Origin: Thermoanaerobaculia bacterium
GTDB lineage: Bacteria; Acidobacteriota; Thermoanaerobaculia; Multivoradales; J023
DNA: 64,000 bases
Assembly (NCBI GenBank): GCA_030431255.1
Contig: JAUIJL010000004.1
Location: 310,001 to 374,000 of the forward strand
Direction: 5' to 3'
Shown here piece after piece: positions 1 to 64,000 of this stretch. Below the pieces are notes generated by a model that was not told the DNA's origin, did no database searches, and saw only the letters and a list, made by a program, of their open reading frames with translations. A program made the translations under genes and the position numbers. Numbering within the stretch: position 1 is the first letter of the stretch; every line of letters starts with the position of its first letter.

Positions 1-2
1 CC

Positions 3-884
3 CTTCCGTCCCTAGCGGTGGCCGGTGGGCTCGGCCTGTTGGAGCTCGCCCGCCAGCGTTTCCAACAAGGCCACATGTTCGCCCCGACCCGCTTTCCCGA
101 GGGGATTTGGGACGCCGAGGTCCACGGGCTCAACACCGTTGACGTTCACTTTACGAGTGAAGACGGCACACCGCTTCACGGCTGGTGGATGCCCCACAAT
201 GAAGCCAAGCTGACCGTGGTCTATTGTCACGGCAACTCCGGCAATATCGCCGAGCGAGTGGATGTCTTCCAACAACTGCTACGGCTGAAAGTGAATGTGT
301 TCGCATTCGACTATCGGGGCTACGGACGCAGCGCCGGATCTCCGAGCGAAGCCGGCGTTTTCTCCGATGTGCGCGCAGCCCTGGACTATTCCGCGGAATT
401 CCTCGCCCCGCGGCATCGAACGGTGCTCTTCGGCCATAGCTTGGGTGGGGCGATCGCCATCGACGGCGCGCTCCATCGACCGAATATCGCGGGCCTAGTG
501 GTCCAATCGAGCCTCACTCAGGCTTCGGACATGGCTCGTCACTTCTATCCCGACCTACCCGTTCATTGGATCAGCAGGAATGCCTTCCGGTCGATCGAAA
601 AGGTGCCCGAGCTAAAGATGCCCAAGCTCTTCATCCACGGTCGGGAGGACTTGACCGTCCCTTACCACCAAGGGGAGCGCCTCTTCAGCGCGGCAGCGGA
701 GCCTAAATCGTTTCTACCCATCGCCCGAGCCGGTCACAACGATGTGCACCTTTGGGGCGGCCTGCGCTACTTCAGCCATTTGACCCGCTTCGGCCGGCAG
801 GCGAGGAGGCACGGCGAAACCAGCATAGACGACGATGCTCATCGCCTGCGAACGGCCGGCTCAGCTGTCCAAGTCGAGCCGTAG
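3..884 (+). CDS. alpha/beta hydrolase (BEM46/YfhR-like), 5' partial
   Basis: Serine hydrolase of the alpha/beta fold, related to the membrane-anchored BEM46/YfhR group; substrate unknown. The nucleophile elbow GHSLGG lies at about nt 432-449. The acid is probably the Asp in GREDLTVP (about nt 640) and the histidine that in AGHND (about nt 735). The text before the first GTG (nt 18) stays open to the window edge and reads as a hydrophobic stretch leading into FAPTRFPEG, as in family members with an N-terminal membrane anchor. The real start is therefore probably outside the window. The 3' end overlaps the convergent kinase gene by 24 bp. Family assignment is firm; function is general only. Confidence 0.85.
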   Translation, partial: LPSLAVAGGLGLLELARQRFQQGHMFAPTRFPEGIWDAEVHGLNTVDVHFTSEDGTPLHGWWMPHNEAKLTVVYCHGNSGNIAERVDVFQQLLRLKVNVFAFDYRGYGRSAGSPSEAGVFSDVRAALDYSAEFLAPRHRTVLFGHSLGGAIAIDGALHRPNIAGLVVQSSLTQASDMARHFYPDLPVHWISRNAFRSIEKVPELKMPKLFIHGREDLTVPYHQGERLFSAAAEPKSFLPIARAGHNDVHLWGGLRYFSHLTRFGRQARRHGETSIDDDAHRLRTAGSAVQVEP

Positions 885-3539
885 TTGCTCCAAACGCTCG
901 ACCATCTCCCGGCCGGAGCGCGCCCGTTTCATCTTGTCGGGGTGTAGCTCTCTGGCGAAGAAGTCGACCAAGGGCTGCGGGCAGCCCTCCATGTAGTCCG
1001 TCAGCTTCTCCAATTTCACATCGCGGATCTTCTCCAACACGATCTGAAACGAACGTCCGGTGAAGAGATTCACCCCTGCCAACGACTCCCAAAGCACGAC
1101 GCTGAGGGCCCAAAGATCCACCGACGGCTCCGGGCGGTGCCCCATCACCGCTTCCGGTGACAAATAACCGACCGTGCCCACCAGCTGGCCGGTCGCCGTA
1201 CGGGCAATCACCCAGCTGGCCGTGTTCTGGATTCGAGATCGTCCGTCCAGCTCCTCTTCAACGCCACCGGCTTCGACATCTTGCCGCCAATCCTGGTGAA
1301 TTCGTGCCACCCCAAAGTCCAGAAGCTTGGCTTGGCCGTCTTGGGTGTAGCCGATATTCGAAGGTTTTAGATCTCGGTGCAGGATTCCCACGGAGTGAAT
1401 TTTTTGCAACGCCGAGGCCACGGTTTTTCCCACTTCGATCGCCGCAGCGGGCGTCAAGGGCCGTCCGGCCAGAAGCTGGTCGGAGAGGGTGCCGCCCTTC
1501 AAGAACTCCTGAATCAACAGGGGCATACCTTCCCAGGTTTCGATGCCGTAGATAGCGGCCAAGCCGGAGTCGGTGACCGTCGCCGCGGTACGCGCTTCCC
1601 GATGCAGTCGCATGGCCGCTTCGGGTGAAACTTGCGGCAGGGTTTTGATCGCCACCTCCCGCCCGAGCCGTAGATCCGTGGCCCGATACACCACCGCCAT
1701 ACCACCGGTTCCCAACCTCGATTCGAAGCGATACTGCCCCCGCAGCACGTAGGGAACGACCGTCGGCTCCAGCTCGATCACACATTTCGGACAGCGGTCT
1801 TCCGAAGGCGGATAGACCCTCGAGCAGGCTAAGCATTCCCGGGCGACCTGCTGGAGCTCCGCCGGCCTCTCCGAGATCTCTTGAGCGCTGGGCATCTCCG
1901 GGGTGAGGGACAGATTCGTGGCTGGAGCCTGCTCTTTGAGCTGCAGCAGCTCGATCACCAGACCCGTGGAGGAGCAAACTCCTTTCACCAGATCCCTATC
2001 CTCGGCCGCAAAGGGCTCCTCGCTCTTTTTCCGGCCCAAAGCGAGGATTCCGATCAAATTACCGTCCAGCGCATGGGCCGGCGAAAGCAGCTCCACACTG
2101 CCGTCGACCAACCACTGTTTGTCCGAATCGCTAAGGTCGTGCAGAGGCGAGCGAGGATCGTCGAATTCAACCACCAGGGGCTCCCGACTTCCCTGTAGAA
2201 GGGTCGTGAGCTTGGAAGCGGTGTCCAGAGGCCGAATGATCCCGAGCGGATCGACGTAACGACCGTGGGCAGAGTCCAACGCCAACAGGGAGACTCGGTC
2301 CAAATGCAGCGCCAGATCCACGCCCGAGCCCACCAGTTTCGAGAGCTCGATGAGATTCCGAGTTCCGCGCACCTTCTCCGCCAAGTCCGTCAGCACCACC
2401 CTGGCGTTATATCGGTCGCGAAAAAACCTTCGGTCGATGGCGTCCACCAAGACTCGGCGGAATCGCATCAAAATGATGCCCAACACGGTCAACCCCGTGA
2501 GCAGGATCGCTTTCGTGCCGGTGAATACCTCCACCAACGGACTGTTTCGATTCTGAATGAGCAGGACAACCAGTAAAACAAACGGCATCACGGCAAAAGC
2601 CGTGGCTGAATACCGAGCCAATAAATATTGAATAGCGCTTCGAGCCAGCTGCCGAACGTCCAAAACCCGATTGGCAAGAACGGCATAAAAGGATATGAAA
2701 GGCATGATAAGGATTAATGAATTAAAAGTGAGAAACGTAACTTTGATTCCTTCCGGATCAGTCGGAAAAAACAGTTGCTCCCTAGCAAAGAAGAGCTCCA
2801 AGGAATTCTTGAAAGTTTGCGGCCCAAACCCCAAAACCAGTGCATATCCGAAAAGGCTGACTCTCCTTTTTACCTCCCCAACCGCACCTCTCACCCGATA
2901 GAAGACACCCAGCATGCTCATAAATGCCAAGGGCATGAGGTAATACCAAGCGGTATCCGTCAAGTGCCAGATTCCGATTGTGAAGAAGCCCGCCCGCCCC
3001 GGAAGCATACCCAAGATATAATCCAGCTGGCCCAGTAAAAAGTAAAATCCGCAGATCAGCAAAGACGCGGCCTGGAACGCACGGCGAATTCTTGCTAAAA
3101 CCGGTGGCTCGTAGGTGCCGGGAAAGTACTCCAAAAATCTCCAGGAATACCAGGCCAGAAAGAATTCAAATCTGGTTCGACCCAAAATTTCTGCAACAAG
3201 CTTCAGGTTCGGAACAGCAGACCCAAATCGTAGAATATTCGATGCCGAATATGCACCCGCAGTGCACATCAGAAAGATCGCGAATACTTTCGCTTGAGTG
3301 CTCCGACTCGACCGGAAGGCCCAGGTTCCGAAGAAGGTATAAACCGAGGCCAAGATCACCCAAACATGAAATCGATAGTCGAGCTTGTCGGAGAACCAAA
3401 TGGCGAGGACCAAGTAGGCGGCTATAGAAGCGATAGCCCTGAAGAATAGGAATCCAAACGCAATATGGTCAAATCTTGCGACGCCCCTTGCCCACCTTCG
3501 GCTCTTGGAGCTGGATCGATTTCTCGGAGATTCGCTCAA
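861..3539 (-). CDS. multidomain membrane Ser/Thr protein kinase
   Basis: Residues about 20-300 hold a run of hydrophobic membrane helices, like the sensor part of 7TM histidine kinases. A GAF-like region follows (about 370-530), then a small zinc ribbon (CLAC...CPKC, about 566-587), and a complete Hanks-type kinase domain from about residue 600 to the end. The kinase has the glycine loop GTGGMAVVY, the lysine in AIKTL, the catalytic HRDLKPSN (about 719) and DFGVA. The protein looks like a histidine-kinase sensor module whose output has been replaced by a Ser/Thr kinase. It lies 18 bp downstream of the small gene ending at 3558 and is probably co-transcribed with it. Ligand and targets are unknown. 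Confidence 0.88.
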   Translation of the reverse strand: MSESPRNRSSSKSRRWARGVARFDHIAFGFLFFRAIASIAAYLVLAIWFSDKLDYRFHVWVILASVYTFFGTWAFRSSRSTQAKVFAIFLMCTAGAYSASNILRFGSAVPNLKLVAEILGRTRFEFFLAWYSWRFLEYFPGTYEPPVLARIRRAFQAASLLICGFYFLLGQLDYILGMLPGRAGFFTIGIWHLTDTAWYYLMPLAFMSMLGVFYRVRGAVGEVKRRVSLFGYALVLGFGPQTFKNSLELFFAREQLFFPTDPEGIKVTFLTFNSLILIMPFISFYAVLANRVLDVRQLARSAIQYLLARYSATAFAVMPFVLLVVLLIQNRNSPLVEVFTGTKAILLTGLTVLGIILMRFRRVLVDAIDRRFFRDRYNARVVLTDLAEKVRGTRNLIELSKLVGSGVDLALHLDRVSLLALDSAHGRYVDPLGIIRPLDTASKLTTLLQGSREPLVVEFDDPRSPLHDLSDSDKQWLVDGSVELLSPAHALDGNLIGILALGRKKSEEPFAAEDRDLVKGVCSSTGLVIELLQLKEQAPATNLSLTPEMPSAQEISERPAELQQVARECLACSRVYPPSEDRCPKCVIELEPTVVPYVLRGQYRFESRLGTGGMAVVYRATDLRLGREVAIKTLPQVSPEAAMRLHREARTAATVTDSGLAAIYGIETWEGMPLLIQEFLKGGTLSDQLLAGRPLTPAAAIEVGKTVASALQKIHSVGILHRDLKPSNIGYTQDGQAKLLDFGVARIHQDWRQDVEAGGVEEELDGRSRIQNTASWVIARTATGQLVGTVGYLSPEAVMGHRPEPSVDLWALSVVLWESLAGVNLFTGRSFQIVLEKIRDVKLEKLTDYMEGCPQPLVDFFARELHPDKMKRARSGREMVERLEQLRLDLDS

Positions 3540-3557
3540 ACTACCAACCCTCAGATC

Positions 3558-3914
3558 TCAATCACCAGTGCGTTCTTCGCTGTCTCGGAAACAGTCACCA
3601 GTCTTCGAGCCCAGCTGAACCCGACGAAAAGCCACCGCCACGTCCTTCTCTTCGATATAGACCCGTCCTTCGTCCAACATCAAGTTGACGGCGACCCGTC
3701 CGATGGTCCGAATTCGCTCCAACATCTGAACCGCGATGTCCTCCCAATCACCGGCAAGGTTGCGCGCTTCGATGATCGGCGTCATCAACCCAACGAGCTC
3801 GCGGCAAGCGCCGGATGAAACCCTTACGCAACCCGTGCCTTGGCCAAAGGCCACCAGGGTTTGATTCAAGACATCTTGCTTGGAGTATCTCTTGCGCGTT
3901 TCTTTCGAAGCCAT
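3558..3914 (-). CDS. small protein with histone-fold-like pattern
   Basis: A 118-residue soluble protein that I do not recognise as a named family. It begins with a basic stretch (KETRKRYSK). A helix with small residues follows, then a short strand-like VRVS, a long amphipathic helix, and GRVYIEEKDVAVAFRRV. The last part matches the L2 loop plus third helix of histone folds (basic-x-x-I-x-x-x-D-V/I-x-x-A). The central helix would be about 20 residues longer than in archaeal or bacterial histones, so homology is not established. It sits 18 bp upstream of the membrane Ser/Thr kinase on the same strand, which suggests a shared transcript. Could also be a regulatory partner of that kinase. Confidence 0.6.
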   Translation of the reverse strand: MASKETRKRYSKQDVLNQTLVAFGQGTGCVRVSSGACRELVGLMTPIIEARNLAGDWEDIAVQMLERIRTIGRVAVNLMLDEGRVYIEEKDVAVAFRRVQLGSKTGDCFRDSEERTGD

Positions 3915-4191
3915 CTTCTGGACCCACTTTCTTCTGAGGGGTTTCTAGGCAGAATCCCCGCTCCGTCATGTACATGACGCATTTCCTGAGACTGTTTCAA
4001 AAAATCTCGGCTAACATCAGGCATTCCCCCTCTAGGCAACCTTCAGAAGCCTTGCCGAATTGAATCTAACGCAAGGTAAAACCTAGATTTATCCAGCAGA
4101 TCATCCGACGCCGACGGCTGATCCGCGATAGACTAGAGGTCCCCGTTACCGAATTCTTGCCCAACGCAGGATTCGAGTAAAGGAGAGGATT

Positions 4192-6123
4192 GTGCAAGAG
4201 CCTTTGTTCGATGCCCTGGAGGGACTTTCCACCGCGGTCTTGGTCTTCGACCAGTCCGCGAGATTGGTTTGGTCAAATTCCGCCGGGCTCGATCTACTCC
4301 AGACCCCCCTCGAGCCGCTCCGCGGCTCAGAAGCTGAGTCCCTGCTCCGCGAGCGCCTCGGCCTGGACGCCCGTATCCTCGAACAGCCACCCACGGAAAC
4401 CCGTGCTGTGGACGCCACGTTGGCCGACGGCCGGAGCGTCAGCTTGCGCGTGAGGTCTCGCGGGCTGACCGACCCAAGCTACCGGTTGCTCTATCTCGAG
4501 TCCGTCGGAGGCATTGAGGAAACCTCAGCTCCCAAGCCGGCTTCCACCGAGCACTGGCAACAAGAGATGATACGCGCGGAGGAAGCGGTTCGAGAGTCCG
4601 AGCTCCGGTACCGGCGGCTTTTCGACCAAAGCCGGGACATCGTTTCGATCAGCGATCACGAGGGTAAGCTGATCGACGTCAATCGCGCCGGCCTGGAGCT
4701 GCTCGGTTACGAGCGCAAGGAGCAGGTCTTGGCCATGGATATCGGCCGAGGGGTTTGGGGCGACCCGGAGGCGAGGAGGAACGTCTTTCGGCAGGCGAAG
4801 ACCCGCGGATACGCAGAATTCGAAACCCTCTTCTCAACCCAGGACAAGGGAGATCGGTGGGTCAGCGGAACGATGGTCGAGATGCGGGACGACCTGGACC
4901 GACCCGAAGGATTCCTGACCATCGTTCGTGACGTCACCGACCAACGGCAAGTCGAGGACCAGCTGCGGCAAAGCCAGAAGATGGAAGCCATCGGTCGGCT
5001 CGCCGGCGGCATCGCACACGACTTCAACAACCTCTTGACCGCCATCACCGGCTATTGCGACTTGCTTTTGGACGAGGCCCCCAATGAGGAGATGCGCTCC
5101 TATGTGCGTGAGATCGAAGCCGCCGGCACCCGAGCCTCGGCCTTGACGGCCAAGCTGCTGACGCTGAGCAGGCGAGAGAAGGTCACACCGAAAACCATCG
5201 ATCTCAACGCCTCGGTGCGCGACCTACAAGGCCTCCTGCGCCGACTGATCGGGGAAGATGTCGAGCTTCGCGTCGAGCTGGAAGCCGAGCCGAGCTTCGT
5301 TCGAGTCGACCCAGGACAGCTGGATCAAACCATCTTGAATTTGGCCGCCAATGCCCGCGATGCCATGCCCAAAGGCGGAAAGCTGACCTTGAGAACGGAG
5401 ACCAGGTGGATCACCGGGCACGATCAGGAGATGACGCCACCCCCTCGCACGGCACAGCTCGAGCCGGGCCCATTCGCATGCCTGACGGTCTCCGATACTG
5501 GAATTGGCATGGACGCTCGTACCCTGAAGCACATTTACGAGCCTTTCTTCACCACCAAAGAAGCGGGCAAGGGAACCGGCTTGGGCCTAGCAACGGCCTA
5601 CGCCACTATTCATCGGTTCGGCGGATCGATCGAGGTGTCCAGCTCGGTCGGCAAGGGCTCGACCTTCAATCTGCTCTTGCCGAGGGTCCAGCGGGAGACT
5701 GATCAAGAGAAGGGCCTCACCGTCCGCGATGCGGCCGAGCTCGCCCAAGGCAGCGAAACGATCCTACTGGTCGAGGACGACGAAACCGTGCGCCACTTAG
5801 TCCGCACCCAGCTTCAGCGCCAGGGCTATCGAGTCGTCACCGCGGAGGATGGGGAATCCGCCTTGCAGAAAGTTGAGGAAACGGAGCAAGGCTTTGAGAT
5901 CGACCTGGTGGTCAGCGATGTGGTGATGCCCGGGATGAGCGGTCCGGCGCTGGCCGCGGAGCTCCGCCGGAACCAGCCCGACGTGCCCATCCTCTTCATC
6001 TCCGGCTATACGGGGTCGTTCATGGTGCAGCACGGATTTTGCGAGGACACGGACGAGGTCCTGCAGAAACCTTTCACCGCCAAAATGCTCGCCGAGAGGG
6101 TACGCGACCTATTGGACCGGTAG
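4192..6123 (+). CDS. PAS-PAS hybrid sensor histidine kinase with receiver
   Basis: Soluble hybrid histidine kinase of 643 residues. An N-terminal PAS-like region (about 5-95) is followed by a second PAS/PAC (about 137-255). The HisKA box GGIAHDFNNLL carries the phospho-accepting His near residue 276. The HATPase domain has DTGIGMD and GKGTGLGL, and the C-terminal receiver has the acidic VEDDE pocket and the phosphorylatable Asp of VVSDVVMP near 576. The GTG start is chosen because AAAGGAGAGG lies just upstream at about 4178-4188. No membrane segment is visible, so the signal is probably cytoplasmic. No cognate regulator is adjacent; it is an orphan phosphorelay component here. Confidence 0.9.
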   Translation: MQEPLFDALEGLSTAVLVFDQSARLVWSNSAGLDLLQTPLEPLRGSEAESLLRERLGLDARILEQPPTETRAVDATLADGRSVSLRVRSRGLTDPSYRLLYLESVGGIEETSAPKPASTEHWQQEMIRAEEAVRESELRYRRLFDQSRDIVSISDHEGKLIDVNRAGLELLGYERKEQVLAMDIGRGVWGDPEARRNVFRQAKTRGYAEFETLFSTQDKGDRWVSGTMVEMRDDLDRPEGFLTIVRDVTDQRQVEDQLRQSQKMEAIGRLAGGIAHDFNNLLTAITGYCDLLLDEAPNEEMRSYVREIEAAGTRASALTAKLLTLSRREKVTPKTIDLNASVRDLQGLLRRLIGEDVELRVELEAEPSFVRVDPGQLDQTILNLAANARDAMPKGGKLTLRTETRWITGHDQEMTPPPRTAQLEPGPFACLTVSDTGIGMDARTLKHIYEPFFTTKEAGKGTGLGLATAYATIHRFGGSIEVSSSVGKGSTFNLLLPRVQRETDQEKGLTVRDAAELAQGSETILLVEDDETVRHLVRTQLQRQGYRVVTAEDGESALQKVEETEQGFEIDLVVSDVVMPGMSGPALAAELRRNQPDVPILFISGYTGSFMVQHGFCEDTDEVLQKPFTAKMLAERVRDLLDR

Positions 6124-6149
6124 AGCTCGGGACCCCACCGGCTTCGGGC

Positions 6150-6743
6150 TCAACCGCGCCCCGGGGAGAAAAGTGGAAAACCGTGCTCCAGACGCAGGAC
6201 GTCGAATCGCTCCGACAGGGATGAGCGTTGGGTCTCACACTCCACGTCCCAAATACGCAACCGTCGGGCTTCCGCGATCCAAGCCCTAAGGTCCGGCTCG
6301 TCTCGAGGGTCCGCGGCACGCCAGATCAGTCGGACTCGGATGCCTTCTGCGGCCAAACGACCTGCCGCTTCCAACGACGAGCGACACCAGCCCAATCGAC
6401 GAGGTCGGTCGATCAACCACTCCACCGTCAGATCGTGCCGACTGTCCAGACGGACCAGGCGTGGAAGGTCATCGAGAATCTCCCGACCACGGCAACGAAT
6501 TCGAACCACGAGCCCTTGATCTTCGGGCAACATGTCCAACAAACCGTGTCGATCTTCGAGAGTCTCGAAGGGACGGGTACGGCTGCCGAGCACCACCGGC
6601 TCTCCCTTTCGAATCGCACGGGAAATGCGGAGCTGCAGGACCGGCGATATAAACTCCCTCAAGCGACGCCACGAGCTGCGACCCACGGGCATTCCGGTGT
6701 GCTTCCATGCTGAGCCGGGAATCGATGAAGCTACTATCGCCAT
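6150..6743 (-). CDS. radical-SAM-like barrel protein lacking the cluster cysteines
   Basis: A 197-residue protein. Its order of motifs (VVLGSRTRPFETLEDR, a strand of alternating VRIRCRG, EILDDLPRL, a DLTVEWLI strand, AAEGIRVRLIWR) follows the C-terminal two thirds of the SPL/Rv2578c type of radical SAM protein. In those proteins the equivalent is the GTNTDPYQPIE motif and the following beta-alpha units. The N-terminal Cx3Cx2C motif and the strand carrying it are missing, so it cannot bind the usual 4Fe-4S cluster. It is either a degenerate homologue with a binding role or a remnant. It is convergent with the histidine kinase (27 bp gap). No extension is available upstream of the ATG in this frame. 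Confidence 0.6.
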   Translation of the reverse strand: MAIVASSIPGSAWKHTGMPVGRSSWRRLREFISPVLQLRISRAIRKGEPVVLGSRTRPFETLEDRHGLLDMLPEDQGLVVRIRCRGREILDDLPRLVRLDSRHDLTVEWLIDRPRRLGWCRSSLEAAGRLAAEGIRVRLIWRAADPRDEPDLRAWIAEARRLRIWDVECETQRSSLSERFDVLRLEHGFPLFSPGRG

Positions 6744-6792
6744 GGAACGTCTCCAATGAGGTACTTAGAGTGAGGTGCTTTTAAAGTGGGTT

Positions 6793-6820
6793 GACGGCCA
6801 GATCCAGATGACGGCCAGAT
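6793..6820. repeat. direct repeat, 11 bp x2
   Basis: GACGGCCAGAT occurs at 6793-6803 and again at 6810-6820, a 17-bp period, in the intergenic region between the radical-SAM-like gene and mutM. Function unknown; it lies just upstream of the phased TTACGCC array. Confidence 0.6.
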
Positions 6821-6849
6821 GGAGGTGATTTCAGGTGCTCAATCGAGAC

Positions 6850-6922
6850 TAACGCCTCCATTACGCCAATCTTACGCCATGTTTACGCCTTTCGTCAACT
6901 TATTTTACGCCTGAATATCGCC
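6850..6922 (+). promoter_or_regulatory. 11-bp phased TTACGCC iterons upstream of mutM
   Basis: The heptamer TTACGCC is exact at 6861, 6872, 6883 and 6905. It is near-exact at 6850 (TAACGCC) and 6916 (TATCGCC), with a degenerate slot at 6894. All positions are spaced by 11 bp or 22 bp, one site per helical turn, ending one base before the mutM ATG. Seven-base direct repeats with 4-base spacers are the classic target geometry of OmpR/PhoB-type winged-helix regulators (Pho box, PhoP box). The array may therefore control mutM or the divergent gene at 6743. The regulator is not in the window. Confidence 0.55.
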
Positions 6923-6923
6923 T

Positions 6924-7760
6924 ATGCCTGAGCTACCTGAAGTCGAAGTGGTCAAGAGAAGCCTCGAGCCGCGGCTGATCGGCCGACACGTGAGCTCGGT
7001 CGCGGTGCATAGCCCGGCCCTGCGCGAGCCCCTCGACCACAAGGCTTTGGTCGCTTTGACGGGGTCCACGGTCAGCGGCTTGCGACGTCGAGCCAAATAC
7101 CTGTTGATCGACTTCGAGGGAGGTCACACCCTGGTCATTCACCTCGGCATGAGCGGCCGACTGACCGTGGTGGGCTCGAACGTACCGCGAGAGAAGCACG
7201 AGCACCTCAGCTTCTTCCTCTCCGACAGCGGACGCCTTCGCCTGGTGGATCCTCGGCGCTTCGGCATGGCCTTCGCGCTGCCCACGCCCGGGCTCGCGTC
7301 GGACCGACGATTTTCACACCTCGGCGTGGAGCCCCTCGACACCGCTGATTCGGCCGGCGGGCTCAGCGGCGCCTATTTACGCCTCAAAGCCAAAGGGCGT
7401 AGGGGGCCGATCAAATCATTCCTCATGGACGGCAAGATCGTCGTGGGGGTGGGCAACATTTACGCCAGCGAGGTGTTGTGGCGCTCGAAGGTCCATCCCA
7501 AACGTGGTGTCGATCGCATCGGCCCCGAGACCTGGGAGCGCCTGGCGAGCTCGATCCGTGGCGTGTTGGCCGACGCAATCGCTGAGGGCGGAACCACTTT
7601 GTCCGACTTCCAAGACGGTGAAGGCAATGCCGGCTATTTCCAAGTGTCGCTGGCCGCTTACGGTCGTGAGGATCAACCGTGCCCACGATGCGAGGCACCC
7701 ATCCGTCGTATCGTGCAATCCAATCGCAGCACGTTCTACTGTGCACGATGCCAGCGCTAG
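6924..7760 (+). CDS. mutM: formamidopyrimidine-DNA glycosylase (Fpg/MutM)
   Basis: Bifunctional base-excision glycosylase/AP lyase that removes 8-oxoguanine and formamidopyrimidines. The N-terminus MPELPEVE supplies the catalytic Pro2 and Glu3. The lysine of the HLGMSGR region and the H2TH domain (VGVGNIYASEVLW, GGTTLSDF) are present. The C-terminus is a complete four-cysteine zinc finger (CPRC...CARC) at nt 7680-7755. Length of 278 residues is standard. It is directly preceded by a phased heptamer array reaching to the start codon, so its expression may be controlled by an OmpR-family regulator. Confidence 0.97.
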   Translation: MPELPEVEVVKRSLEPRLIGRHVSSVAVHSPALREPLDHKALVALTGSTVSGLRRRAKYLLIDFEGGHTLVIHLGMSGRLTVVGSNVPREKHEHLSFFLSDSGRLRLVDPRRFGMAFALPTPGLASDRRFSHLGVEPLDTADSAGGLSGAYLRLKAKGRRGPIKSFLMDGKIVVGVGNIYASEVLWRSKVHPKRGVDRIGPETWERLASSIRGVLADAIAEGGTTLSDFQDGEGNAGYFQVSLAAYGREDQPCPRCEAPIRRIVQSNRSTFYCARCQR

Positions 7761-8030
7761 GCGGCGCCGAGATTCCGTTTTAAAAAACCTTCACGGAGAT
7801 TTTCCTTGTCCGTTGAAAGGGCGCGTGTTACCGTAACTTCGAAATTGTCCCGAGGATCACACGCCAGTACTCCTGCCTGCCGAAGCGACCCACGACTGTC
7901 CAAACGTCCCCCGTCCTTCAAAGCGTTGACGAACGTTGTTCCTTGTGACGTGTACCCTATGGCGAAGCTCCGGCGCCTAGTCCGGAGATGAAAAGAATCG
8001 CCCGCTCGCGCGGGTCAGGAGATCGAAGAG
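7761..8030 (+). promoter_or_regulatory. leader region of the RRM gene
   Basis: This 270-bp gap holds no supported gene. Near its 3' end there is a hairpin CTCCGG...CCGGAG (about 7968-7987). A second one is CCCGC-TCGC-GCGGG (8001-8014). It ends three bases before the AGGAG ribosome binding site (8017-8021) of the RRM protein. This second hairpin could influence ribosome access. A weak TTGACG at about 7926 might mark a promoter, but no good -10 box sits at the right distance. Confidence 0.35.
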
Positions 8031-8291
8031 ATGTCGAAGAGAATCTACGTGGGGAACCTGCCTTTCAGTGCCACCGAAGACGAAGTGCGCGACCTGTTCG
8101 CGGCCTTTGGAACCGTGACCTCGGTGAATCTGATTTCTGACCGAGAGACGGGTCGTCCCCGCGGATTCGGATTCGTAGAGATGGAAGACGGTGGAGACGA
8201 AGCCATTGAAGCTCTGGACAAGAGCTCCATGGGCGGACGCACCTTGACCATCAACGAAGCCCGCCCCCGCGAACGTCGTCCCCGCTGGTAA
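8031..8291 (+). CDS. RRM-domain RNA-binding protein
   Basis: An 86-residue protein that is a single RNA-recognition motif. RNP2 is RIYVGNLP (residues 4-11) and RNP1 is RGFGFVEM (44-51), with the aromatic residues that stack on RNA. The tail is short and basic (RPRERRPRW). Bacterial single-RRM proteins of this kind (as in cyanobacteria) bind single-stranded RNA and are often cold-regulated. The strong AGGAG site lies 10 bp upstream, behind a small hairpin. The gene is monocistronic, with an intrinsic terminator about 145 bp downstream. Confidence 0.95.
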   Translation: MSKRIYVGNLPFSATEDEVRDLFAAFGTVTSVNLISDRETGRPRGFGFVEMEDGGDEAIEALDKSSMGGRTLTINEARPRERRPRW

Positions 8292-8436
8292 GCCGTCCCA
8301 CCGATAAGCCGACCAGGTTGTAGGCTCACCACCATTCGGCGGGCCTATGACATCGGGGTTATAGTACCGCCCCCTTGAGTCAGAATTCTGAGGCCCGATA
8401 GTCGACAGCTTCTGATTAGTTTTTTCGGTACAGAAT

Positions 8437-8468
8437 GCCGGCGAGAGCGTAAGCCCTCGCCGGTTTTG
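8437..8468 (+). terminator. intrinsic terminator after the RRM gene
   Basis: Arms CCGGCGAG (8438-8445) and CTCGCCGG (8456-8463) are perfect. An inner GC-GTAA-GC cap forms a GNRA-type tetraloop, and TTTTG follows. It is oriented for the RRM transcript. Confidence 0.8.
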
Positions 8469-8540
8469 TCGTTTCAGAAGATTCTCGTACGGTGCCGTCC
8501 AGCCGGCAAACGCACGCCGGCACGCTGACTAACTGAGTGA

Positions 8541-9230
8541 TCAGTCGTCCCTGCCACCCAGAAGACCGGCGCGCATCAGGAAGTAGAGCAAGGTCAACAA
8601 GCTGCTGACCGCCGCCGCCACATAAGTCAGGGCTGCCGCATTGAGCACCTTCGCCATGCCCGCCCGCTCTTGAGGAGCGATCAAGCCTTGCTCAAAAGCC
8701 AGCTTCTTGGCCCGTGCGGAGGCGTCGAATTCCACCGGCAGGGTCACGACCTGAAAAAGCAGCACACCCGAGAACAGCACCGCGCCGATTCCCACCATGC
8801 CCTGGGACTGGAACATTAGGCCGAACATCATCACCCACATGCCGATGCCGGAAAAGCGGGCGGTGGGCACCAGCGCCGACCTTGCCCAAAGCGGAGCATA
8901 GTGGCGAGCGTGTTGAATGGCGTGCCCCGCCTCATGGCAGGCCACTCCAATGGCGGCCACGGATTGCTGACCATAGACCGCGGACGAGAGCGCCAGGGTC
9001 TTGGTCATGGGGTTGTAGTGGTCGGAGAGAAACCCCTGGCTAGGGACGATGTTGACGTCGCGAATGCCCGCCCGATCGAGCATCGCCTGGGCCGCTTGCG
9101 CACCCGTCAGGCCGTAGCTATTTCGTATTCTGGAATACTTATTGAAAGCCGATTTGGTCATCCACTGAGCCAATAGGGACAGCAGAATGCCCGGTCCGAT
9201 GAACAGGAAATATACGGGGTCGAAGATCAA
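8541..9230 (-). CDS. neutral zinc metallopeptidase, YugP family
   Basis: Integral membrane metallopeptidase of 229 residues. An N-terminal membrane helix (about 5-25) is followed by the zinc motif HEAGH (residues 99-103). Further helices lie at about 120-165 and at the C-terminus (SLLTLLYFL). This is the layout of the YugP / peptidase_membr Zn family. Biological substrate is unknown. The start is TTG: no ATG fits and AGAGGAG lies 8 bp before it on the reverse strand. It stands alone, divergent from the kinase gene at 9418. Confidence 0.9.
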   Translation of the reverse strand: MIFDPVYFLFIGPGILLSLLAQWMTKSAFNKYSRIRNSYGLTGAQAAQAMLDRAGIRDVNIVPSQGFLSDHYNPMTKTLALSSAVYGQQSVAAIGVACHEAGHAIQHARHYAPLWARSALVPTARFSGIGMWVMMFGLMFQSQGMVGIGAVLFSGVLLFQVVTLPVEFDASARAKKLAFEQGLIAPQERAGMAKVLNAAALTYVAAAVSSLLTLLYFLMRAGLLGGRDD

Positions 9231-9417
9231 AGTCGTGCTCCTCTTGAAGAACTATTCAGGCCGTGATCAACGGCATCCGTTCGTTTGCATTCAACGTTTC
9301 TGTCCCTCGAGTTATTCCGAGGCTGTATGGCGCGGACCTCACCTTGAGGCGCGATCAACGTCGGCTTCTGCTTCGCTCTAAGGGCCGCGAGCGGATTCAA
9401 AGCGCTAAACTTCGTCG

Positions 9418-10629
9418 ATGAGCCGTCGCGACCCATCCGACATCGAGCCCGGAAACCCCGACCGGGAAGCGTCCGAGCGCTGGCGCCGGATGGACGATCT
9501 GCTCCAACGGATCTTCGAGCTGCCCGAGGATCAATGGTCGGAATTCCTGGACCGCCATTGCCCAACCGGCTCAGACCTGCGTTCCGAGGTGGAGAGCATG
9601 CTCCGTTCCGACCGAGCCGGCCACGAGTCGTTCCTCGACCCACTGGATTTGTCGTCTGTGCTGGCCGAGTCGGCTCCTGTCGATCTGAGGATCGGAACGT
9701 ATCGGCTGATTGCTCCCCTAGACCATGGTGGCATGTCTGAAATCTTCCTGGCGTGCTCCGCCGGCCGAGCCACGCCACCCGACGGATCCGACGACGGCGG
9801 TCGGGTCGTGATCAAGACCCTGCCGACCTTGCCGGGAAGCGGCCGCCGGCTCGAGCGCTTTGAGCGCGAGCAAGACATTCTGAGACGACTTCAACACCCT
9901 CTGATCGTTCCGATTTTGGATGCCGGCACCACCGAGCTCGGGCAGCCCTATTTCGTCTTGGAATACATCGCCGGCGAGCACATCGACACACACTGTCGAC
10001 AGCAGGACCTTTCCCTCCGGGCTCGCATCGAGCTGATGATCCGGGTCTGCGAGGCGGTGTTCTTCGCCCACGGGCATTCCGTCGTCCACAGGGACCTCAA
10101 ACCGTCCAATATCTTGGTGAATTCCGCCGGCGAGCCTCGGTTGCTCGACTTCGGAATCTCAAAGCTCCTGACCGAGGCTGAAAGCACCTCGAGCCTCACC
10201 TCCACCGGTCGTCGCTTGATGACCCCGGAATACGCCAGCCCGGAGCAGCTGCGACAGGAAACAGTTACGTTCAGCTCCGACATCTATTCCCTCGGCACTG
10301 TGCTTTATCTCTTGGTGACCGACCGCCGTCCGTTCGAGCACACGGGGTCCTTCATCGAGCTAGCTCAGCGAGTCTGCGAGCAACCCCCTCCCCTGCCGAG
10401 CCGCACGCTCATCGAAGCGACGACCCCGGAGCGAGCCTCCGAGCTCGATCTTGTCGTGCTCACAGCCCTGGCGAAACAGCCCGACGCACGCTATTCGAGC
10501 TGCCGAGAGCTGGCGGAGGACCTGCGACGCTGGCTCGAAGATCTCCCGGTGTCGGCTCGTACCGACACCGGTGAGGCCCCTCCGACCCCCGAAACCAAGT
10601 GGCGGTGGCGCCGGATCTTCGGCCGCTAG
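9418..10629 (+). CDS. Ser/Thr protein kinase, soluble
   Basis: Hanks-type kinase of 403 residues. The N-terminal 80 residues (LLQRIFELPEDQW... SEVESML) are the acidic helical region typical of many acidobacterial kinases. The kinase domain follows from about 95 to 370 with a GGMSEIF loop, VVIKTL lysine, HRDLKPSNILV and LLDFGISK. The glycine loop is degenerate (DHGGMS rather than GxGxxG). Related kinases usually continue into a membrane helix and TPR or WD repeats. This one stops after the kinase with a basic WRWRRIFGR tail, so it is probably cytoplasmic. It lies just upstream of the efflux operon but has no clear link to it. Confidence 0.9.
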   Translation: MSRRDPSDIEPGNPDREASERWRRMDDLLQRIFELPEDQWSEFLDRHCPTGSDLRSEVESMLRSDRAGHESFLDPLDLSSVLAESAPVDLRIGTYRLIAPLDHGGMSEIFLACSAGRATPPDGSDDGGRVVIKTLPTLPGSGRRLERFEREQDILRRLQHPLIVPILDAGTTELGQPYFVLEYIAGEHIDTHCRQQDLSLRARIELMIRVCEAVFFAHGHSVVHRDLKPSNILVNSAGEPRLLDFGISKLLTEAESTSSLTSTGRRLMTPEYASPEQLRQETVTFSSDIYSLGTVLYLLVTDRRPFEHTGSFIELAQRVCEQPPPLPSRTLIEATTPERASELDLVVLTALAKQPDARYSSCRELAEDLRRWLEDLPVSARTDTGEAPPTPETKWRWRRIFGR

Positions 10630-10682
10630 ACCTGGGTTCGACACACCTATATGACGACTTTTCCGGATGAGCTTGCAAGAAA

Positions 10683-10726
10683 TTGAAACACATGTTTGAA
10701 TCAATCGTATCAAACACGTGTCAGAA
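10683..10726. promoter_or_regulatory. palindromic operator upstream of tetR-efflux operon
   Basis: ACACATGTTTGA (10688-10699) and TCAAACACGTGT (10710-10721) form an inverted repeat matching at 11 of 12 positions around a 10-bp spacer. The first arm with its flanks is itself an imperfect palindrome. Its position 40-75 bp before the regulator start fits an autoregulatory TetR-family operator. Confidence 0.6.
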
Positions 10727-10761
10727 GCCACGCTTCTCGAATTCTTCTTATCGGAACGCCT

Positions 10762-11475
10762 ATGACCTCAAACGCCAACGAAGCCAACGACACCAAAGAG
10801 CGTCTATTGCTAGCGGGTATGGAGGTGTTCGCCGAACGCGGTTTCGCGGACGCCTCTATTCGCGCCATCTGCGCCAAAGCCGAGGCCAATGCTGCCGCGG
10901 TCAACTACCACTTCGGCGACAAGCAGCGCTTCTACGCCGAGGTGCTGGCCACTTGCCATCTGCGGGCGGTGCGAAAACGACCCATGCCCTTGCACACCGA
11001 CCGACCCGACGAGCCCGAGCTGGTTCTGAGAGCGTTCGTGCGCTGGTTCCTGGAGCTGCTCTTGGTCGACGGTGCCGGCCCCCTGGGCAAGTTGATGGCC
11101 CGTGAGATGGCCGATCCCACCCCCGCCCTCGACGAGCTCCTACGCCGCTCAATGCTGCCGATCATGGTCAATCTGGAGCAGGTGTTGCAGGCTCTGTTGC
11201 CGGATCTGGATCGATTCCAGCTGCGTTTGGTGCAAAACAGCATCCTGGGCCAATGCTTGTTCTATCGCCACACCCAACCGGCCATGCAGCGCTTCCAAGC
11301 GCAAGCCGCGGCCGGTCGGATCGAAAAGGACCTACCACCGATGCCGATCGGCGACCTTCCCGACTTCGACCGTCTCGCCCGACATATCTGCGATTTTTCG
11401 ATGGCCGGGATTCGGGAGCTCCAAACCCGAGATCCTGCCGAAACCCCGATCCGCGCAATGGAGCACCAACCATGA
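10762..11475 (+). CDS. TetR/AcrR family regulator (CerR/CecR-like)
   Basis: Transcriptional repressor of 237 residues, first gene of an RND efflux operon. The N-terminal helix-turn-helix is canonical: LLLAGMEVFAERGF, IRAICAKAEANAAAVNYHFGDKQRFYAEVL. The C-terminal ligand domain resembles the CerR/DUF1956 group (PLGKLMAREMADPTPALDELL), regulators usually found next to drug pumps. I chose the ATG at 10762, because the in-frame ATG at 10696 would lie inside the probable operator. The 3' end overlaps the next gene by ATGA (11472-11475), so translation is coupled and the regulator likely controls the whole operon. Confidence 0.88.
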   Translation: MTSNANEANDTKERLLLAGMEVFAERGFADASIRAICAKAEANAAAVNYHFGDKQRFYAEVLATCHLRAVRKRPMPLHTDRPDEPELVLRAFVRWFLELLLVDGAGPLGKLMAREMADPTPALDELLRRSMLPIMVNLEQVLQALLPDLDRFQLRLVQNSILGQCLFYRHTQPAMQRFQAQAAAGRIEKDLPPMPIGDLPDFDRLARHICDFSMAGIRELQTRDPAETPIRAMEHQP

Positions 11476-13016
11476 GCAATCAGCGCCGAGCTCGAGCCGG
11501 CTTGGAACGACGGCTGCAAACCGCGGTCTTGGTGGGGCTCCTCATCTGGACGGTGGGCTGCACCCTGGGGCCGGATCCGAAACGCCCCGACACGGTTGCC
11601 GATGAGCTCGAGTCGTACGTCGGCGCCGAGCACACCGCCGAATCCGGCCCCCAACCATTGACCCCTTGGTGGCAAATATTCGGCGATCCCCTCACCCAGG
11701 ACTTGGTGAGCCAAGCGCTCGAGCACAACACCGACCTCAAAGCCGCCGCCGCGCGGGTGATGGAATCCCGAGCCCAGCTCCGCCAAAGCCGAAGCACCCG
11801 TTTTCCACAGGTATCCGCTTCCGGCTCCGCCAACCGCTCCAAGTCGTCCTTTACTTTGCCCCAGGTGGGACGGGTGGCGGTCTATTCCACCACCTACTCC
11901 GCGGATCTCAACATCTCTTACCAGCTCGACCTCTTCGGCAAGCTCAGGCGCAGCCGTCAGTCCGCGTGGTCCCAGGTGCTGGCCCAAGAAGCGGCCCGGG
12001 AGGCGCTCTTGCACACCGTGGTCTCGGAGGTCGTCCGAGGACGGGTACGGCTTTCGATCCTGGGACGGCGGTTGCAGGTGGCAGAGGGTATCCGCGACAG
12101 CTGGGCACAGACCATGGGCACGGTGGAGCGTCGCTATGAAAGCGGCTTGGTCAACGCCCTCGATCTCCGCTCGGCGCGAGAAAATCTGGCGGCGTCGGAA
12201 GCCGCCGTCATCGCCGCTCAACAACAGCTCTCCCAGGCTCAGCTGGCGCTCGACGTCTTGGTGGGCAAACGACCGGGAAGCGGTGATCGCCCCTCGAGCC
12301 TGCTCGCCCCCCTTCCGGATCTAGCTCCGGTGCCCCTCGGGCTGCCCGCGGATCTTCTCGATCGGCGGCCCGACTTGCGACAGGCGGAGATGCAGCTGGC
12401 GTCGGCCACCTCCCAGGTGGGAGCCGCCATGGCCGATCTCTTCCCCAGCCTCAGCCTCACCGGCTCCGGTGGAACCCGCAGCGACTCCCTATCCGATCTC
12501 GTGTCTTCCGACGCTTTGGTCTACAACGCCATCGCCAATTTGGTGGCGCCGATCTTCAACGGCGGTCAGCGCCGGGCGGCGGTCGAGGCGGCGGAAGCCC
12601 GGGCCGATCAAGCAGCAGCCAATTACGCAGGCGCCGTGCTCCGCAGCCTGCGGGAGGTGGAAGACGCCTTGGTTCGGGATCAAAGCTTGCGTCAGCGGCT
12701 GGAATTTCTAGAGAGCAGATTGGCCGAAGCGAAGGCCGCCGACCGCATCGCTCGAGACCGTTATCAACGAGGCGTTTCCTCGCTCCTCCAAACCCTCGAT
12801 TCCGAACGCCGGCTGCGCGCCGCGGAAGACGCCCTCAACGCCGCCCAAGGGGAGCTTTGGAATACGAGGATCGACCTCCACCTTGCCCTGGGTGGAGATT
12901 GGGGCCTGAAAGAGGACCCCACCGACCCCGACATGCCGACCTCTGCCGAATCCCAGCCCACATCCCCTGAAGCCACGGCCGTGAATGCCGGAGCCGAGAA
13001 GGAGAACACCCCATGA
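11472..13016 (+). CDS. RND efflux outer-membrane lipoprotein (NodT/OprM family)
   Basis: TolC-like channel of 514 residues. A signal peptide ends in the lipobox VGC with Cys30, so it is an acylated outer-membrane lipoprotein. The duplicated OEP domain follows: WWQIFGDPL...LVSQALEHNTDLKAA at the start, then DVLVGKRPG, LLDRRPDLRQAE and LFPSLSLTGSGG. A long acidic low-complexity tail ends the protein. Start overlaps the tetR stop (ATGA) and its stop overlaps the adaptor start (ATGA). Works with the adaptor and pump encoded next. Confidence 0.92.
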   Translation: MSNQRRARAGLERRLQTAVLVGLLIWTVGCTLGPDPKRPDTVADELESYVGAEHTAESGPQPLTPWWQIFGDPLTQDLVSQALEHNTDLKAAAARVMESRAQLRQSRSTRFPQVSASGSANRSKSSFTLPQVGRVAVYSTTYSADLNISYQLDLFGKLRRSRQSAWSQVLAQEAAREALLHTVVSEVVRGRVRLSILGRRLQVAEGIRDSWAQTMGTVERRYESGLVNALDLRSARENLAASEAAVIAAQQQLSQAQLALDVLVGKRPGSGDRPSSLLAPLPDLAPVPLGLPADLLDRRPDLRQAEMQLASATSQVGAAMADLFPSLSLTGSGGTRSDSLSDLVSSDALVYNAIANLVAPIFNGGQRRAAVEAAEARADQAAANYAGAVLRSLREVEDALVRDQSLRQRLEFLESRLAEAKAADRIARDRYQRGVSSLLQTLDSERRLRAAEDALNAAQGELWNTRIDLHLALGGDWGLKEDPTDPDMPTSAESQPTSPEATAVNAGAEKENTP

Positions 13017-14251
13017 GCTCGTCCCCGCAAACCGACTCCCCCTCGAAGATGAGGTCGATGTTGAAGATCATCCTGCCGGCGGCGGTTCTGCTGCTCGGCG
13101 CCGGTGCCACCGCGGCCTTGATTTCGTCCCGCAAAGCGCCGGAGCCTGCCTCGCGACCGACCCTGGGCGCGTTGGTGGAAACCATCCGGGTGCAGGCCGA
13201 GGACCTACCCCTCGAAATCGAAGGCCGTGGCGAGGTGACCCCCAAAACCCGTATCGAGGTGCTGCCGGAAGTCACCGGCAGGGTGGTTGAGATCAGCCCG
13301 AATCTGGTTTCCGGCGGTCGATTCAGAGCCGGGCAAACGCTGATCCGCATCGATCCGCGAAATTACGAGCTGGCGGTGGAGCGTGCCCGCGCCGCGGTGG
13401 CACGCACCCAGGTGGTCTTAGAACGGGAGCAAGCCGAGGCCGCGGTGGCGACGGCCGAGTGGGAGGCGATCAACGGCTCGATCGAGCCACCACCCTTGGT
13501 GGCTCGCAAACCCCAGACCCGTCAAGCGGAAGCCGAGCTGGCAGCCGCCAACGCCGACCTGGCGACGGCGGAGCTGGCGCTGGAAAGGACTCGAATCACG
13601 GTGCCCTTTGATGGTTTGGTAATCCAGGAAACCGTGGATCTCGGCCAGCTCGTGAGCCCGGGTCGCTCGGTGGCCAAGGTCATCGGCACAGACGCCGTGG
13701 AAATCCGCGTGCCGTTGGAAGACTCCGAGCTCGCCTGGTTCGACCTACCCGCTCCGGCCACGGTCAGCGTCGACTTCGCCGGTCGGCATCAGAGCCGGCC
13801 GGCGGAAGCGGAGAGACTCGAAGGACAAGTCGATCCCCGATCTCGCATGGTGCATGTCGTGATCAGAGTCGACCAGCCTTTCGACCGTGAAGTCGAAGGG
13901 ACGGATTCGCCGCCCTTGATGCCGGGCACTTTTGTGCGGACGGCCATCCACGGTGAGACCCTGCAGCAGATCATCCAAATCCCCCGCTCCACCCTGCGGG
14001 GCAGCGACCAGGTCTGGGTGGTGGAAGAAGACCGACTGCGCATCCGCACGGTCGAGGTCTTGCGCGCCCATCGGGACTCGGTGGTCATCCGCGAGGGGTC
14101 GGGTCTCGACTCCGGAGATCTCATCGTCACCAGCGCGGTCGAGGCCGCCACCGACGGCATGGCGGTCCGGATGTTGGCCGCCGGCGACCCGTCCAGCGGT
14201 GACGGCTCCAACGACACCGAAGTCGAAACCGAAGGCGGGAGCGAAAGCTGA
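13013..14251 (+). CDS. RND efflux periplasmic adaptor (membrane fusion protein)
   Basis: HlyD/AcrA-type adaptor of 412 residues linking the inner-membrane pump to the outer channel. One N-terminal membrane helix (about residues 15-35) is followed by a lipoyl half (EIEGRGEVTPKTRIEV), an alanine/glutamate-rich coiled-coil hairpin (about 120-190) and the second lipoyl half (TRITVPFDGLVIQETVDLGQLVSPG). Beta-barrel and membrane-proximal domains complete it. The tail is acidic and glycine/serine rich. Translationally coupled on both sides (ATGA at 13013, TGATG at 14249). Confidence 0.93.
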   Translation: MSSSPQTDSPSKMRSMLKIILPAAVLLLGAGATAALISSRKAPEPASRPTLGALVETIRVQAEDLPLEIEGRGEVTPKTRIEVLPEVTGRVVEISPNLVSGGRFRAGQTLIRIDPRNYELAVERARAAVARTQVVLEREQAEAAVATAEWEAINGSIEPPPLVARKPQTRQAEAELAAANADLATAELALERTRITVPFDGLVIQETVDLGQLVSPGRSVAKVIGTDAVEIRVPLEDSELAWFDLPAPATVSVDFAGRHQSRPAEAERLEGQVDPRSRMVHVVIRVDQPFDREVEGTDSPPLMPGTFVRTAIHGETLQQIIQIPRSTLRGSDQVWVVEEDRLRIRTVEVLRAHRDSVVIREGSGLDSGDLIVTSAVEAATDGMAVRMLAAGDPSSGDGSNDTEVETEGGSES

Positions 14252-17200
14252 TGGAAACCCCCAAGAACCCCACGGACAGCTCCGACGACACCCCCAACCG
14301 CAGCTCCGACGGCAGCTCCAGCGGTGACTTCACCGAGTCGCCGGCGACGCCCGAGCCCGAGTCTCACGAGGCCTCCACACCCCCGGGGTCGGGCAATTTG
14401 CTGACTTGGTTTGCCGGCCATCACGTGGCTGCCAACCTCTTGATGATCTTCATCCTGTTGTCTGGATTGATGGCGCTCCTGTCGATCACGGTCGAGATCC
14501 TTCCGGAGATCAACATCGATCGCATCACCATCCGTGTTCCCTATCGCGGCGCCTCCCCGGCAGAGGTTGAAAGCGGAGTCATCCTCAGGGTCGAAGAGGC
14601 CATCGCCGCCACGGAAGGCATCAAGCGGGTGACCTCCGCCGCCAACGAAGGCTTCGGTTTGGTGACCGTGGAGCTCGAGGAAGATGCGGACAATCGCCAA
14701 GTGCTCGACGACATCAAGGCCGCCGTCGACCGAATCGACACCTTCCCGACGGAAACCGAAAAGCCGATCATCGCCGAGATCGTCACCCGCCGCCAGGTGA
14801 TGAGCGTGGTGGTCCACGGGGACCTTCCGATCGAGGTCCTGACGGAGAAGGCCGAGCGGATTCGCGACGATTTGACCAGCCTGGGCGACATCAGCCAGGC
14901 GGAGTTGCGGGGCATCCCACCCTATGAAATCTCCATCGAGGTCTCCGAGGATGCCCTGCGCCGCCACTCCCTGAGCTTTGATCAGGTCGCGCGGGCGATT
15001 CGCGCCTCTTCCCTCGATCTACCCGGCGGCTCGGTCAAAACCGACGGCGGAGAGATTCTGCTGCGCACCGAAGCCCAGCGATACAGCGGCGAAGAATTCG
15101 AAAACATCACCGTGCTCTCGGCCGCCGACGGCACCGAGGTCAAGCTCGGCCAAATCGCCACCGTGCGGGACGGTTTCGAGGAAACCGCCGTTGCCGCCCG
15201 CTTCGACGGCGAGCCCGCGGTGTTGGTGCAGGTCTACCGCACCGGTGACGAGGGAGCCCTGGAGGTTACCGCCGCCGCCCGCAACTACATTGCGGAGCTC
15301 CAGCCGAATCTGCCTCCGGGCATGCATGTTTCCACCTGGCTGGACACCTCCAAGATCCTGAACCAGCGGATCAACCTACTGCTAAAAAACGCCCGGGTCG
15401 GCTTGGTGTTGGTCTTCATCAGCCTGGCCTTATTCCTCGATTTCCGCTTGGCGTTCTGGACCACCATGGGCATTCCCATCTCGTTCATGGGCGGTCTATG
15501 GTTGCTGCCGCACTTCGACATCACCATCAACATGATCTCCCTCTTCGCCTTCATCGTCTCCCTGGGCATCGTGGTCGACGATGCCATCGTCGTGGGCGAG
15601 AACGTCTACTCCCATCTGCAAAGGGGCAAGGCGCCCCTTGAGGCGGCGGTCCAAGGGGTTCGGGAAATGGCCATGCCGGTGACCTATGCGGTGCTGACCT
15701 CGGTCGCGGCCTTCATGCCTTTGGTTTTCGTCCAAGGCTCCATCGGCAAGGTGATGCGCAATATCCCGGTGGTGGTGATCGCCGTATTGTTCATGTCCTT
15801 GATCGAAAGCCTCCTGATTCTTCCCGCCCACATCGCCGGCGACGGCAAAAAAGGCGGCGGATTTTTCCGACCGATCACTCGCTTCTTCGATCCGCTGATG
15901 AACATTCTGCGCAGGCTTCGGCGGCGGACCGCCGGCGGCCTGGAGCGTTTTGTCGACGGTCCCTACCACGACCTACTCGAAGTGGCCTTGGAGTGGCGTT
16001 ATCTGAGCGCCGCCTCAGCGATAGTCATCCTGCTGCTGTCGGTGGGCCTAGTGGCCGGTGGCTTCACCAAATTCACTTTCCAACCGGATGTCGATGCCGA
16101 CAATATGGTCGCCTATCTGAAAATGCCCCAGGGCACTCCGGACGAGCAAACCGCGGCGATCAGCCGGCGGATCGAAGCAGCGGCGGAGAAAGTCGCGGAA
16201 TCCTACGACTCGGAACGCGAAGGCCCATCGATCATCAACCACATCTCGATCACCGTCGGCGCCCAACCCACCAGCGGCGGCGGCGGACCGACCTCCGCCG
16301 GCAGCACCGCAGGCACCGGCTCCCACTTGGCGGAGATCAACGTCGAGCTCTTGGCCAGCGAGCAACGGGGCATCAGCTCCACGGAGATCATGAATCGATG
16401 GCGTCAAGAGGTCGGCGGAGTGCCCGGTGCCGTGGCCTTGACCTACAACGCCTCCCTATTCAACGCCGGCGATGCGGTCAGCGTTCGCATGGCCCATCAC
16501 GACGAGCAGACCCTCTTCCGCGGCGTGGATCGGATGAAGGAAATCCTGGCGGAATACCCCGGCGTCTTCGATATTTCCGATTCGTTCGAACCCGGTAAAA
16601 AAGAGCTCCGGCTGGAGCTGACCCCAGAAGGGCAAAGCCTGGGGGTCGACCTGCTCCAGATGGCGCGCCAAACCCGCCAGGGGTTCTACGGCGAGGAGAT
16701 CCAGCGGATCCAACGGGGCCGCAACGACGTCCGGGTCATGCTGAGATATCCGGAAGGTGAGCGCCGAAGCCTGGGGGATATCGAAGCGATGCGAATCCGC
16801 CTGGCCGACGGCTCGGAGGTTCCGTTCCAAACCGTGGCCAGGGTTACCGAAGGACGGGGTTTCGCCACTATCAACCGGGTGGACCGCCGCAGAGTGGTCA
16901 CCGTCAGCGCCGACGTCGACGAAGGCGTGGCCAACGCCAACGAGATCAACGACGCGATACGGGCAGATGTGATTCCACACATGATGGCGGATTTTCCCGG
17001 CCTGAGCTTCGACTTCGAGGGCGAGCAGCGGGAGCAAGCCGACACCATGAGCAGCCTACGCGGCAACTTTGTCATGGCCCTGGTGGTGATCTTCGCCTTG
17101 CTGGCGATTCCCTTCCGCAGCTACACCCAACCGCTGATCGTCATGTCGGTGATTCCATTCGGTTTCGTCGGAGCGCTGGCCGGCCACTTGATCATGGGCG

Positions 17201-17628
17201 TGACCCTCACCATCCTGTCGTTCTTCGGCATCGTGGCCCTCACCGGTGTGGTGGTCAACGACTCCTTGATCATGATCGATTTGATCAACCGTCGACGTCA
17301 TGAGGGCGTGTCGCTGGACATCGCCATCCGGGAAGCCGGCAAGCAGCGCTTCCGGCCCATTTTCCTGACGACCCTAACCACCTTCATGGGTTTGACGCCG
17401 ATCATTTTCGAAACCAGCCTGCAAGCCAAATTCTTGATCCCAATGGCCTTGAGTCTCGGTTTCGGCATCGTCTTCGCCACCGCCGTGACCCTCGTGTTGG
17501 TGCCGGTGACTTACCGAATCCTGCAGGATATCCACGATCTCTTCGACTCCCTCTCTGGCCACCAGCCGGAACGAGAGAGTGAAGGAGCCGAGGCCGCTCT
17601 AGATACCCGTCTCAGCCCCGCGCCTTGA
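14251..17628 (+). CDS. RND efflux pump permease (AcrB/HAE-1 family)
   Basis: Proton-driven inner-membrane pump of 1125 residues. A Ser/Pro-rich cytoplasmic extension of about 45 residues precedes TM1 (AANLLMIFILLSGLMAL). The usual two large periplasmic loops and twelve TM helices follow. TM4 has GIVVDDAIVVGENV with the paired aspartates needed for proton relay, and the C-terminal half has GVVVNDSLIMIDLIN. A glycine-rich insert (TSGGGGPTSAGSTAG) lies in the second periplasmic loop. Last gene of the tetR operon, sharing one base with the adaptor stop. Substrates cannot be told from sequence. Confidence 0.94.
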   Translation: METPKNPTDSSDDTPNRSSDGSSSGDFTESPATPEPESHEASTPPGSGNLLTWFAGHHVAANLLMIFILLSGLMALLSITVEILPEINIDRITIRVPYRGASPAEVESGVILRVEEAIAATEGIKRVTSAANEGFGLVTVELEEDADNRQVLDDIKAAVDRIDTFPTETEKPIIAEIVTRRQVMSVVVHGDLPIEVLTEKAERIRDDLTSLGDISQAELRGIPPYEISIEVSEDALRRHSLSFDQVARAIRASSLDLPGGSVKTDGGEILLRTEAQRYSGEEFENITVLSAADGTEVKLGQIATVRDGFEETAVAARFDGEPAVLVQVYRTGDEGALEVTAAARNYIAELQPNLPPGMHVSTWLDTSKILNQRINLLLKNARVGLVLVFISLALFLDFRLAFWTTMGIPISFMGGLWLLPHFDITINMISLFAFIVSLGIVVDDAIVVGENVYSHLQRGKAPLEAAVQGVREMAMPVTYAVLTSVAAFMPLVFVQGSIGKVMRNIPVVVIAVLFMSLIESLLILPAHIAGDGKKGGGFFRPITRFFDPLMNILRRLRRRTAGGLERFVDGPYHDLLEVALEWRYLSAASAIVILLLSVGLVAGGFTKFTFQPDVDADNMVAYLKMPQGTPDEQTAAISRRIEAAAEKVAESYDSEREGPSIINHISITVGAQPTSGGGGPTSAGSTAGTGSHLAEINVELLASEQRGISSTEIMNRWRQEVGGVPGAVALTYNASLFNAGDAVSVRMAHHDEQTLFRGVDRMKEILAEYPGVFDISDSFEPGKKELRLELTPEGQSLGVDLLQMARQTRQGFYGEEIQRIQRGRNDVRVMLRYPEGERRSLGDIEAMRIRLADGSEVPFQTVARVTEGRGFATINRVDRRRVVTVSADVDEGVANANEINDAIRADVIPHMMADFPGLSFDFEGEQREQADTMSSLRGNFVMALVVIFALLAIPFRSYTQPLIVMSVIPFGFVGALAGHLIMGVTLTILSFFGIVALTGVVVNDSLIMIDLINRRRHEGVSLDIAIREAGKQRFRPIFLTTLTTFMGLTPIIFETSLQAKFLIPMALSLGFGIVFATAVTLVLVPVTYRILQDIHDLFDSLSGHQPERESEGAEAALDTRLSPAP

Positions 17629-17706
17629 ACAAAAACTCAGCGAACAATTTCTGTTCCGGGTTGAAATTGCTGCCACCACCGGTCAGTGTTCGGATAATAT
17701 GTCGCC

Positions 17707-18546
17707 ATGGACATGGGATACCGGTCGGTCGGACTTCTCGAAGAAACTTGGCAATGTGCCCGGAAAGCCGGGGCGGCCATTCTTGAGGTCTATCGTCGAC
17801 CGGACCTCGGAGCCCGGGAGAAAGAGGATTCGTCGCCGATTACCGATGCCGACCTCGCCAGCCAGGAGATCATCGACCATGGTCTTCAAGATCTGACTCC
17901 GGATCTTCCCCGACTGTCGGAAGAGACCGCTCACGCGGATTTTCAGACCCGTCGGACATGGCGGCGTTATTGGCTCATCGATCCGCTCGACGGCACCCGT
18001 GAATTCGTCAATCGCCGGGATGAGTTCACGGTCAACATCGCGCTGATCGAAGACGAACGGCCGGTGCTCGGGGTGGTCTACGCCCCGGTCCTCGACCTGG
18101 GTTTCGTCGGCGCCGTGGGCCACGGCTCATGGCGCCTCGACGGTGATCGTCAACAACCCATTCGGGTCTCCGAGGAGGTTCAACCGACCCCCAAGGTCCT
18201 AGTGAGCTTCAGCCATCCCGGCAAAGAGCTGAGCCGCTACCTCGAGCAACTCCCCCCTCATGAGCTGGTCCGCATGGGCAGCTCGCTCAAATTCTGCCGA
18301 CTGGCCGAAGGTCTCGCGGATGTCTATCCGCGGCTCGGCCCGACCATGGAATGGGACACCGGAGCCGCGGACGCCGTCTTGCGAGCCGCCGGTGGGCACG
18401 TGATCGATTTCGACGGGCAGCCTCTGCGTTACAACAAAGAGCAGCTTCAAAATCCGAATTTCGTGGCCTTAGGTCCGAGCTCATTCCCTTGGCAGGAAGC
18501 CTGGCGAGCCGTCAACAGAGAACCTGCCGAAGTCTTGGAGGCATAA
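17707..18546 (+). CDS. cysQ: 3'(2'),5'-bisphosphate nucleotidase, CysQ-like
   Basis: Inositol-monophosphatase-fold enzyme of 279 residues. It most likely hydrolyses 3'-phosphoadenosine 5'-phosphate from sulfate assimilation. The metal-binding motifs are in order: EDSSPITDAD, LSEET, WLIDPLDGTREF followed by FTVNIALIED (a CysQ-type signature), and MEWDTGAADAVLRAAGG near the C-terminus. An inositol-phosphatase role cannot be excluded. It stands between the efflux operon and a TPR regulator; no sulfate genes are adjacent. Confidence 0.85.
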   Translation: MDMGYRSVGLLEETWQCARKAGAAILEVYRRPDLGAREKEDSSPITDADLASQEIIDHGLQDLTPDLPRLSEETAHADFQTRRTWRRYWLIDPLDGTREFVNRRDEFTVNIALIEDERPVLGVVYAPVLDLGFVGAVGHGSWRLDGDRQQPIRVSEEVQPTPKVLVSFSHPGKELSRYLEQLPPHELVRMGSSLKFCRLAEGLADVYPRLGPTMEWDTGAADAVLRAAGGHVIDFDGQPLRYNKEQLQNPNFVALGPSSFPWQEAWRAVNREPAEVLEA

Positions 18547-18649
18547 TGCCCTCAAATCGGGGAATTCCGAGACTTTCTGCACGGGAAATATGCCTACCTC
18601 GACTTTACTATTGTCAAAAGGTAGAGCCACTATGCTAAAGTAGGAAGCC

Positions 18650-20110
18650 ATGAATTCGGGAGAAGCCAACGAACGCCTGCGCACGGCTCTAAAAGCCGAG
18701 CTTCAAAGGAATTTCGGACGCATTGCCGAAATTGAGAGAGAGCTGTCCAGAAGCGACGGTTACCTCAGCAAGTACTGCCGTGGTGAGCTCGCGATCCCTG
18801 TGGACGTGCTGCTCAAATCCCTCGAGCTGCTCAATGCACACCCCGGACGCTTTTTCAGCCGGGCCCTCGGCGCCCCCTTGGATACCGGGGATTTGCTCAG
18901 AGGCATCGCCGCCCAAACCGCCGACAAACCCCTTGCTCGCATCCAGAAGGCCATCGATCAGCTGGCGCTCGACGCCAGTGGCATCGAGGACGCCAGTGGC
19001 GTCTTTGCCAACCCCTTCTGCACGGAAACGGCGCAGAAAGACCAAGAGCTGGTGGAAGCCATGCTGGAATGCTCGGGGATCGAGCAGCGGCGTCGGCTCA
19101 AGACCGCCAAGCGGTATCGACGCCCCGGTTTCGTGGAGCGGTATCTGAAGAGCTTGATTCCCCTTTGCTACAACGACCCGAGAACGGTCACTAAGCAGGC
19201 CGAAACCGTGGTCACCGAGCTGGTGCCCCAAATTCCCGACCTGGATCCGGAAGAGCGGCTCGGTTTGGCTCTAAAAGGCCTATCGCTATTCGGCTTCAGC
19301 ATGCGGATGATCGATCAGCTGGAGCAAAGCGCCGCCGCGACCCACTTCGGCTTGCGCATCAGCTCGCGCTTCAAGATGCTGCCCATCCAGGCGGAGCTGC
19401 TGCGACTCGGCGCTTATCTGCTTTCAGATTACGGCTCCTACCAAGAAGCCCTTCAGCTCCTGGGACAAGCCATCGTCATTTTCGACGAGCTCGACCGAGA
19501 GGTCGACGTGGCCAAAGTACAAGTGCAGCGGGGCATCGTCTTCAACGAGGTCGGTGACCATATTTCCGCCGGCCGCGCCCTGCGCAAGAGTCTCCAAAGA
19601 TTACCGGAGTCCGACCCTACCGTCGCCCGCTACCGCAGCTCGGCTTTCGGTGAGCTGGCCCGCGCTTGCCGTGAGGCCGGCGATCTACACGCGAGCCAAC
19701 AGTGGCTGAACAAGAAGCTGGACTCTTTGGACGCCAGCAGCGGCGCTTTCGTCCGGGCCAAGGTCAAGTGGGAGCAAGGTCGGCTGTACTATCTCCGCAA
19801 TCAGCTGAACGCCGCCGAAACCTGCTGGATCGAAGCCCGAGACTTGCTCTTTTCTTGCGAGGCTCCCGACGCCGTTTTCGTGTGTTTGGACTTGGCTCGC
19901 CTCTGGCTGGAGCAACAACGCTTCCGCGAAGCGGTGGAGCTGTCCGAGGGCATGGCCCGCCTATTGACGTGCTTCCGCAAGAACAAAATCAAAGAAGCCG
20001 CGCTCCTGGGTTATATCCGAGCCGCGAGTGAGGGCCGACTGTCCTTGATGATGGTGGAGGCCCTGGAAAAGGCCATGGGAGAGCATTCGAGCTCCCGCAT
20101 GAGCGCTTGA
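18650..20110 (+). CDS. HTH/TPR-type putative regulator
   Basis: A 486-residue soluble protein. The first 70 residues look like an XRE-type helix-turn-helix (FGRIAEIERELSRSDGYLSKYCRGE, then VDVLLKSLELL). The rest is helical, with recognisable tetratricopeptide-like pairs from about residue 230 (AELLRLGAYLLSDYGSYQEALQLLGQAI, ASQQWLNKKLDSL, ARLWLEQQRFREAVEL). This is the general plan of TPR regulators that sense a ligand or peptide. It faces the small secreted protein gene at 20300-20659, which could be its partner, but nothing proves this. Confidence 0.75.
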   Translation: MNSGEANERLRTALKAELQRNFGRIAEIERELSRSDGYLSKYCRGELAIPVDVLLKSLELLNAHPGRFFSRALGAPLDTGDLLRGIAAQTADKPLARIQKAIDQLALDASGIEDASGVFANPFCTETAQKDQELVEAMLECSGIEQRRRLKTAKRYRRPGFVERYLKSLIPLCYNDPRTVTKQAETVVTELVPQIPDLDPEERLGLALKGLSLFGFSMRMIDQLEQSAAATHFGLRISSRFKMLPIQAELLRLGAYLLSDYGSYQEALQLLGQAIVIFDELDREVDVAKVQVQRGIVFNEVGDHISAGRALRKSLQRLPESDPTVARYRSSAFGELARACREAGDLHASQQWLNKKLDSLDASSGAFVRAKVKWEQGRLYYLRNQLNAAETCWIEARDLLFSCEAPDAVFVCLDLARLWLEQQRFREAVELSEGMARLLTCFRKNKIKEAALLGYIRAASEGRLSLMMVEALEKAMGEHSSSRMSA

Positions 20111-20182
20111 AGCCCATCCCCAAAGGGACGACCTCTCCACACGGGGGTCGAAGGTCTCGACATAGACCGGTTTCCCGCCATG

Positions 20183-20243
20183 AAAAAGGCAACCCTCCCG
20201 TCGAGCGGCGCTTGTCGCCGTTCAACGGAAAAGGGTTGCCTTA
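20183..20243 (-). terminator. intrinsic terminator for the small secreted protein gene
   Basis: Perfect 11-bp outer arms (20186-20196 and 20232-20242) close over nested inner pairs. On the reverse strand the structure is followed by TTTTT (AAAAA at 20183-20187 on the plus strand). It lies about 60 bp past the stop of the gene ending at 20300. Confidence 0.75.
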
Positions 20244-20299
20244 TCGGCGACCTACCTGAGCATCTCAGGCGGCCGTATGTTGGCGACGTCTAGCCCGGA

Positions 20300-20659
20300 T
20301 CAACCCCAGGGATCGCTGCCGCCGCCGATGTTGCCATCGTCGTCGTTTTCACCGCCCGGAGGAGGCGGTGGATCCCCACCTGCGGATTGAGTAGAGGCTC
20401 CCCCTCCATCACCTTCCTCTGGGGGCGGGATGATGGTCTCATCGGCTTCGAATCCGTCGCTCGTGTAGTTATCGCTGAAGGCGCTGTGCCAGAAGTCACT
20501 GAGCCCCTGCCACACCTCTGCCAGGATGTCCGAAACGAAGTAGGATGCGGAATCCCACGGAGAGGCCTCTGAGCGGGAGCTCTCGGCGCCGGCAGCGGGA
20601 GCTACCAAGACAGCCAGCAAACAAACGCATAAGAGTCCTCTTTGCATACCTTTAAACAT
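20300..20659 (-). CDS. small secreted acidic Gly/Pro-rich protein
   Basis: A 119-residue precursor of unknown function. A clear Sec signal peptide (residues 1-25, ending AAGA) is followed by an aromatic segment (ASYFVSDILAEVWQGLSDFWHSAF). The tail of about 60 residues is disordered, with acidic, proline and glycine runs ending GGGSDPWG. The start is fixed by AGAAAGGAG on the reverse strand. A dedicated terminator follows, so it is a monocistronic, probably well expressed exported product. Could be a surface-attached or signalling polypeptide; I see no known domain. Confidence 0.75.
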   Translation of the reverse strand: MFKGMQRGLLCVCLLAVLVAPAAGAESSRSEASPWDSASYFVSDILAEVWQGLSDFWHSAFSDNYTSDGFEADETIIPPPEEGDGGGASTQSAGGDPPPPPGGENDDDGNIGGGSDPWG

Positions 20660-21188
20660 GACGACTGCTCCTTTCTAAAGGCGGGCCTGGGACGCCACGA
20701 CCCTGAGCCCACCGTTCCCCTATCGATTCGTCCACATGGACGAAAACACCTGCTGAATCGATCTCGCTACCGGATGAAAATGAAAAGAGATGGCGAAATT
20801 CGACCGGATACCTCGGGAAACCTCGCCGATCTCGGACCCAAGAGGATCAGCGACGAGCCCGATTAATATTCGCAGCTTAACATTCTGTATAGTGTGGCAC
20901 TAGTGCCTTCGGAAGAAAATCTCTACCCAGATTCCGAATTCGCTGATTTTCGGTGAGTTTTCGACCTATTTGCCTAGTAATAAAGATTTCTATGGAAAAC
21001 CTTAAATAAACGAAGCCTTCCAAACGGTCGGAATATCGCGCCGGTTTAATTCTTTTCAACCGTTTCAGCCCCGGCGCGGCTCCTCCCAGGCTATCCACCA
21101 TGGCCCGAGCTTCGGGCGGCGACCCGCCTGAGCCACCCACGGCGGGCGAGCTCTCCACGGTCGGAATTGGACGAGAAAGCCGTCGAGA
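20660..21188. other. intergenic region without supported gene
   Basis: This 529-bp stretch separates the divergent-from-centre genes at 20659 (reverse, SD at about 20664-20672) and the pgi stop at 21189. It is AT-richer than its surroundings between about 20860 and 21060. It contains the perfect palindrome GGCACTAGTGCC (20896-20907) with TATAGT just before it. A 93-codon reverse reading frame (20877-21158) has no similarity or ribosome binding site that I can support. Confidence 0.5.
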
Positions 21189-22772
21189 TCAGAGAGAATA
21201 GGTGCTCGCTAGGGGTCCATGACCTTCGGAGCGCCGGATCCGGCCGTTGGCGGAAAGGCCCTCCAGCAGATGGAAGATGGTTTCCGGATCCTTGGAAGCG
21301 GCCTCCTCCGCCAGCTCCATCACGGAGAGCGGACCTTCCGCTTCCGCCAAAGCCTGCAACAGCCGCCCTTGAGCCGCCAACACGCCCGCGGCGGCCTTCT
21401 TGCCCGCCTCCACTCCGGGTTGGTGATAGGCATTGACGCCCACCAGGGTGGCATAGAAACCCACCGCCCGCTCATAGAGCGCGATCAAGGCGCCCAGGCG
21501 GCTCGCATCCAGTCGATCCACCGTCAGGGTGATGGATTCTCTTCCGGCTTCCGTGAGCGCCTGGCGGGTGCCGAGCAGAAAGCCGCGCAGAAAATCGCTG
21601 GAGGTCGCATCCCCTTCCACGGCCAGCTCGGAGGCGGGTACGGCCGGATCCTGCAGAACGTCCACGAAGGTGACGAAGAAATTGTCGACCCCCTCCCGAA
21701 GCTGCTGCACGTAGGCGTGTTGATCCGTGGAGCCTTTGTTGCCGTAGACCGCGATGCCCTGAGAAACCGGCTCTCCCTGAAGATTCCGATTCTTGCCCAA
21801 AGATTCCATGATCAGCTGCTGAAGATAGCGAGAAAAGAGCAGGAGCCGATCTCGGTAGGGCAACAGCACCATGTCTTTCTCACCCCGCCCGCGGGTGCCG
21901 TGGAACCACATCAGAGCCAGCAATGCCGCCGGGTTCTTCTTCGTTTCCCGGCTGCGGGTGAGCTCGTCGCATCGCCGAGCCCCCTCCAACAAGCCACGGA
22001 TGTCGAGCCCTTGCAGGGCCGCCGGCAAGAGGCCGACGGCTGACGTTTCACTGGTTCGCCCGCCCACCCAATCCCACATGGGGAATCGGGCCAACCACCC
22101 TTCTTCGAGCGCGATCCGATCCAGGTTCGACCCTTCGCCGGTAATCGCCACCGCACAGCCCGCGAATTCCAATCCGTGGCTCCGCCACTCCTCCTTCGCT
22201 ACCAGCATGCCGTTGCGGGTTTCCGGCGTGCTGCCGGACTTCGAAATCACCACCACCAGGGTCGTCGCCAAGCGGTCCCCCAAGCCGGCCAGCACCTTGT
22301 CCATGCCGTCCGGGTCCGAATTGTCGAAGAAACATACCCCCATCGCGTCGGTGCGGGGGTGGCCCAACGCATCGGCAACCCATTGGGGACCCAACGCCGA
22401 GCCACCGATTCCGATCACCAAGACATCCGAGAAGTTTTTGCCCCCCGGCGCTTTTTTGATGCCGTTGTGCACGCTGGCGGCAAACGCTTCCACCGCGGCC
22501 AGGGTCTCTTCGATAGCGCGGGTCATTTCGACATCTGGCGCCAGCTCGGGAGCCCGCAACCAATAATGACCCACTTGGCGCCCTTCGTCGGGATTGGCGA
22601 TAGCCCCTTTCTCCAAGGCTTCCATGGCTGAATAAGCTTCTGCCATGGGCTCGGACATGCGGGCAAAGAAATCATCGGCAAAGCGCATCCGGCTGATATC
22701 CAGACGCACACCAATTTCCGGGCAATCACACAGCCAGTCTCGATAACGCTGCCAAAGGATTTCAATGTCCAT
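21189..22772 (-). CDS. pgi: glucose-6-phosphate isomerase
   Basis: Interconverts glucose-6-phosphate and fructose-6-phosphate. The protein has 527 residues and the two SIS domains of the family. Visible signatures are [49 protein letters not shown] with the catalytic-region histidine, and QPGVEAGKK near the end. The C-terminal 70 residues ([17 protein letters not shown]... [23 protein letters not shown]) form a winged-helix-like extra module seen in some deep-branching GPIs. The ATG has GAGGAAAT before it. Monocistronic. Confidence 0.94.
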
Positions 22773-22846
22773 GGGGATTTCCTCGATTCGACCAAGAGAT
22801 GTTCGGCAAAGAGATGAAGGCGGTGCGATAAAGGCGATACGGTGTC

Positions 22847-23674
22847 TCAGCCTCCCGCGCGACCGACGACCACGTATTGCCGGGGAAGCTCAGAGTCGAC
22901 CACCTCGGCCTCGAGACCTCCACCCTTCATCTCGGCAAGGACCCGCTCCGGCGCCAGACGATGCGCCTTGGGAGGACCGTCTTCGGACTCCAGGGTGTAG
23001 TCGACCACATAAACAGCCCCGCCCGGACGGAGAGCTTTCAGGAGCTCGGCCGAGTAGTCGGCTCTGGAATCGATGTGATGCCAAGTGTTGACGATCAGAA
23101 TTCGGTCGACCGAGGCCGGCTCGAGCCCCGGCGAATCGTAGGGGATGCGACGGGTCTCCACATTCGACCAACCGGCCTCTTCGGCTCGCTCGGACATATG
23201 GGAAATCAACGTCTGCTCCACGTCCAAGGCCAGCACTTTGCCCTGCTCGCCCACGGCCTTCGACAAATAGCCGAGGAAAAAGCCGGTGCCCGCTCCGAGA
23301 TCGGCGACGGTCATGCCGGGCTCCACACCCATCAAGACCATCAACGACTCCGGCTTTTGCCAATCGGGCCGGTCCGGCGAGTCGAAGCGTTTCGCCCAGC
23401 GCTCGGCGTCGCTGAAATCGTGGTGGAACCCTTTGCTATTCAGAGCCCCTTGGTGGTCATGGCCGGCGTGGCCGTGAGCTCCATGGTCGCGGGAGGCGTG
23501 GTCGTGAGAACCGTGATCGTGCGCTGCGTGGTCGTGAGAAGCGTGGCCATGTCCCTGACCGCCGGCCTTCTCCTGACCCGAGACGCATATCGCGCCGCAG
23601 AGCACAATGCCGACCCACCACCACACACAGGCGGACCGCAGGGACGATAGACTTCGAGCTTCAAATCGGTTCAT
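22847..23674 (-). CDS. exported class I SAM methyltransferase with His-rich segment
   Basis: A 275-residue methyltransferase-fold protein. The N-terminus has a signal peptide or membrane anchor ([18 protein letters not shown]). A remarkable segment of about 40 residues follows, made of HGH/HDH repeats with Ala, Gly and Ser. The Rossmann core then has [27 protein letters not shown] and IVNTWHHID, with [10 protein letters not shown] later. Periplasmic SAM-dependent enzymes are unusual because SAM is cytoplasmic. The His-rich arm suggests Zn, Ni or Cu binding. Close relatives are annotated as class I SAM-dependent methyltransferases. Confidence 0.82.
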
Positions 23675-23746
23675 GATTGTTCTCTCCTTGTTCTCATTCT
23701 AAGGGCAAGACGAGCATCGCGGCGCGTATTCAGAGGAGGTCGGACG

Positions 23747-24139
23747 ATGAAAGCTTGGAAGATCTTCTTCTTGATCGCAGGACTCTTCAACTTGGTCGGC
23801 GGGGCCGCGGGCTTTCTCACGTTCGAATCCCACTTGGCCGAGGCCGGGCTGCCGGCTCCCCACTACACCCACTCCTTCCAGCTGCTCTTTCTCTTGGTGA
23901 TGATTCTAGGTGTGGGTTATTTGATGGTCTGGAAGGACCCCATCCGCAATCGAAATATCGTCTGGCTCGGCTGGCTGACCAAAGTTTGCGGTTTCGTCAT
24001 CTCCCTGCACGCCCTTCGGCTGGGTGAGCTTCCCGCGGAGAACGCTTGGCAGCCCTGGATTGCGGACTTTCCTTTCATCCTGATCTTCGGCCTCTTCCTC
24101 TTTCAAACGCGACGCCACCCAACCCGGCCCGAACCGTAA
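23747..24139 (+). CDS. small four-helix membrane protein
   Basis: A 130-residue integral membrane protein of unknown function. Four hydrophobic helices are visible: IFFLIAGLFNLVGGAAGFL, FQLLFLLVMILGVGYLMVW, WLGWLTKVCGFVISL and FPFILIFGLFLF. AGGAGG lies at the right distance before the ATG. It is divergent from the methyltransferase gene and convergent with the aminotransferase gene. No catalytic motif is seen. Confidence 0.75.
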   Translation: MKAWKIFFLIAGLFNLVGGAAGFLTFESHLAEAGLPAPHYTHSFQLLFLLVMILGVGYLMVWKDPIRNRNIVWLGWLTKVCGFVISLHALRLGELPAENAWQPWIADFPFILIFGLFLFQTRRHPTRPEP

Positions 24140-24152
24140 TCGGCCGGCTCCG

Positions 24153-25373
24153 TCAGCGGGAGCGGCCGTATCGGCCGAGCGCCTCACCGATGCGTTGAAT
24201 GCCCGTCTCGAGATCCTCCACGGAACAAGCAAAGGCTAAGCGAAGATGAGGGTCGGCTCCGAACGCCACACCGGGGACCACTGCCACTCCTGCTTCCTCG
24301 AGCAAATACTCCGCCAATTCCAAAGATCCACCGCCCCTGCCCTCACCTGGATCTTCGAGATAGGAGCTGACCCGGGGAAACGCGTAGAAAGCCCCTGCCG
24401 GCGGCCGGCAATCGACGCCGGGGATGGCTTTCAAGGCATCGACCACCGCCCGGCGTCGCTCGGCGAAGGCTGCGAGCATGGCTTGGACGTCCGGCTCGCC
24501 CTGCCGCAGCGCCGCCAGTGCCCCGACCATGGCGAACGACGTGGGGTTCGAGGTGGCGTGGCTTTGGATTTCGAGCACCTTGCGGATGATCCGCCGATCC
24601 CCCGCGGCCCAGCCCAACCGCCAACCGGTCATGGAATAGGTCTTGGAGAACGAGCCGACCACTACCACCGAGACCGGAAAATCCCGGGCCAGAGCCGCCG
24701 CACCGGCGTGCTCGACCCCGTCGTAAACGAACCGTTCGTAGGTCTCGTCGCACAACAAGATCGCTCCCCGTTCGGCGCACGCTTCCGCCAATCGTCGCAG
24801 ATCGGCGGCACCGATGACCCCGCCGGTGGGATTGCAGGGCGAATTCACCAGCACCAGACGGGTGCGATCGGAAAAAGCGCCGATCAAGGGCTCGGCGTGG
24901 ATGGTAAAGCCGTCCGCCGCCGACATGGGCACGGTGATTGGGTTTCCGCCGGCGAATCGGACTTGCTCTTCGAAGCTGACCCAACACGGTGACGGAATCA
25001 CCACCTCATCTCCGTCGTCCACCAAGGCCTGAATCAGCTCGAAGAGAGCCGCCTTGGCGCCCACCGTCACGATGACGTTGTCGGTTTCCCAGGGGGCGCC
25101 GAAGCCCTCGGCATATCGGTCGGCCAAGGCCCGGCGGAGATCCGGCAGACCGGCGGCGGCCGTATAGCGGGTGAATCCCGCGGCCAGGGCTTCTCGGGCC
25201 GCCTCCACGGCTACCGACGGCGACGGGAAGTCCGGCTGGCCGGCGGAGAGGTCGATGATGTCTCGCCCGGCGGCCTTGAGCTCCCCAGCTCGGCGGCTGA
25301 CCCGCATGGTCGCGGATTCCGCCAAAAGACGGGCTCGGCGGGAAAAAGCTAGGGACTCAGTGGAAATCTCCAT
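24153..25373 (-). CDS. class I/II PLP aminotransferase (aspartate aminotransferase type)
   Basis: Pyridoxal-phosphate enzyme of 406 residues, fold type I, AspB-like subgroup I-gamma. Seen are LSAGQPDFPSP (substrate loop), NSPCNPTGGV, ILCDETYERFVYDG, and the Schiff-base lysine in GSFSKTYSMTGWRLGW. The conserved C-terminal arginine region is RLAFACS. Likely transfers the amino group between aspartate (or aromatic amino acids) and 2-oxoglutarate; exact substrate not determinable. Single gene, convergent with the four-helix protein. Confidence 0.93.
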   Translation of the reverse strand: MEISTESLAFSRRARLLAESATMRVSRRAGELKAAGRDIIDLSAGQPDFPSPSVAVEAAREALAAGFTRYTAAAGLPDLRRALADRYAEGFGAPWETDNVIVTVGAKAALFELIQALVDDGDEVVIPSPCWVSFEEQVRFAGGNPITVPMSAADGFTIHAEPLIGAFSDRTRLVLVNSPCNPTGGVIGAADLRRLAEACAERGAILLCDETYERFVYDGVEHAGAAALARDFPVSVVVVGSFSKTYSMTGWRLGWAAGDRRIIRKVLEIQSHATSNPTSFAMVGALAALRQGEPDVQAMLAAFAERRRAVVDALKAIPGVDCRPPAGAFYAFPRVSSYLEDPGEGRGGGSLELAEYLLEEAGVAVVPGVAFGADPHLRLAFACSVEDLETGIQRIGEALGRYGRSR

Positions 25374-25494
25374 GGGGCGCGCATGGTATCATCGCAAGGT
25401 CTGTGCCGTCCGCCGACGACCGCGATTCACAGCCCCCCACTTTGTAACTTCGTCGCGAAACTTCGTCGCGAAACTTCCTCGCTTAGGTGACTCC

Positions 25495-26448
25495 ATGAAG
25501 ACGCACCGTCTTTTTCCCATCGCCGCTCAGACCGTTCTGATTCGGAAATCCATGCTTCTCTACAGCGTGGCGCTCTCACTGCTTCTCTTTTCGGCCGCGG
25601 GACCCGCGGCAGCCGGCCCGGCCACGAAATCCAACGGCCCTCCGGAAATGGAAGGCTGGCTGACCAGCGTCGGGGAGGCGATCGATTTGGCCAAGAAGAA
25701 CGACGCGTACATCATCGTCGACCTGTACGCCGAATGGTGCGGCTGGTGCAAAGTTCTGGAAGAAAAGGTCTTCTCCACCCCGAGATTCAAGAAATTCGCC
25801 AAGTCCAGGAATTTCGTGCTGCTCCGGGTCGACACAGAAGACGGTGGGGACGGCTCCGGGCTGCAAAGCCGCTTCCAAGCCTTCAGCCTTCCCACGACTC
25901 TGATCTTGGACGCTTCCTTCGTCAGGGTGGGCTCGATCAGCGGCTACGCACCCATCGACTCCTTTCTCAGATTCATCGACGAGCAGCTCAAGGCCTGGGA
26001 TGTGGTGGGCGCCAACTTCGAGATGGTCAGCAAAAGCGACGACGCGGAGCTCAAGCGGGAGCTGGCCCAAGAGCTCCACGAACGAGGCGACGGAGCCCGC
26101 GCCGCGATTCTCTACGAGTCGGTGATCGAGCAGGTCCAACCGGGTACCGAGGCCTATGCCTGGCTCCACTACATGACCGCCGACGCCTACCGAATGGCCC
26201 GCGAATTCGACCGCGCCCACCAATGGCTCGAACGCACCAACCGTTTGAGCGGGAAGCTCGAAAACCGGTCCGAGGAGCTCCAAGAACGCGTGGATTTGCT
26301 GACCTTTTACATCGCGCAAGACCTCGGAGACTGCAAACAGGCATTAAGCTCCATCCAGACGTTTTTGAGCGCGCACCCCAAAAGCGTCATGCGCCGCAGC
26401 CTGGAGCGTACCCTGAGCGCTCTGAAGCAAGAAGAAGCCTGCACTTGA
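25495..26448 (+). CDS. exported thioredoxin-fold protein with TPR-like tail
   Basis: A 317-residue periplasmic protein. A signal sequence (hydrophobic LLYSVALSLLLFSAAGPAAA) is followed by a thioredoxin domain (about 50-165) with the redox motif AEWCGWCK and a cis-Pro loop SLPTTLIL. A helical region with TPR-like character comes next (RAAILYESVIEQ, AYRMAREFDRAHQWLERTNRL). ATG 25495 is chosen for the AGGTGA at about 25486-25491; a shorter version from 25552 is possible. It precedes a DsbD-type reductase by 48 bp, so it is probably a thiol reductase fed by that transporter. Confidence 0.87.
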   Translation: MKTHRLFPIAAQTVLIRKSMLLYSVALSLLLFSAAGPAAAGPATKSNGPPEMEGWLTSVGEAIDLAKKNDAYIIVDLYAEWCGWCKVLEEKVFSTPRFKKFAKSRNFVLLRVDTEDGGDGSGLQSRFQAFSLPTTLILDASFVRVGSISGYAPIDSFLRFIDEQLKAWDVVGANFEMVSKSDDAELKRELAQELHERGDGARAAILYESVIEQVQPGTEAYAWLHYMTADAYRMAREFDRAHQWLERTNRLSGKLENRSEELQERVDLLTFYIAQDLGDCKQALSSIQTFLSAHPKSVMRRSLERTLSALKQEEACT

Positions 26449-26496
26449 ACCGAAGCCCCGCGCGGGGCTCGCTGAGATCCGACACCCGAGGGTGAG

Positions 26497-28383
26497 ATGA
26501 ATATCAAGAAATTTTTGCCCGCTGCCGCCCGCTCGACGGCAGCCGTCCTATTCCTTTGTCTGTGCTTCCCGGCCGGCGCCCAAATGGGCTCGGCGAAGGC
26601 CTCCTTCGAGCTCGTGGCGGATCGCTCCGCTTATGAAGCCGGCGAGGCCGTGCGCTTGGCGGCGGTGGTGGAAGTGGAAGAGCGCTGGCACATCAACAGC
26701 AATAAACCTGCTCAGGAATACCTGATTCCCACCGAGCTGCAGCTGGAGCTCCCTCCCGGCTCCGGCACACCCACCTTCATCTATCCGCCGGACAACGCCT
26801 ATCAATTCCCGTTCGAAACCGAGCCGGTGCTGGTGTACGACGGACGCTTCAACATCGTCGCCGAGTTCCTCCTTCCCGGCGACCTGGCCGGCGGCACTCT
26901 GCCGATCTCCGCCACCCTGCGATATCAGGCCTGTGATGATCGCCAATGCGTGGCCCCCACTTCCGCCCAAACCCAGCTTCAGCTGACCGTCGGCTCCGGG
27001 GGCGAGGCGATCAACGCGGCGATCTTCGACGGCGATCCCGACACGCCCCAGCTGGCTATGCAGCGGGCGGGTGAGCCCGCCCTCGGTCCACCGCCGGCTA
27101 CCTCCCACGACACCTCCCCTGCCGAAGCTTCCAGCCCCGCGGCGACCGGTACCTCGTCCAGCAGCTTGCCGGTCATGCTCCTGCTCGCCCTGCTGGGCGG
27201 ATTCATTCTCAACGCCATGCCCTGTGTGCTGCCGGTCCTTTCCCTCAAGGTCTTCGGTTTGGTGAAGAGCGCCGGCGAGGGACGCTCCCATCTGGTGGCC
27301 GGAGCTTTGGCCACCACCGCCGGCGTTCTGGTCTCCTTCTGGGCCCTCGCCTTGGCGGCGGTGCTGGCGGCTAAAGCGGGCGCCGCCGTGGGCTGGGGAG
27401 TCCAATTCCAGCAGCCTGGATTCGTCACCTTCTTGGCGGTGGTCGTGGTGCTGTTCTCCCTCAATATGTGGGGGCTCTTCGAGATCCCGTTGCCCCAATC
27501 TTTGGCCCGAATCGGGGGCTCGGGACCCAGCGAAGGTCTCGCCGGGCACTTCGCGTCCGGCCTTTTCGCCACCCTGATGGCGACCCCCTGCTCCGCCCCG
27601 TTCTTGGGCACGGCTGTGGGATTTGCCTTGGCCCAGCCGGCCTACATGATCTTCATCATCTTCACCGCCATCGGCCTCGGGCTCGCCCTTCCGTATCTTC
27701 TGCTGGCGGCGTTCCCCGCCACCGCAAAATGGCTGCCGAAGCCCGGGCAGTGGATGATCACCTTCCGCCAGGTCATGGGCTTCCTATTGGCAGCGGCGGC
27801 CGTTTGGCTGTTCTATGTGCTGGCCGGCCAAATCTCGCCGGAGCGCATCGCTTTCGTGCAGCTGGCTCTGCTCGCCCTCGCCCTCTTCGTCTGGTTGGGC
27901 AAAGAAACCTCCCAGAGCGCGGGTCGACGTCGCCTCTCCGCCCTCGGCGCCCTCGGCGCGGCGGCGCTGTCGATTTTCCTGGCCGCCGGAGCTCCGCCCG
28001 CCACCGCCGGGGGGTCCGCGTCGGCGCACTTGGATTGGGTGCCCTTCGACGAGACCCAAGCGGTCTCCTTGGCAGAAGAAGGTCAGCTGGTCTTCGTCGA
28101 CTTCACCGCCGACTGGTGCTTGACCTGCAAGGCCAATGAGCGGCTGGTGATCGAGACCGAGGAAATCGCCTCGACCTTCGAAGCGAATAATGTGGTGACC
28201 ATGAAGGGCGACTGGACCAACCGCGATGACACGATCACCGAGTTCTTGGCCCGCTATGGTCGATCGGCGGTACCTTTTTACGTCCTATTCCGGCCCGGCC
28301 AAGAGCCGCACGCTTTCGGCGAGCTGCTGACCAAGAGCAATTTGATCGAGGTGGTGGAAGCCTCCGCGGGAGCCGGATCCTGA
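26497..28383 (+). CDS. dsbD: thiol:disulfide interchange protein DsbD
   Basis: Transfers electrons from cytoplasmic thioredoxin to periplasmic proteins. All three parts are present in 628 residues. There is a signal peptide plus immunoglobulin-like alpha domain with the cysteine pair of ACDDRQC. The eight-helix beta domain has the redox cysteines in NAMPCVLPVLSLK and ATPCSAPFLGTA. The C-terminal thioredoxin domain carries ADWCLTCKANE. The start follows GAGGGTGAG. It shares one base with the next gene (TGATG at 28381-28385) and follows a thioredoxin-like gene, together forming a three-gene redox operon. Confidence 0.94.
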   Translation: MNIKKFLPAAARSTAAVLFLCLCFPAGAQMGSAKASFELVADRSAYEAGEAVRLAAVVEVEERWHINSNKPAQEYLIPTELQLELPPGSGTPTFIYPPDNAYQFPFETEPVLVYDGRFNIVAEFLLPGDLAGGTLPISATLRYQACDDRQCVAPTSAQTQLQLTVGSGGEAINAAIFDGDPDTPQLAMQRAGEPALGPPPATSHDTSPAEASSPAATGTSSSSLPVMLLLALLGGFILNAMPCVLPVLSLKVFGLVKSAGEGRSHLVAGALATTAGVLVSFWALALAAVLAAKAGAAVGWGVQFQQPGFVTFLAVVVVLFSLNMWGLFEIPLPQSLARIGGSGPSEGLAGHFASGLFATLMATPCSAPFLGTAVGFALAQPAYMIFIIFTAIGLGLALPYLLLAAFPATAKWLPKPGQWMITFRQVMGFLLAAAAVWLFYVLAGQISPERIAFVQLALLALALFVWLGKETSQSAGRRRLSALGALGAAALSIFLAAGAPPATAGGSASAHLDWVPFDETQAVSLAEEGQLVFVDFTADWCLTCKANERLVIETEEIASTFEANNVVTMKGDWTNRDDTITEFLARYGRSAVPFYVLFRPGQEPHAFGELLTKSNLIEVVEASAGAGS

Positions 28384-29363
28384 TGCCTGCTACCGGGCCC
28401 AGATTGCGAGAACCGTTGAAAAGGATCCGTCCGATCTGGACATCGGCCCTGCTCCTGATGGTCGCCGGCGTGCTCTGGGTCTCCACGGCTTCGTCGTCCG
28501 TGGGGGCCGCGCAAGACCCGAGCGACTCCAACCCGTTCTCCGCCCACCCCCCGCTGTGGAGGGTTCTGAATTACAAGGCCTCGAAGCTTTTCATCACCGC
28601 ATCGACCACCGTCACTCTCGAGGTCGACGCCAAGGCGCCGAACGACCTCTACACGCCTCAATCCGAGGAGCTGAAGAGCCAGGCTCCGGTTCCCGCCGCT
28701 CGAATCAACCACGGTCTCATCCTCGAATCCGAAACCCTCGGCAGGCGATCTCGGGAGCACGTGCTCTTCGACGCCGGCGACGGTACCGCGGTGCAGCGCC
28801 ACAAGCGTCGCTTCGGAGGCAAGGGTTATTCCAAAAAGCATCGCTTCTCGGACGGCGGCGTATCCGTCTTACGCTCGTCACCAGGGGAAGCCCCGAGCAA
28901 CGCCGACGAGAAAGATTGGACCCACCACCAGGAGGCCTTCTTCCCTTTGACGGCTGCCGACGGCTGCACCGCCGTAGTCGATCCGGCACAGATCTTCTAT
29001 TTGCTCTCCGCGTCCAACCTGGAAAAACCCGGAGATGCTTTTGAGGTCTGTGTGTTTTCCAAAAGGGTTTTCGGGCTGCTGAGGGCAGAGGTCACGGCCC
29101 TCAGCGAGCGTAAGACGAGCTACCAGCTAGACGGTCGACCGATCGACGAAAAGAGCCGGGTGATCGCCATCTCCCTGACCAGCTCAACCCTCGAGGGGCA
29201 AGCCGAGGACGAGAAGATCGAGCTGATCGGTCTCGAAGGGGATTTGGAGGTCTTCCTCGACGTCGATTCCAGGGTGCCGGTGGAGATCTGTGGTGATCAC
29301 TCCAAGATGGGATCCGTTTCCGTCCGTCTGGTGGACGCCAAGACCTCGAAAACCAGCCGCTAA
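28383..29363 (+). CDS. exported protein of unknown function (possibly DUF3108-like)
   Basis: A 326-residue protein with an N-terminal membrane/signal helix (SALLLMVAGVLWVSTASS) and a predicted all-beta body. Patterns such as WRVLNYKASKLFITASTTVTLE at the start and RVPVEICGD...GSVSVRLVDA at the end recall DUF3108-type lipid- or glycan-associated proteins, but the match is weak. Three cysteines (DGCTA, EVCVF, EICGD) remain in the mature part. Translational coupling to dsbD makes it a plausible client of the thiol reductase. Confidence 0.65.
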   Translation: MPATGPRLREPLKRIRPIWTSALLLMVAGVLWVSTASSSVGAAQDPSDSNPFSAHPPLWRVLNYKASKLFITASTTVTLEVDAKAPNDLYTPQSEELKSQAPVPAARINHGLILESETLGRRSREHVLFDAGDGTAVQRHKRRFGGKGYSKKHRFSDGGVSVLRSSPGEAPSNADEKDWTHHQEAFFPLTAADGCTAVVDPAQIFYLLSASNLEKPGDAFEVCVFSKRVFGLLRAEVTALSERKTSYQLDGRPIDEKSRVIAISLTSSTLEGQAEDEKIELIGLEGDLEVFLDVDSRVPVEICGDHSKMGSVSVRLVDAKTSKTSR

Positions 29364-30035
29364 AAAACCGATCGAAACCCTGTAGACGCGTTTGGGCATG
29401 CTTCCCCCGTCCGGCCACCGAAAAACATGTCACTGTGGCATCAAATTGTCTGCGCCGACCGTTGCTTGACAGTCGATTTGCAAAGACCAGCCAAATAGAC
29501 CCAGAGCACCCTGCCCTATCAGCCTCTGCAGGCCAAACGCCGACGCATCCACCTCCCTTCGACCACCTTGCCCTCCTGATCCGACAAATCTCCAGATCCG
29601 GGCACGCCCTTGCCATCCTCAACCGGAATGCTTTGGTCTCCGAATTTCGACCGTGGATCCCCATACCCGGCCGCAAGCAGGAGTCGTTGCGGGACGTTTC
29701 GAGCTCAGCCGAGTCCTACAGGCGTAGGACTCAACCTGACATCCATCTCATATGAACAACCATTCTATTGTTTATTTTTTTTGCTAAAATCAGGTCAGCG
29801 AACCGTTTCAATCAGCCTAATCGAATATCGAAACTTGGCAATTTCAGGATGAGAGAAAAAACGTGGAGATCATGCCTAGACGACAAGGCTACTCATCGAA
29901 AGGCAATGCACTACATCATCTCTCAGGCCAGCTCAACCGAGCGGTCCATTACCTTGCAGAATCAGTCGAATGTTCGGCTGACAACCATAGGATCGATCCT
30001 CGATCCAATCGGGTTTCTGAACAGGGGGTTTTCTC
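29364..30035. other. long intergenic leader region before the CRTAC1 gene
   Basis: These 672 bp contain no gene I can support. At 29711-29732 is a perfect 9-bp inverted repeat (GAGTCCTAC, loop AGGC, GTAGGACTC) without a T-run. From about 29755 the sequence becomes AT-rich (a run of eight T at about 29774, then GCTAAAAT), suggesting the promoter of the downstream secreted-protein gene and a leader of roughly 250 nt. Short frames starting near 29863 overlap the next gene's signal peptide and were not accepted. Confidence 0.5.
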
Positions 30036-32117
30036 ATGCCTGTGTATTTGCGTTTTATGCTTCTTGTCGTCTTTTCTTTCTTTGTCGTCTTCAGTGGGGC
30101 CGGCACAGCCGCGGCCTCTGGAGGTGGCGGCAGCGTCACCTTCGACGACATTGCAACGGATCCCAGCTTCGGTCTCAATTACCACCGAACCGAGTCACCT
30201 ACGGAGCTGATCTTCGACCAACTGAAAGCTCAACCCCTCTACACCTTCAATGACGTGCTTCAAACCCCGATCAAGACCCGTGGAGTGCCCGGGGTCGCGC
30301 TCTTCGATGTCGAGCAGGATGGCGATCTCGATATCTACGTCACCAACGGTCCGGGAAGCGCCAACAGCCTATTCCTCAATCAGCTGGCCGATTCGGGGTC
30401 TCTGACCTTTTGGGACGCCGGGATCACCGCGGGCGTCGACGCCACCAGCCAAGATTCCACTGGTGTTTGCTTCGGAGATCTGGACAACGACGGTTTTCAG
30501 GACCTCTACGTGCTCGGCAACAACGAGCCGAACCGGTTGTTCTGGAATCAAGGCAACGGCACCTTTTCCGACATCAGCGTCGCCAGCGGCGCGGACGCCG
30601 GCGCGCGCAGCCGTGCCACCTGCGCTTTCGGCGACATCGACAACGACGGATTGTTGGATATTCTGGTCGGCAACTCCTTCTCGGACTGGTCGAATCAGCT
30701 CGGCCTCTTCATCGAGCCCTATGCGCTGAATCAGCACAATCAGCTATTTCGTAACCTCGGCAGCATGACCTTTGCCGAGGTCACCGCCACCTCCGGTTTG
30801 CTCAACCAAGTCGCCACCGTGCCCGTAGGATTCGGCGAGGCCGGCCTGACTTGGAGCATCGCCATGGCGGACATGGATGTCGACGGCGACGTCGAGGTCA
30901 TTGCCGGAGACGACCAAGGCGGCATTCCCTTCGCGGTCTACGGCGGCGTGGATCGGGGTTTGATTCACATCTTCGACAACGACGGCTCGGGTTTCTTCAC
31001 CGACACCACCCTGAGCGCAGGCACGGACAAACCCGGTCAATGGATGGGGCTGGCGTTCGGCGACCTGGACTGCAACGGCACCATGGACCTATTCGGCTCC
31101 AACTTCGGCGACTACGGCTTCAGCCCACTGCCGATCCCCTACACTCTGGGCGACTCCGCGTCTCGATGGTTCCTGGGCAACGGTGACGGCACCTTCAGCG
31201 ACCCCGGAGTCGGAGATCTCGTCGCCACGCCCTTCGGCTGGAGCAATGCGATCGTCGACTACGACTTGGACGGCGATTCCGACATCGTCTTCCACGGCGG
31301 TTTGGACGTCAGCCCGTTCGTCGACAGCTCCAACGCCGGAGTCTTCCTGCGCAACGAGGGTTGTAGCGCGGATTTTGAATACGATGCCGCGGCGGTCGCC
31401 GGGTCCACGGATCACGGGCGACGCAACGTGCAGGCCATGGCGATCGGCGATCTCAACAACGACGGCTTCCCCGATGTGGTCAGCGCGTCCAACTTCGACG
31501 CTCCGCCGCCGATTCCGCTCACCACCCACGCCTACCAATACGGTGGGCCGTTCGATGCCGACGCGGTTTACGTCGAAGCCTTCATCCCCACCGGCAATCC
31601 CTTCGAATGGACCTGGAGCGGCATCGAGTTTCCCGACGGCTCCTTGGCGGTGGAGCTGAATAGCGCCGGCAACGGCAATCGCGGCATCCGCATTTCCTTG
31701 GAAGGGGGAGCCGGTCGAGTGAACGGTGCTGTCTCCAATCGCGACGGCATCGGCGCAGTGATTCAAACCACGCCCCACCGCGGCCCCACATCCATGGTGC
31801 CCGTGGGCGCCCCGTCCTATACCTCTCAGGGTAGCCTGGAGGTCGCCATGGGCCTGGGTCGAGCCGCCTTTGGAACCGTCGAGGTGGTCTGGCCCGGAGG
31901 GGTCCACAATCGCGTGTACAACGTGGTGCGCGGACGCACCCTCCATCTGCCTGAAATCCCCTGTGACTTCACCGCCCAATGGTCGAGCTTCGGGGAATAT
32001 CGGAGCTGCGTGCGCGACTCCCTGGACGAGTGGAAAAATCTGGGATCCATTTCCGCGTCGGAGAAAGCTCAGCTCTTCGTGAGCGCCCTACGCGCTTACC
32101 TGGATACTCACCACTGA
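30036..32117 (+). CDS. secreted FG-GAP/VCBS repeat protein, CRTAC1 (ASPIC/UnbV) family
   Basis: A 693-residue exported beta-propeller protein. The signal peptide (MLLVVFSFFVVFSGAGTAAA) is followed by many FG-GAP/VCBS-type repeats with calcium-loop patterns such as DVEQDGDLDIYV, DLDNDGFQDLYV, DIDNDGLLDILV, DMDVDGDVEVIA, DLDCNGTMDLFG and DYDLDGDSDIVF. The ASPIC/UnbV domain near residues 540-640 ends in VEVVWPGGVHNR. About 50 residues after it look helical (WKNLGSISASEKAQLFVSALRAYL). Such proteins are surface or extracellular adhesion/calcium-binding proteins; the exact role is unknown. Confidence 0.9.
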   Translation: MPVYLRFMLLVVFSFFVVFSGAGTAAASGGGGSVTFDDIATDPSFGLNYHRTESPTELIFDQLKAQPLYTFNDVLQTPIKTRGVPGVALFDVEQDGDLDIYVTNGPGSANSLFLNQLADSGSLTFWDAGITAGVDATSQDSTGVCFGDLDNDGFQDLYVLGNNEPNRLFWNQGNGTFSDISVASGADAGARSRATCAFGDIDNDGLLDILVGNSFSDWSNQLGLFIEPYALNQHNQLFRNLGSMTFAEVTATSGLLNQVATVPVGFGEAGLTWSIAMADMDVDGDVEVIAGDDQGGIPFAVYGGVDRGLIHIFDNDGSGFFTDTTLSAGTDKPGQWMGLAFGDLDCNGTMDLFGSNFGDYGFSPLPIPYTLGDSASRWFLGNGDGTFSDPGVGDLVATPFGWSNAIVDYDLDGDSDIVFHGGLDVSPFVDSSNAGVFLRNEGCSADFEYDAAAVAGSTDHGRRNVQAMAIGDLNNDGFPDVVSASNFDAPPPIPLTTHAYQYGGPFDADAVYVEAFIPTGNPFEWTWSGIEFPDGSLAVELNSAGNGNRGIRISLEGGAGRVNGAVSNRDGIGAVIQTTPHRGPTSMVPVGAPSYTSQGSLEVAMGLGRAAFGTVEVVWPGGVHNRVYNVVRGRTLHLPEIPCDFTAQWSSFGEYRSCVRDSLDEWKNLGSISASEKAQLFVSALRAYLDTHH

Positions 32118-32235
32118 TTGAGCATCCGAAGCGGTGCGCGGCCATTCAGTCGCCACCGCTTCGGTCCCATCCACACCAATGAATCCTTCCTCGCCGGCTC
32201 GAACCAGCCGAAGCAGACCGCGTTAAGATCGGACG

Positions 32236-33210
32236 ATGAACGCTTGTCCCGCCGACCCCGGAAAGCAGCTGAAACGCTTCGCCGTAAAGCTTCTCTGCCT
32301 GTGGATGGGCCTATCCGGTCCGCCGATCTTCGCCCTTCAAGAGATTGCTGGTGAGCGTCAAACTATCGAGGCGCGTCAGCAAGCCGAAGCTGACGAAGAG
32401 GCGCGAGAGCAGGCGAGGATCAAACGAAGGATCGCTGAGCACCTGGAAGGGTCGTCCTCGACGGCGGCCCCGTCGAAACGCCCGGCACCACCGGAACCGG
32501 CCCCGTCGAAACGCCTGGCACCTATCTCGACAGCCCTTGCGACGACCGTCTTCGGCGCCGTCCAAGAGACCGAAGCCCGTCCCACACCACCAACTCCCCC
32601 GAGCTTCGCCGGATCTAGGGCACCTGGCGCCGAAACGCCCGGCACCTCAGCCGGCCGCACTCCAACCGTGCCGGCAGCCTTCGCCAAGGCCGATCTGGAT
32701 TCAGTGCCTTTCCTGCCGTCCTGGAACCTGATCTCGCTCCCCAAAACCCCAACGGTGAGCAACCCATCCGATGTCTTCGCACCCATCGACACCCGCTATG
32801 CAACAGTCTGGTTCTACGACGCCTGCGACCCCTCCGCCGACAAGTGGAAAGCCTACGACCCAGCAGATTCAGGCGGCTCCACTCTTGCGGCCATCGACCC
32901 AACCCAAGGCCTCTGGCTCGACGCCACCGCGGCCGGTGCCCTGCCTCCACCGGCGAGCTACCTGCGACCAGCTCATGGCAGCTGTGCACGGGCTGGAATC
33001 TCATCGGCTTCCCGGCGGCGGGGCAAAACCGTCATATCAAGACCGCTCTCCAGAACATCCGGGGCAAATACTCGATGGTCTACGGCTACGACCCGTCCGA
33101 CGCCGAGGACCCCTGGGCCATCCACGACGTCACCGTGCCGGATTGGGCCAATGACCTCCAGACCTTCGAGGTCGGCAAGGGTTATTGGATTCTCGTCACC
33201 GAGGACGTGA
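32236..33210 (+). CDS. N-terminal part of a frameshifted RHS/GWNLI-repeat surface protein
   Basis: This reading frame starts with a signal-like helix (KLLCLWMGLSGPPIFA). A charged coiled segment (IEARQQAEADEEAREQARIKRRIAEHL) and a Pro/Ala-rich linker with repeated APSKRPAP units follow. The first WNLISLP-type repeat starts near residue 165 (nt 32728). It ends in GLWLDATAAGALPPPASYL. After about nt 32965 this frame becomes nonsense, while the next frame continues with SWQLCTGWNLIGFP, the start of the second repeat. One missing base or two extra bases around 32955-32975 would reconnect them. Only residues up to about 245 are meaningful here. Confidence 0.7.
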   Translation: MNACPADPGKQLKRFAVKLLCLWMGLSGPPIFALQEIAGERQTIEARQQAEADEEAREQARIKRRIAEHLEGSSSTAAPSKRPAPPEPAPSKRLAPISTALATTVFGAVQETEARPTPPTPPSFAGSRAPGAETPGTSAGRTPTVPAAFAKADLDSVPFLPSWNLISLPKTPTVSNPSDVFAPIDTRYATVWFYDACDPSADKWKAYDPADSGGSTLAAIDPTQGLWLDATAAGALPPPASYLRPAHGSCARAGISSASRRRGKTVISRPLSRTSGANTRWSTATTRPTPRTPGPSTTSPCRIGPMTSRPSRSARVIGFSSPRT

Positions 33211-35417
33211 CCCTAGAAATCCCCAATCAAGGCGACGCCCCGACGGTGGCCTTCACCACGCCGATGGACCTCAGTGAGGTCACCGAGCCCACGGATTTGC
33301 TGGGCGACGTGTCGAGCCCGATGCTCGACTTCTGGCGCGTGTCGAGCCGCTTGATCGGTCAAACCGATTGGCAAGAGCTGGCCCGCGGGTCCCAGCCTCG
33401 CGCGGGCGAAAAGCTCGCCGGCTTCGACCCCACCCTTCTGCTCAACGGCCTGCACGAGCTCAAGCTCGAAGCGGTGGATAGCTTGGGTCGCATCGTCGAG
33501 GACCGTATCTCCGTCGTCGTCGAGGGGCGGATGAAACTCGGCCATTTCACTCTCAGCTTCGTGGACCTACAGATCCCGCTCTCGGGCCTCGACACTCGGA
33601 TTCTTCGCACCTACGACAGTCGTGACAAGCGCCTCGGTGACTTCGGGGTGGGCTGGACCCTCGACATCCGTCAAGGCTTCTACCAAAACAACCGTCCACC
33701 GGGCGATGGCTGGCAAATCCCAGCGACCTCCGGCCCATGGGGTCTGCCGTGCTCCGTGGTTCAAGAGACCAAAAGCCACCTCACGACGGTCCGACTCTCC
33801 GACCAAGAGGTCTACCGCTTTCGATTGGTCTTGAAGCGTCCAAGCACCCTGATCGGCGGCTGCATCGCCGACGCTGAATTCGAGTGGGTCGACGGCCTGC
33901 TGCCGGGCACCACCCTGGAAATCCTGGGCAACACCGAGGTGTTCTACCCCAACAACAGCGACGCCGTGCTCGACCGGCACACCCAGCAACCCTTCGTGCC
34001 CGACGACGTCAAGCTCACGACCCGCGACGGCCGCATCTTCCACCTGGACCTCCAAGACGGCGTCACCCATCTGGAAGACCTGCACGGCAACACCCTGGAG
34101 ACCACGTCCGACGGCATCACCCATTCCAGCGGCCGGGGCGTGGAATTCATCCGAGGGGCGGACGGCAAGATCGAAGAAATCATCGATCCCAGGGGCAAGC
34201 GCAGCGTCTACAGCTATGACGTACAGAACGACCTAATCCAGCACACGGATCGCAGCGGCGCCGAGACCCAATTCAGCTACCGAGATCACTATCTCGAAGA
34301 CATCCACAACGCCTTCGGCATCCGCGCCGTGCGCACGGAATACGACGAGCAGGGCCGCTTGGCTCAGGTGCTCTACCCCGACGGCACCCACACCCGCAAC
34401 ATCTTCGACGCCGAGGGACGAACCGTGGCGTCGGTGGATCAGCTGGGCCGGACCACCCGCTACACCTACGATCCAGTGGGTCGCCTGCTGACCACGACAT
34501 ATCCTGGCCCCGACGAGCCCGGTCTCGAAAAACCCACCGTCACCAACGAATACGACCGAGCGGGCCGATTGGTGAAAGTCATTGACGAGCGGGGCAACCC
34601 CACCCGCTACGTCTACGACGATGCCGGCCGCCGGACCAAGGTCATCGACGCGCTCGACCAGGAAACGATCTACATCTACGACGATGCGGGTCGCCTGGAG
34701 TCGGTCATCGACCCGCGGGAATTCACCACCACCTATCGATATGACGAAGTCGGTCGCCAACGGTTCGTGATCTCCCACGACCAAACTTACTTCTTCCTGG
34801 CTCGTCCAGCTCAGGTCACGGAAGATCTGATCAGGCAGCATGGCGGTGACGTTTATTATATTTTCGAAATTTCTGAGGTGAAAGAAATGCCAGGTTGTCC
34901 GGCTGAGGATTGCATCGAAAGAGTCCTGGAAGGTGTAAGTAAGTATCTTGGTCTCCATGGGTTTGAGAAGGAGCCCATCTTCCGGCACAACAGAAAAAGT
35001 AGACAATGGTATTTCTACCGGAGCTCCGTGAGTTGGAAAACAGACGCTGTCCGGCTAATCATGCGGACCGGCAATCATACGCTACTATCTGTGGAAGTCT
35101 CCGTCTTCATCAGTCCAGAGCTCGTGCAGTCTGATGAAGACCTATTTGATGGGAAATACTCGGTGGATGGAACTTCTGTGCCGTTTCTAGCAGGAAAGCC
35201 CGATCTCTACTATCGATTGCCTTGGCTTAGGACCGATGGATCATGCAATAGCCTTTCGAAGCGTATCGTTGGCGACATCGGTTCGATCAAGGATTGGTTC
35301 GATGCATATGCAACCATCGAGCAGGCGGTGGCGCTGATTGAATCTGGACAAGCTGTAAACGCCACACCGAGAGGATTGGCGTATCGAATCTTGAAACGGC
35401 AGACGGCAGGTCAGTGA
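32844..35417 (+). CDS. RHS/YD-repeat protein fused to atypical C-terminal domain (5' end out of frame)
   Basis: Authentic sequence begins at about nt 32973 with SWQLCTGWNLIGFP (second GWNLI repeat, continuing to GYWILVTEDVTLEIP). An Ig-like spacer follows, then the RHS entry motif KLGHFTLSFVDLQIPLSG...RTYDSRD...DFGVGWTLD, and YD repeats (EYDEQGRLAQVLYPDG, TYDPVGRLLTT, VYDDAGRRTKVID, IYDDAGRLESVID, RYDEVGRQR). The RHS core signature that normally precedes a toxin tip is absent. At about nt 34780 the YD repeats run into a low-GC tail of about 205 residues. The first usable codon (GTG 32844) is outside the real frame, so the gene is either frameshifted or affected by a sequencing error. Confidence 0.75.
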   Translation: MESLRPSRFRRLHSCGHRPNPRPLARRHRGRCPASTGELPATSSWQLCTGWNLIGFPAAGQNRHIKTALQNIRGKYSMVYGYDPSDAEDPWAIHDVTVPDWANDLQTFEVGKGYWILVTEDVTLEIPNQGDAPTVAFTTPMDLSEVTEPTDLLGDVSSPMLDFWRVSSRLIGQTDWQELARGSQPRAGEKLAGFDPTLLLNGLHELKLEAVDSLGRIVEDRISVVVEGRMKLGHFTLSFVDLQIPLSGLDTRILRTYDSRDKRLGDFGVGWTLDIRQGFYQNNRPPGDGWQIPATSGPWGLPCSVVQETKSHLTTVRLSDQEVYRFRLVLKRPSTLIGGCIADAEFEWVDGLLPGTTLEILGNTEVFYPNNSDAVLDRHTQQPFVPDDVKLTTRDGRIFHLDLQDGVTHLEDLHGNTLETTSDGITHSSGRGVEFIRGADGKIEEIIDPRGKRSVYSYDVQNDLIQHTDRSGAETQFSYRDHYLEDIHNAFGIRAVRTEYDEQGRLAQVLYPDGTHTRNIFDAEGRTVASVDQLGRTTRYTYDPVGRLLTTTYPGPDEPGLEKPTVTNEYDRAGRLVKVIDERGNPTRYVYDDAGRRTKVIDALDQETIYIYDDAGRLESVIDPREFTTTYRYDEVGRQRFVISHDQTYFFLARPAQVTEDLIRQHGGDVYYIFEISEVKEMPGCPAEDCIERVLEGVSKYLGLHGFEKEPIFRHNRKSRQWYFYRSSVSWKTDAVRLIMRTGNHTLLSVEVSVFISPELVQSDEDLFDGKYSVDGTSVPFLAGKPDLYYRLPWLRTDGSCNSLSKRIVGDIGSIKDWFDAYATIEQAVALIESGQAVNATPRGLAYRILKRQTAGQ
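34790..35417 (+). other. low-GC immunity-protein-like module fused to YD repeats
   Basis: From about 34790 the GC content drops sharply and rare-looking codons (ATA, AGA, TAT) appear. The translation changes from YD repeats to a globular protein. The segment KYLGLHGFEKEPIFRHNRK...WYFYRSSVSW...RLIMRTGNHTLLSVEVSVFI recalls DUF4304-type immunity proteins (weak, by eye). GAGGTG at 34875-34880 precedes an in-frame ATG at 34887. A free 176-residue protein could therefore be translated from inside the rhs frame. Probably the scar of a deletion that removed an RHS core and toxin tip. Confidence 0.5.
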
Positions 35418-35497
35418 ACCGGTTGTAACTTGTGCTGGGTCGAAACGACCCAACCAACCGACGAGCTGGTTCGAGAAAGCTCTAGGGCTTGCTAGCA

Positions 35498-37957
35498 CTA
35501 ACCCACCGGAAACCTCGGGCGCGGGGGCACCGGTTTGAGACGTCCGAGCTCGACTCCGGTGTAGTAATGCTCGAGGATCTCACGGTAGGTGATGCCTCGC
35601 TGGGCCATGCCGAATGCGCCCGCTTGGCTCATGCCCACCCCATGGCCCCAACCGCGGCCGCGGAAGAGCCAGCCGCTTTGGCCCGCCTGATTCTTGGTGC
35701 GCTCCGCTTGGAAAAGGGTGTCCCACACGTCCAAGGTCCAGCGGACGGCGAGACCTTCGACGATCGTGCGCTCGCCGCCTGAGCCGATGAGCGCGATCTT
35801 ACCGACCCGGCCGGAGACGCCGCGCTCTAGGATTTCGAAATTCACGAAGGGGAAGCCGGGATAGCGCTTCTGTACGGCCGCCCGGAGCTCGGCATCGGTT
35901 TTGAAAATGCGCCACTTCTGCTTGGGTGCCCGCCTGGCCAGGTTCACCGGTGGCGAATCCACGGGCTGCACCAGGGCTGAAACGGTGTCTCCGGTCCAAT
36001 AGATCCGCAGGCGATCTCCGGGCACGAGATCCAATTTGGAAGCCACCGTACGACCGCCCCGCCGCCGATAGGTGGCCAACGAGGACGGCAGTGGGTAGGA
36101 CAGATGCCGGGCTTCTCTGCGCACGGAGAGAACGCCCTTCTCCAGCTTCAGGAAATGGGCTTTCTCTTCCCGCAACGCACCGAGGTAGAGGGCCAGCTCG
36201 AAGAGCAGCTCCTCCGCCTCCTCGGGCCGTAGAGCCCGGTCGGCCTTGGGCTCCAAGAAACCGCCCATGCGCAAATACGTCGCCAATCGACGATCCCGGT
36301 CGGCCCAACCGCTATCCGGTTTCAACAGCGCATCCACTTGACGTTTGGACGTCATCCTTCGATCCAACATGAGGTCGAAAATCGACGCCACGAAACGCAA
36401 GACCTCGCTTTTCTTCAACGAGGACAGCCGGTCGCCGGGCACCGATAGATCTACCATCAAAGCCAAATGCTCCAACCGGGCGGAGAGCACCTGGGCCGGT
36501 CGACCCGTCGACGTCGGGAGCAGGCGGTGCATCAAACCCGAGGGGAAGACCGCGCCCGTATCGAGGTTGCCTTGGAAGAGGGTGGGCCCCGCTTCCAAAC
36601 AAGGAACCCCACGCAGGTAGTCGCCTTTCTTCAGCGGGAAGATCACTTCGACGTTTTCTGTGTGCCCGCCGGAGGTCGCGCTGTAGAAGGTTTCCGCGGG
36701 TCGACCTTCATACAGCAGTACCTGCCCTTCGGTCTCCTCAATGGCGCGATCGCTCACGGGGTGCTCCACGCCCATGCCGCCGTAGACCTGGCAGCGAGGG
36801 GTGGAGCAGATGTCGTAGCCCTCGCCCGAGAATTCGCCGAGGTTGCGCAAGGTGTAGGTCCGCGCGGCCACGGTTTGAGCCTTGAGCGCCTCCGGCTCGT
36901 TGTAGAGCTCAGGCCCCATCTCCTTGGGCACGACCCCACGCAAATACTGCTCCAACGAAATCTCATTGATCACGTTGAGCAGGCCCCGCTCGTTGAGGAA
37001 GACCAAGAGCTTGCCCCGGTAGCGGGTGCGGCCAAAGGGAATTCCCACATCGTCGGGAGCCCGCAGCTCCAACCAACGGTCGGCAATCCGATATTTCGCG
37101 CCTCCTTGGACCAACCGCAGGGCGGCGTTTTCCAGCTCGCCGCCTTCGCTCACCACCCAAGCTTGGGTGACCCCTAGGCCGGCGAGATGGCCACGGGCCG
37201 ATTCCGCACCTTGCCGGTCGGCAAAGCGTCCCACCCGCACTCGATAGAGGTCCGTGTCCGCGTCGAAAATCGACTCCGAAGGATATTCGGTCTCTGAGCT
37301 CAAGTATTGGGCAATGCCCGCGGCCTGCTTCTCGTCTTTGAGGGCCGCCACCTGCAACCGGTAAATTGCCTTCTTTTCAATCCCGGTTTCGGGGCTGATG
37401 CTCGCCTGCCGATCCATGGGCAGGATGCTGTCCCCCTGCCCCCAAACCGCCTCGATGCGCGGGTCACAGCAGGGCAGCTTGAAGTCTGCCAAATCCGTGG
37501 CCAGACCCACTCGCAGGACCAACGGTCCCAGAGGACGGTCGTCGTCCTTGCGCACGGGCTCGGGCAGCAAGGTCTCGGTTTCAATGGGCGCCACCTCCGC
37601 CTTTTCTTCCGGAGGATCTTGCCGCACCATCACTCTCTCGGGGGCCGGCTCCGGCGCGGTGACGGGCTGGTCGGCCGGTCGACACGACAGGACCAAGCAC
37701 ATGACCACGAGCACCGTGACCAAGGCATGATTGCGGACCCGAGCCGCGGGCAGACGGGACGGCAAACGGCTCTTGATGCTCGGGAGGCGACCCGTGATGC
37801 TCGCGAGGCGGTCCCAGATCCGGACGATCCACCCGCGAAGCGCGGCGAAGCGCCTCCCACCCCGGACGGCGTAGAAGGATTTGCCGTAGGTGGGGGCCTT
37901 AGCGGAGGATTTTGGACGCGCCTTTGCCACCATGGACCGCCGGTGAGGCTCAGCCAC
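35498..37957 (-). CDS. SpoIID/LytB-domain lipoprotein with SPOR domain
   Basis: An 819-residue envelope protein. A long basic N-terminus leads to a lipobox-like LVVMCLVLSC near residue 100. An SPOR domain follows (about 190-285, YRLQVAALKDEKQA... LYRVRVGRFADRQGAESARGHL) that should bind denuded septal peptidoglycan. The large SpoIID domain has ISLEQYLRGVVPKEMG, LKAQTVAARTYTL, CQVYGG, ETFYSATSGGHTENVEVIF and, near the C-terminus, GRGWGHGVGMSQAGAFGMA. SpoIID proteins are lytic transglycosylases. The GTG start at 37957 overlaps the preceding loader gene by 8 bp; ATG 37933 is an alternative. Confidence 0.88.
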   Translation of the reverse strand: MAEPHRRSMVAKARPKSSAKAPTYGKSFYAVRGGRRFAALRGWIVRIWDRLASITGRLPSIKSRLPSRLPAARVRNHALVTVLVVMCLVLSCRPADQPVTAPEPAPERVMVRQDPPEEKAEVAPIETETLLPEPVRKDDDRPLGPLVLRVGLATDLADFKLPCCDPRIEAVWGQGDSILPMDRQASISPETGIEKKAIYRLQVAALKDEKQAAGIAQYLSSETEYPSESIFDADTDLYRVRVGRFADRQGAESARGHLAGLGVTQAWVVSEGGELENAALRLVQGGAKYRIADRWLELRAPDDVGIPFGRTRYRGKLLVFLNERGLLNVINEISLEQYLRGVVPKEMGPELYNEPEALKAQTVAARTYTLRNLGEFSGEGYDICSTPRCQVYGGMGVEHPVSDRAIEETEGQVLLYEGRPAETFYSATSGGHTENVEVIFPLKKGDYLRGVPCLEAGPTLFQGNLDTGAVFPSGLMHRLLPTSTGRPAQVLSARLEHLALMVDLSVPGDRLSSLKKSEVLRFVASIFDLMLDRRMTSKRQVDALLKPDSGWADRDRRLATYLRMGGFLEPKADRALRPEEAEELLFELALYLGALREEKAHFLKLEKGVLSVRREARHLSYPLPSSLATYRRRGGRTVASKLDLVPGDRLRIYWTGDTVSALVQPVDSPPVNLARRAPKQKWRIFKTDAELRAAVQKRYPGFPFVNFEILERGVSGRVGKIALIGSGGERTIVEGLAVRWTLDVWDTLFQAERTKNQAGQSGWLFRGRGWGHGVGMSQAGAFGMAQRGITYREILEHYYTGVELGRLKPVPPRPRFPVG

Positions 37958-38831
37958 CGATCTTGTTTTGATGCATCATGACCGTCCGTCGATAGTCGGG
38001 AGCGTCCATCGGCAGAGCTTGGGCCATTTCATACAGGCGGCTGACCAGGGCCGGGGAGATTCGATTGCTCAACAGCTCGGCGCCGTCACCCGCCGCCCGC
38101 TCGGCGGAATCCAAACGATAATTGGAGGTGAAAATCGTCGGCCGCCCCGCGGTGTAGCGGGTGTTCATGATCAGGTAGAGGTTCTCCATCGTCCATTCCG
38201 TCGGCTTTTGGGCGCCCAGCTCGTCGAGCACCAAGACGTCGGCATGGATCACCGGGGAGAGGATGGACGCGTGGGACTCGGTCGCATTCTGGGTATTGAA
38301 CGTGGCCTGGATCTGATGCAGCAGGGTGGTGAAATCCACGAAACGCCCGCGGATTCCGTAGAGCTCGATCAGCTCGATCAACACCGCCACCGCCAGATGA
38401 GTCTTGCCCACGCCCGGTGGGCCGATGAGCAGCAGACCCGTTCGCCGATATCGATCCTGGGTGAGATCGAAGAAAGAATCCACGTACTTCCGGCTGATGT
38501 TGCGCGCCCGCAGCAACCGCTCGGCCACGGATGGGTCCGGATTGCTGGTGTTGAATTTCGCCAACCGACAACCGCGGTAACGGTCGGGAATTCCCGCCAG
38601 CGATAAATAATCGTGGCGACGCCGGGCGTTGCGGCAATCGCATCGGACGGCTTTGCCGGCGCCACCGTCGGCGGCCAGAATCCATCCGATGTCGCCACAC
38701 TTGGGACAAGCCGCAGCATCGGCGGGCGCGGAGCCCTCCGTGCCCCCGTCTTGGGGTGTTGCTCGCTCACTGCGGTTGAGCAGGGTGTCCAGGGGATCGG
38801 CCGCCTTTGGGCGCCGGCTCGGTGTCGCCAT
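37950..38831 (-). CDS. DnaC/IstB-type ATP-binding helicase-loader-like protein
   Basis: AAA+ ATPase of 293 residues. An N-terminal zinc-binding segment (CPKCGDIGW...VRCDCRNARR) is followed by Walker A GPPGVGKTHLA, Walker B DVLVLDELG, a sensor region (TIFTSNY) and the C-terminal arginine-containing SRLYEMAQAL. This is the layout of DnaC/DnaI replicative helicase loaders and of stand-alone relatives in other phyla. No IstA transposase is present, so it is not an IS21 remnant. It is translationally linked to the SpoIID gene by an 8-bp overlap, an odd pairing. Confidence 0.87.
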   Translation of the reverse strand: MATPSRRPKAADPLDTLLNRSERATPQDGGTEGSAPADAAACPKCGDIGWILAADGGAGKAVRCDCRNARRRHDYLSLAGIPDRYRGCRLAKFNTSNPDPSVAERLLRARNISRKYVDSFFDLTQDRYRRTGLLLIGPPGVGKTHLAVAVLIELIELYGIRGRFVDFTTLLHQIQATFNTQNATESHASILSPVIHADVLVLDELGAQKPTEWTMENLYLIMNTRYTAGRPTIFTSNYRLDSAERAAGDGAELLSNRISPALVSRLYEMAQALPMDAPDYRRTVMMHQNKIGG

Positions 38832-38951
38832 ACGCGGATGCTAGCACGGGACCGCCGGCGGTGGACCTTCTGCAAATAGGGCCGGCTGCTCGAGCTTAGG
38901 CAGTTGCAAGGCTTACACTGGGCTTGCTGCCGTCGGTTTTCGCCCGCGCCC

Positions 38952-39920
38952 TCAGCCCGGGTCGCGTCGGCGGGCTTCGGGGCGCACGGCGAAATCGAAG
39001 ACGTCGTCGCGGGCGTAGTGACCGGTCACATCCAGGGTCAAGGCCGCTCGATCGATGGCGCCCAAATCGAGGTCGGTCACCAGCAGGGTCTCGTCCTCGA
39101 AGACCGGCGACGCCACGTATTCACCGTCGGGTCCGATCATCGAGCTGCCCCCCTTGAGCACCAGATCCTCCGGGGCTCGCGGCCTGGCGGTAGACAGCCC
39201 TTCCGGCAGGTCCGACGTCCGCAGAATCGAGCCCGCCGCCAACACGAAACAGCGCCCTTCGAAGGCGTAGTGGCGGCTCGCCATCTGATGCAGGTCGTTC
39301 ACCGTGGGCCACAGGGCGAGGTGGATCGTCTCGCCGTCGCGGTGCAGGGCTTGGCGCGCCAAGGGCATCCAATGCTCCCAACACACCAAGGCTCCAATGC
39401 GTCCGACCGCGGTGTCGACCGCCTTCAGCCCGCCGGCGTCTCCCGGACCCCAAACCAGCTTTTCGGTGAAAGTGGGCACCAGCTTGCGGTGGTGTGAGAC
39501 CAAGGATCCATCGGCATCGAAGATCAAGATCGAGTTGTAGAGGGTGCGATTTCCCGGACCTCGATCCACCCTCTCGTTGATGCCCATCACCACCACGATG
39601 TCGTGCTCGCGGGCGGCGTCGGCCAGGCGGTCGCATTCCGGCCCCGGAACCGCGATGCTCGACCGGCGCAGATCCGCGAAAGCGGATTGCATTGCCGACT
39701 CGCCCCACAAGGCGACGTCCGGGCAGATATCCAGCCACACCGGATATCCTCCGATCCAAGTCTCGCCGAAAACCACCAAGCGCGCCCCTTCTCCCGCCGC
39801 TCGACCGATGAGCTCCACGGCCTTGTCCAACGAGGCCGGAGTGTCGAAGGGCAGGGGCCGGGCCTGGGCAATGGCGACGGTCACGTGTTGGGAAGATGCT
39901 CGGGTCATGGCTACGCTCAA
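38952..39920 (-). CDS. nitrilase-superfamily carbon-nitrogen hydrolase
   Basis: A 322-residue enzyme of the nitrilase branch. The catalytic triad is visible: Glu in VVFGETWIGGYP, Lys in HHRKLVPTFTEKLVWG and Cys in GALVCWEHWMPLAR. The CWEHW motif is that of true nitrilases or aliphatic nitrilase-like proteins rather than amidases. It is the last gene of the seven-gene operon, overlapping the GlcD-type oxidase stop by TTGA (39917-39920). In that context it could hydrolyse a nitrile or amide made by the upstream enzymes. Confidence 0.88.
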   Translation of the reverse strand: MSVAMTRASSQHVTVAIAQARPLPFDTPASLDKAVELIGRAAGEGARLVVFGETWIGGYPVWLDICPDVALWGESAMQSAFADLRRSSIAVPGPECDRLADAAREHDIVVVMGINERVDRGPGNRTLYNSILIFDADGSLVSHHRKLVPTFTEKLVWGPGDAGGLKAVDTAVGRIGALVCWEHWMPLARQALHRDGETIHLALWPTVNDLHQMASRHYAFEGRCFVLAAGSILRTSDLPEGLSTARPRAPEDLVLKGGSSMIGPDGEYVASPVFEDETLLVTDLDLGAIDRAALTLDVTGHYARDDVFDFAVRPEARRRDPG

Positions 39921-41341
39921 AGGTGAATCACTTTACCGGGATTGAGGATGTTCAGCGGGTCGAGGGCTCGCTTGATCGAGCGCATCCACTCGACCCCTTC
40001 TCCGTGTTGCTTTTCCACCCAGGAAATTTTGCCGTAACCGACGCCGTGCTCGCCGGTAGCGGTGCCACCCACGGCGAGCGCCCGTTCCACCATGCGGCGA
40101 TTCACTTCCTGAGCACGCGCCATCTCGTCCTTATCTTCTGGATCTAAAACAAAAGAAAGGTGGAAGTTGCCGTCGCCCACGTGCCCGACGATCGGCGCCA
40201 ATAAATCGTGCTCCTCAATATCTTCCTGGGCTTTGAGGATCGCATCGGCCAAACACGACACCGGCACACAGACATCGGTCGGCCAGCCTTTGGCTCCCGG
40301 CTTGAGGGCGAGACAAGCCCAATAGCAGTGATGCCTCGCGTGCCACAGCGCCTTGCGCTCCTGGGCGTCGGTCGCCCAACGGAAACCTCTGCCGCCGTTC
40401 TCCGTCGCCAGCTCCTGCACGGCGTCTGCTTGCTCCTCGACCCCCGCCGGAGAGCCGTGGAATTCCAAGAACAGGGTCGGAGCCACCGGGTCCTGGCGCT
40501 GGGAGTAGCGATTGCTCGCGTCGATGGCGGCCTCGTTCAACAGCTCCATGCGCGCCACCGGCACGCCGGATTGGATGGTTTCCACAGCGGTTCGCACCGC
40601 CCCCTCCAAAGTCTGGAACGGACACACGGCGGCGGCGATCTGCTCCGGCAGGCCATGGACCCGAACCTGTAGCTCGGTGATCACCCCCAAAGTGCCTTCC
40701 GAGCCGATCATCAGCCGGGTCAGATCGTAACCCGCCGACGATTTGCGCGCCCGACCCCCGGTGCGGATCACCCGACCTTCGGCGGTGACCACGGTCAAAC
40801 CCAAGACATTCTCCCGGAAGGTGCCGTAACGCACCGCGTTGGTGCCCGAGGCGCCAGTCGCGGCCATGCCCCCCAGGGTCGCCTCGGCTCCGGGGTCGAC
40901 GGGAAAGAACAAACCATGCTCCGCTAGCGACCGATTCAAGCTCTGCCGGGTCACCCCCGCCTCGACCCGACAATCCAGGTCGTCGGGGTGGATCTCCAGG
41001 ATGCGATCGAGCCCCGAAAGATCTAGGCTGACTCCACCGTGCAGTGCCGCGATATGACCTTCCAACGAGGTGCCGGCGCCGAACGGAATCACCGGACAGC
41101 GATGTTTGGCGCACACGCCGACCACCGCCGCCACTTCTTCGGTAGAGGACACAAAAGCGACCGCGTCCGGAGGATGGGGCGGATGGTACGACTCGTCGAT
41201 GCCGTGCTGATGCAAGACCGCCTCGGCGGTGGAGAGGCGATCACCGAGCAGCTGCCGAAGCTCGGCAACGGCCCGGGCGATGTCTCGCGACGCAGTTGGG
41301 TCGACGGCAGACGGCGGATTGCCGGCCTCTGGACGGATCAT
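39917..41341 (-). CDS. FAD-linked oxidase, GlcD/D-lactate dehydrogenase family
   Basis: A 474-residue flavoprotein of the PCMH type. The FAD domain carries CPVIPFGAGTSLEGH, PGATLGGMAATGASG-like text (DPGAEATLGGMAATGASGT) and LMIGSEGTLGVITEL. The C-terminal FAD-oxidase half has HVGDGNFHLSFVLDP and GGTATGEHGVGYGK. Family members oxidise D-2-hydroxyacids such as D-lactate or glycolate. No GlcE/GlcF partners are adjacent. It sits 16 bp after the methyltransferase and is coupled to the nitrilase. Confidence 0.92.
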   Translation of the reverse strand: MIRPEAGNPPSAVDPTASRDIARAVAELRQLLGDRLSTAEAVLHQHGIDESYHPPHPPDAVAFVSSTEEVAAVVGVCAKHRCPVIPFGAGTSLEGHIAALHGGVSLDLSGLDRILEIHPDDLDCRVEAGVTRQSLNRSLAEHGLFFPVDPGAEATLGGMAATGASGTNAVRYGTFRENVLGLTVVTAEGRVIRTGGRARKSSAGYDLTRLMIGSEGTLGVITELQVRVHGLPEQIAAAVCPFQTLEGAVRTAVETIQSGVPVARMELLNEAAIDASNRYSQRQDPVAPTLFLEFHGSPAGVEEQADAVQELATENGGRGFRWATDAQERKALWHARHHCYWACLALKPGAKGWPTDVCVPVSCLADAILKAQEDIEEHDLLAPIVGHVGDGNFHLSFVLDPEDKDEMARAQEVNRRMVERALAVGGTATGEHGVGYGKISWVEKQHGEGVEWMRSIKRALDPLNILNPGKVIHL

Positions 41342-41357
41342 TCAGCGAGCCCCCGCT

Positions 41358-42197
41358 TCATGCATCGGCTCCGGCCGCCCGCGCCCGCACGGAAAAGCAC
41401 AGCGGCACCTTGCCCTCGAGGCCCGGGATGACGCTTCTTCCGGGCGCCACCTCACGGGTGAAGGGGAAGCAATCGTAAGGGCTGAAGTCGAATTCGCGGA
41501 AGGACTCGATCCGCAGACCGGCGTTGAGCAGGGCGCTCAGAATTTCCGACAGGCTGTGGGGCCACGTGTAGCTGGTTCCGTCCACGGCGGCGTCGGGATC
41601 GGCGTAGGTGCCCTTTTCTTTGTATCGAATGGGCTCGGCGGCGGGAAAATACGAGCCCTCGAGGGATCTCCCTCCGTCGTCCAAAAGGCCGAGCACGGGA
41701 TGGAATTCCACCATATAAAACAGGCCGCCGGGCTCCAAATGGGCGGCCACCACCGCCGCCCAACGATTTAGATCCCGCAGCCAATCGAGCACGCCGTAGG
41801 AGGTGAAGACGACATCAAATCGTCTCCCTAAATCCAGCTCCAGGACATCTCGTGCATGGAAAGTCGCTGCCAATCCGGCCCTGGATGCGAGACCGCGAGC
41901 CCGTTCAATGGCCCGAGGCGACAGGTCGACTCCGGTCACTCGGGCCCCGCGACGGGCCCAGGACAACGAGTCCAAACCAAAGTGGCATTGGAGGTGGAGC
42001 AGAGATTTTCCGTCCACCTCCTCCCCCAGCTCGTCGAGCTCGATCGATTGCAGTGAGCTTTCGCCTTCGAGAAAGCGATCGACCGCGTAGAAATCGCTTT
42101 CCACGTGCACGTCGGTCCACTGATCCCAAAGCTCGCGGTTTGAAGCCAGGAGCTCGGCCGCGCTGTGCTCCGGAGACTGCGGACCGGCCTTAGGCAT
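41358..42197 (-). CDS. class I SAM-dependent methyltransferase
   Basis: A 279-residue cytoplasmic methyltransferase. The SAM-binding motif I is LLHLQCHFGLDSLSWARRGARVTGVDLSP (seen as three short pieces LLHLQCHFG, SWARRGA, VTGVDLSP). DVLELDLGRRFDVVFTSYG follows as motif II/III. The C-terminal half is aromatic rich (YTWPHSLSEILSALLNAGL, FDFSPYDCFPF), a layout frequent in small-molecule methyltransferases. Five bases separate it from the DUF2007 gene and 16 from the oxidase, so it is part of the operon. The acceptor is unknown. Confidence 0.88.
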   Translation of the reverse strand: MPKAGPQSPEHSAAELLASNRELWDQWTDVHVESDFYAVDRFLEGESSLQSIELDELGEEVDGKSLLHLQCHFGLDSLSWARRGARVTGVDLSPRAIERARGLASRAGLAATFHARDVLELDLGRRFDVVFTSYGVLDWLRDLNRWAAVVAAHLEPGGLFYMVEFHPVLGLLDDGGRSLEGSYFPAAEPIRYKEKGTYADPDAAVDGTSYTWPHSLSEILSALLNAGLRIESFREFDFSPYDCFPFTREVAPGRSVIPGLEGKVPLCFSVRARAAGADA

Positions 42198-42202
42198 TCG
42201 GC

Positions 42203-42529
42203 TTATCCATCCGCAGAGGGGTCTCCCCCGTCGCCGTCCGCGCCTTCGTTCTCGGCGCTCTCGGGGTAGGGCACGTCGGAATGTTGGTTCAGCAGATCGC
42301 GGGCTTCTTGGGCACGCTCGGATGCCACTTGAAACCGCAGCTCACCCCGTGCCCGGTGCAGGGTCGGGCCCAATAGGTCCGAAGGAAAGAGATTCATCAT
42401 CGCCTCGCCGTCGGTCACGTAGGGAATCTCCGCCGATTCGAGCACCGACTTGATCACCGGCACGACATCGGCCTGAGAGGTAGCGAAAACCGTTTCCAAC
42501 TGAAGATCCGGATGGTCCTCTTCGCTCAT
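42203..42529 (-). CDS. DUF2007-type putative signal-transducing protein
   Basis: A 108-residue protein. The core LETVFATSQADVVPVIKSVLESAEIPYVTDGEAMMNL followed by GELRFQVASERAQEARDLL has the small ferredoxin-like pattern of DUF2007, proteins that are often called signal transducing without proof. The tail is acidic. The ATG at 42529 is preferred to an upstream one at 42577 because AAAGGAG lies just before it; this leaves a 28-bp gap to the halogenase gene. Fifth gene from the end of the operon. Confidence 0.8.
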   Translation of the reverse strand: MSEEDHPDLQLETVFATSQADVVPVIKSVLESAEIPYVTDGEAMMNLFPSDLLGPTLHRARGELRFQVASERAQEARDLLNQHSDVPYPESAENEGADGDGGDPSADG

Positions 42530-42557
42530 CGATGGCTCCTTTCGGGGTATAGCCCCT

Positions 42558-44144
42558 TCATGCGTCCAGGTCACCACGCAGCCTAGGCAACGCGGCGACG
42601 ATTTCCTCCGGCTCCAGGCCTAGGAGATGACTGCGCTCAACTAATAAGTCTAAGTTTACGGGATAAAGGTTCGGCGTGCTCGGCGAAGCCAGACCGGCGA
42701 TATCCCGGGGCTCGATGCGACGGCGCACCCAATCGGAGAAATCCTCTAGGTTGCTGCCCACGTTCAGCAACCGATCTCTGGCTTGAACCAACAAGCTTTG
42801 CACCACCGGATCCCGGGCTCCCAAGAATCCCGACCAAGCCCCGGAGCGCTCCGCTTCCGAGGTCAGCCGTTGCTGCATCTCGCTGTAGCTCACGGTGGCG
42901 AAGTAAAGCAGGCTGACGGCGGTGAAATGCTCGAAGTCATCCATGCCGGCGTACGCGGCTTCGATCAAATACCGGACTTGATCCGCCTCTTGGCTGAGCA
43001 ACATGGAATAGGAACGCCAGGTTTCGAGATGATTCGCGAAAAGATCCCCCAGCCGTTCCACGGCATTCAAGCTCCAAGCCATGCCGACCGAATAGAGGGG
43101 GTCGAAGAAGGCGTATGCCTGGGGCAGCAAGAACCATCGTGGCCCGGCGCTGCGAGAGAATTGGTATTGCAATCGCGGCACGTAACGGATTCGATTCACC
43201 GCTTCCGCGTCGGCGAACTGGGCTTGCACGGTCGGGTAATCTTGCAAATAGGCCTGCCATGCACCGGTCGGGTCCTGGGTCAGGGTCGACGGATCGAGCC
43301 TCAAGCGATCGTTGCGCAGCACCAAACCCGCGCTGGTCACCCCGTGATCGAAGGGCAGCTGGTACATCCATCCATCGTCCAAAATGTGGTGCACGGCGGC
43401 CTGGTGCTCGGGATAGGGGCCGTCTCCCAGAATGGCACCGGCCGCCACCTCGGCCAGCGGTTTGACCCCTTCGAAATGGGCGAAGAGCAAACCGGTGTCG
43501 GTCCGGGTTTGCTCGACTCGAAACGGGATTTCGAGGCTGCGGGCGACCACACCGCCGGCACCGCTGGCATCGACCACCCAACCCACACGTACTTGCTCCG
43601 CCGAGCGCTGTGCTTGGGTGGCGGCACCTTGGATCGTCAGCAGGACCGAGCTCTCGTCGATCTGTAAATCGGTGACACGGGTCAGCTCCCGGTAGTCGAC
43701 TCCTTCCTTCTCCGCCATGGTCACCAAGTGATGGTCCACGTCCTGCCGCAGCCAATGGGTGTCGGCCAACCGGTCTTCGGGGCTGGCGGCGACCATCAGC
43801 CGAGCCTCGTTGAATCCACTGTTGCGAAACGGCTCGCCGCGACGATGATCGAAGAACGTGAATCCCCGCTTCAGCCCTCGGCGCAGATGGGGCAGGTGAC
43901 GCATCCATCGACCGTAGGTGGCCAGGTGATGCAAGTCCGGCAGGTCGTAACGGGCCGCGATCCGCTCGAGGGCGAGATTCGCCAGCGGGGTGCTCGATTC
44001 TCCAAGGGCGAACCGGGGGTGTGATTCCCGCTCCAAGAGCAGCACTTTTTTTCCCTGTCGACACAATATCCGGGCCAGAATCGAGCCGGCGAAGCCGGCA
44101 CCGATGATCGCGACATCGTGGGAAATTGGTAGGGATCTAGGCAC
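42558..44144 (-). CDS. flavin-dependent halogenase-like FAD oxidoreductase
   Basis: A 528-residue flavoprotein of the tryptophan-halogenase / geranylgeranyl-reductase superfamily. The N-terminus has the FAD dinucleotide motif VAIIGAGFAGSILARIL followed by LLERESHPRFALGESSTPLAN, a hallmark of the halogenase branch. VGWVVDASGAGGVVAR and the late FFDPLYSVGMAWSLNAVERLG region complete the FAD site. The WxWxIP motif of classical tryptophan halogenases is not evident (the equivalent is DGWMYQLPF), so halogenation itself is uncertain. GTG start overlaps the radical SAM stop by 8 bp. Confidence 0.85.
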   Translation of the reverse strand: MPRSLPISHDVAIIGAGFAGSILARILCRQGKKVLLLERESHPRFALGESSTPLANLALERIAARYDLPDLHHLATYGRWMRHLPHLRRGLKRGFTFFDHRRGEPFRNSGFNEARLMVAASPEDRLADTHWLRQDVDHHLVTMAEKEGVDYRELTRVTDLQIDESSVLLTIQGAATQAQRSAEQVRVGWVVDASGAGGVVARSLEIPFRVEQTRTDTGLLFAHFEGVKPLAEVAAGAILGDGPYPEHQAAVHHILDDGWMYQLPFDHGVTSAGLVLRNDRLRLDPSTLTQDPTGAWQAYLQDYPTVQAQFADAEAVNRIRYVPRLQYQFSRSAGPRWFLLPQAYAFFDPLYSVGMAWSLNAVERLGDLFANHLETWRSYSMLLSQEADQVRYLIEAAYAGMDDFEHFTAVSLLYFATVSYSEMQQRLTSEAERSGAWSGFLGARDPVVQSLLVQARDRLLNVGSNLEDFSDWVRRRIEPRDIAGLASPSTPNLYPVNLDLLVERSHLLGLEPEEIVAALPRLRGDLDA

Positions 44145-45120
44145 CGCCGGCCCCCGCGCCCAGCAGCGATCCGCCGTCAGGCGCCGGCTCGAGGGTCATT
44201 TGTAGCCGCCGCAGAAGGTCTAGGCGCTCACGATCCTCACCGTGGGGGTCGTCGGCAAATCCGTCCAAATCCCAGGTGTCCAGACGCACGGCTCCGGGAG
44301 CCAGCTCACGGCAAGCCATGAAGCCGTCTTCAATGCGATCGAGGCTCAGCGGATTAAATTCACCCTTCGCTTGCAATCTTCCCAGCTCCTCGGATCCGGC
44401 CCGGACCGGAATCAACCACACCGTCGTTGCCCCACAATCGAGGGCAAAGCTCACCGACTTCTTCAACCACTCCCGCTCCTGCCCGGGCGGCACAAACGGA
44501 ACACCCAGGAGCAGGAACGCCCGAAGACCGATCCCGGCGTTTCCCAAGGTGTCCGCGGCGCGTTTCAGGTCGTCGAGACCGGCCCCTTTATTCAACCGCC
44601 GGAAAGCCTCGGGGTGGGCGGTTTCGAACCCCATCGCCACCTCCAGCTCGCCGTGTAGCCGGTGTGAAAGCTCCTCACATCGCCGACCCAACAGCTTGGG
44701 GTGGGATTCCACGACCACTTTATCGAAGTCCGCTACGCTGCGGGCGATTTCGAGATCGTCCTCCGCCGGCACGGAGCCGGCATCAAAGAAATTAGATGCG
44801 TTGTAGAGCTTGAGGATACGCCCACCCGTCGCCGGCTCGGACGGACGGCTGTGCCGCGAGCCCAAGGACTCCAACGCGAGGCGGATTTGGTGTGGAATCG
44901 CGCCTTTTGGGGTTCTTGCGTCGGTGGTATAACGCCAGAGATCGCAGAAAACGCAGGTGAAGGGGCATTCGCGCCCGGCGAGGAAAATCGTCCAAGAGTC
45001 GGCGATCCGCCCGTCGGGCAGCAGCTCGCGCTCGACCAAGGTGTCGATCGGACGCCAGGGATCGATCACCGACTTGGGCGGCCGCAAGGCTCTCAGCCTT
45101 GCATCCTCGGCGGACGGCAT
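44137..45120 (-). CDS. radical SAM enzyme (Elp3/RaSEA-like)
   Basis: A 327-residue radical SAM protein. The cluster motif is CPFTCVFCDLW (Cx3Cx2C) near residue 53. Further conserved-looking blocks are ILKLYNASNFFD, VVVESHPKLLG, VAMGFETAHPEAFRRLNKG, LRAFLLLGVPFVPPG and TVWLIPVRAG. The style is that of the Elp3-like/TIGR01210 group related to the archaeosine synthase radical subunit, not of peptide-maturing SPASM enzymes. Starts 5 bp after the asparagine-synthase-like gene and overlaps the halogenase gene by 8 bp. The substrate is unknown; co-translation suggests the three proteins act in one pathway. Confidence 0.88.
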   Translation of the reverse strand: MPSAEDARLRALRPPKSVIDPWRPIDTLVERELLPDGRIADSWTIFLAGRECPFTCVFCDLWRYTTDARTPKGAIPHQIRLALESLGSRHSRPSEPATGGRILKLYNASNFFDAGSVPAEDDLEIARSVADFDKVVVESHPKLLGRRCEELSHRLHGELEVAMGFETAHPEAFRRLNKGAGLDDLKRAADTLGNAGIGLRAFLLLGVPFVPPGQEREWLKKSVSFALDCGATTVWLIPVRAGSEELGRLQAKGEFNPLSLDRIEDGFMACRELAPGAVRLDTWDLDGFADDPHGEDRERLDLLRRLQMTLEPAPDGGSLLGAGAGGA

Positions 45121-45125
45121 CTACA

Positions 45126-53492: not shown

Positions 53493-53567
53493 GGGCGAAT
53501 CTTGTATTCGCCCGATCAAGGGTGATCACTGGTGGAAGGAAGGGCGATCACAAGGATCGCCCCCTAC
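53482..53567. repeat. paired REP-like palindromes (copy 1)
   Basis: Unit A, GGGCGAAT-CTTGT-ATTCGCCC, lies at 53493-53513 within GTAGGGGC...; unit B, GGGCGATC-ACAAG-GATCGCCC, at 53542-53562, followed by CCTAC. Both have perfect 8-bp stems and reverse-complementary loops (CTTGT, ACAAG), so B is an inverted, stem-compensated version of A. The outer GTAGGGG ends provide the TAG stop codons of recX (plus strand) and sfsA (minus strand). A second copy lies at 61330-61401. Confidence 0.8.
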
Positions 53568-54277
53568 AAATCCACCGGCGCCCGGCCGAGCAGACGGATG
53601 CCGTGCTGCGGATCGAAGGACATGCGGTAAGCCAGGGCCTCTACTCCTGAAGCCACAACCCTGCGCAACGCCTCGGCGTAGGCGGGATCGACCTCATCGG
53701 CGGGCCGCATGCGCAGGCAGTCTTCGCGACCGACGAAAAAGAAAATCACTCCGCGCTCGCCGTTCGCCACCACCTCTTCTAGCTCTTCCAGGTGCTTCAA
53801 GCCCCGGGTGGTGACCGCGTCGGGGAACGCGGCATGCTCGCCGGACCGCAGGGTCGAATTCTTGATTTCCACGAAACAGCGGGGCTGCGCGTTCTTTTCG
53901 TCTTCGAGCAGGATGTCGATTCGGCTACGGCCTTCCCGACCGTATTTCACTTCCCGGCGCAGGGTCTCGTAACCGGAAAGCTCCGGGATTTGCCCACCCT
54001 CGATGAAGCCGGCCACGGCGCGGTTGGGATTGGCCGTGTTGACTCCAACCCAAGCGTCGCCCATGTGGATCATTTCCAACGTGAATCGCAGCTTGCGTTT
54101 CGGATTCTGCGAATCGGAAATGAACACCGGACGTCCCGGCTCCGAGCACGACGTCATGGCCCCTGAATTGGGGCAGTGCACGGTGAGCTCGGAGCCGTCC
54201 GGCAGACGCACGTCCGCCAGAAAGCGCTTGTAGCGCCGAATCAGCACGCCTTCTTGTAAGGGCAGATCGAATCTCAT
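53564..54277 (-). CDS. sfsA: sugar fermentation stimulation protein SfsA
   Basis: A 237-residue member of the SfsA family. The OB-fold N-terminus (EGVLIRRYKRFLADVRL, TVHCPNSGAMTSC) and the nuclease-like C-terminal half are present: VKYGREGRSRIDILL, CFVEIKNSTL, FPDAVTTRGLKHLEEL, IFFVGREDC. SfsA binds DNA or nucleic acid and may be a nuclease; its link to maltose metabolism is historical. Its TAG stop is supplied by the REP-like element between it and recX. Confidence 0.93.
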   Translation of the reverse strand: MRFDLPLQEGVLIRRYKRFLADVRLPDGSELTVHCPNSGAMTSCSEPGRPVFISDSQNPKRKLRFTLEMIHMGDAWVGVNTANPNRAVAGFIEGGQIPELSGYETLRREVKYGREGRSRIDILLEDEKNAQPRCFVEIKNSTLRSGEHAAFPDAVTTRGLKHLEELEEVVANGERGVIFFFVGREDCLRMRPADEVDPAYAEALRRVVASGVEALAYRMSFDPQHGIRLLGRAPVDL

Positions 54278-54293
54278 TCCTGATGAGGCGAAA

Positions 54294-55295
54294 TCAAAGC
54301 TTGACCGGTCGATCTCCGATCATGATCGTGCGGCCCACCGGCTCTTCACCTCCACCGATCGGCTCGACGGTGATTTGGAATCCGTGAGTGCCGTCGGGCA
54401 TGGCCAGATCCTGCATGCGGGCGACGCCGTTGCGCACCTCAAACCGACCCGCGTCGACGACTCCCTCCTCGGTGAGGAACCAGAGGTGATATTCGGATCC
54501 CTCGGGTGGGGTCTCCAAATCACTGAGGGATAAATACCACCGTTGGTGCTGCCCGCAAACGAACACTTTGCCGCTGGGCGTTGAACCCAAAGAGGCCGAC
54601 CTCGGCCCCGCCGTGCGCAGGGGATAGGCGGTTTGAGCGACGGTGGTCACCATCGCCAAGCTGTCTTGCATTCGCCTCAGATCGTCGCGCGTACGCTCCA
54701 GCTCCAGCTCCACATCTTGAGCCGATTCCAACCGGTCTTGCTGCAGGGCAATCACCGCGTTCTTGGCATTCACCTGGCCGTAGAGATAACCGAGCCCGAC
54801 CAAACAGAAAGCTAGACCGGCGGCCATCGCCAGAGTCGGAAAAGAGAAACCCGATCTCCCGGACCCTCTAGATGAGCCGGCCGCCACGGGCATCTCCATC
54901 ATCAGGGTTTTGTCCGCGGTCTCGAGAGGGTGAGTCCTGAAGTCCGCCACCGGGGCTTCGCTCGGCTGCGCGGCGTGTTGCAGGGTCATGTCGGCAGGGT
55001 CGCGCTGAGCTACATCGAGCTGGGCTACACCCTGGGAAATGGACGTCACCCCTGCGGTGTTTTCGGCCTGGGCTCGAACCTGGGCCATCAGCCTAGCTTT
55101 CGCCCCTTCCGAGGGCGCTTCCGGCTCGAGCTCGTAGGCGAGCAAGGCCAGCGCCTCTAAATCTGCACGAATGGCGGCGTCGCCACTGTCGGAAACGGCT
55201 GAGTCTTGGGGAATCCAGCCTGAGGCGAGGCGCTCCAGCGCTCGTTGGGCGCTGGCGTCCTCGGATTCGGGAATTAGTGGTGAATCCTGTTCCAT
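54294..55295 (-). CDS. anti-sigma-K factor (RskA-like)
   Basis: A 333-residue anti-sigma factor. The N-terminal cytoplasmic zinc-less ASD-like part (residues 1-75, ALERLASGWIP... LEALALLAYELEPEAPS) is followed by a low-complexity linker. One membrane helix follows (FPTLAMAAGLAFCLVGLGYLYG, about 150-172), then a coiled coil (ALQQDRLESAQDVELELERT). The extracytoplasmic RskA domain has WYLSLSDLETPPEGSEYHLWFL and GFQITVEPIGG. It lies 97 bp downstream of the ECF sigma gene and should hold that sigma factor at the membrane. Confidence 0.88.
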   Translation of the reverse strand: MEQDSPLIPESEDASAQRALERLASGWIPQDSAVSDSGDAAIRADLEALALLAYELEPEAPSEGAKARLMAQVRAQAENTAGVTSISQGVAQLDVAQRDPADMTLQHAAQPSEAPVADFRTHPLETADKTLMMEMPVAAGSSRGSGRSGFSFPTLAMAAGLAFCLVGLGYLYGQVNAKNAVIALQQDRLESAQDVELELERTRDDLRRMQDSLAMVTTVAQTAYPLRTAGPRSASLGSTPSGKVFVCGQHQRWYLSLSDLETPPEGSEYHLWFLTEEGVVDAGRFEVRNGVARMQDLAMPDGTHGFQITVEPIGGGEEPVGRTIMIGDRPVKL

Positions 55296-55392
55296 GGCTT
55301 CACTGCTCCGTCACTTCCGTCACTTCACTTCCAAAAGAAGTCACAATAAATCGCAAAATCTGCAAATCGTGGAGTCTGCCACGAGCTGATCC

Positions 55393-55980
55393 TCACAGCA
55401 GGTCCTGAATATCGCCATGAAGAGCTTTTCGCAGCTTTTTCATAGCCAATAGCGTGCGGGTCTTTACGGTGCCGAGAGGAATGCCCGTCGAGCCGGAAAT
55501 CTCACTCTGGGTCATGCCTTTGAAAAAGGCCAGCTCCAGAACTTCTCGCTGCTCATTCGGCAATTCGGCGAGCTCCGTTTGCAACCGACTCCGCCTTTGA
55601 TCAAGTAGTACGTTTCGCCCCCCCTCAGGGGATGTATGCAGACTCGGCTTTTCTTGTTTCAATGCCGTTAAGGTCCGATCCTTGACTTGCCGACTGCGCA
55701 AGCGATCGATGGCACGACTGCGGGTGATCAAAACCAACCAGGTGGATACCGAGGACCGGGACCGGTCGTAGCGGCCGGCTTGATTCCAGACTTGCAGAAA
55801 GACTTCCTGCACGATTTCCTCCGCGTCGGAGGGGTCGTGCAGAACCCGTCGCGCCAAAGCGGTCAGCAGCCCGGAGTAGCGGTCGAATAGCTGCTCGAGG
55901 GCACGGGTGTCGCCCGCGGCGATCTGAGCGAGCAGATCGCTGTCTTCTGAGCCGGGCTTGGGCTGGGATTCGAGTTGCAT
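55393..55980 (-). CDS. ECF RNA polymerase sigma factor (SigK-like)
   Basis: A 195-residue extracytoplasmic-function sigma factor. Region 2 is LEQLFDRYSGLLTALARRVL...AEEIVQEVFLQVWNQAGRYD with VSTWLVLITRSRAIDRLRSRQ for -10 recognition. Region 4 is LPNEQREVLELAFFKGMTQSEISGSTGIPLGTVKTRTLLAMKKLRKAL. The order sigma then RskA-type anti-sigma is typical of the SigK group, released by regulated proteolysis in response to envelope or redox stress. Target promoters are unknown. Confidence 0.95.
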   Translation of the reverse strand: MQLESQPKPGSEDSDLLAQIAAGDTRALEQLFDRYSGLLTALARRVLHDPSDAEEIVQEVFLQVWNQAGRYDRSRSSVSTWLVLITRSRAIDRLRSRQVKDRTLTALKQEKPSLHTSPEGGRNVLLDQRRSRLQTELAELPNEQREVLELAFFKGMTQSEISGSTGIPLGTVKTRTLLAMKKLRKALHGDIQDLL

Positions 55981-56138
55981 CTGACAGCTCCAGGGGTGTC
56001 CGAAGGCGAGAGCCTATTGGGTCGTCGGCTCGTCGCGGCGAACCTTACCACGGGTCCTTTTTAGGCCATTCGGCTTCATAGAATCTACCCGGAATTTCGC
56101 ACGGAAACGGGACTCGTGATCACGAGTCGACGGTGCGA

Positions 56139-57428
56139 TCAATAACGTGGAACGGAAGGGTCGATCTCTAAGCTCCAGGCCTCGATTCCACCGGCGAGGT
56201 TGGTCACCCGGGTGAAACCGTGGGCGCGCAAGAATTGCACCACCTGAGCCGATCGCCCCCCGTGGTGGCAATGCACCACGGTCAGCTGCCCGCGATCCAG
56301 CTCTTCGAGCCGCTGGGGGATCTCCCGCATCGGGATGACGACCGCGTCATCGATTCGACAGATCCGAATCTCCTGGGGCTCCCGAACATCCACCAACACA
56401 TGCTCGACGCCTTGATCCCGCCAGCTTTTCAGCTGGCGAACATCGATATCAAAAGGAAGCTCGCGGTCTTCCACGCTCATTTGTCTCTCCTGCATCGGTT
56501 CGGACGCCGTTTTCGGCGCCTGCGGGCTCGAAGATGGATCGTCCCCTTCAGCCGCTCCAGTCCCTGAAAGCCCGGCCGACACCCCACCCAACGACAGCTC
56601 ACAAGCCAGGGCGTAGTCGTCCGCCAAGCTGGGCTCAACATCGGTACCGCAGCTCGGACAGGCCGGATCCTGGGGCAGGCTCACTTCGCGAAAACGGAAT
56701 TGTAGCGCATCGAAGACCACGAACCGACCGATCAAGGGCTCGCCGATGCCCAGGATCATCTTGATCGCCTCATTGGCTTGCAAGGATCCGATCACCCCGG
56801 GCAAAACCCCCAACACTCCACCTTCAGCGCAGGAAGGCACCACCCCGGCAGGGGGCGGCTCGGGAAATAGGCAGCGATAGCACGGCCCGCCGGGAGCCGC
56901 GAACACCGACACCTGACCTTCAAAACGCAAAACCGCGCCCCAGATATTGGGCTTTCCGGCCACCAGACACGCGTCGTTGACCAAATATCGGGTTTCGGCG
57001 TTGTCGCTGCCGTCGAGCACCAGGTCGTAGGGATCGATCCGGTCCAAGATATTGTCCCGGTCGATCCGCCCCTCGTGGGCCACCAGCCGGATTCCGGGGT
57101 TAGCTTGACGCAATCGGTCGATTGCCGCCTCGATTTTCGACCGACCGACATCTCCTTGGCCGTAGAGCACTTGACGCTGAAGATTGGACTCGTCGACCCG
57201 ATCGAAATCCGCCAGGCCCAGGGTGCCGACCCCCGCGGCGGCCAAATAGAGCGCGGCCGGCGAGCCCAGGCCCCCCACTCCGATCAACAGCACCCGGGCC
57301 GATTTGAGGCGCTGCTGCCCCTCCACACCGACCTCCGGCAGCACGAGGTGGCGCCCGTATCTGCGGGTCTCCGAGGGGTCGAGCTGAGCCTCGACGCTAC
57401 GTCGGTCGATCCCATCGATCCAACTCAC
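56139..57428 (-). CDS. moeB: ThiF/MoeB-type adenylyltransferase with rhodanese domain
   Basis: A 429-residue E1-like enzyme that adenylates the C-terminus of a ThiS/MoaD-type sulfur carrier. The ThiF half has RYGRHLVLPEVGVEGQQRL, LLIGVGGLGSPAALYLAAAG, DFDRVDESNLQRQ and zinc cysteines CYRCLF...CPSCG. A Ser/Pro-rich linker leads to a C-terminal rhodanese (about 325-425) with LVDVREPQEIRICRI and active-site VVHCHHGGRSAQV. Such MoeZ/MOCS3-like fusions can also do the sulfur-transfer step. GTG start. No molybdopterin genes are adjacent. Confidence 0.92.
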   Translation of the reverse strand: MSWIDGIDRRSVEAQLDPSETRRYGRHLVLPEVGVEGQQRLKSARVLLIGVGGLGSPAALYLAAAGVGTLGLADFDRVDESNLQRQVLYGQGDVGRSKIEAAIDRLRQANPGIRLVAHEGRIDRDNILDRIDPYDLVLDGSDNAETRYLVNDACLVAGKPNIWGAVLRFEGQVSVFAAPGGPCYRCLFPEPPPAGVVPSCAEGGVLGVLPGVIGSLQANEAIKMILGIGEPLIGRFVVFDALQFRFREVSLPQDPACPSCGTDVEPSLADDYALACELSLGGVSAGLSGTGAAEGDDPSSSPQAPKTASEPMQERQMSVEDRELPFDIDVRQLKSWRDQGVEHVLVDVREPQEIRICRIDDAVVIPMREIPQRLEELDRGQLTVVHCHHGGRSAQVVQFLRAHGFTRVTNLAGGIEAWSLEIDPSVPRY

Positions 57429-57507
57429 ACAGCCTCCTTACACCGGTCCCTGAGCATGGATTTCGTCAACACCATGGAGAATACGACAGCGCGCTCCCGA
57501 ACGCTCG

Positions 57508-59748
57508 TTATCGTCGACTCACCAGGACCTGGACCGAGAGGTGCTCCAGGAGAATAGAGAGCGGAGTGGAATCGGTGCCCGTGGAGATCTCCTTTTCCTT
57601 CAAGGGATCGTCCGACCGTGCGGAGTCGAAGAGCACCGTCCACGCACCGAGCTCAAGGGGCGGAAGCACTAGGCTCAAATCCGTTTCGCCGATATTGAAT
57701 GCCAACAGCAGGGCGCCAATCGATTCGGCGCCAGGCGATTCGGCGCCAGGCGATTCGGTGCCAGGCGTCTCATCGGTTGCCCTCCCTCCCTTCAACCGAG
57801 GCTCCCCTGGCGGCAGCATCAGCGCCAACGATCTGAGCTGCGGATCCTGCCAATCCGAGCTTTCCATCTCCTTTCCGTCGACCCGCAGCCACACCGCGTC
57901 CCGACGACCAGGCTCGGCTCCCGGCGTGACTCCCGGATGCTGAAAGTAACGGTCGCGCCGCAATTGGGGGAAACGCTTCCTCAGGGCCACCAAACCTCGA
58001 ACCGTTTCCATCATCGCCCGATCCGGCCGGCTCCAGTCGACCCACGAGGTAGCATTGTCTTGGTTGTACGGGTTGTTGTTGCCCCCTTGGGTGCGGCCGA
58101 TCTCATCCCCGTGGTGCAGCATCGGCACTCCCTGAGCCAAGAGCAGGGTCGCCGCCACGTTGCGCCGCGCTCGATCCCTCAAACGCAAGACTTCCGGATC
58201 CTCCGTCGGACCTTCCTCGCCCCAATTGCGGCTCAGGTTGTTGTCGGTGCCGTCTCGATTTTGCTCACCGTTGGCTTCGTTGTGCTTGCGCTCGTAGCTG
58301 ACCCAATCCCGGAGAGTGAAGCCATCGTGGCTGATGACATAGTTGATGCTCGCCCGCGGTCCGGCTCCTTTGCCCCCAAATAAGTCCTCGCTTCCGGCCA
58401 AACGGGACGCCAGCTCCGAGATGCTCGGGCCATCGGCACCACCCGACCAAGCCCGACGGGTGAGGTCTCGAAAACGGTCGTTCCATTCCGACCAAGGGCG
58501 CGGAAATTGCCCGAGCCGATAACCGTCGGGGCCGAGATCCCACGGCTCGGCGATCCACTTCACCCCGGCGAGCAGAGGATCTTCGGCGATCCGCTGGAAA
58601 AACGTCGCGTCCGGACGGAAGGTCCCGTCCTGACGACCCATGGCCGGGGCCAAGTCGAAGCGGAAGCCGTCCACCCCCATTTCCGATACCCAATAGCGCA
58701 GGCTGTCCAGCACGAGCCTGAGCACCGCGGGCGAGCCGATATCCAGAGAATTGCCGCAGCCCGTGTGGTCGATCCAGCGGCTGGGCAAATCTCGACGCAA
58801 TCTGTAGTACGAAGGGTTGTCGATGCCTTTGAAGCTGTAGATAGGACCCGCCAAGCCCCCTTCCGCGGTGTGGTTGTAGACCACGTCGAGGATCACCTCG
58901 AAATCATGGCGGTGCAGCTCGCGCACCAGGGTCTTGAATTCATCGACCTGGGAGCCGTCCGACGCCTGCGCGTAGCGGGCGTTCGGAGCAAAAAAGCCGA
59001 TCGCACTATAACCCCAATAGTTCCGTCGCCCCTGGGCCAACAGATGAGCTTCCGGGGCGCTCTGCTGGATCGGCATGAGCTGAATCGAGGTCACCCCCAG
59101 GCGCTTCAGGTGCTCGAGGACCGGCGGCTGCGCCAAGGCGCTGAAGGTGCCGCGCGTCCGCGGCTCGATCTCGGGATGAAGACGGGTCATGCCGCGCACG
59201 TGGGCCTCGTAGAGCACGGTGTCCGACCAAGGGATGCTCGGCCGCTCGACCCCCTGCCAATCGAAGCTCGGGTCTACCACCACGCATTTCGGCATGACGT
59301 CCGCGTTATCGCGACCGTCAAAGGAAAGGCATGGATTCTTGCCCAGGGTGAATCCGAAGAGAGCGGGATCCGCCCGCGGCTCTCCGGTGATGGCCCGAGC
59401 ATAGGGATCGATCAAGAGCTTGGAGGCATTGAAGAGCAGACCGTCCCGCGGGGCGAACGGGCCATGGACTCGGTAACCGTAGAGGGTGCCCGGCCCCAAT
59501 CCTTGGGCCCGGGAATGCCAAATATCACCGGTGCGTTGCAAAGGGAGGCGAGGCCCGGTGACCGCCTCTCGATCCTCAAAGAGACACAGCTCTACGGCCT
59601 CCGCCCGACCGGAAAACAAACGGAAATCCACACCGGCGCCGTCCCAATGGGCTCCGAGGGGTGGCGCTTCGAGAGGGGCTCCAAGGTTGAAGTCGGGCGG
59701 TTCCTCGACCTCGGTCGTGAGCGTGGGCGGTGGGAGTTTAGGGGCCAT
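57508..59748 (-). CDS. glgX: glycogen debranching enzyme GlgX (isoamylase type)
   Basis: GH13 enzyme of about 746 residues that cleaves alpha-1,6 branches of glycogen. An N-terminal CBM48-like module (HWDGAGVDFRLFSGRAEAVELCLF) precedes the TIM barrel. It has VILDVVYNHTAEGG, GVDGFRFDLAPAM with the nucleophilic Asp, KWIAEPWDLG with the acid Glu, and YVISHDGFTLRDWV. VPMLHHGDEIGRTQGGNNNPY follows. Near the C-terminus ESPGAESPGAES is a small in-frame repeat that the family lacks. ATG 59748 is preferred over TTG 59757. Confidence 0.95.
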   Translation of the reverse strand: MAPKLPPPTLTTEVEEPPDFNLGAPLEAPPLGAHWDGAGVDFRLFSGRAEAVELCLFEDREAVTGPRLPLQRTGDIWHSRAQGLGPGTLYGYRVHGPFAPRDGLLFNASKLLIDPYARAITGEPRADPALFGFTLGKNPCLSFDGRDNADVMPKCVVVDPSFDWQGVERPSIPWSDTVLYEAHVRGMTRLHPEIEPRTRGTFSALAQPPVLEHLKRLGVTSIQLMPIQQSAPEAHLLAQGRRNYWGYSAIGFFAPNARYAQASDGSQVDEFKTLVRELHRHDFEVILDVVYNHTAEGGLAGPIYSFKGIDNPSYYRLRRDLPSRWIDHTGCGNSLDIGSPAVLRLVLDSLRYWVSEMGVDGFRFDLAPAMGRQDGTFRPDATFFQRIAEDPLLAGVKWIAEPWDLGPDGYRLGQFPRPWSEWNDRFRDLTRRAWSGGADGPSISELASRLAGSEDLFGGKGAGPRASINYVISHDGFTLRDWVSYERKHNEANGEQNRDGTDNNLSRNWGEEGPTEDPEVLRLRDRARRNVAATLLLAQGVPMLHHGDEIGRTQGGNNNPYNQDNATSWVDWSRPDRAMMETVRGLVALRKRFPQLRRDRYFQHPGVTPGAEPGRRDAVWLRVDGKEMESSDWQDPQLRSLALMLPPGEPRLKGGRATDETPGTESPGAESPGAESIGALLLAFNIGETDLSLVLPPLELGAWTVLFDSARSDDPLKEKEISTGTDSTPLSILLEHLSVQVLVSRR

Positions 59749-59833
59749 GGCAAGCAAGCGCTAATATATTCGCTGATGCACCGAATAGGAAACCAACCCG
59801 AGCCCTCGGCTGAGACGAGGACGCTCTAAAAGC

Positions 59834-60250
59834 ATGACAGCCCAAATGACCGAGCGCATCTACTACGACGGCGATTGCGGCATCTGCCATTGGGCGGTGG
59901 GCTTCGTCGCCAAGCGGGATCCGGAGGGGCGCACCTTTCGATTTGCCCCCCTCGGCGGTGACACCTTCCGGAGCTCGATCGAAGAACGGCGACGCACGGA
60001 CCTGCCCGACTCCATGATCGTGCACACCGTCGACGATCGCTTGCTGATGAGGACCCCTGGGCTCATCTACATCTTGAATCGCTTGGGCAGAGGTTGGCGG
60101 CTGCCCGCCGCTTTGCTCTGGTTGGTACCAAGGCCCCTGCGGGACTTCGGTTACGATTTGTTCGCCCGCTACCGCAAGAGATGGTTGCGCCCACCCACCG
60201 GCGTCTGCCCCGTGCTGCCCCCGAAGCTGCGGGCTCGATTCGATGTTTAG
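59834..60250 (+). CDS. DCC-family thiol-disulfide oxidoreductase (DUF393)
   Basis: A 138-residue thioredoxin-like protein. The defining DxDCxxC-type motif is YYDGDCGICHWAVGFVAKRD at the N-terminus. SMIVHTVDDRLLMRTPGLIYILNRLG and DFGYDLFARYRKRW follow, which is the usual continuation. Function in vivo unknown; assumed redox. Divergent from glgX with 85 bp between the start codons. Confidence 0.92.
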   Translation: MTAQMTERIYYDGDCGICHWAVGFVAKRDPEGRTFRFAPLGGDTFRSSIEERRRTDLPDSMIVHTVDDRLLMRTPGLIYILNRLGRGWRLPAALLWLVPRPLRDFGYDLFARYRKRWLRPPTGVCPVLPPKLRARFDV

Positions 60251-60398
60251 CTCGCTCGTCGGGCTGAGCTCTGCCCTCTCTGTCCCGTCGAATGAAAGCC
60301 CGCTTTGCCCCGTAATGCACCTTTCAAGGACCTTTCCGTCATAGATCTATCCGTCAAAGGCTAGTCTCCATATCCATCTCCTTCTCCGGAGCCCAATC

Positions 60399-61286
60399 AT
60401 GAGTCAGAAGGTCAGTACCTCCATCTTCATGTTCCTATTCTTGGTCTTCATCGGCATTCTTTTGGCGACCCAAATGGTCGTCACCGTGGCGCCCGGTCAC
60501 TCCGCCGTCGGCAGTCTCTTCGGTAAAGTCGATATCGAGCCGCTGGACGAGGGATTCCACATCGTCAATCCGCTCAAACGCTGGACCCACTACGATTGCC
60601 GCCAGAAGACCCACATGGAAGTGGCCAACATCCCGAGCCAAGACCAGCTCTCCACCGATGTCGACGTCAGTGTGCAATATCGCGTCGACCGCCTTCGGAC
60701 CCCGGCGATCCTGCAAGATACCGGCACCGCGCGCCAAACCATCGAGGTGCATTTGATCCCGAAGCTGCGCAGCATTTTGCGAGAGCAGGGTAAATCGATC
60801 CCGCGGGCCGAGGACTTCTTCAAGGAAGAGGTGCAGGTGGCCTTGCAACAACGGCTGACTGCTCAGCTCAAGGAGTTCACCGAGCCGAAGGGTCTGATCA
60901 TTGAATCGGTGCTGATTCGCGACGTGCGTCTGCCCGCGTTCATCATGAAAGCCATCGAGCTGAAGAAGGAAAGGGAGCAAGCCGCCGAGCAACAGCGGGC
61001 CGAGCTCGACCGTTTCCGCACTGAGCAGGAGCAAAAAGTCGCGCTGGCCCAAGCCGAGCGCAAGGCCGCCGAGGAAGAGGCAGAGCGCAAACGCATTCTG
61101 GCCGACGCCCGCGCTTATGAGATCCGAAAGATCAACGACGCCATCGCCTCCAACCCGGCGTACGTCCAGCTGCAGGCCCTCGACGCCCTGAAGTCGATCT
61201 CCAAAGATCCGGCCAGCAAGCTCTACTTCATCGACGGCGACAGCCCCATGCCTCTACCGCTCATGCACATGGGGGATCGCAAATAG
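60399..61286 (+). CDS. SPFH/Band 7 (prohibitin/HflC-like) membrane protein
   Basis: A 295-residue protein with one N-terminal membrane helix (FMFLFLVFIGILLATQMVV). The SPFH domain follows (VAPGHSAVGSLFGKV, LDEGFHIVNPL, DVDVSVQYRVD, PKGLIIESVLIRDVRLP). A charged coiled coil comes next (ELKKEREQAAEQQRAELDRFRTEQEQKV..., about 185-240). The tail YVQLQALDALKSIS...KLYFIDGDS is typical of prohibitin-type members. Forms membrane microdomain scaffolds or protease regulators. Monocistronic; the REP-like element lies just after it. Confidence 0.92.
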   Translation: MSQKVSTSIFMFLFLVFIGILLATQMVVTVAPGHSAVGSLFGKVDIEPLDEGFHIVNPLKRWTHYDCRQKTHMEVANIPSQDQLSTDVDVSVQYRVDRLRTPAILQDTGTARQTIEVHLIPKLRSILREQGKSIPRAEDFFKEEVQVALQQRLTAQLKEFTEPKGLIIESVLIRDVRLPAFIMKAIELKKEREQAAEQQRAELDRFRTEQEQKVALAQAERKAAEEEAERKRILADARAYEIRKINDAIASNPAYVQLQALDALKSISKDPASKLYFIDGDSPMPLPLMHMGDRK

Positions 61287-61329
61287 ACGGATAGCCTCGC
61301 ATTTCTCTCTCGACACCCCCAAAAGACAA

Positions 61330-61401
61330 GGGCGATCACAAGGATCGCCCCTACTTTTCCAGGCTCGCTTTCACTGCGTCGGGCGAATCTTGTATTCGCC
61401 C
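61330..61401. repeat. paired REP-like palindromes (copy 2)
   Basis: Unit B (GGGCGATC-ACAAG-GATCGCCC with trailing CTAC) at 61330-61354 and unit A (GGGCGAAT-CTTGT-ATTCGCCC) at 61381-61401, the latter preceded by TCACTGCGT exactly as at 53482. Both units keep the orientation of copy 1 but in reversed order (B then A), as expected for slices of a longer alternating array. Confidence 0.8.
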
Positions 61402-61438
61402 ACTCAGAAGCCACGCGTGAAATCCGGATGCAACTGAA

Positions 61439-61849
61439 TCAGGGGTCGTTGGCCGGAGGCTCGGAGAGCTCCAACAACACCCCTCCCGCGCTTTTCGGAT
61501 GCACGAATTGCACTCGACAGCCGCCGGCACCGATCGTCGGTTCCGGTCTCAGCACCCGGACCCCCTCGGCGCGGAGCCGACGGTCGTCGGCGTCGATATC
61601 GTCGGAGCCCAAGCAGACGTGATGGATGCCCGGCCCGCGCTTTTCCAGAAATTTGGCGATCGGTGAGTCGTCGCGGGTGGGCTCCAAGAGCTCGATTTTG
61701 CTCTCCCCGCAGGGGATCATGGCGACCCGCACCCCCTCGGATTCCACCTCTTCGATGTGCTCCACCTCGAGGCCCAGGCTCTCGTAGAGCTTGCGGCCCT
61801 CTTCGATGGAATGGACGGCGACTCCGATGTGGTCGATTTTGTCGATCAT
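61439..61849 (-). CDS. mce: methylmalonyl-CoA epimerase
   Basis: A 136-residue vicinal-oxygen-chelate enzyme that interconverts (R)- and (S)-methylmalonyl-CoA. IDHIGVAVHSIEEGRKLYESLGLEV gives the first metal histidine, and IHHVCLGSDDIDAD the second. KIELLEPTRDDSPIAKFLEKRGPGIHH (split motif) and the final GGVLLELSEP provide the glutamates. The ATG at 61849 starts the typical MIDKIDHIGV; an upstream start adds an atypical basic arm. It follows the acyl-CoA dehydrogenase, fitting propionate or branched-chain amino-acid breakdown. Confidence 0.93.
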   Translation of the reverse strand: MIDKIDHIGVAVHSIEEGRKLYESLGLEVEHIEEVESEGVRVAMIPCGESKIELLEPTRDDSPIAKFLEKRGPGIHHVCLGSDDIDADDRRLRAEGVRVLRPEPTIGAGGCRVQFVHPKSAGGVLLELSEPPANDP

Positions 61850-61901
61850 GGCTCTGCTTTCAGCGAACGGCTCTCTATGAACGGTCTTCTCTCGTCGACA
61901 A

Positions 61902-63050
61902 TCACTTGCCGACAATGTTGCGAGCGATCACCAACCGTTGGATTTCGCTGGTACCCTCGCCGATGGTGCAGATCTTGGCGTCGCGGTAGAACTTCTCCGC
62001 CCGATACTCCTTGACGAAGCCGTAACCGCCGTGAATCTGAACGCCGAGATCACCGCACCAGACGGCGAGATCACCGGTCATGAGCTTGGCTTCCGAAGCC
62101 AGTTGGGAAGCGTTGGGACCCTTGCGATCCATCTCGAGGGCCGCGGCGAGGGTCAGGATCTCGGCGGCAGCGATCTTGGTCGCCATCTCCGCCAGATGAA
62201 ATTGCACGGCTTGGAACTTGGCGATCGGCTTGCCGAATTGCTCTCGCTCTTTGGAGTAGGCCAAAGCGGTTTCGTAAGCGCCCATGGCCGTGCCCAGGCC
62301 CAGCGCGGCGATGGAGATGCGGCCGCCGTCGAGCACTTGCAGGGCTTGTACGAAACCTTCGCCGGGCTCACCCAGCATATTCTCGTCGGGCACGAAGCAA
62401 TTTTCGAGGATGACCTCGGCGGTGTCGGACGCCCGGATGCCCAGCTTGTTTTCTTTCTTGCCCGGGCGGAAGCCTTCCATGCCCTTCTCGACCACGAAAG
62501 CCGAAATGTTGTGGGCCCGGGCGCCGTTGGGGTCCGTGACCGCCATCACCACACAAAGATCGCCGACCGAGCCGTGGGTGATGAATTGTTTGGTGCCGTT
62601 CAAGACCCAACCGCCGTCGACTCGCTCGGCCTTGGTCTGGGTGGCGGCGGCGTCGGAGCCGGCGTTCGGCTCCGTCAGGCCCCACGCTCCGATTTTCTCT
62701 CCGGAGGCCAGGGGCGTGACCCAGCGACGACGCTGCTCATCGTTGCCGAATTTATAGATGTGGTTGGTGCACAGGCTGTTGTGGGCGGCGACGCTGATGC
62801 CGACCGACGGGTCGATCTTCGAAAGCTCGCTCACCACCAAGACGTATTCCACGTACCCCATGCCGGCCCCACCCAGCTCCTCGGGAAAGATGATGCCCAG
62901 AAAGCCGAGCTCACCCGCCTTCTTCATCACTTCCATCGGGAAACGCTGCTGCTCATCGATCTCGTCGACGATCGGGTCCACCTCGCCGAGGGCAAAATCT
63001 CGGGCGGCCTCTTGCACCGCACGCTGTTCTTCAGTCAGGGAGAAATCCAC
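61902..63050 (-). CDS. acyl-CoA dehydrogenase
   Basis: FAD enzyme of 382 residues that introduces the alpha-beta double bond in acyl-CoAs. Signatures are [70 protein letters not shown] and the C-terminal [35 protein letters not shown] (in parts). The catalytic base is the Glu of [10 protein letters not shown] or its neighbour, as in short/branched-chain members. Coupled to methylmalonyl-CoA epimerase (52 bp), suggesting isobutyryl-, isovaleryl- or butyryl-CoA as substrate. Confidence 0.94.
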
Positions 63051-63369
63051 GATCCGTCTCCTTTAGGAGTCACCTTCCCGGGGTGCTGCGCCACCTCCGC
63101 GGTGGGGAAAAGCCGGGTAGCTCGGCCTCGATTCGGGCCTGTATGGGGAAGCCGGCTCGCAGGAGGACGCGGCCGGACGAAAGGTCTTCCGTCATGCTAC
63201 CGACGGCAGAAGCCGATGACAATCAGGTTCACCCTGGCAGACCCGACGAGACGGTGGACGGAACGACACGTGGAGCGGCCATATGTGGCCGAGCACCCAT
63301 GCAAGTATAGCCAGAGACATATTCGAAATAAATTTTCGAAATAGATACCCGCTTTACATCATTTCTTGG
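63051..63369. other. intergenic region upstream of the acyl-CoA dehydrogenase
   Basis: About 320 bp with the ribosome binding site of the dehydrogenase (reverse, AAAGGAG near 63060) at its left end. I see no gene in it. Composition shifts to AT-rich from about 63305. Confidence 0.5.
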
Positions 63370-63398
63370 TTGACACCGGGACGCGGGTCGTCTAATCT
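63370..63398 (+). promoter_or_regulatory. near-consensus sigma-70 promoter
   Basis: TTGACA at 63370-63375, a 17-bp spacer, and TAATCT at 63393-63398. Start site expected near 63405, directed rightwards into a region without convincing genes. Confidence 0.7.
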
Positions 63399-63516
63399 CC
63401 CGTCCCGACAACCGGTCTGTTCAGGCCTCGCGCCTCACGATCGGTGATTGAAAAATGATCTAAAGCCCATCGCCTCGGGAAGCTCCGGCACCACCGGACG
63501 CTCACTCAGAAACCGT

Positions 63517-63560
63517 CGCTCAAATACTTTGAGCGGAAAGAGCTCAAAGATACTTTGAGC
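63517..63560. promoter_or_regulatory. twin perfect palindromes 25 bp apart
   Basis: CGCTCAAA-TAC-TTTGAGCG (63517-63535) and GCTCAAAG-ATA-CTTTGAGC (63542-63560). Each has 8-bp perfect arms and a 3-bp centre, with centres 25 bp apart. Fits either two operator sites for a dimeric regulator or two hairpins within the predicted RNA. Confidence 0.65.
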
Positions 63561-63719
63561 GGATTGCCGGAAAACGAGACCATGAACGATTGGACCCTAC
63601 ACCCAGCCAGCTCGGTCGCCTGCAAGCGCCGTGTGCTACGTGTGTTTTCCGCAATCAACCAGGGGGCAAAGGGGTGTGCAGAGACGTGATCAGTCGATCT
63701 GATCATGCCTTGAAGCGCA

Positions 63720-63752
63720 CCCACCTCACGGTTTCACCGAGGTGGGTTTTTT
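63720..63752 (+). terminator. intrinsic terminator
   Basis: CCCACCT (63720-63726) pairs with AGGTGGG (63740-63746), with inner CGGT/ACCG pairs, followed by TTTTTT (63747-63752). Strong rightward terminator. Confidence 0.85.
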
Positions 63753-64000
63753 AGTACCTGCGAAACCGGAGGCATCGGTTTTGAAAGGATCAGGTGAGGT
63801 ATGTGTAAAGAATTAAGCTGAGCCCCTGAAATGTTCGGAAAGCACGGTTTCGCGACCACCGACGGACCTGAGCGTCCGATCGACTTACGCGAGCCGGCTC
63901 GAGGGTAAAAGGTGACCTCGCGACCCCAGACCGCAAGCCGATCTCACCTGGAGAACGGCTCATCCGAGATGGCGATCCCACAGATCGATTTCTCAGACTA
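63753..64000. other. window end without supported gene
   Basis: No coding frame with recognisable features; a GGACCTGAGCGTCC-type inverted repeat lies near 63862-63875. The gene that the preceding leader might control could start beyond the window. Confidence 0.4.

Follow-up and report, generated by a model that had tools for sequence, protein, structure and literature searches.

Polymorphic toxin systems and their immunity genes are known to come apart. Polymorphic toxin genes are described as exchanging cassettes at their 3' ends, and polyimmunity loci as strings of immunity genes without toxins (PMC3482391). In the T6SS arrays of Vibrio cholerae, orphan immunity genes persist once their effectors have been displaced, and old immunity genes are retained (PMC5361080). 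Orphan rhs-CT/rhsI modules and rhs rearrangement are described for Salmonella and Dickeya (PMC3967940, PMC3150448), where an orphan CdiI is reported to be made even though the orphan toxin is not (PMC3150448).

Here we analyze an rhs copy within a 64,000-nucleotide stretch of DNA (the window; C49:310001-374000, GC 0.62) from a Thermoanaerobaculia genome of 10.19 Mb in 54 contigs, 98.83% complete. The locus is very probably an rhs scar. Our best reading, which we regard as reasonably probable, is that of an rhs pseudogene scar that has kept a probable orphan immunity gene.

The rhs body, its frameshift and its truncation

The preliminary description placed the start of the rhs gene at GTG 32844. 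That start is not upheld, as the homologous 5' end sits in another frame, in ORF 32236-33210, and the gene begins at 32236. DNA homology with five paralogues begins at 32260-32282, inside this ORF. The 5' part of the gene (32236-32945, plus strand, frame 1) encodes a hydrophobic N-terminal segment, recognized by eye, and the first 'SWNLIS' domain. When six paralogues were aligned over 32700-33200, a one-base length difference from all six was found at 32943-32946 (plus strand), where frame 1 passes into the frame of the originally reported ORF. The rhs gene is therefore broken by a frameshift near 32945, barring a sequencing error, and no unbroken frame runs from the native start. Because the frameshift puts them out of frame, the approximately 34 residues after GTG 32844 are not real protein.

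The remaining rhs body (32946-34784, plus strand) is defined by family matches and paralogue identity, and contains a second 'GWNLIG' domain, a weak DUF6531-like region (PF20148, 3.6e-4, under its cut-off) and YD repeats (RHS_repeat PF05593, 5e-37 in six stretches; TIGR01643, 1.2e-25). Query residues 1-279 share 87-91% amino-acid identity with five paralogues. Against RHS_core (NF041261) the window frame scores 57 bits, where the cut-off is 2000 bits. From stop to stop, the frame that ends at 35417 spans 932 codons, a length that could be taken to indicate a functional short Rhs protein whose C-terminal domain is of a novel, core-independent kind. We give that idea scarcely any credence in view of the frameshift relative to six paralogues and of the seven family genomes, in which no second copy of the architecture was found.

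Two segments of the window, 32260-34362 and 34337-34785, match separate paralogue stretches that lie 777-780 bp apart in all five paralogues spanning the site (C1, C29, C40L, C40R, and C48; distances obtained by subtraction of alignment coordinates). The BLAST segments overlap by 22-26 bp, and the scar, which is in frame, lies at 34337-34362 on the plus strand. Such a gap in the YD array is the pattern that a deletion between two YD repeats would be expected to leave. The earlier reading of the sequence had overlooked both this gap and the frameshift.

Paralogue DNA homology then stops at 34783-34785 in the four loci that reach this point (C1, C29, C40R, and C48, the last with two copies), defining a junction at 34783-34786 (plus strand), to the right of which there is no homology to the paralogues. 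Relative to the longer paralogues, the window copy lacks approximately 1.6 kb of YD repeats and RHS core, together with any toxin tip; no RHS core follows its YD repeats, since homology to the core-bearing paralogues ends at 34785. The abrupt end of the YD repeats without a core, as first described, is thus borne out, and the longer copies in the same genome lend good support to the proposal that recombination or deletion took away the toxin-bearing end and left a scar. Truncation at 34785 is directly established, as are the YD deletion and the frameshift.

Since rhs copies break the assembly elsewhere, with contigs C27, C53, C40, and C48 all ending inside them, the junction at 34785 might be an assembly error between two rhs-like regions. 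However, exact matches of the rhs region in the window to eight paralogue loci extend over at most 78 bp, at 33074, and over only 44-45 bp for loci whose best match falls in the YD part, whereas the sequence beyond the junction is unique in the genome. We consider an assembly error very unlikely.

On its upstream side the rhs copy adjoins a gene for an FG-GAP/UnbV_ASPIC protein (30036-32117). It was considered as an rhs partner and rejected: because tblastn found no homologue of it beside the own-genome rhs paralogues, it appears to be a chance neighbor. Downstream, an 80-bp gap (35418-35497) separates the end of the rhs frame from the end of a convergent gene that we take to be SpoIID-like.

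Paralogues, their cassettes and a second scar

The YD region gives 56 matches in its own genome, its own place included. Copies of the same subfamily are found on contigs C1, C29, C40 (both ends), C48 (two copies), C53, C27, and C12, and the C35 copy is a more distant relative (42%). Contig ends interrupt the copies on C53 and C27, both of those on C40, and the first on C48. The C1 and C29 copies, open from stop to stop for 1910 and 1884 codons, share DNA homology for approximately 1.6 kb past the equivalent of window position 34785, through the RHS core, after which their tips diverge. In C1, C29, both C48 copies, and one relative (G002:C15), the core is followed by a low-GC tip of 163-224 residues with a pI of 8.7-10.1, and then, in the position of an immunity gene, by a low-GC ORF that is 144-226 codons long and has a pI of 4.5-5.3 except in C29 (8.5). 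As called, these immunity-position ORFs start between 13 nt before and approximately 41 nt behind the end of the tip, although their true starts may differ.

Other features of these loci are as follows. The C29 immunity-position ORF (L030:5029-5631, minus strand) is small GTPase-like (PF00025 Arf, 3.4e-5, 23.8 bits against a cut-off of 22.3). Behind their immunity-position ORFs, C1 (L029, approximately 4585-4830, minus strand) and C29 (L030, approximately 4729-4956, minus strand) each carry a displaced rhs fragment, and that of C1 seems to have internal deletions of its own. On C48, the two tandem rhs copies are separated by an ORF (L033:3555-4052, minus strand), presumably integrase-like, and the 5' end of the second copy has been lost or replaced.

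The C12 copy is truncated. Its 617 bp of rhs homology stop inside the gene and are followed by sequence with a GC of 0.52 that contains two ORFs (L036, approximately 547-1277, minus strand, identified by homology and GC). The two ORFs are homologues (1 of 5000 shuffles scored as high), the first seemingly without its 5' half. Neither matches Pfam, and one has a weak match (0.0011) to a PHROG of unknown function. C12 shows the same outcome as the window: the toxin end is gone and small low-GC ORFs are retained. These ORFs may well be immunity genes, and they are unrelated to the window tail (620 and 769 of 1000 shuffles scored as high). On the other side of the C12 rhs scrap is an ORF that we assume to be transposase-like.

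At E ≤ 1e-20 the rhs subfamily is present in four of the seven family genomes and was not found in the other three, G001 (same genus), G004, and G005. Open frames in the family search span 932 codons in the window, 1009 and 1675 in the C40 copies (cut by contig ends), 755 and 476 in further copies at contig ends, 275 in C12, and 1497-2349 in all others. Conservation of the same fusion in many species, which the preliminary description had set against its own proposal, is not seen in this family search; apart from the window copy and the C12 scrap, uncut copies have 1497 codons or more. No rhs match was found beside the SpoIID-like gene in any of six relatives over the approximately 10 kb considered, and these rhs-free flanking regions indicate that the window rhs locus is a local gain that later decayed.

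The low-GC tail

The tail occupies 34785-35417 on the plus strand, 210 codons and a stop in frame with rhs, and is here considered a probable orphan immunity gene, possibly truncated at its 5' end. Its low GC, part of the original description, is confirmed at 0.50, compared with 0.63 in the YD part and 0.62 in the window; by codon position it is 0.55/0.44/0.53. The tail is like the immunity-position ORFs of the paralogues in size, GC, codon-position profile, and end position, with the tip gone. Its pI, 6.1 for 210 residues or 7.7 for 176, is intermediate, below the values of the basic tips (8.7-10.1) and above those of the immunity-position proteins, most of which are acidic. As reported, the plus strand of the tail has an SD-like GAGGTG (34875-34880) and, after a 6-nt spacer, an ATG (34887-34889), which would permit free translation of 176 residues. 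With a fixed motif list, such a site precedes only two of the 44 in-frame starts in the reported ORF, this ATG among them. The plus strand between 34600 and 35600 yielded no promoter-like site, and no further immunity-sized ORF lies in the 80 bp between the tail and the SpoIID-like gene.

The 34 codons between the junction and this ATG (34785-34886) are coding-like on the plus strand in the frame of the tail only. Their codon log-likelihood is +5.9 in the tail frame and -5.0 and -6.9 in the other plus frames, with +4.6 in frame 0 of the minus strand, under a codon model trained on 11 cassette genes that include the tail itself. Base shuffling gives a chance of 0.136 for a stop-free run of this length, before a factor of 1 in 3 for the frame. 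This suggests that ATG 34887 may not be the native start, and that the native product may have been longer, its start having been lost in the deletion. It is also a weak point of the immunity reading because a toxin tip would be in frame too.

Accordingly, the tail could be a toxin tip, or part of one, joined straight to the YD repeats; its own immunity gene would then have been lost since nothing was exported any longer by the broken rhs gene. All 210 codons of the tail continue the frame of the YD repeats, including the coding-like stretch before the ATG, and its length is near that of the paralogue tips (163-224 residues after the core). Against this, no immunity ORF follows the tail, its pI is lower than that of every one of the five tips measured, a good SD and ATG lie inside it, and it matches no toxin family. 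On balance a toxin tip seems improbable.

Sequence searches did not assign the tail to any family. Nothing credible was found in Pfam, NCBIfam, PADLOC, or PHROGs, and no Imm family of Pfam matched at E values up to 10. A PDB sequence search gave one match at E 0.15, and plasmid and phage sequence searches gave none. Among 59 relatives, 148 class genomes, and 396 phylum genomes (overlapping sets), only noise-level matches were obtained besides the tail itself, and scans of genome contigs (with the tail and with an RHS core alignment) and of viral contigs revealed no relatives. The tail is single-copy within its own genome, and this uniqueness is directly established. The resemblance to an immunity protein claimed in the preliminary description accordingly finds no support in the family, PDB, and PHROG searches. 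A clear match to a toxin or nuclease family, which would have told against that claim, was likewise not found in the libraries searched, although an unknown toxin would also give none. No intact rhs-toxin-tail locus was found in any genome set searched.

Weak matches to the tail (tblastn/HMMER) occur in eight other genomes of the 396 at E ≤ 0.05 and in six others of the 59 at E ≤ 1, and chance alone would be expected to give more across 396 genomes. Five of these loci were aligned and four open frames inspected; by eye they resemble unrelated genes or spurious frames, as does an open frame in G121, and they were rejected as homologues. The DUF4304 family (PF14137), suggested previously for comparison, was also rejected. 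By eye the tail seemed to share a pattern with one DUF4304 protein, but hhalign gave a probability of 0.3 over 23 columns, between 190 and 484 of 1000 shuffles equalled its score when it was compared with each of four family members, and its HMM rank was 459 of 2001. The tail has no Pfam match to DUF4304, and the genome has none at 1e-4. Elsewhere in the phylum, locus L092 (G252:C7) has an rhs gene with core and tip and, behind it, a DUF4304 match that contains an in-frame TAG, possibly an rhs-DUF4304 pair.

Single-sequence structure models of the tail are poor (pLDDT 59.7 for 176 residues and 37.4 for 210 residues). With the low-confidence 176-residue model, Foldseek gave a best E of 0.70 and no match at E ≤ 0.001, and the best VIA match, to actin capping protein, had a Z of 6.4, which is below the noise level of that program.

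The lack of a tail homologue in any search would also be expected if the tail were an unrelated ORFan, or a fragment of incoming DNA, that landed by chance beside the broken rhs gene and is unconnected with the toxin cassette. However, its size, GC, and position fit the immunity-position ORFs of the paralogues, and the C12 scar shows the same arrangement. We regard a chance arrival as doubtful. Judged from its place, size, GC, and the lack of an ORF behind it, the tail is probably an immunity gene. The rhs scar with a retained immunity gene is favored by the longer paralogues, their matching cassette ORFs, the SD and ATG, the C12 scar, the displaced fragments on C1 and C29, and the rhs-free SpoIID flanks of six relatives. 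Speaking against it are the lack of an immunity family or fold match, the intermediate pI, the coding-like codons before the ATG, the lack of a promoter-like site, and the lack of an intact rhs-toxin-tail locus. The original proposal that the scar kept protection therefore stands for loss of the toxin end, given the paralogues, whereas the immunity identity of the tail is as yet a best guess from position.

Under the favored reading, the window locus would be a decayed copy of a dispersed rhs family that suffered two losses. The first would have been a deletion between YD repeats, and the second a non-homologous deletion that took the toxin tip, the RHS core, and what was left of the YD array. 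This latter deletion may have ended inside the cassette, so that the YD repeats were fused in frame to the 3' part of the former toxin-immunity pair. The surviving piece would most likely be the immunity gene, perhaps with some 5' sequence missing. If still expressed, it would be translated alone from the SD and ATG at 34875-34889 and not as an Rhs fusion, because the frameshift near 32945 severs the rhs frame from its start. Its product could act as a cytoplasmic orphan immunity protein against kin or neighbors bearing the lost toxin. A more speculative extension, which we think rather unlikely, is that the tail founds an unrecorded immunity family, that loss of the toxin end with retention of immunity is recurrent in this genome (the window and C12), and that broken rhs copies form a scattered store of immunity genes.

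Comparison with known toxin-immunity remnants

Should the tail be an immunity gene, the locus would document the disarming of a polymorphic toxin locus with protection kept, and the orphan sequence could serve as bait for an unknown toxin-immunity pair. Several longer paralogues and a second scar in the same genome make the course of decay readable within one genome. In the literature searched we found no description of an rhs-immunity fusion of this kind, which does not prove its absence. The outcome itself is of a known kind, as indicated by orphan CdiI production (PMC3150448), retention of immunity genes (PMC5361080), and immunity arrays (PMC3482391). Scars of this type are known, and the window is a tidy example and not a surprise.

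As in the V. cholerae T6SS orphans, an immunity gene would have outlasted its toxin; there, the rearrangement is thought to be partly due to illegitimate recombination (PMC5361080). Unlike those genes, which are recognizable through homology to intact pairs, the tail is without known relatives and continues in frame from an rhs remnant. Polyimmunity loci are arrays (PMC3482391), whereas the window has a single possible, unclassified immunity gene, and the C12 scar has two. Both here and in Salmonella and Dickeya, rhs genes have variable C-terminal toxin/immunity ends that recombine. In the Salmonella and Dickeya orphans the toxin end is kept and the start is lost, whereas the window copy has kept the start side and lost the toxin end (PMC3967940, PMC3150448).
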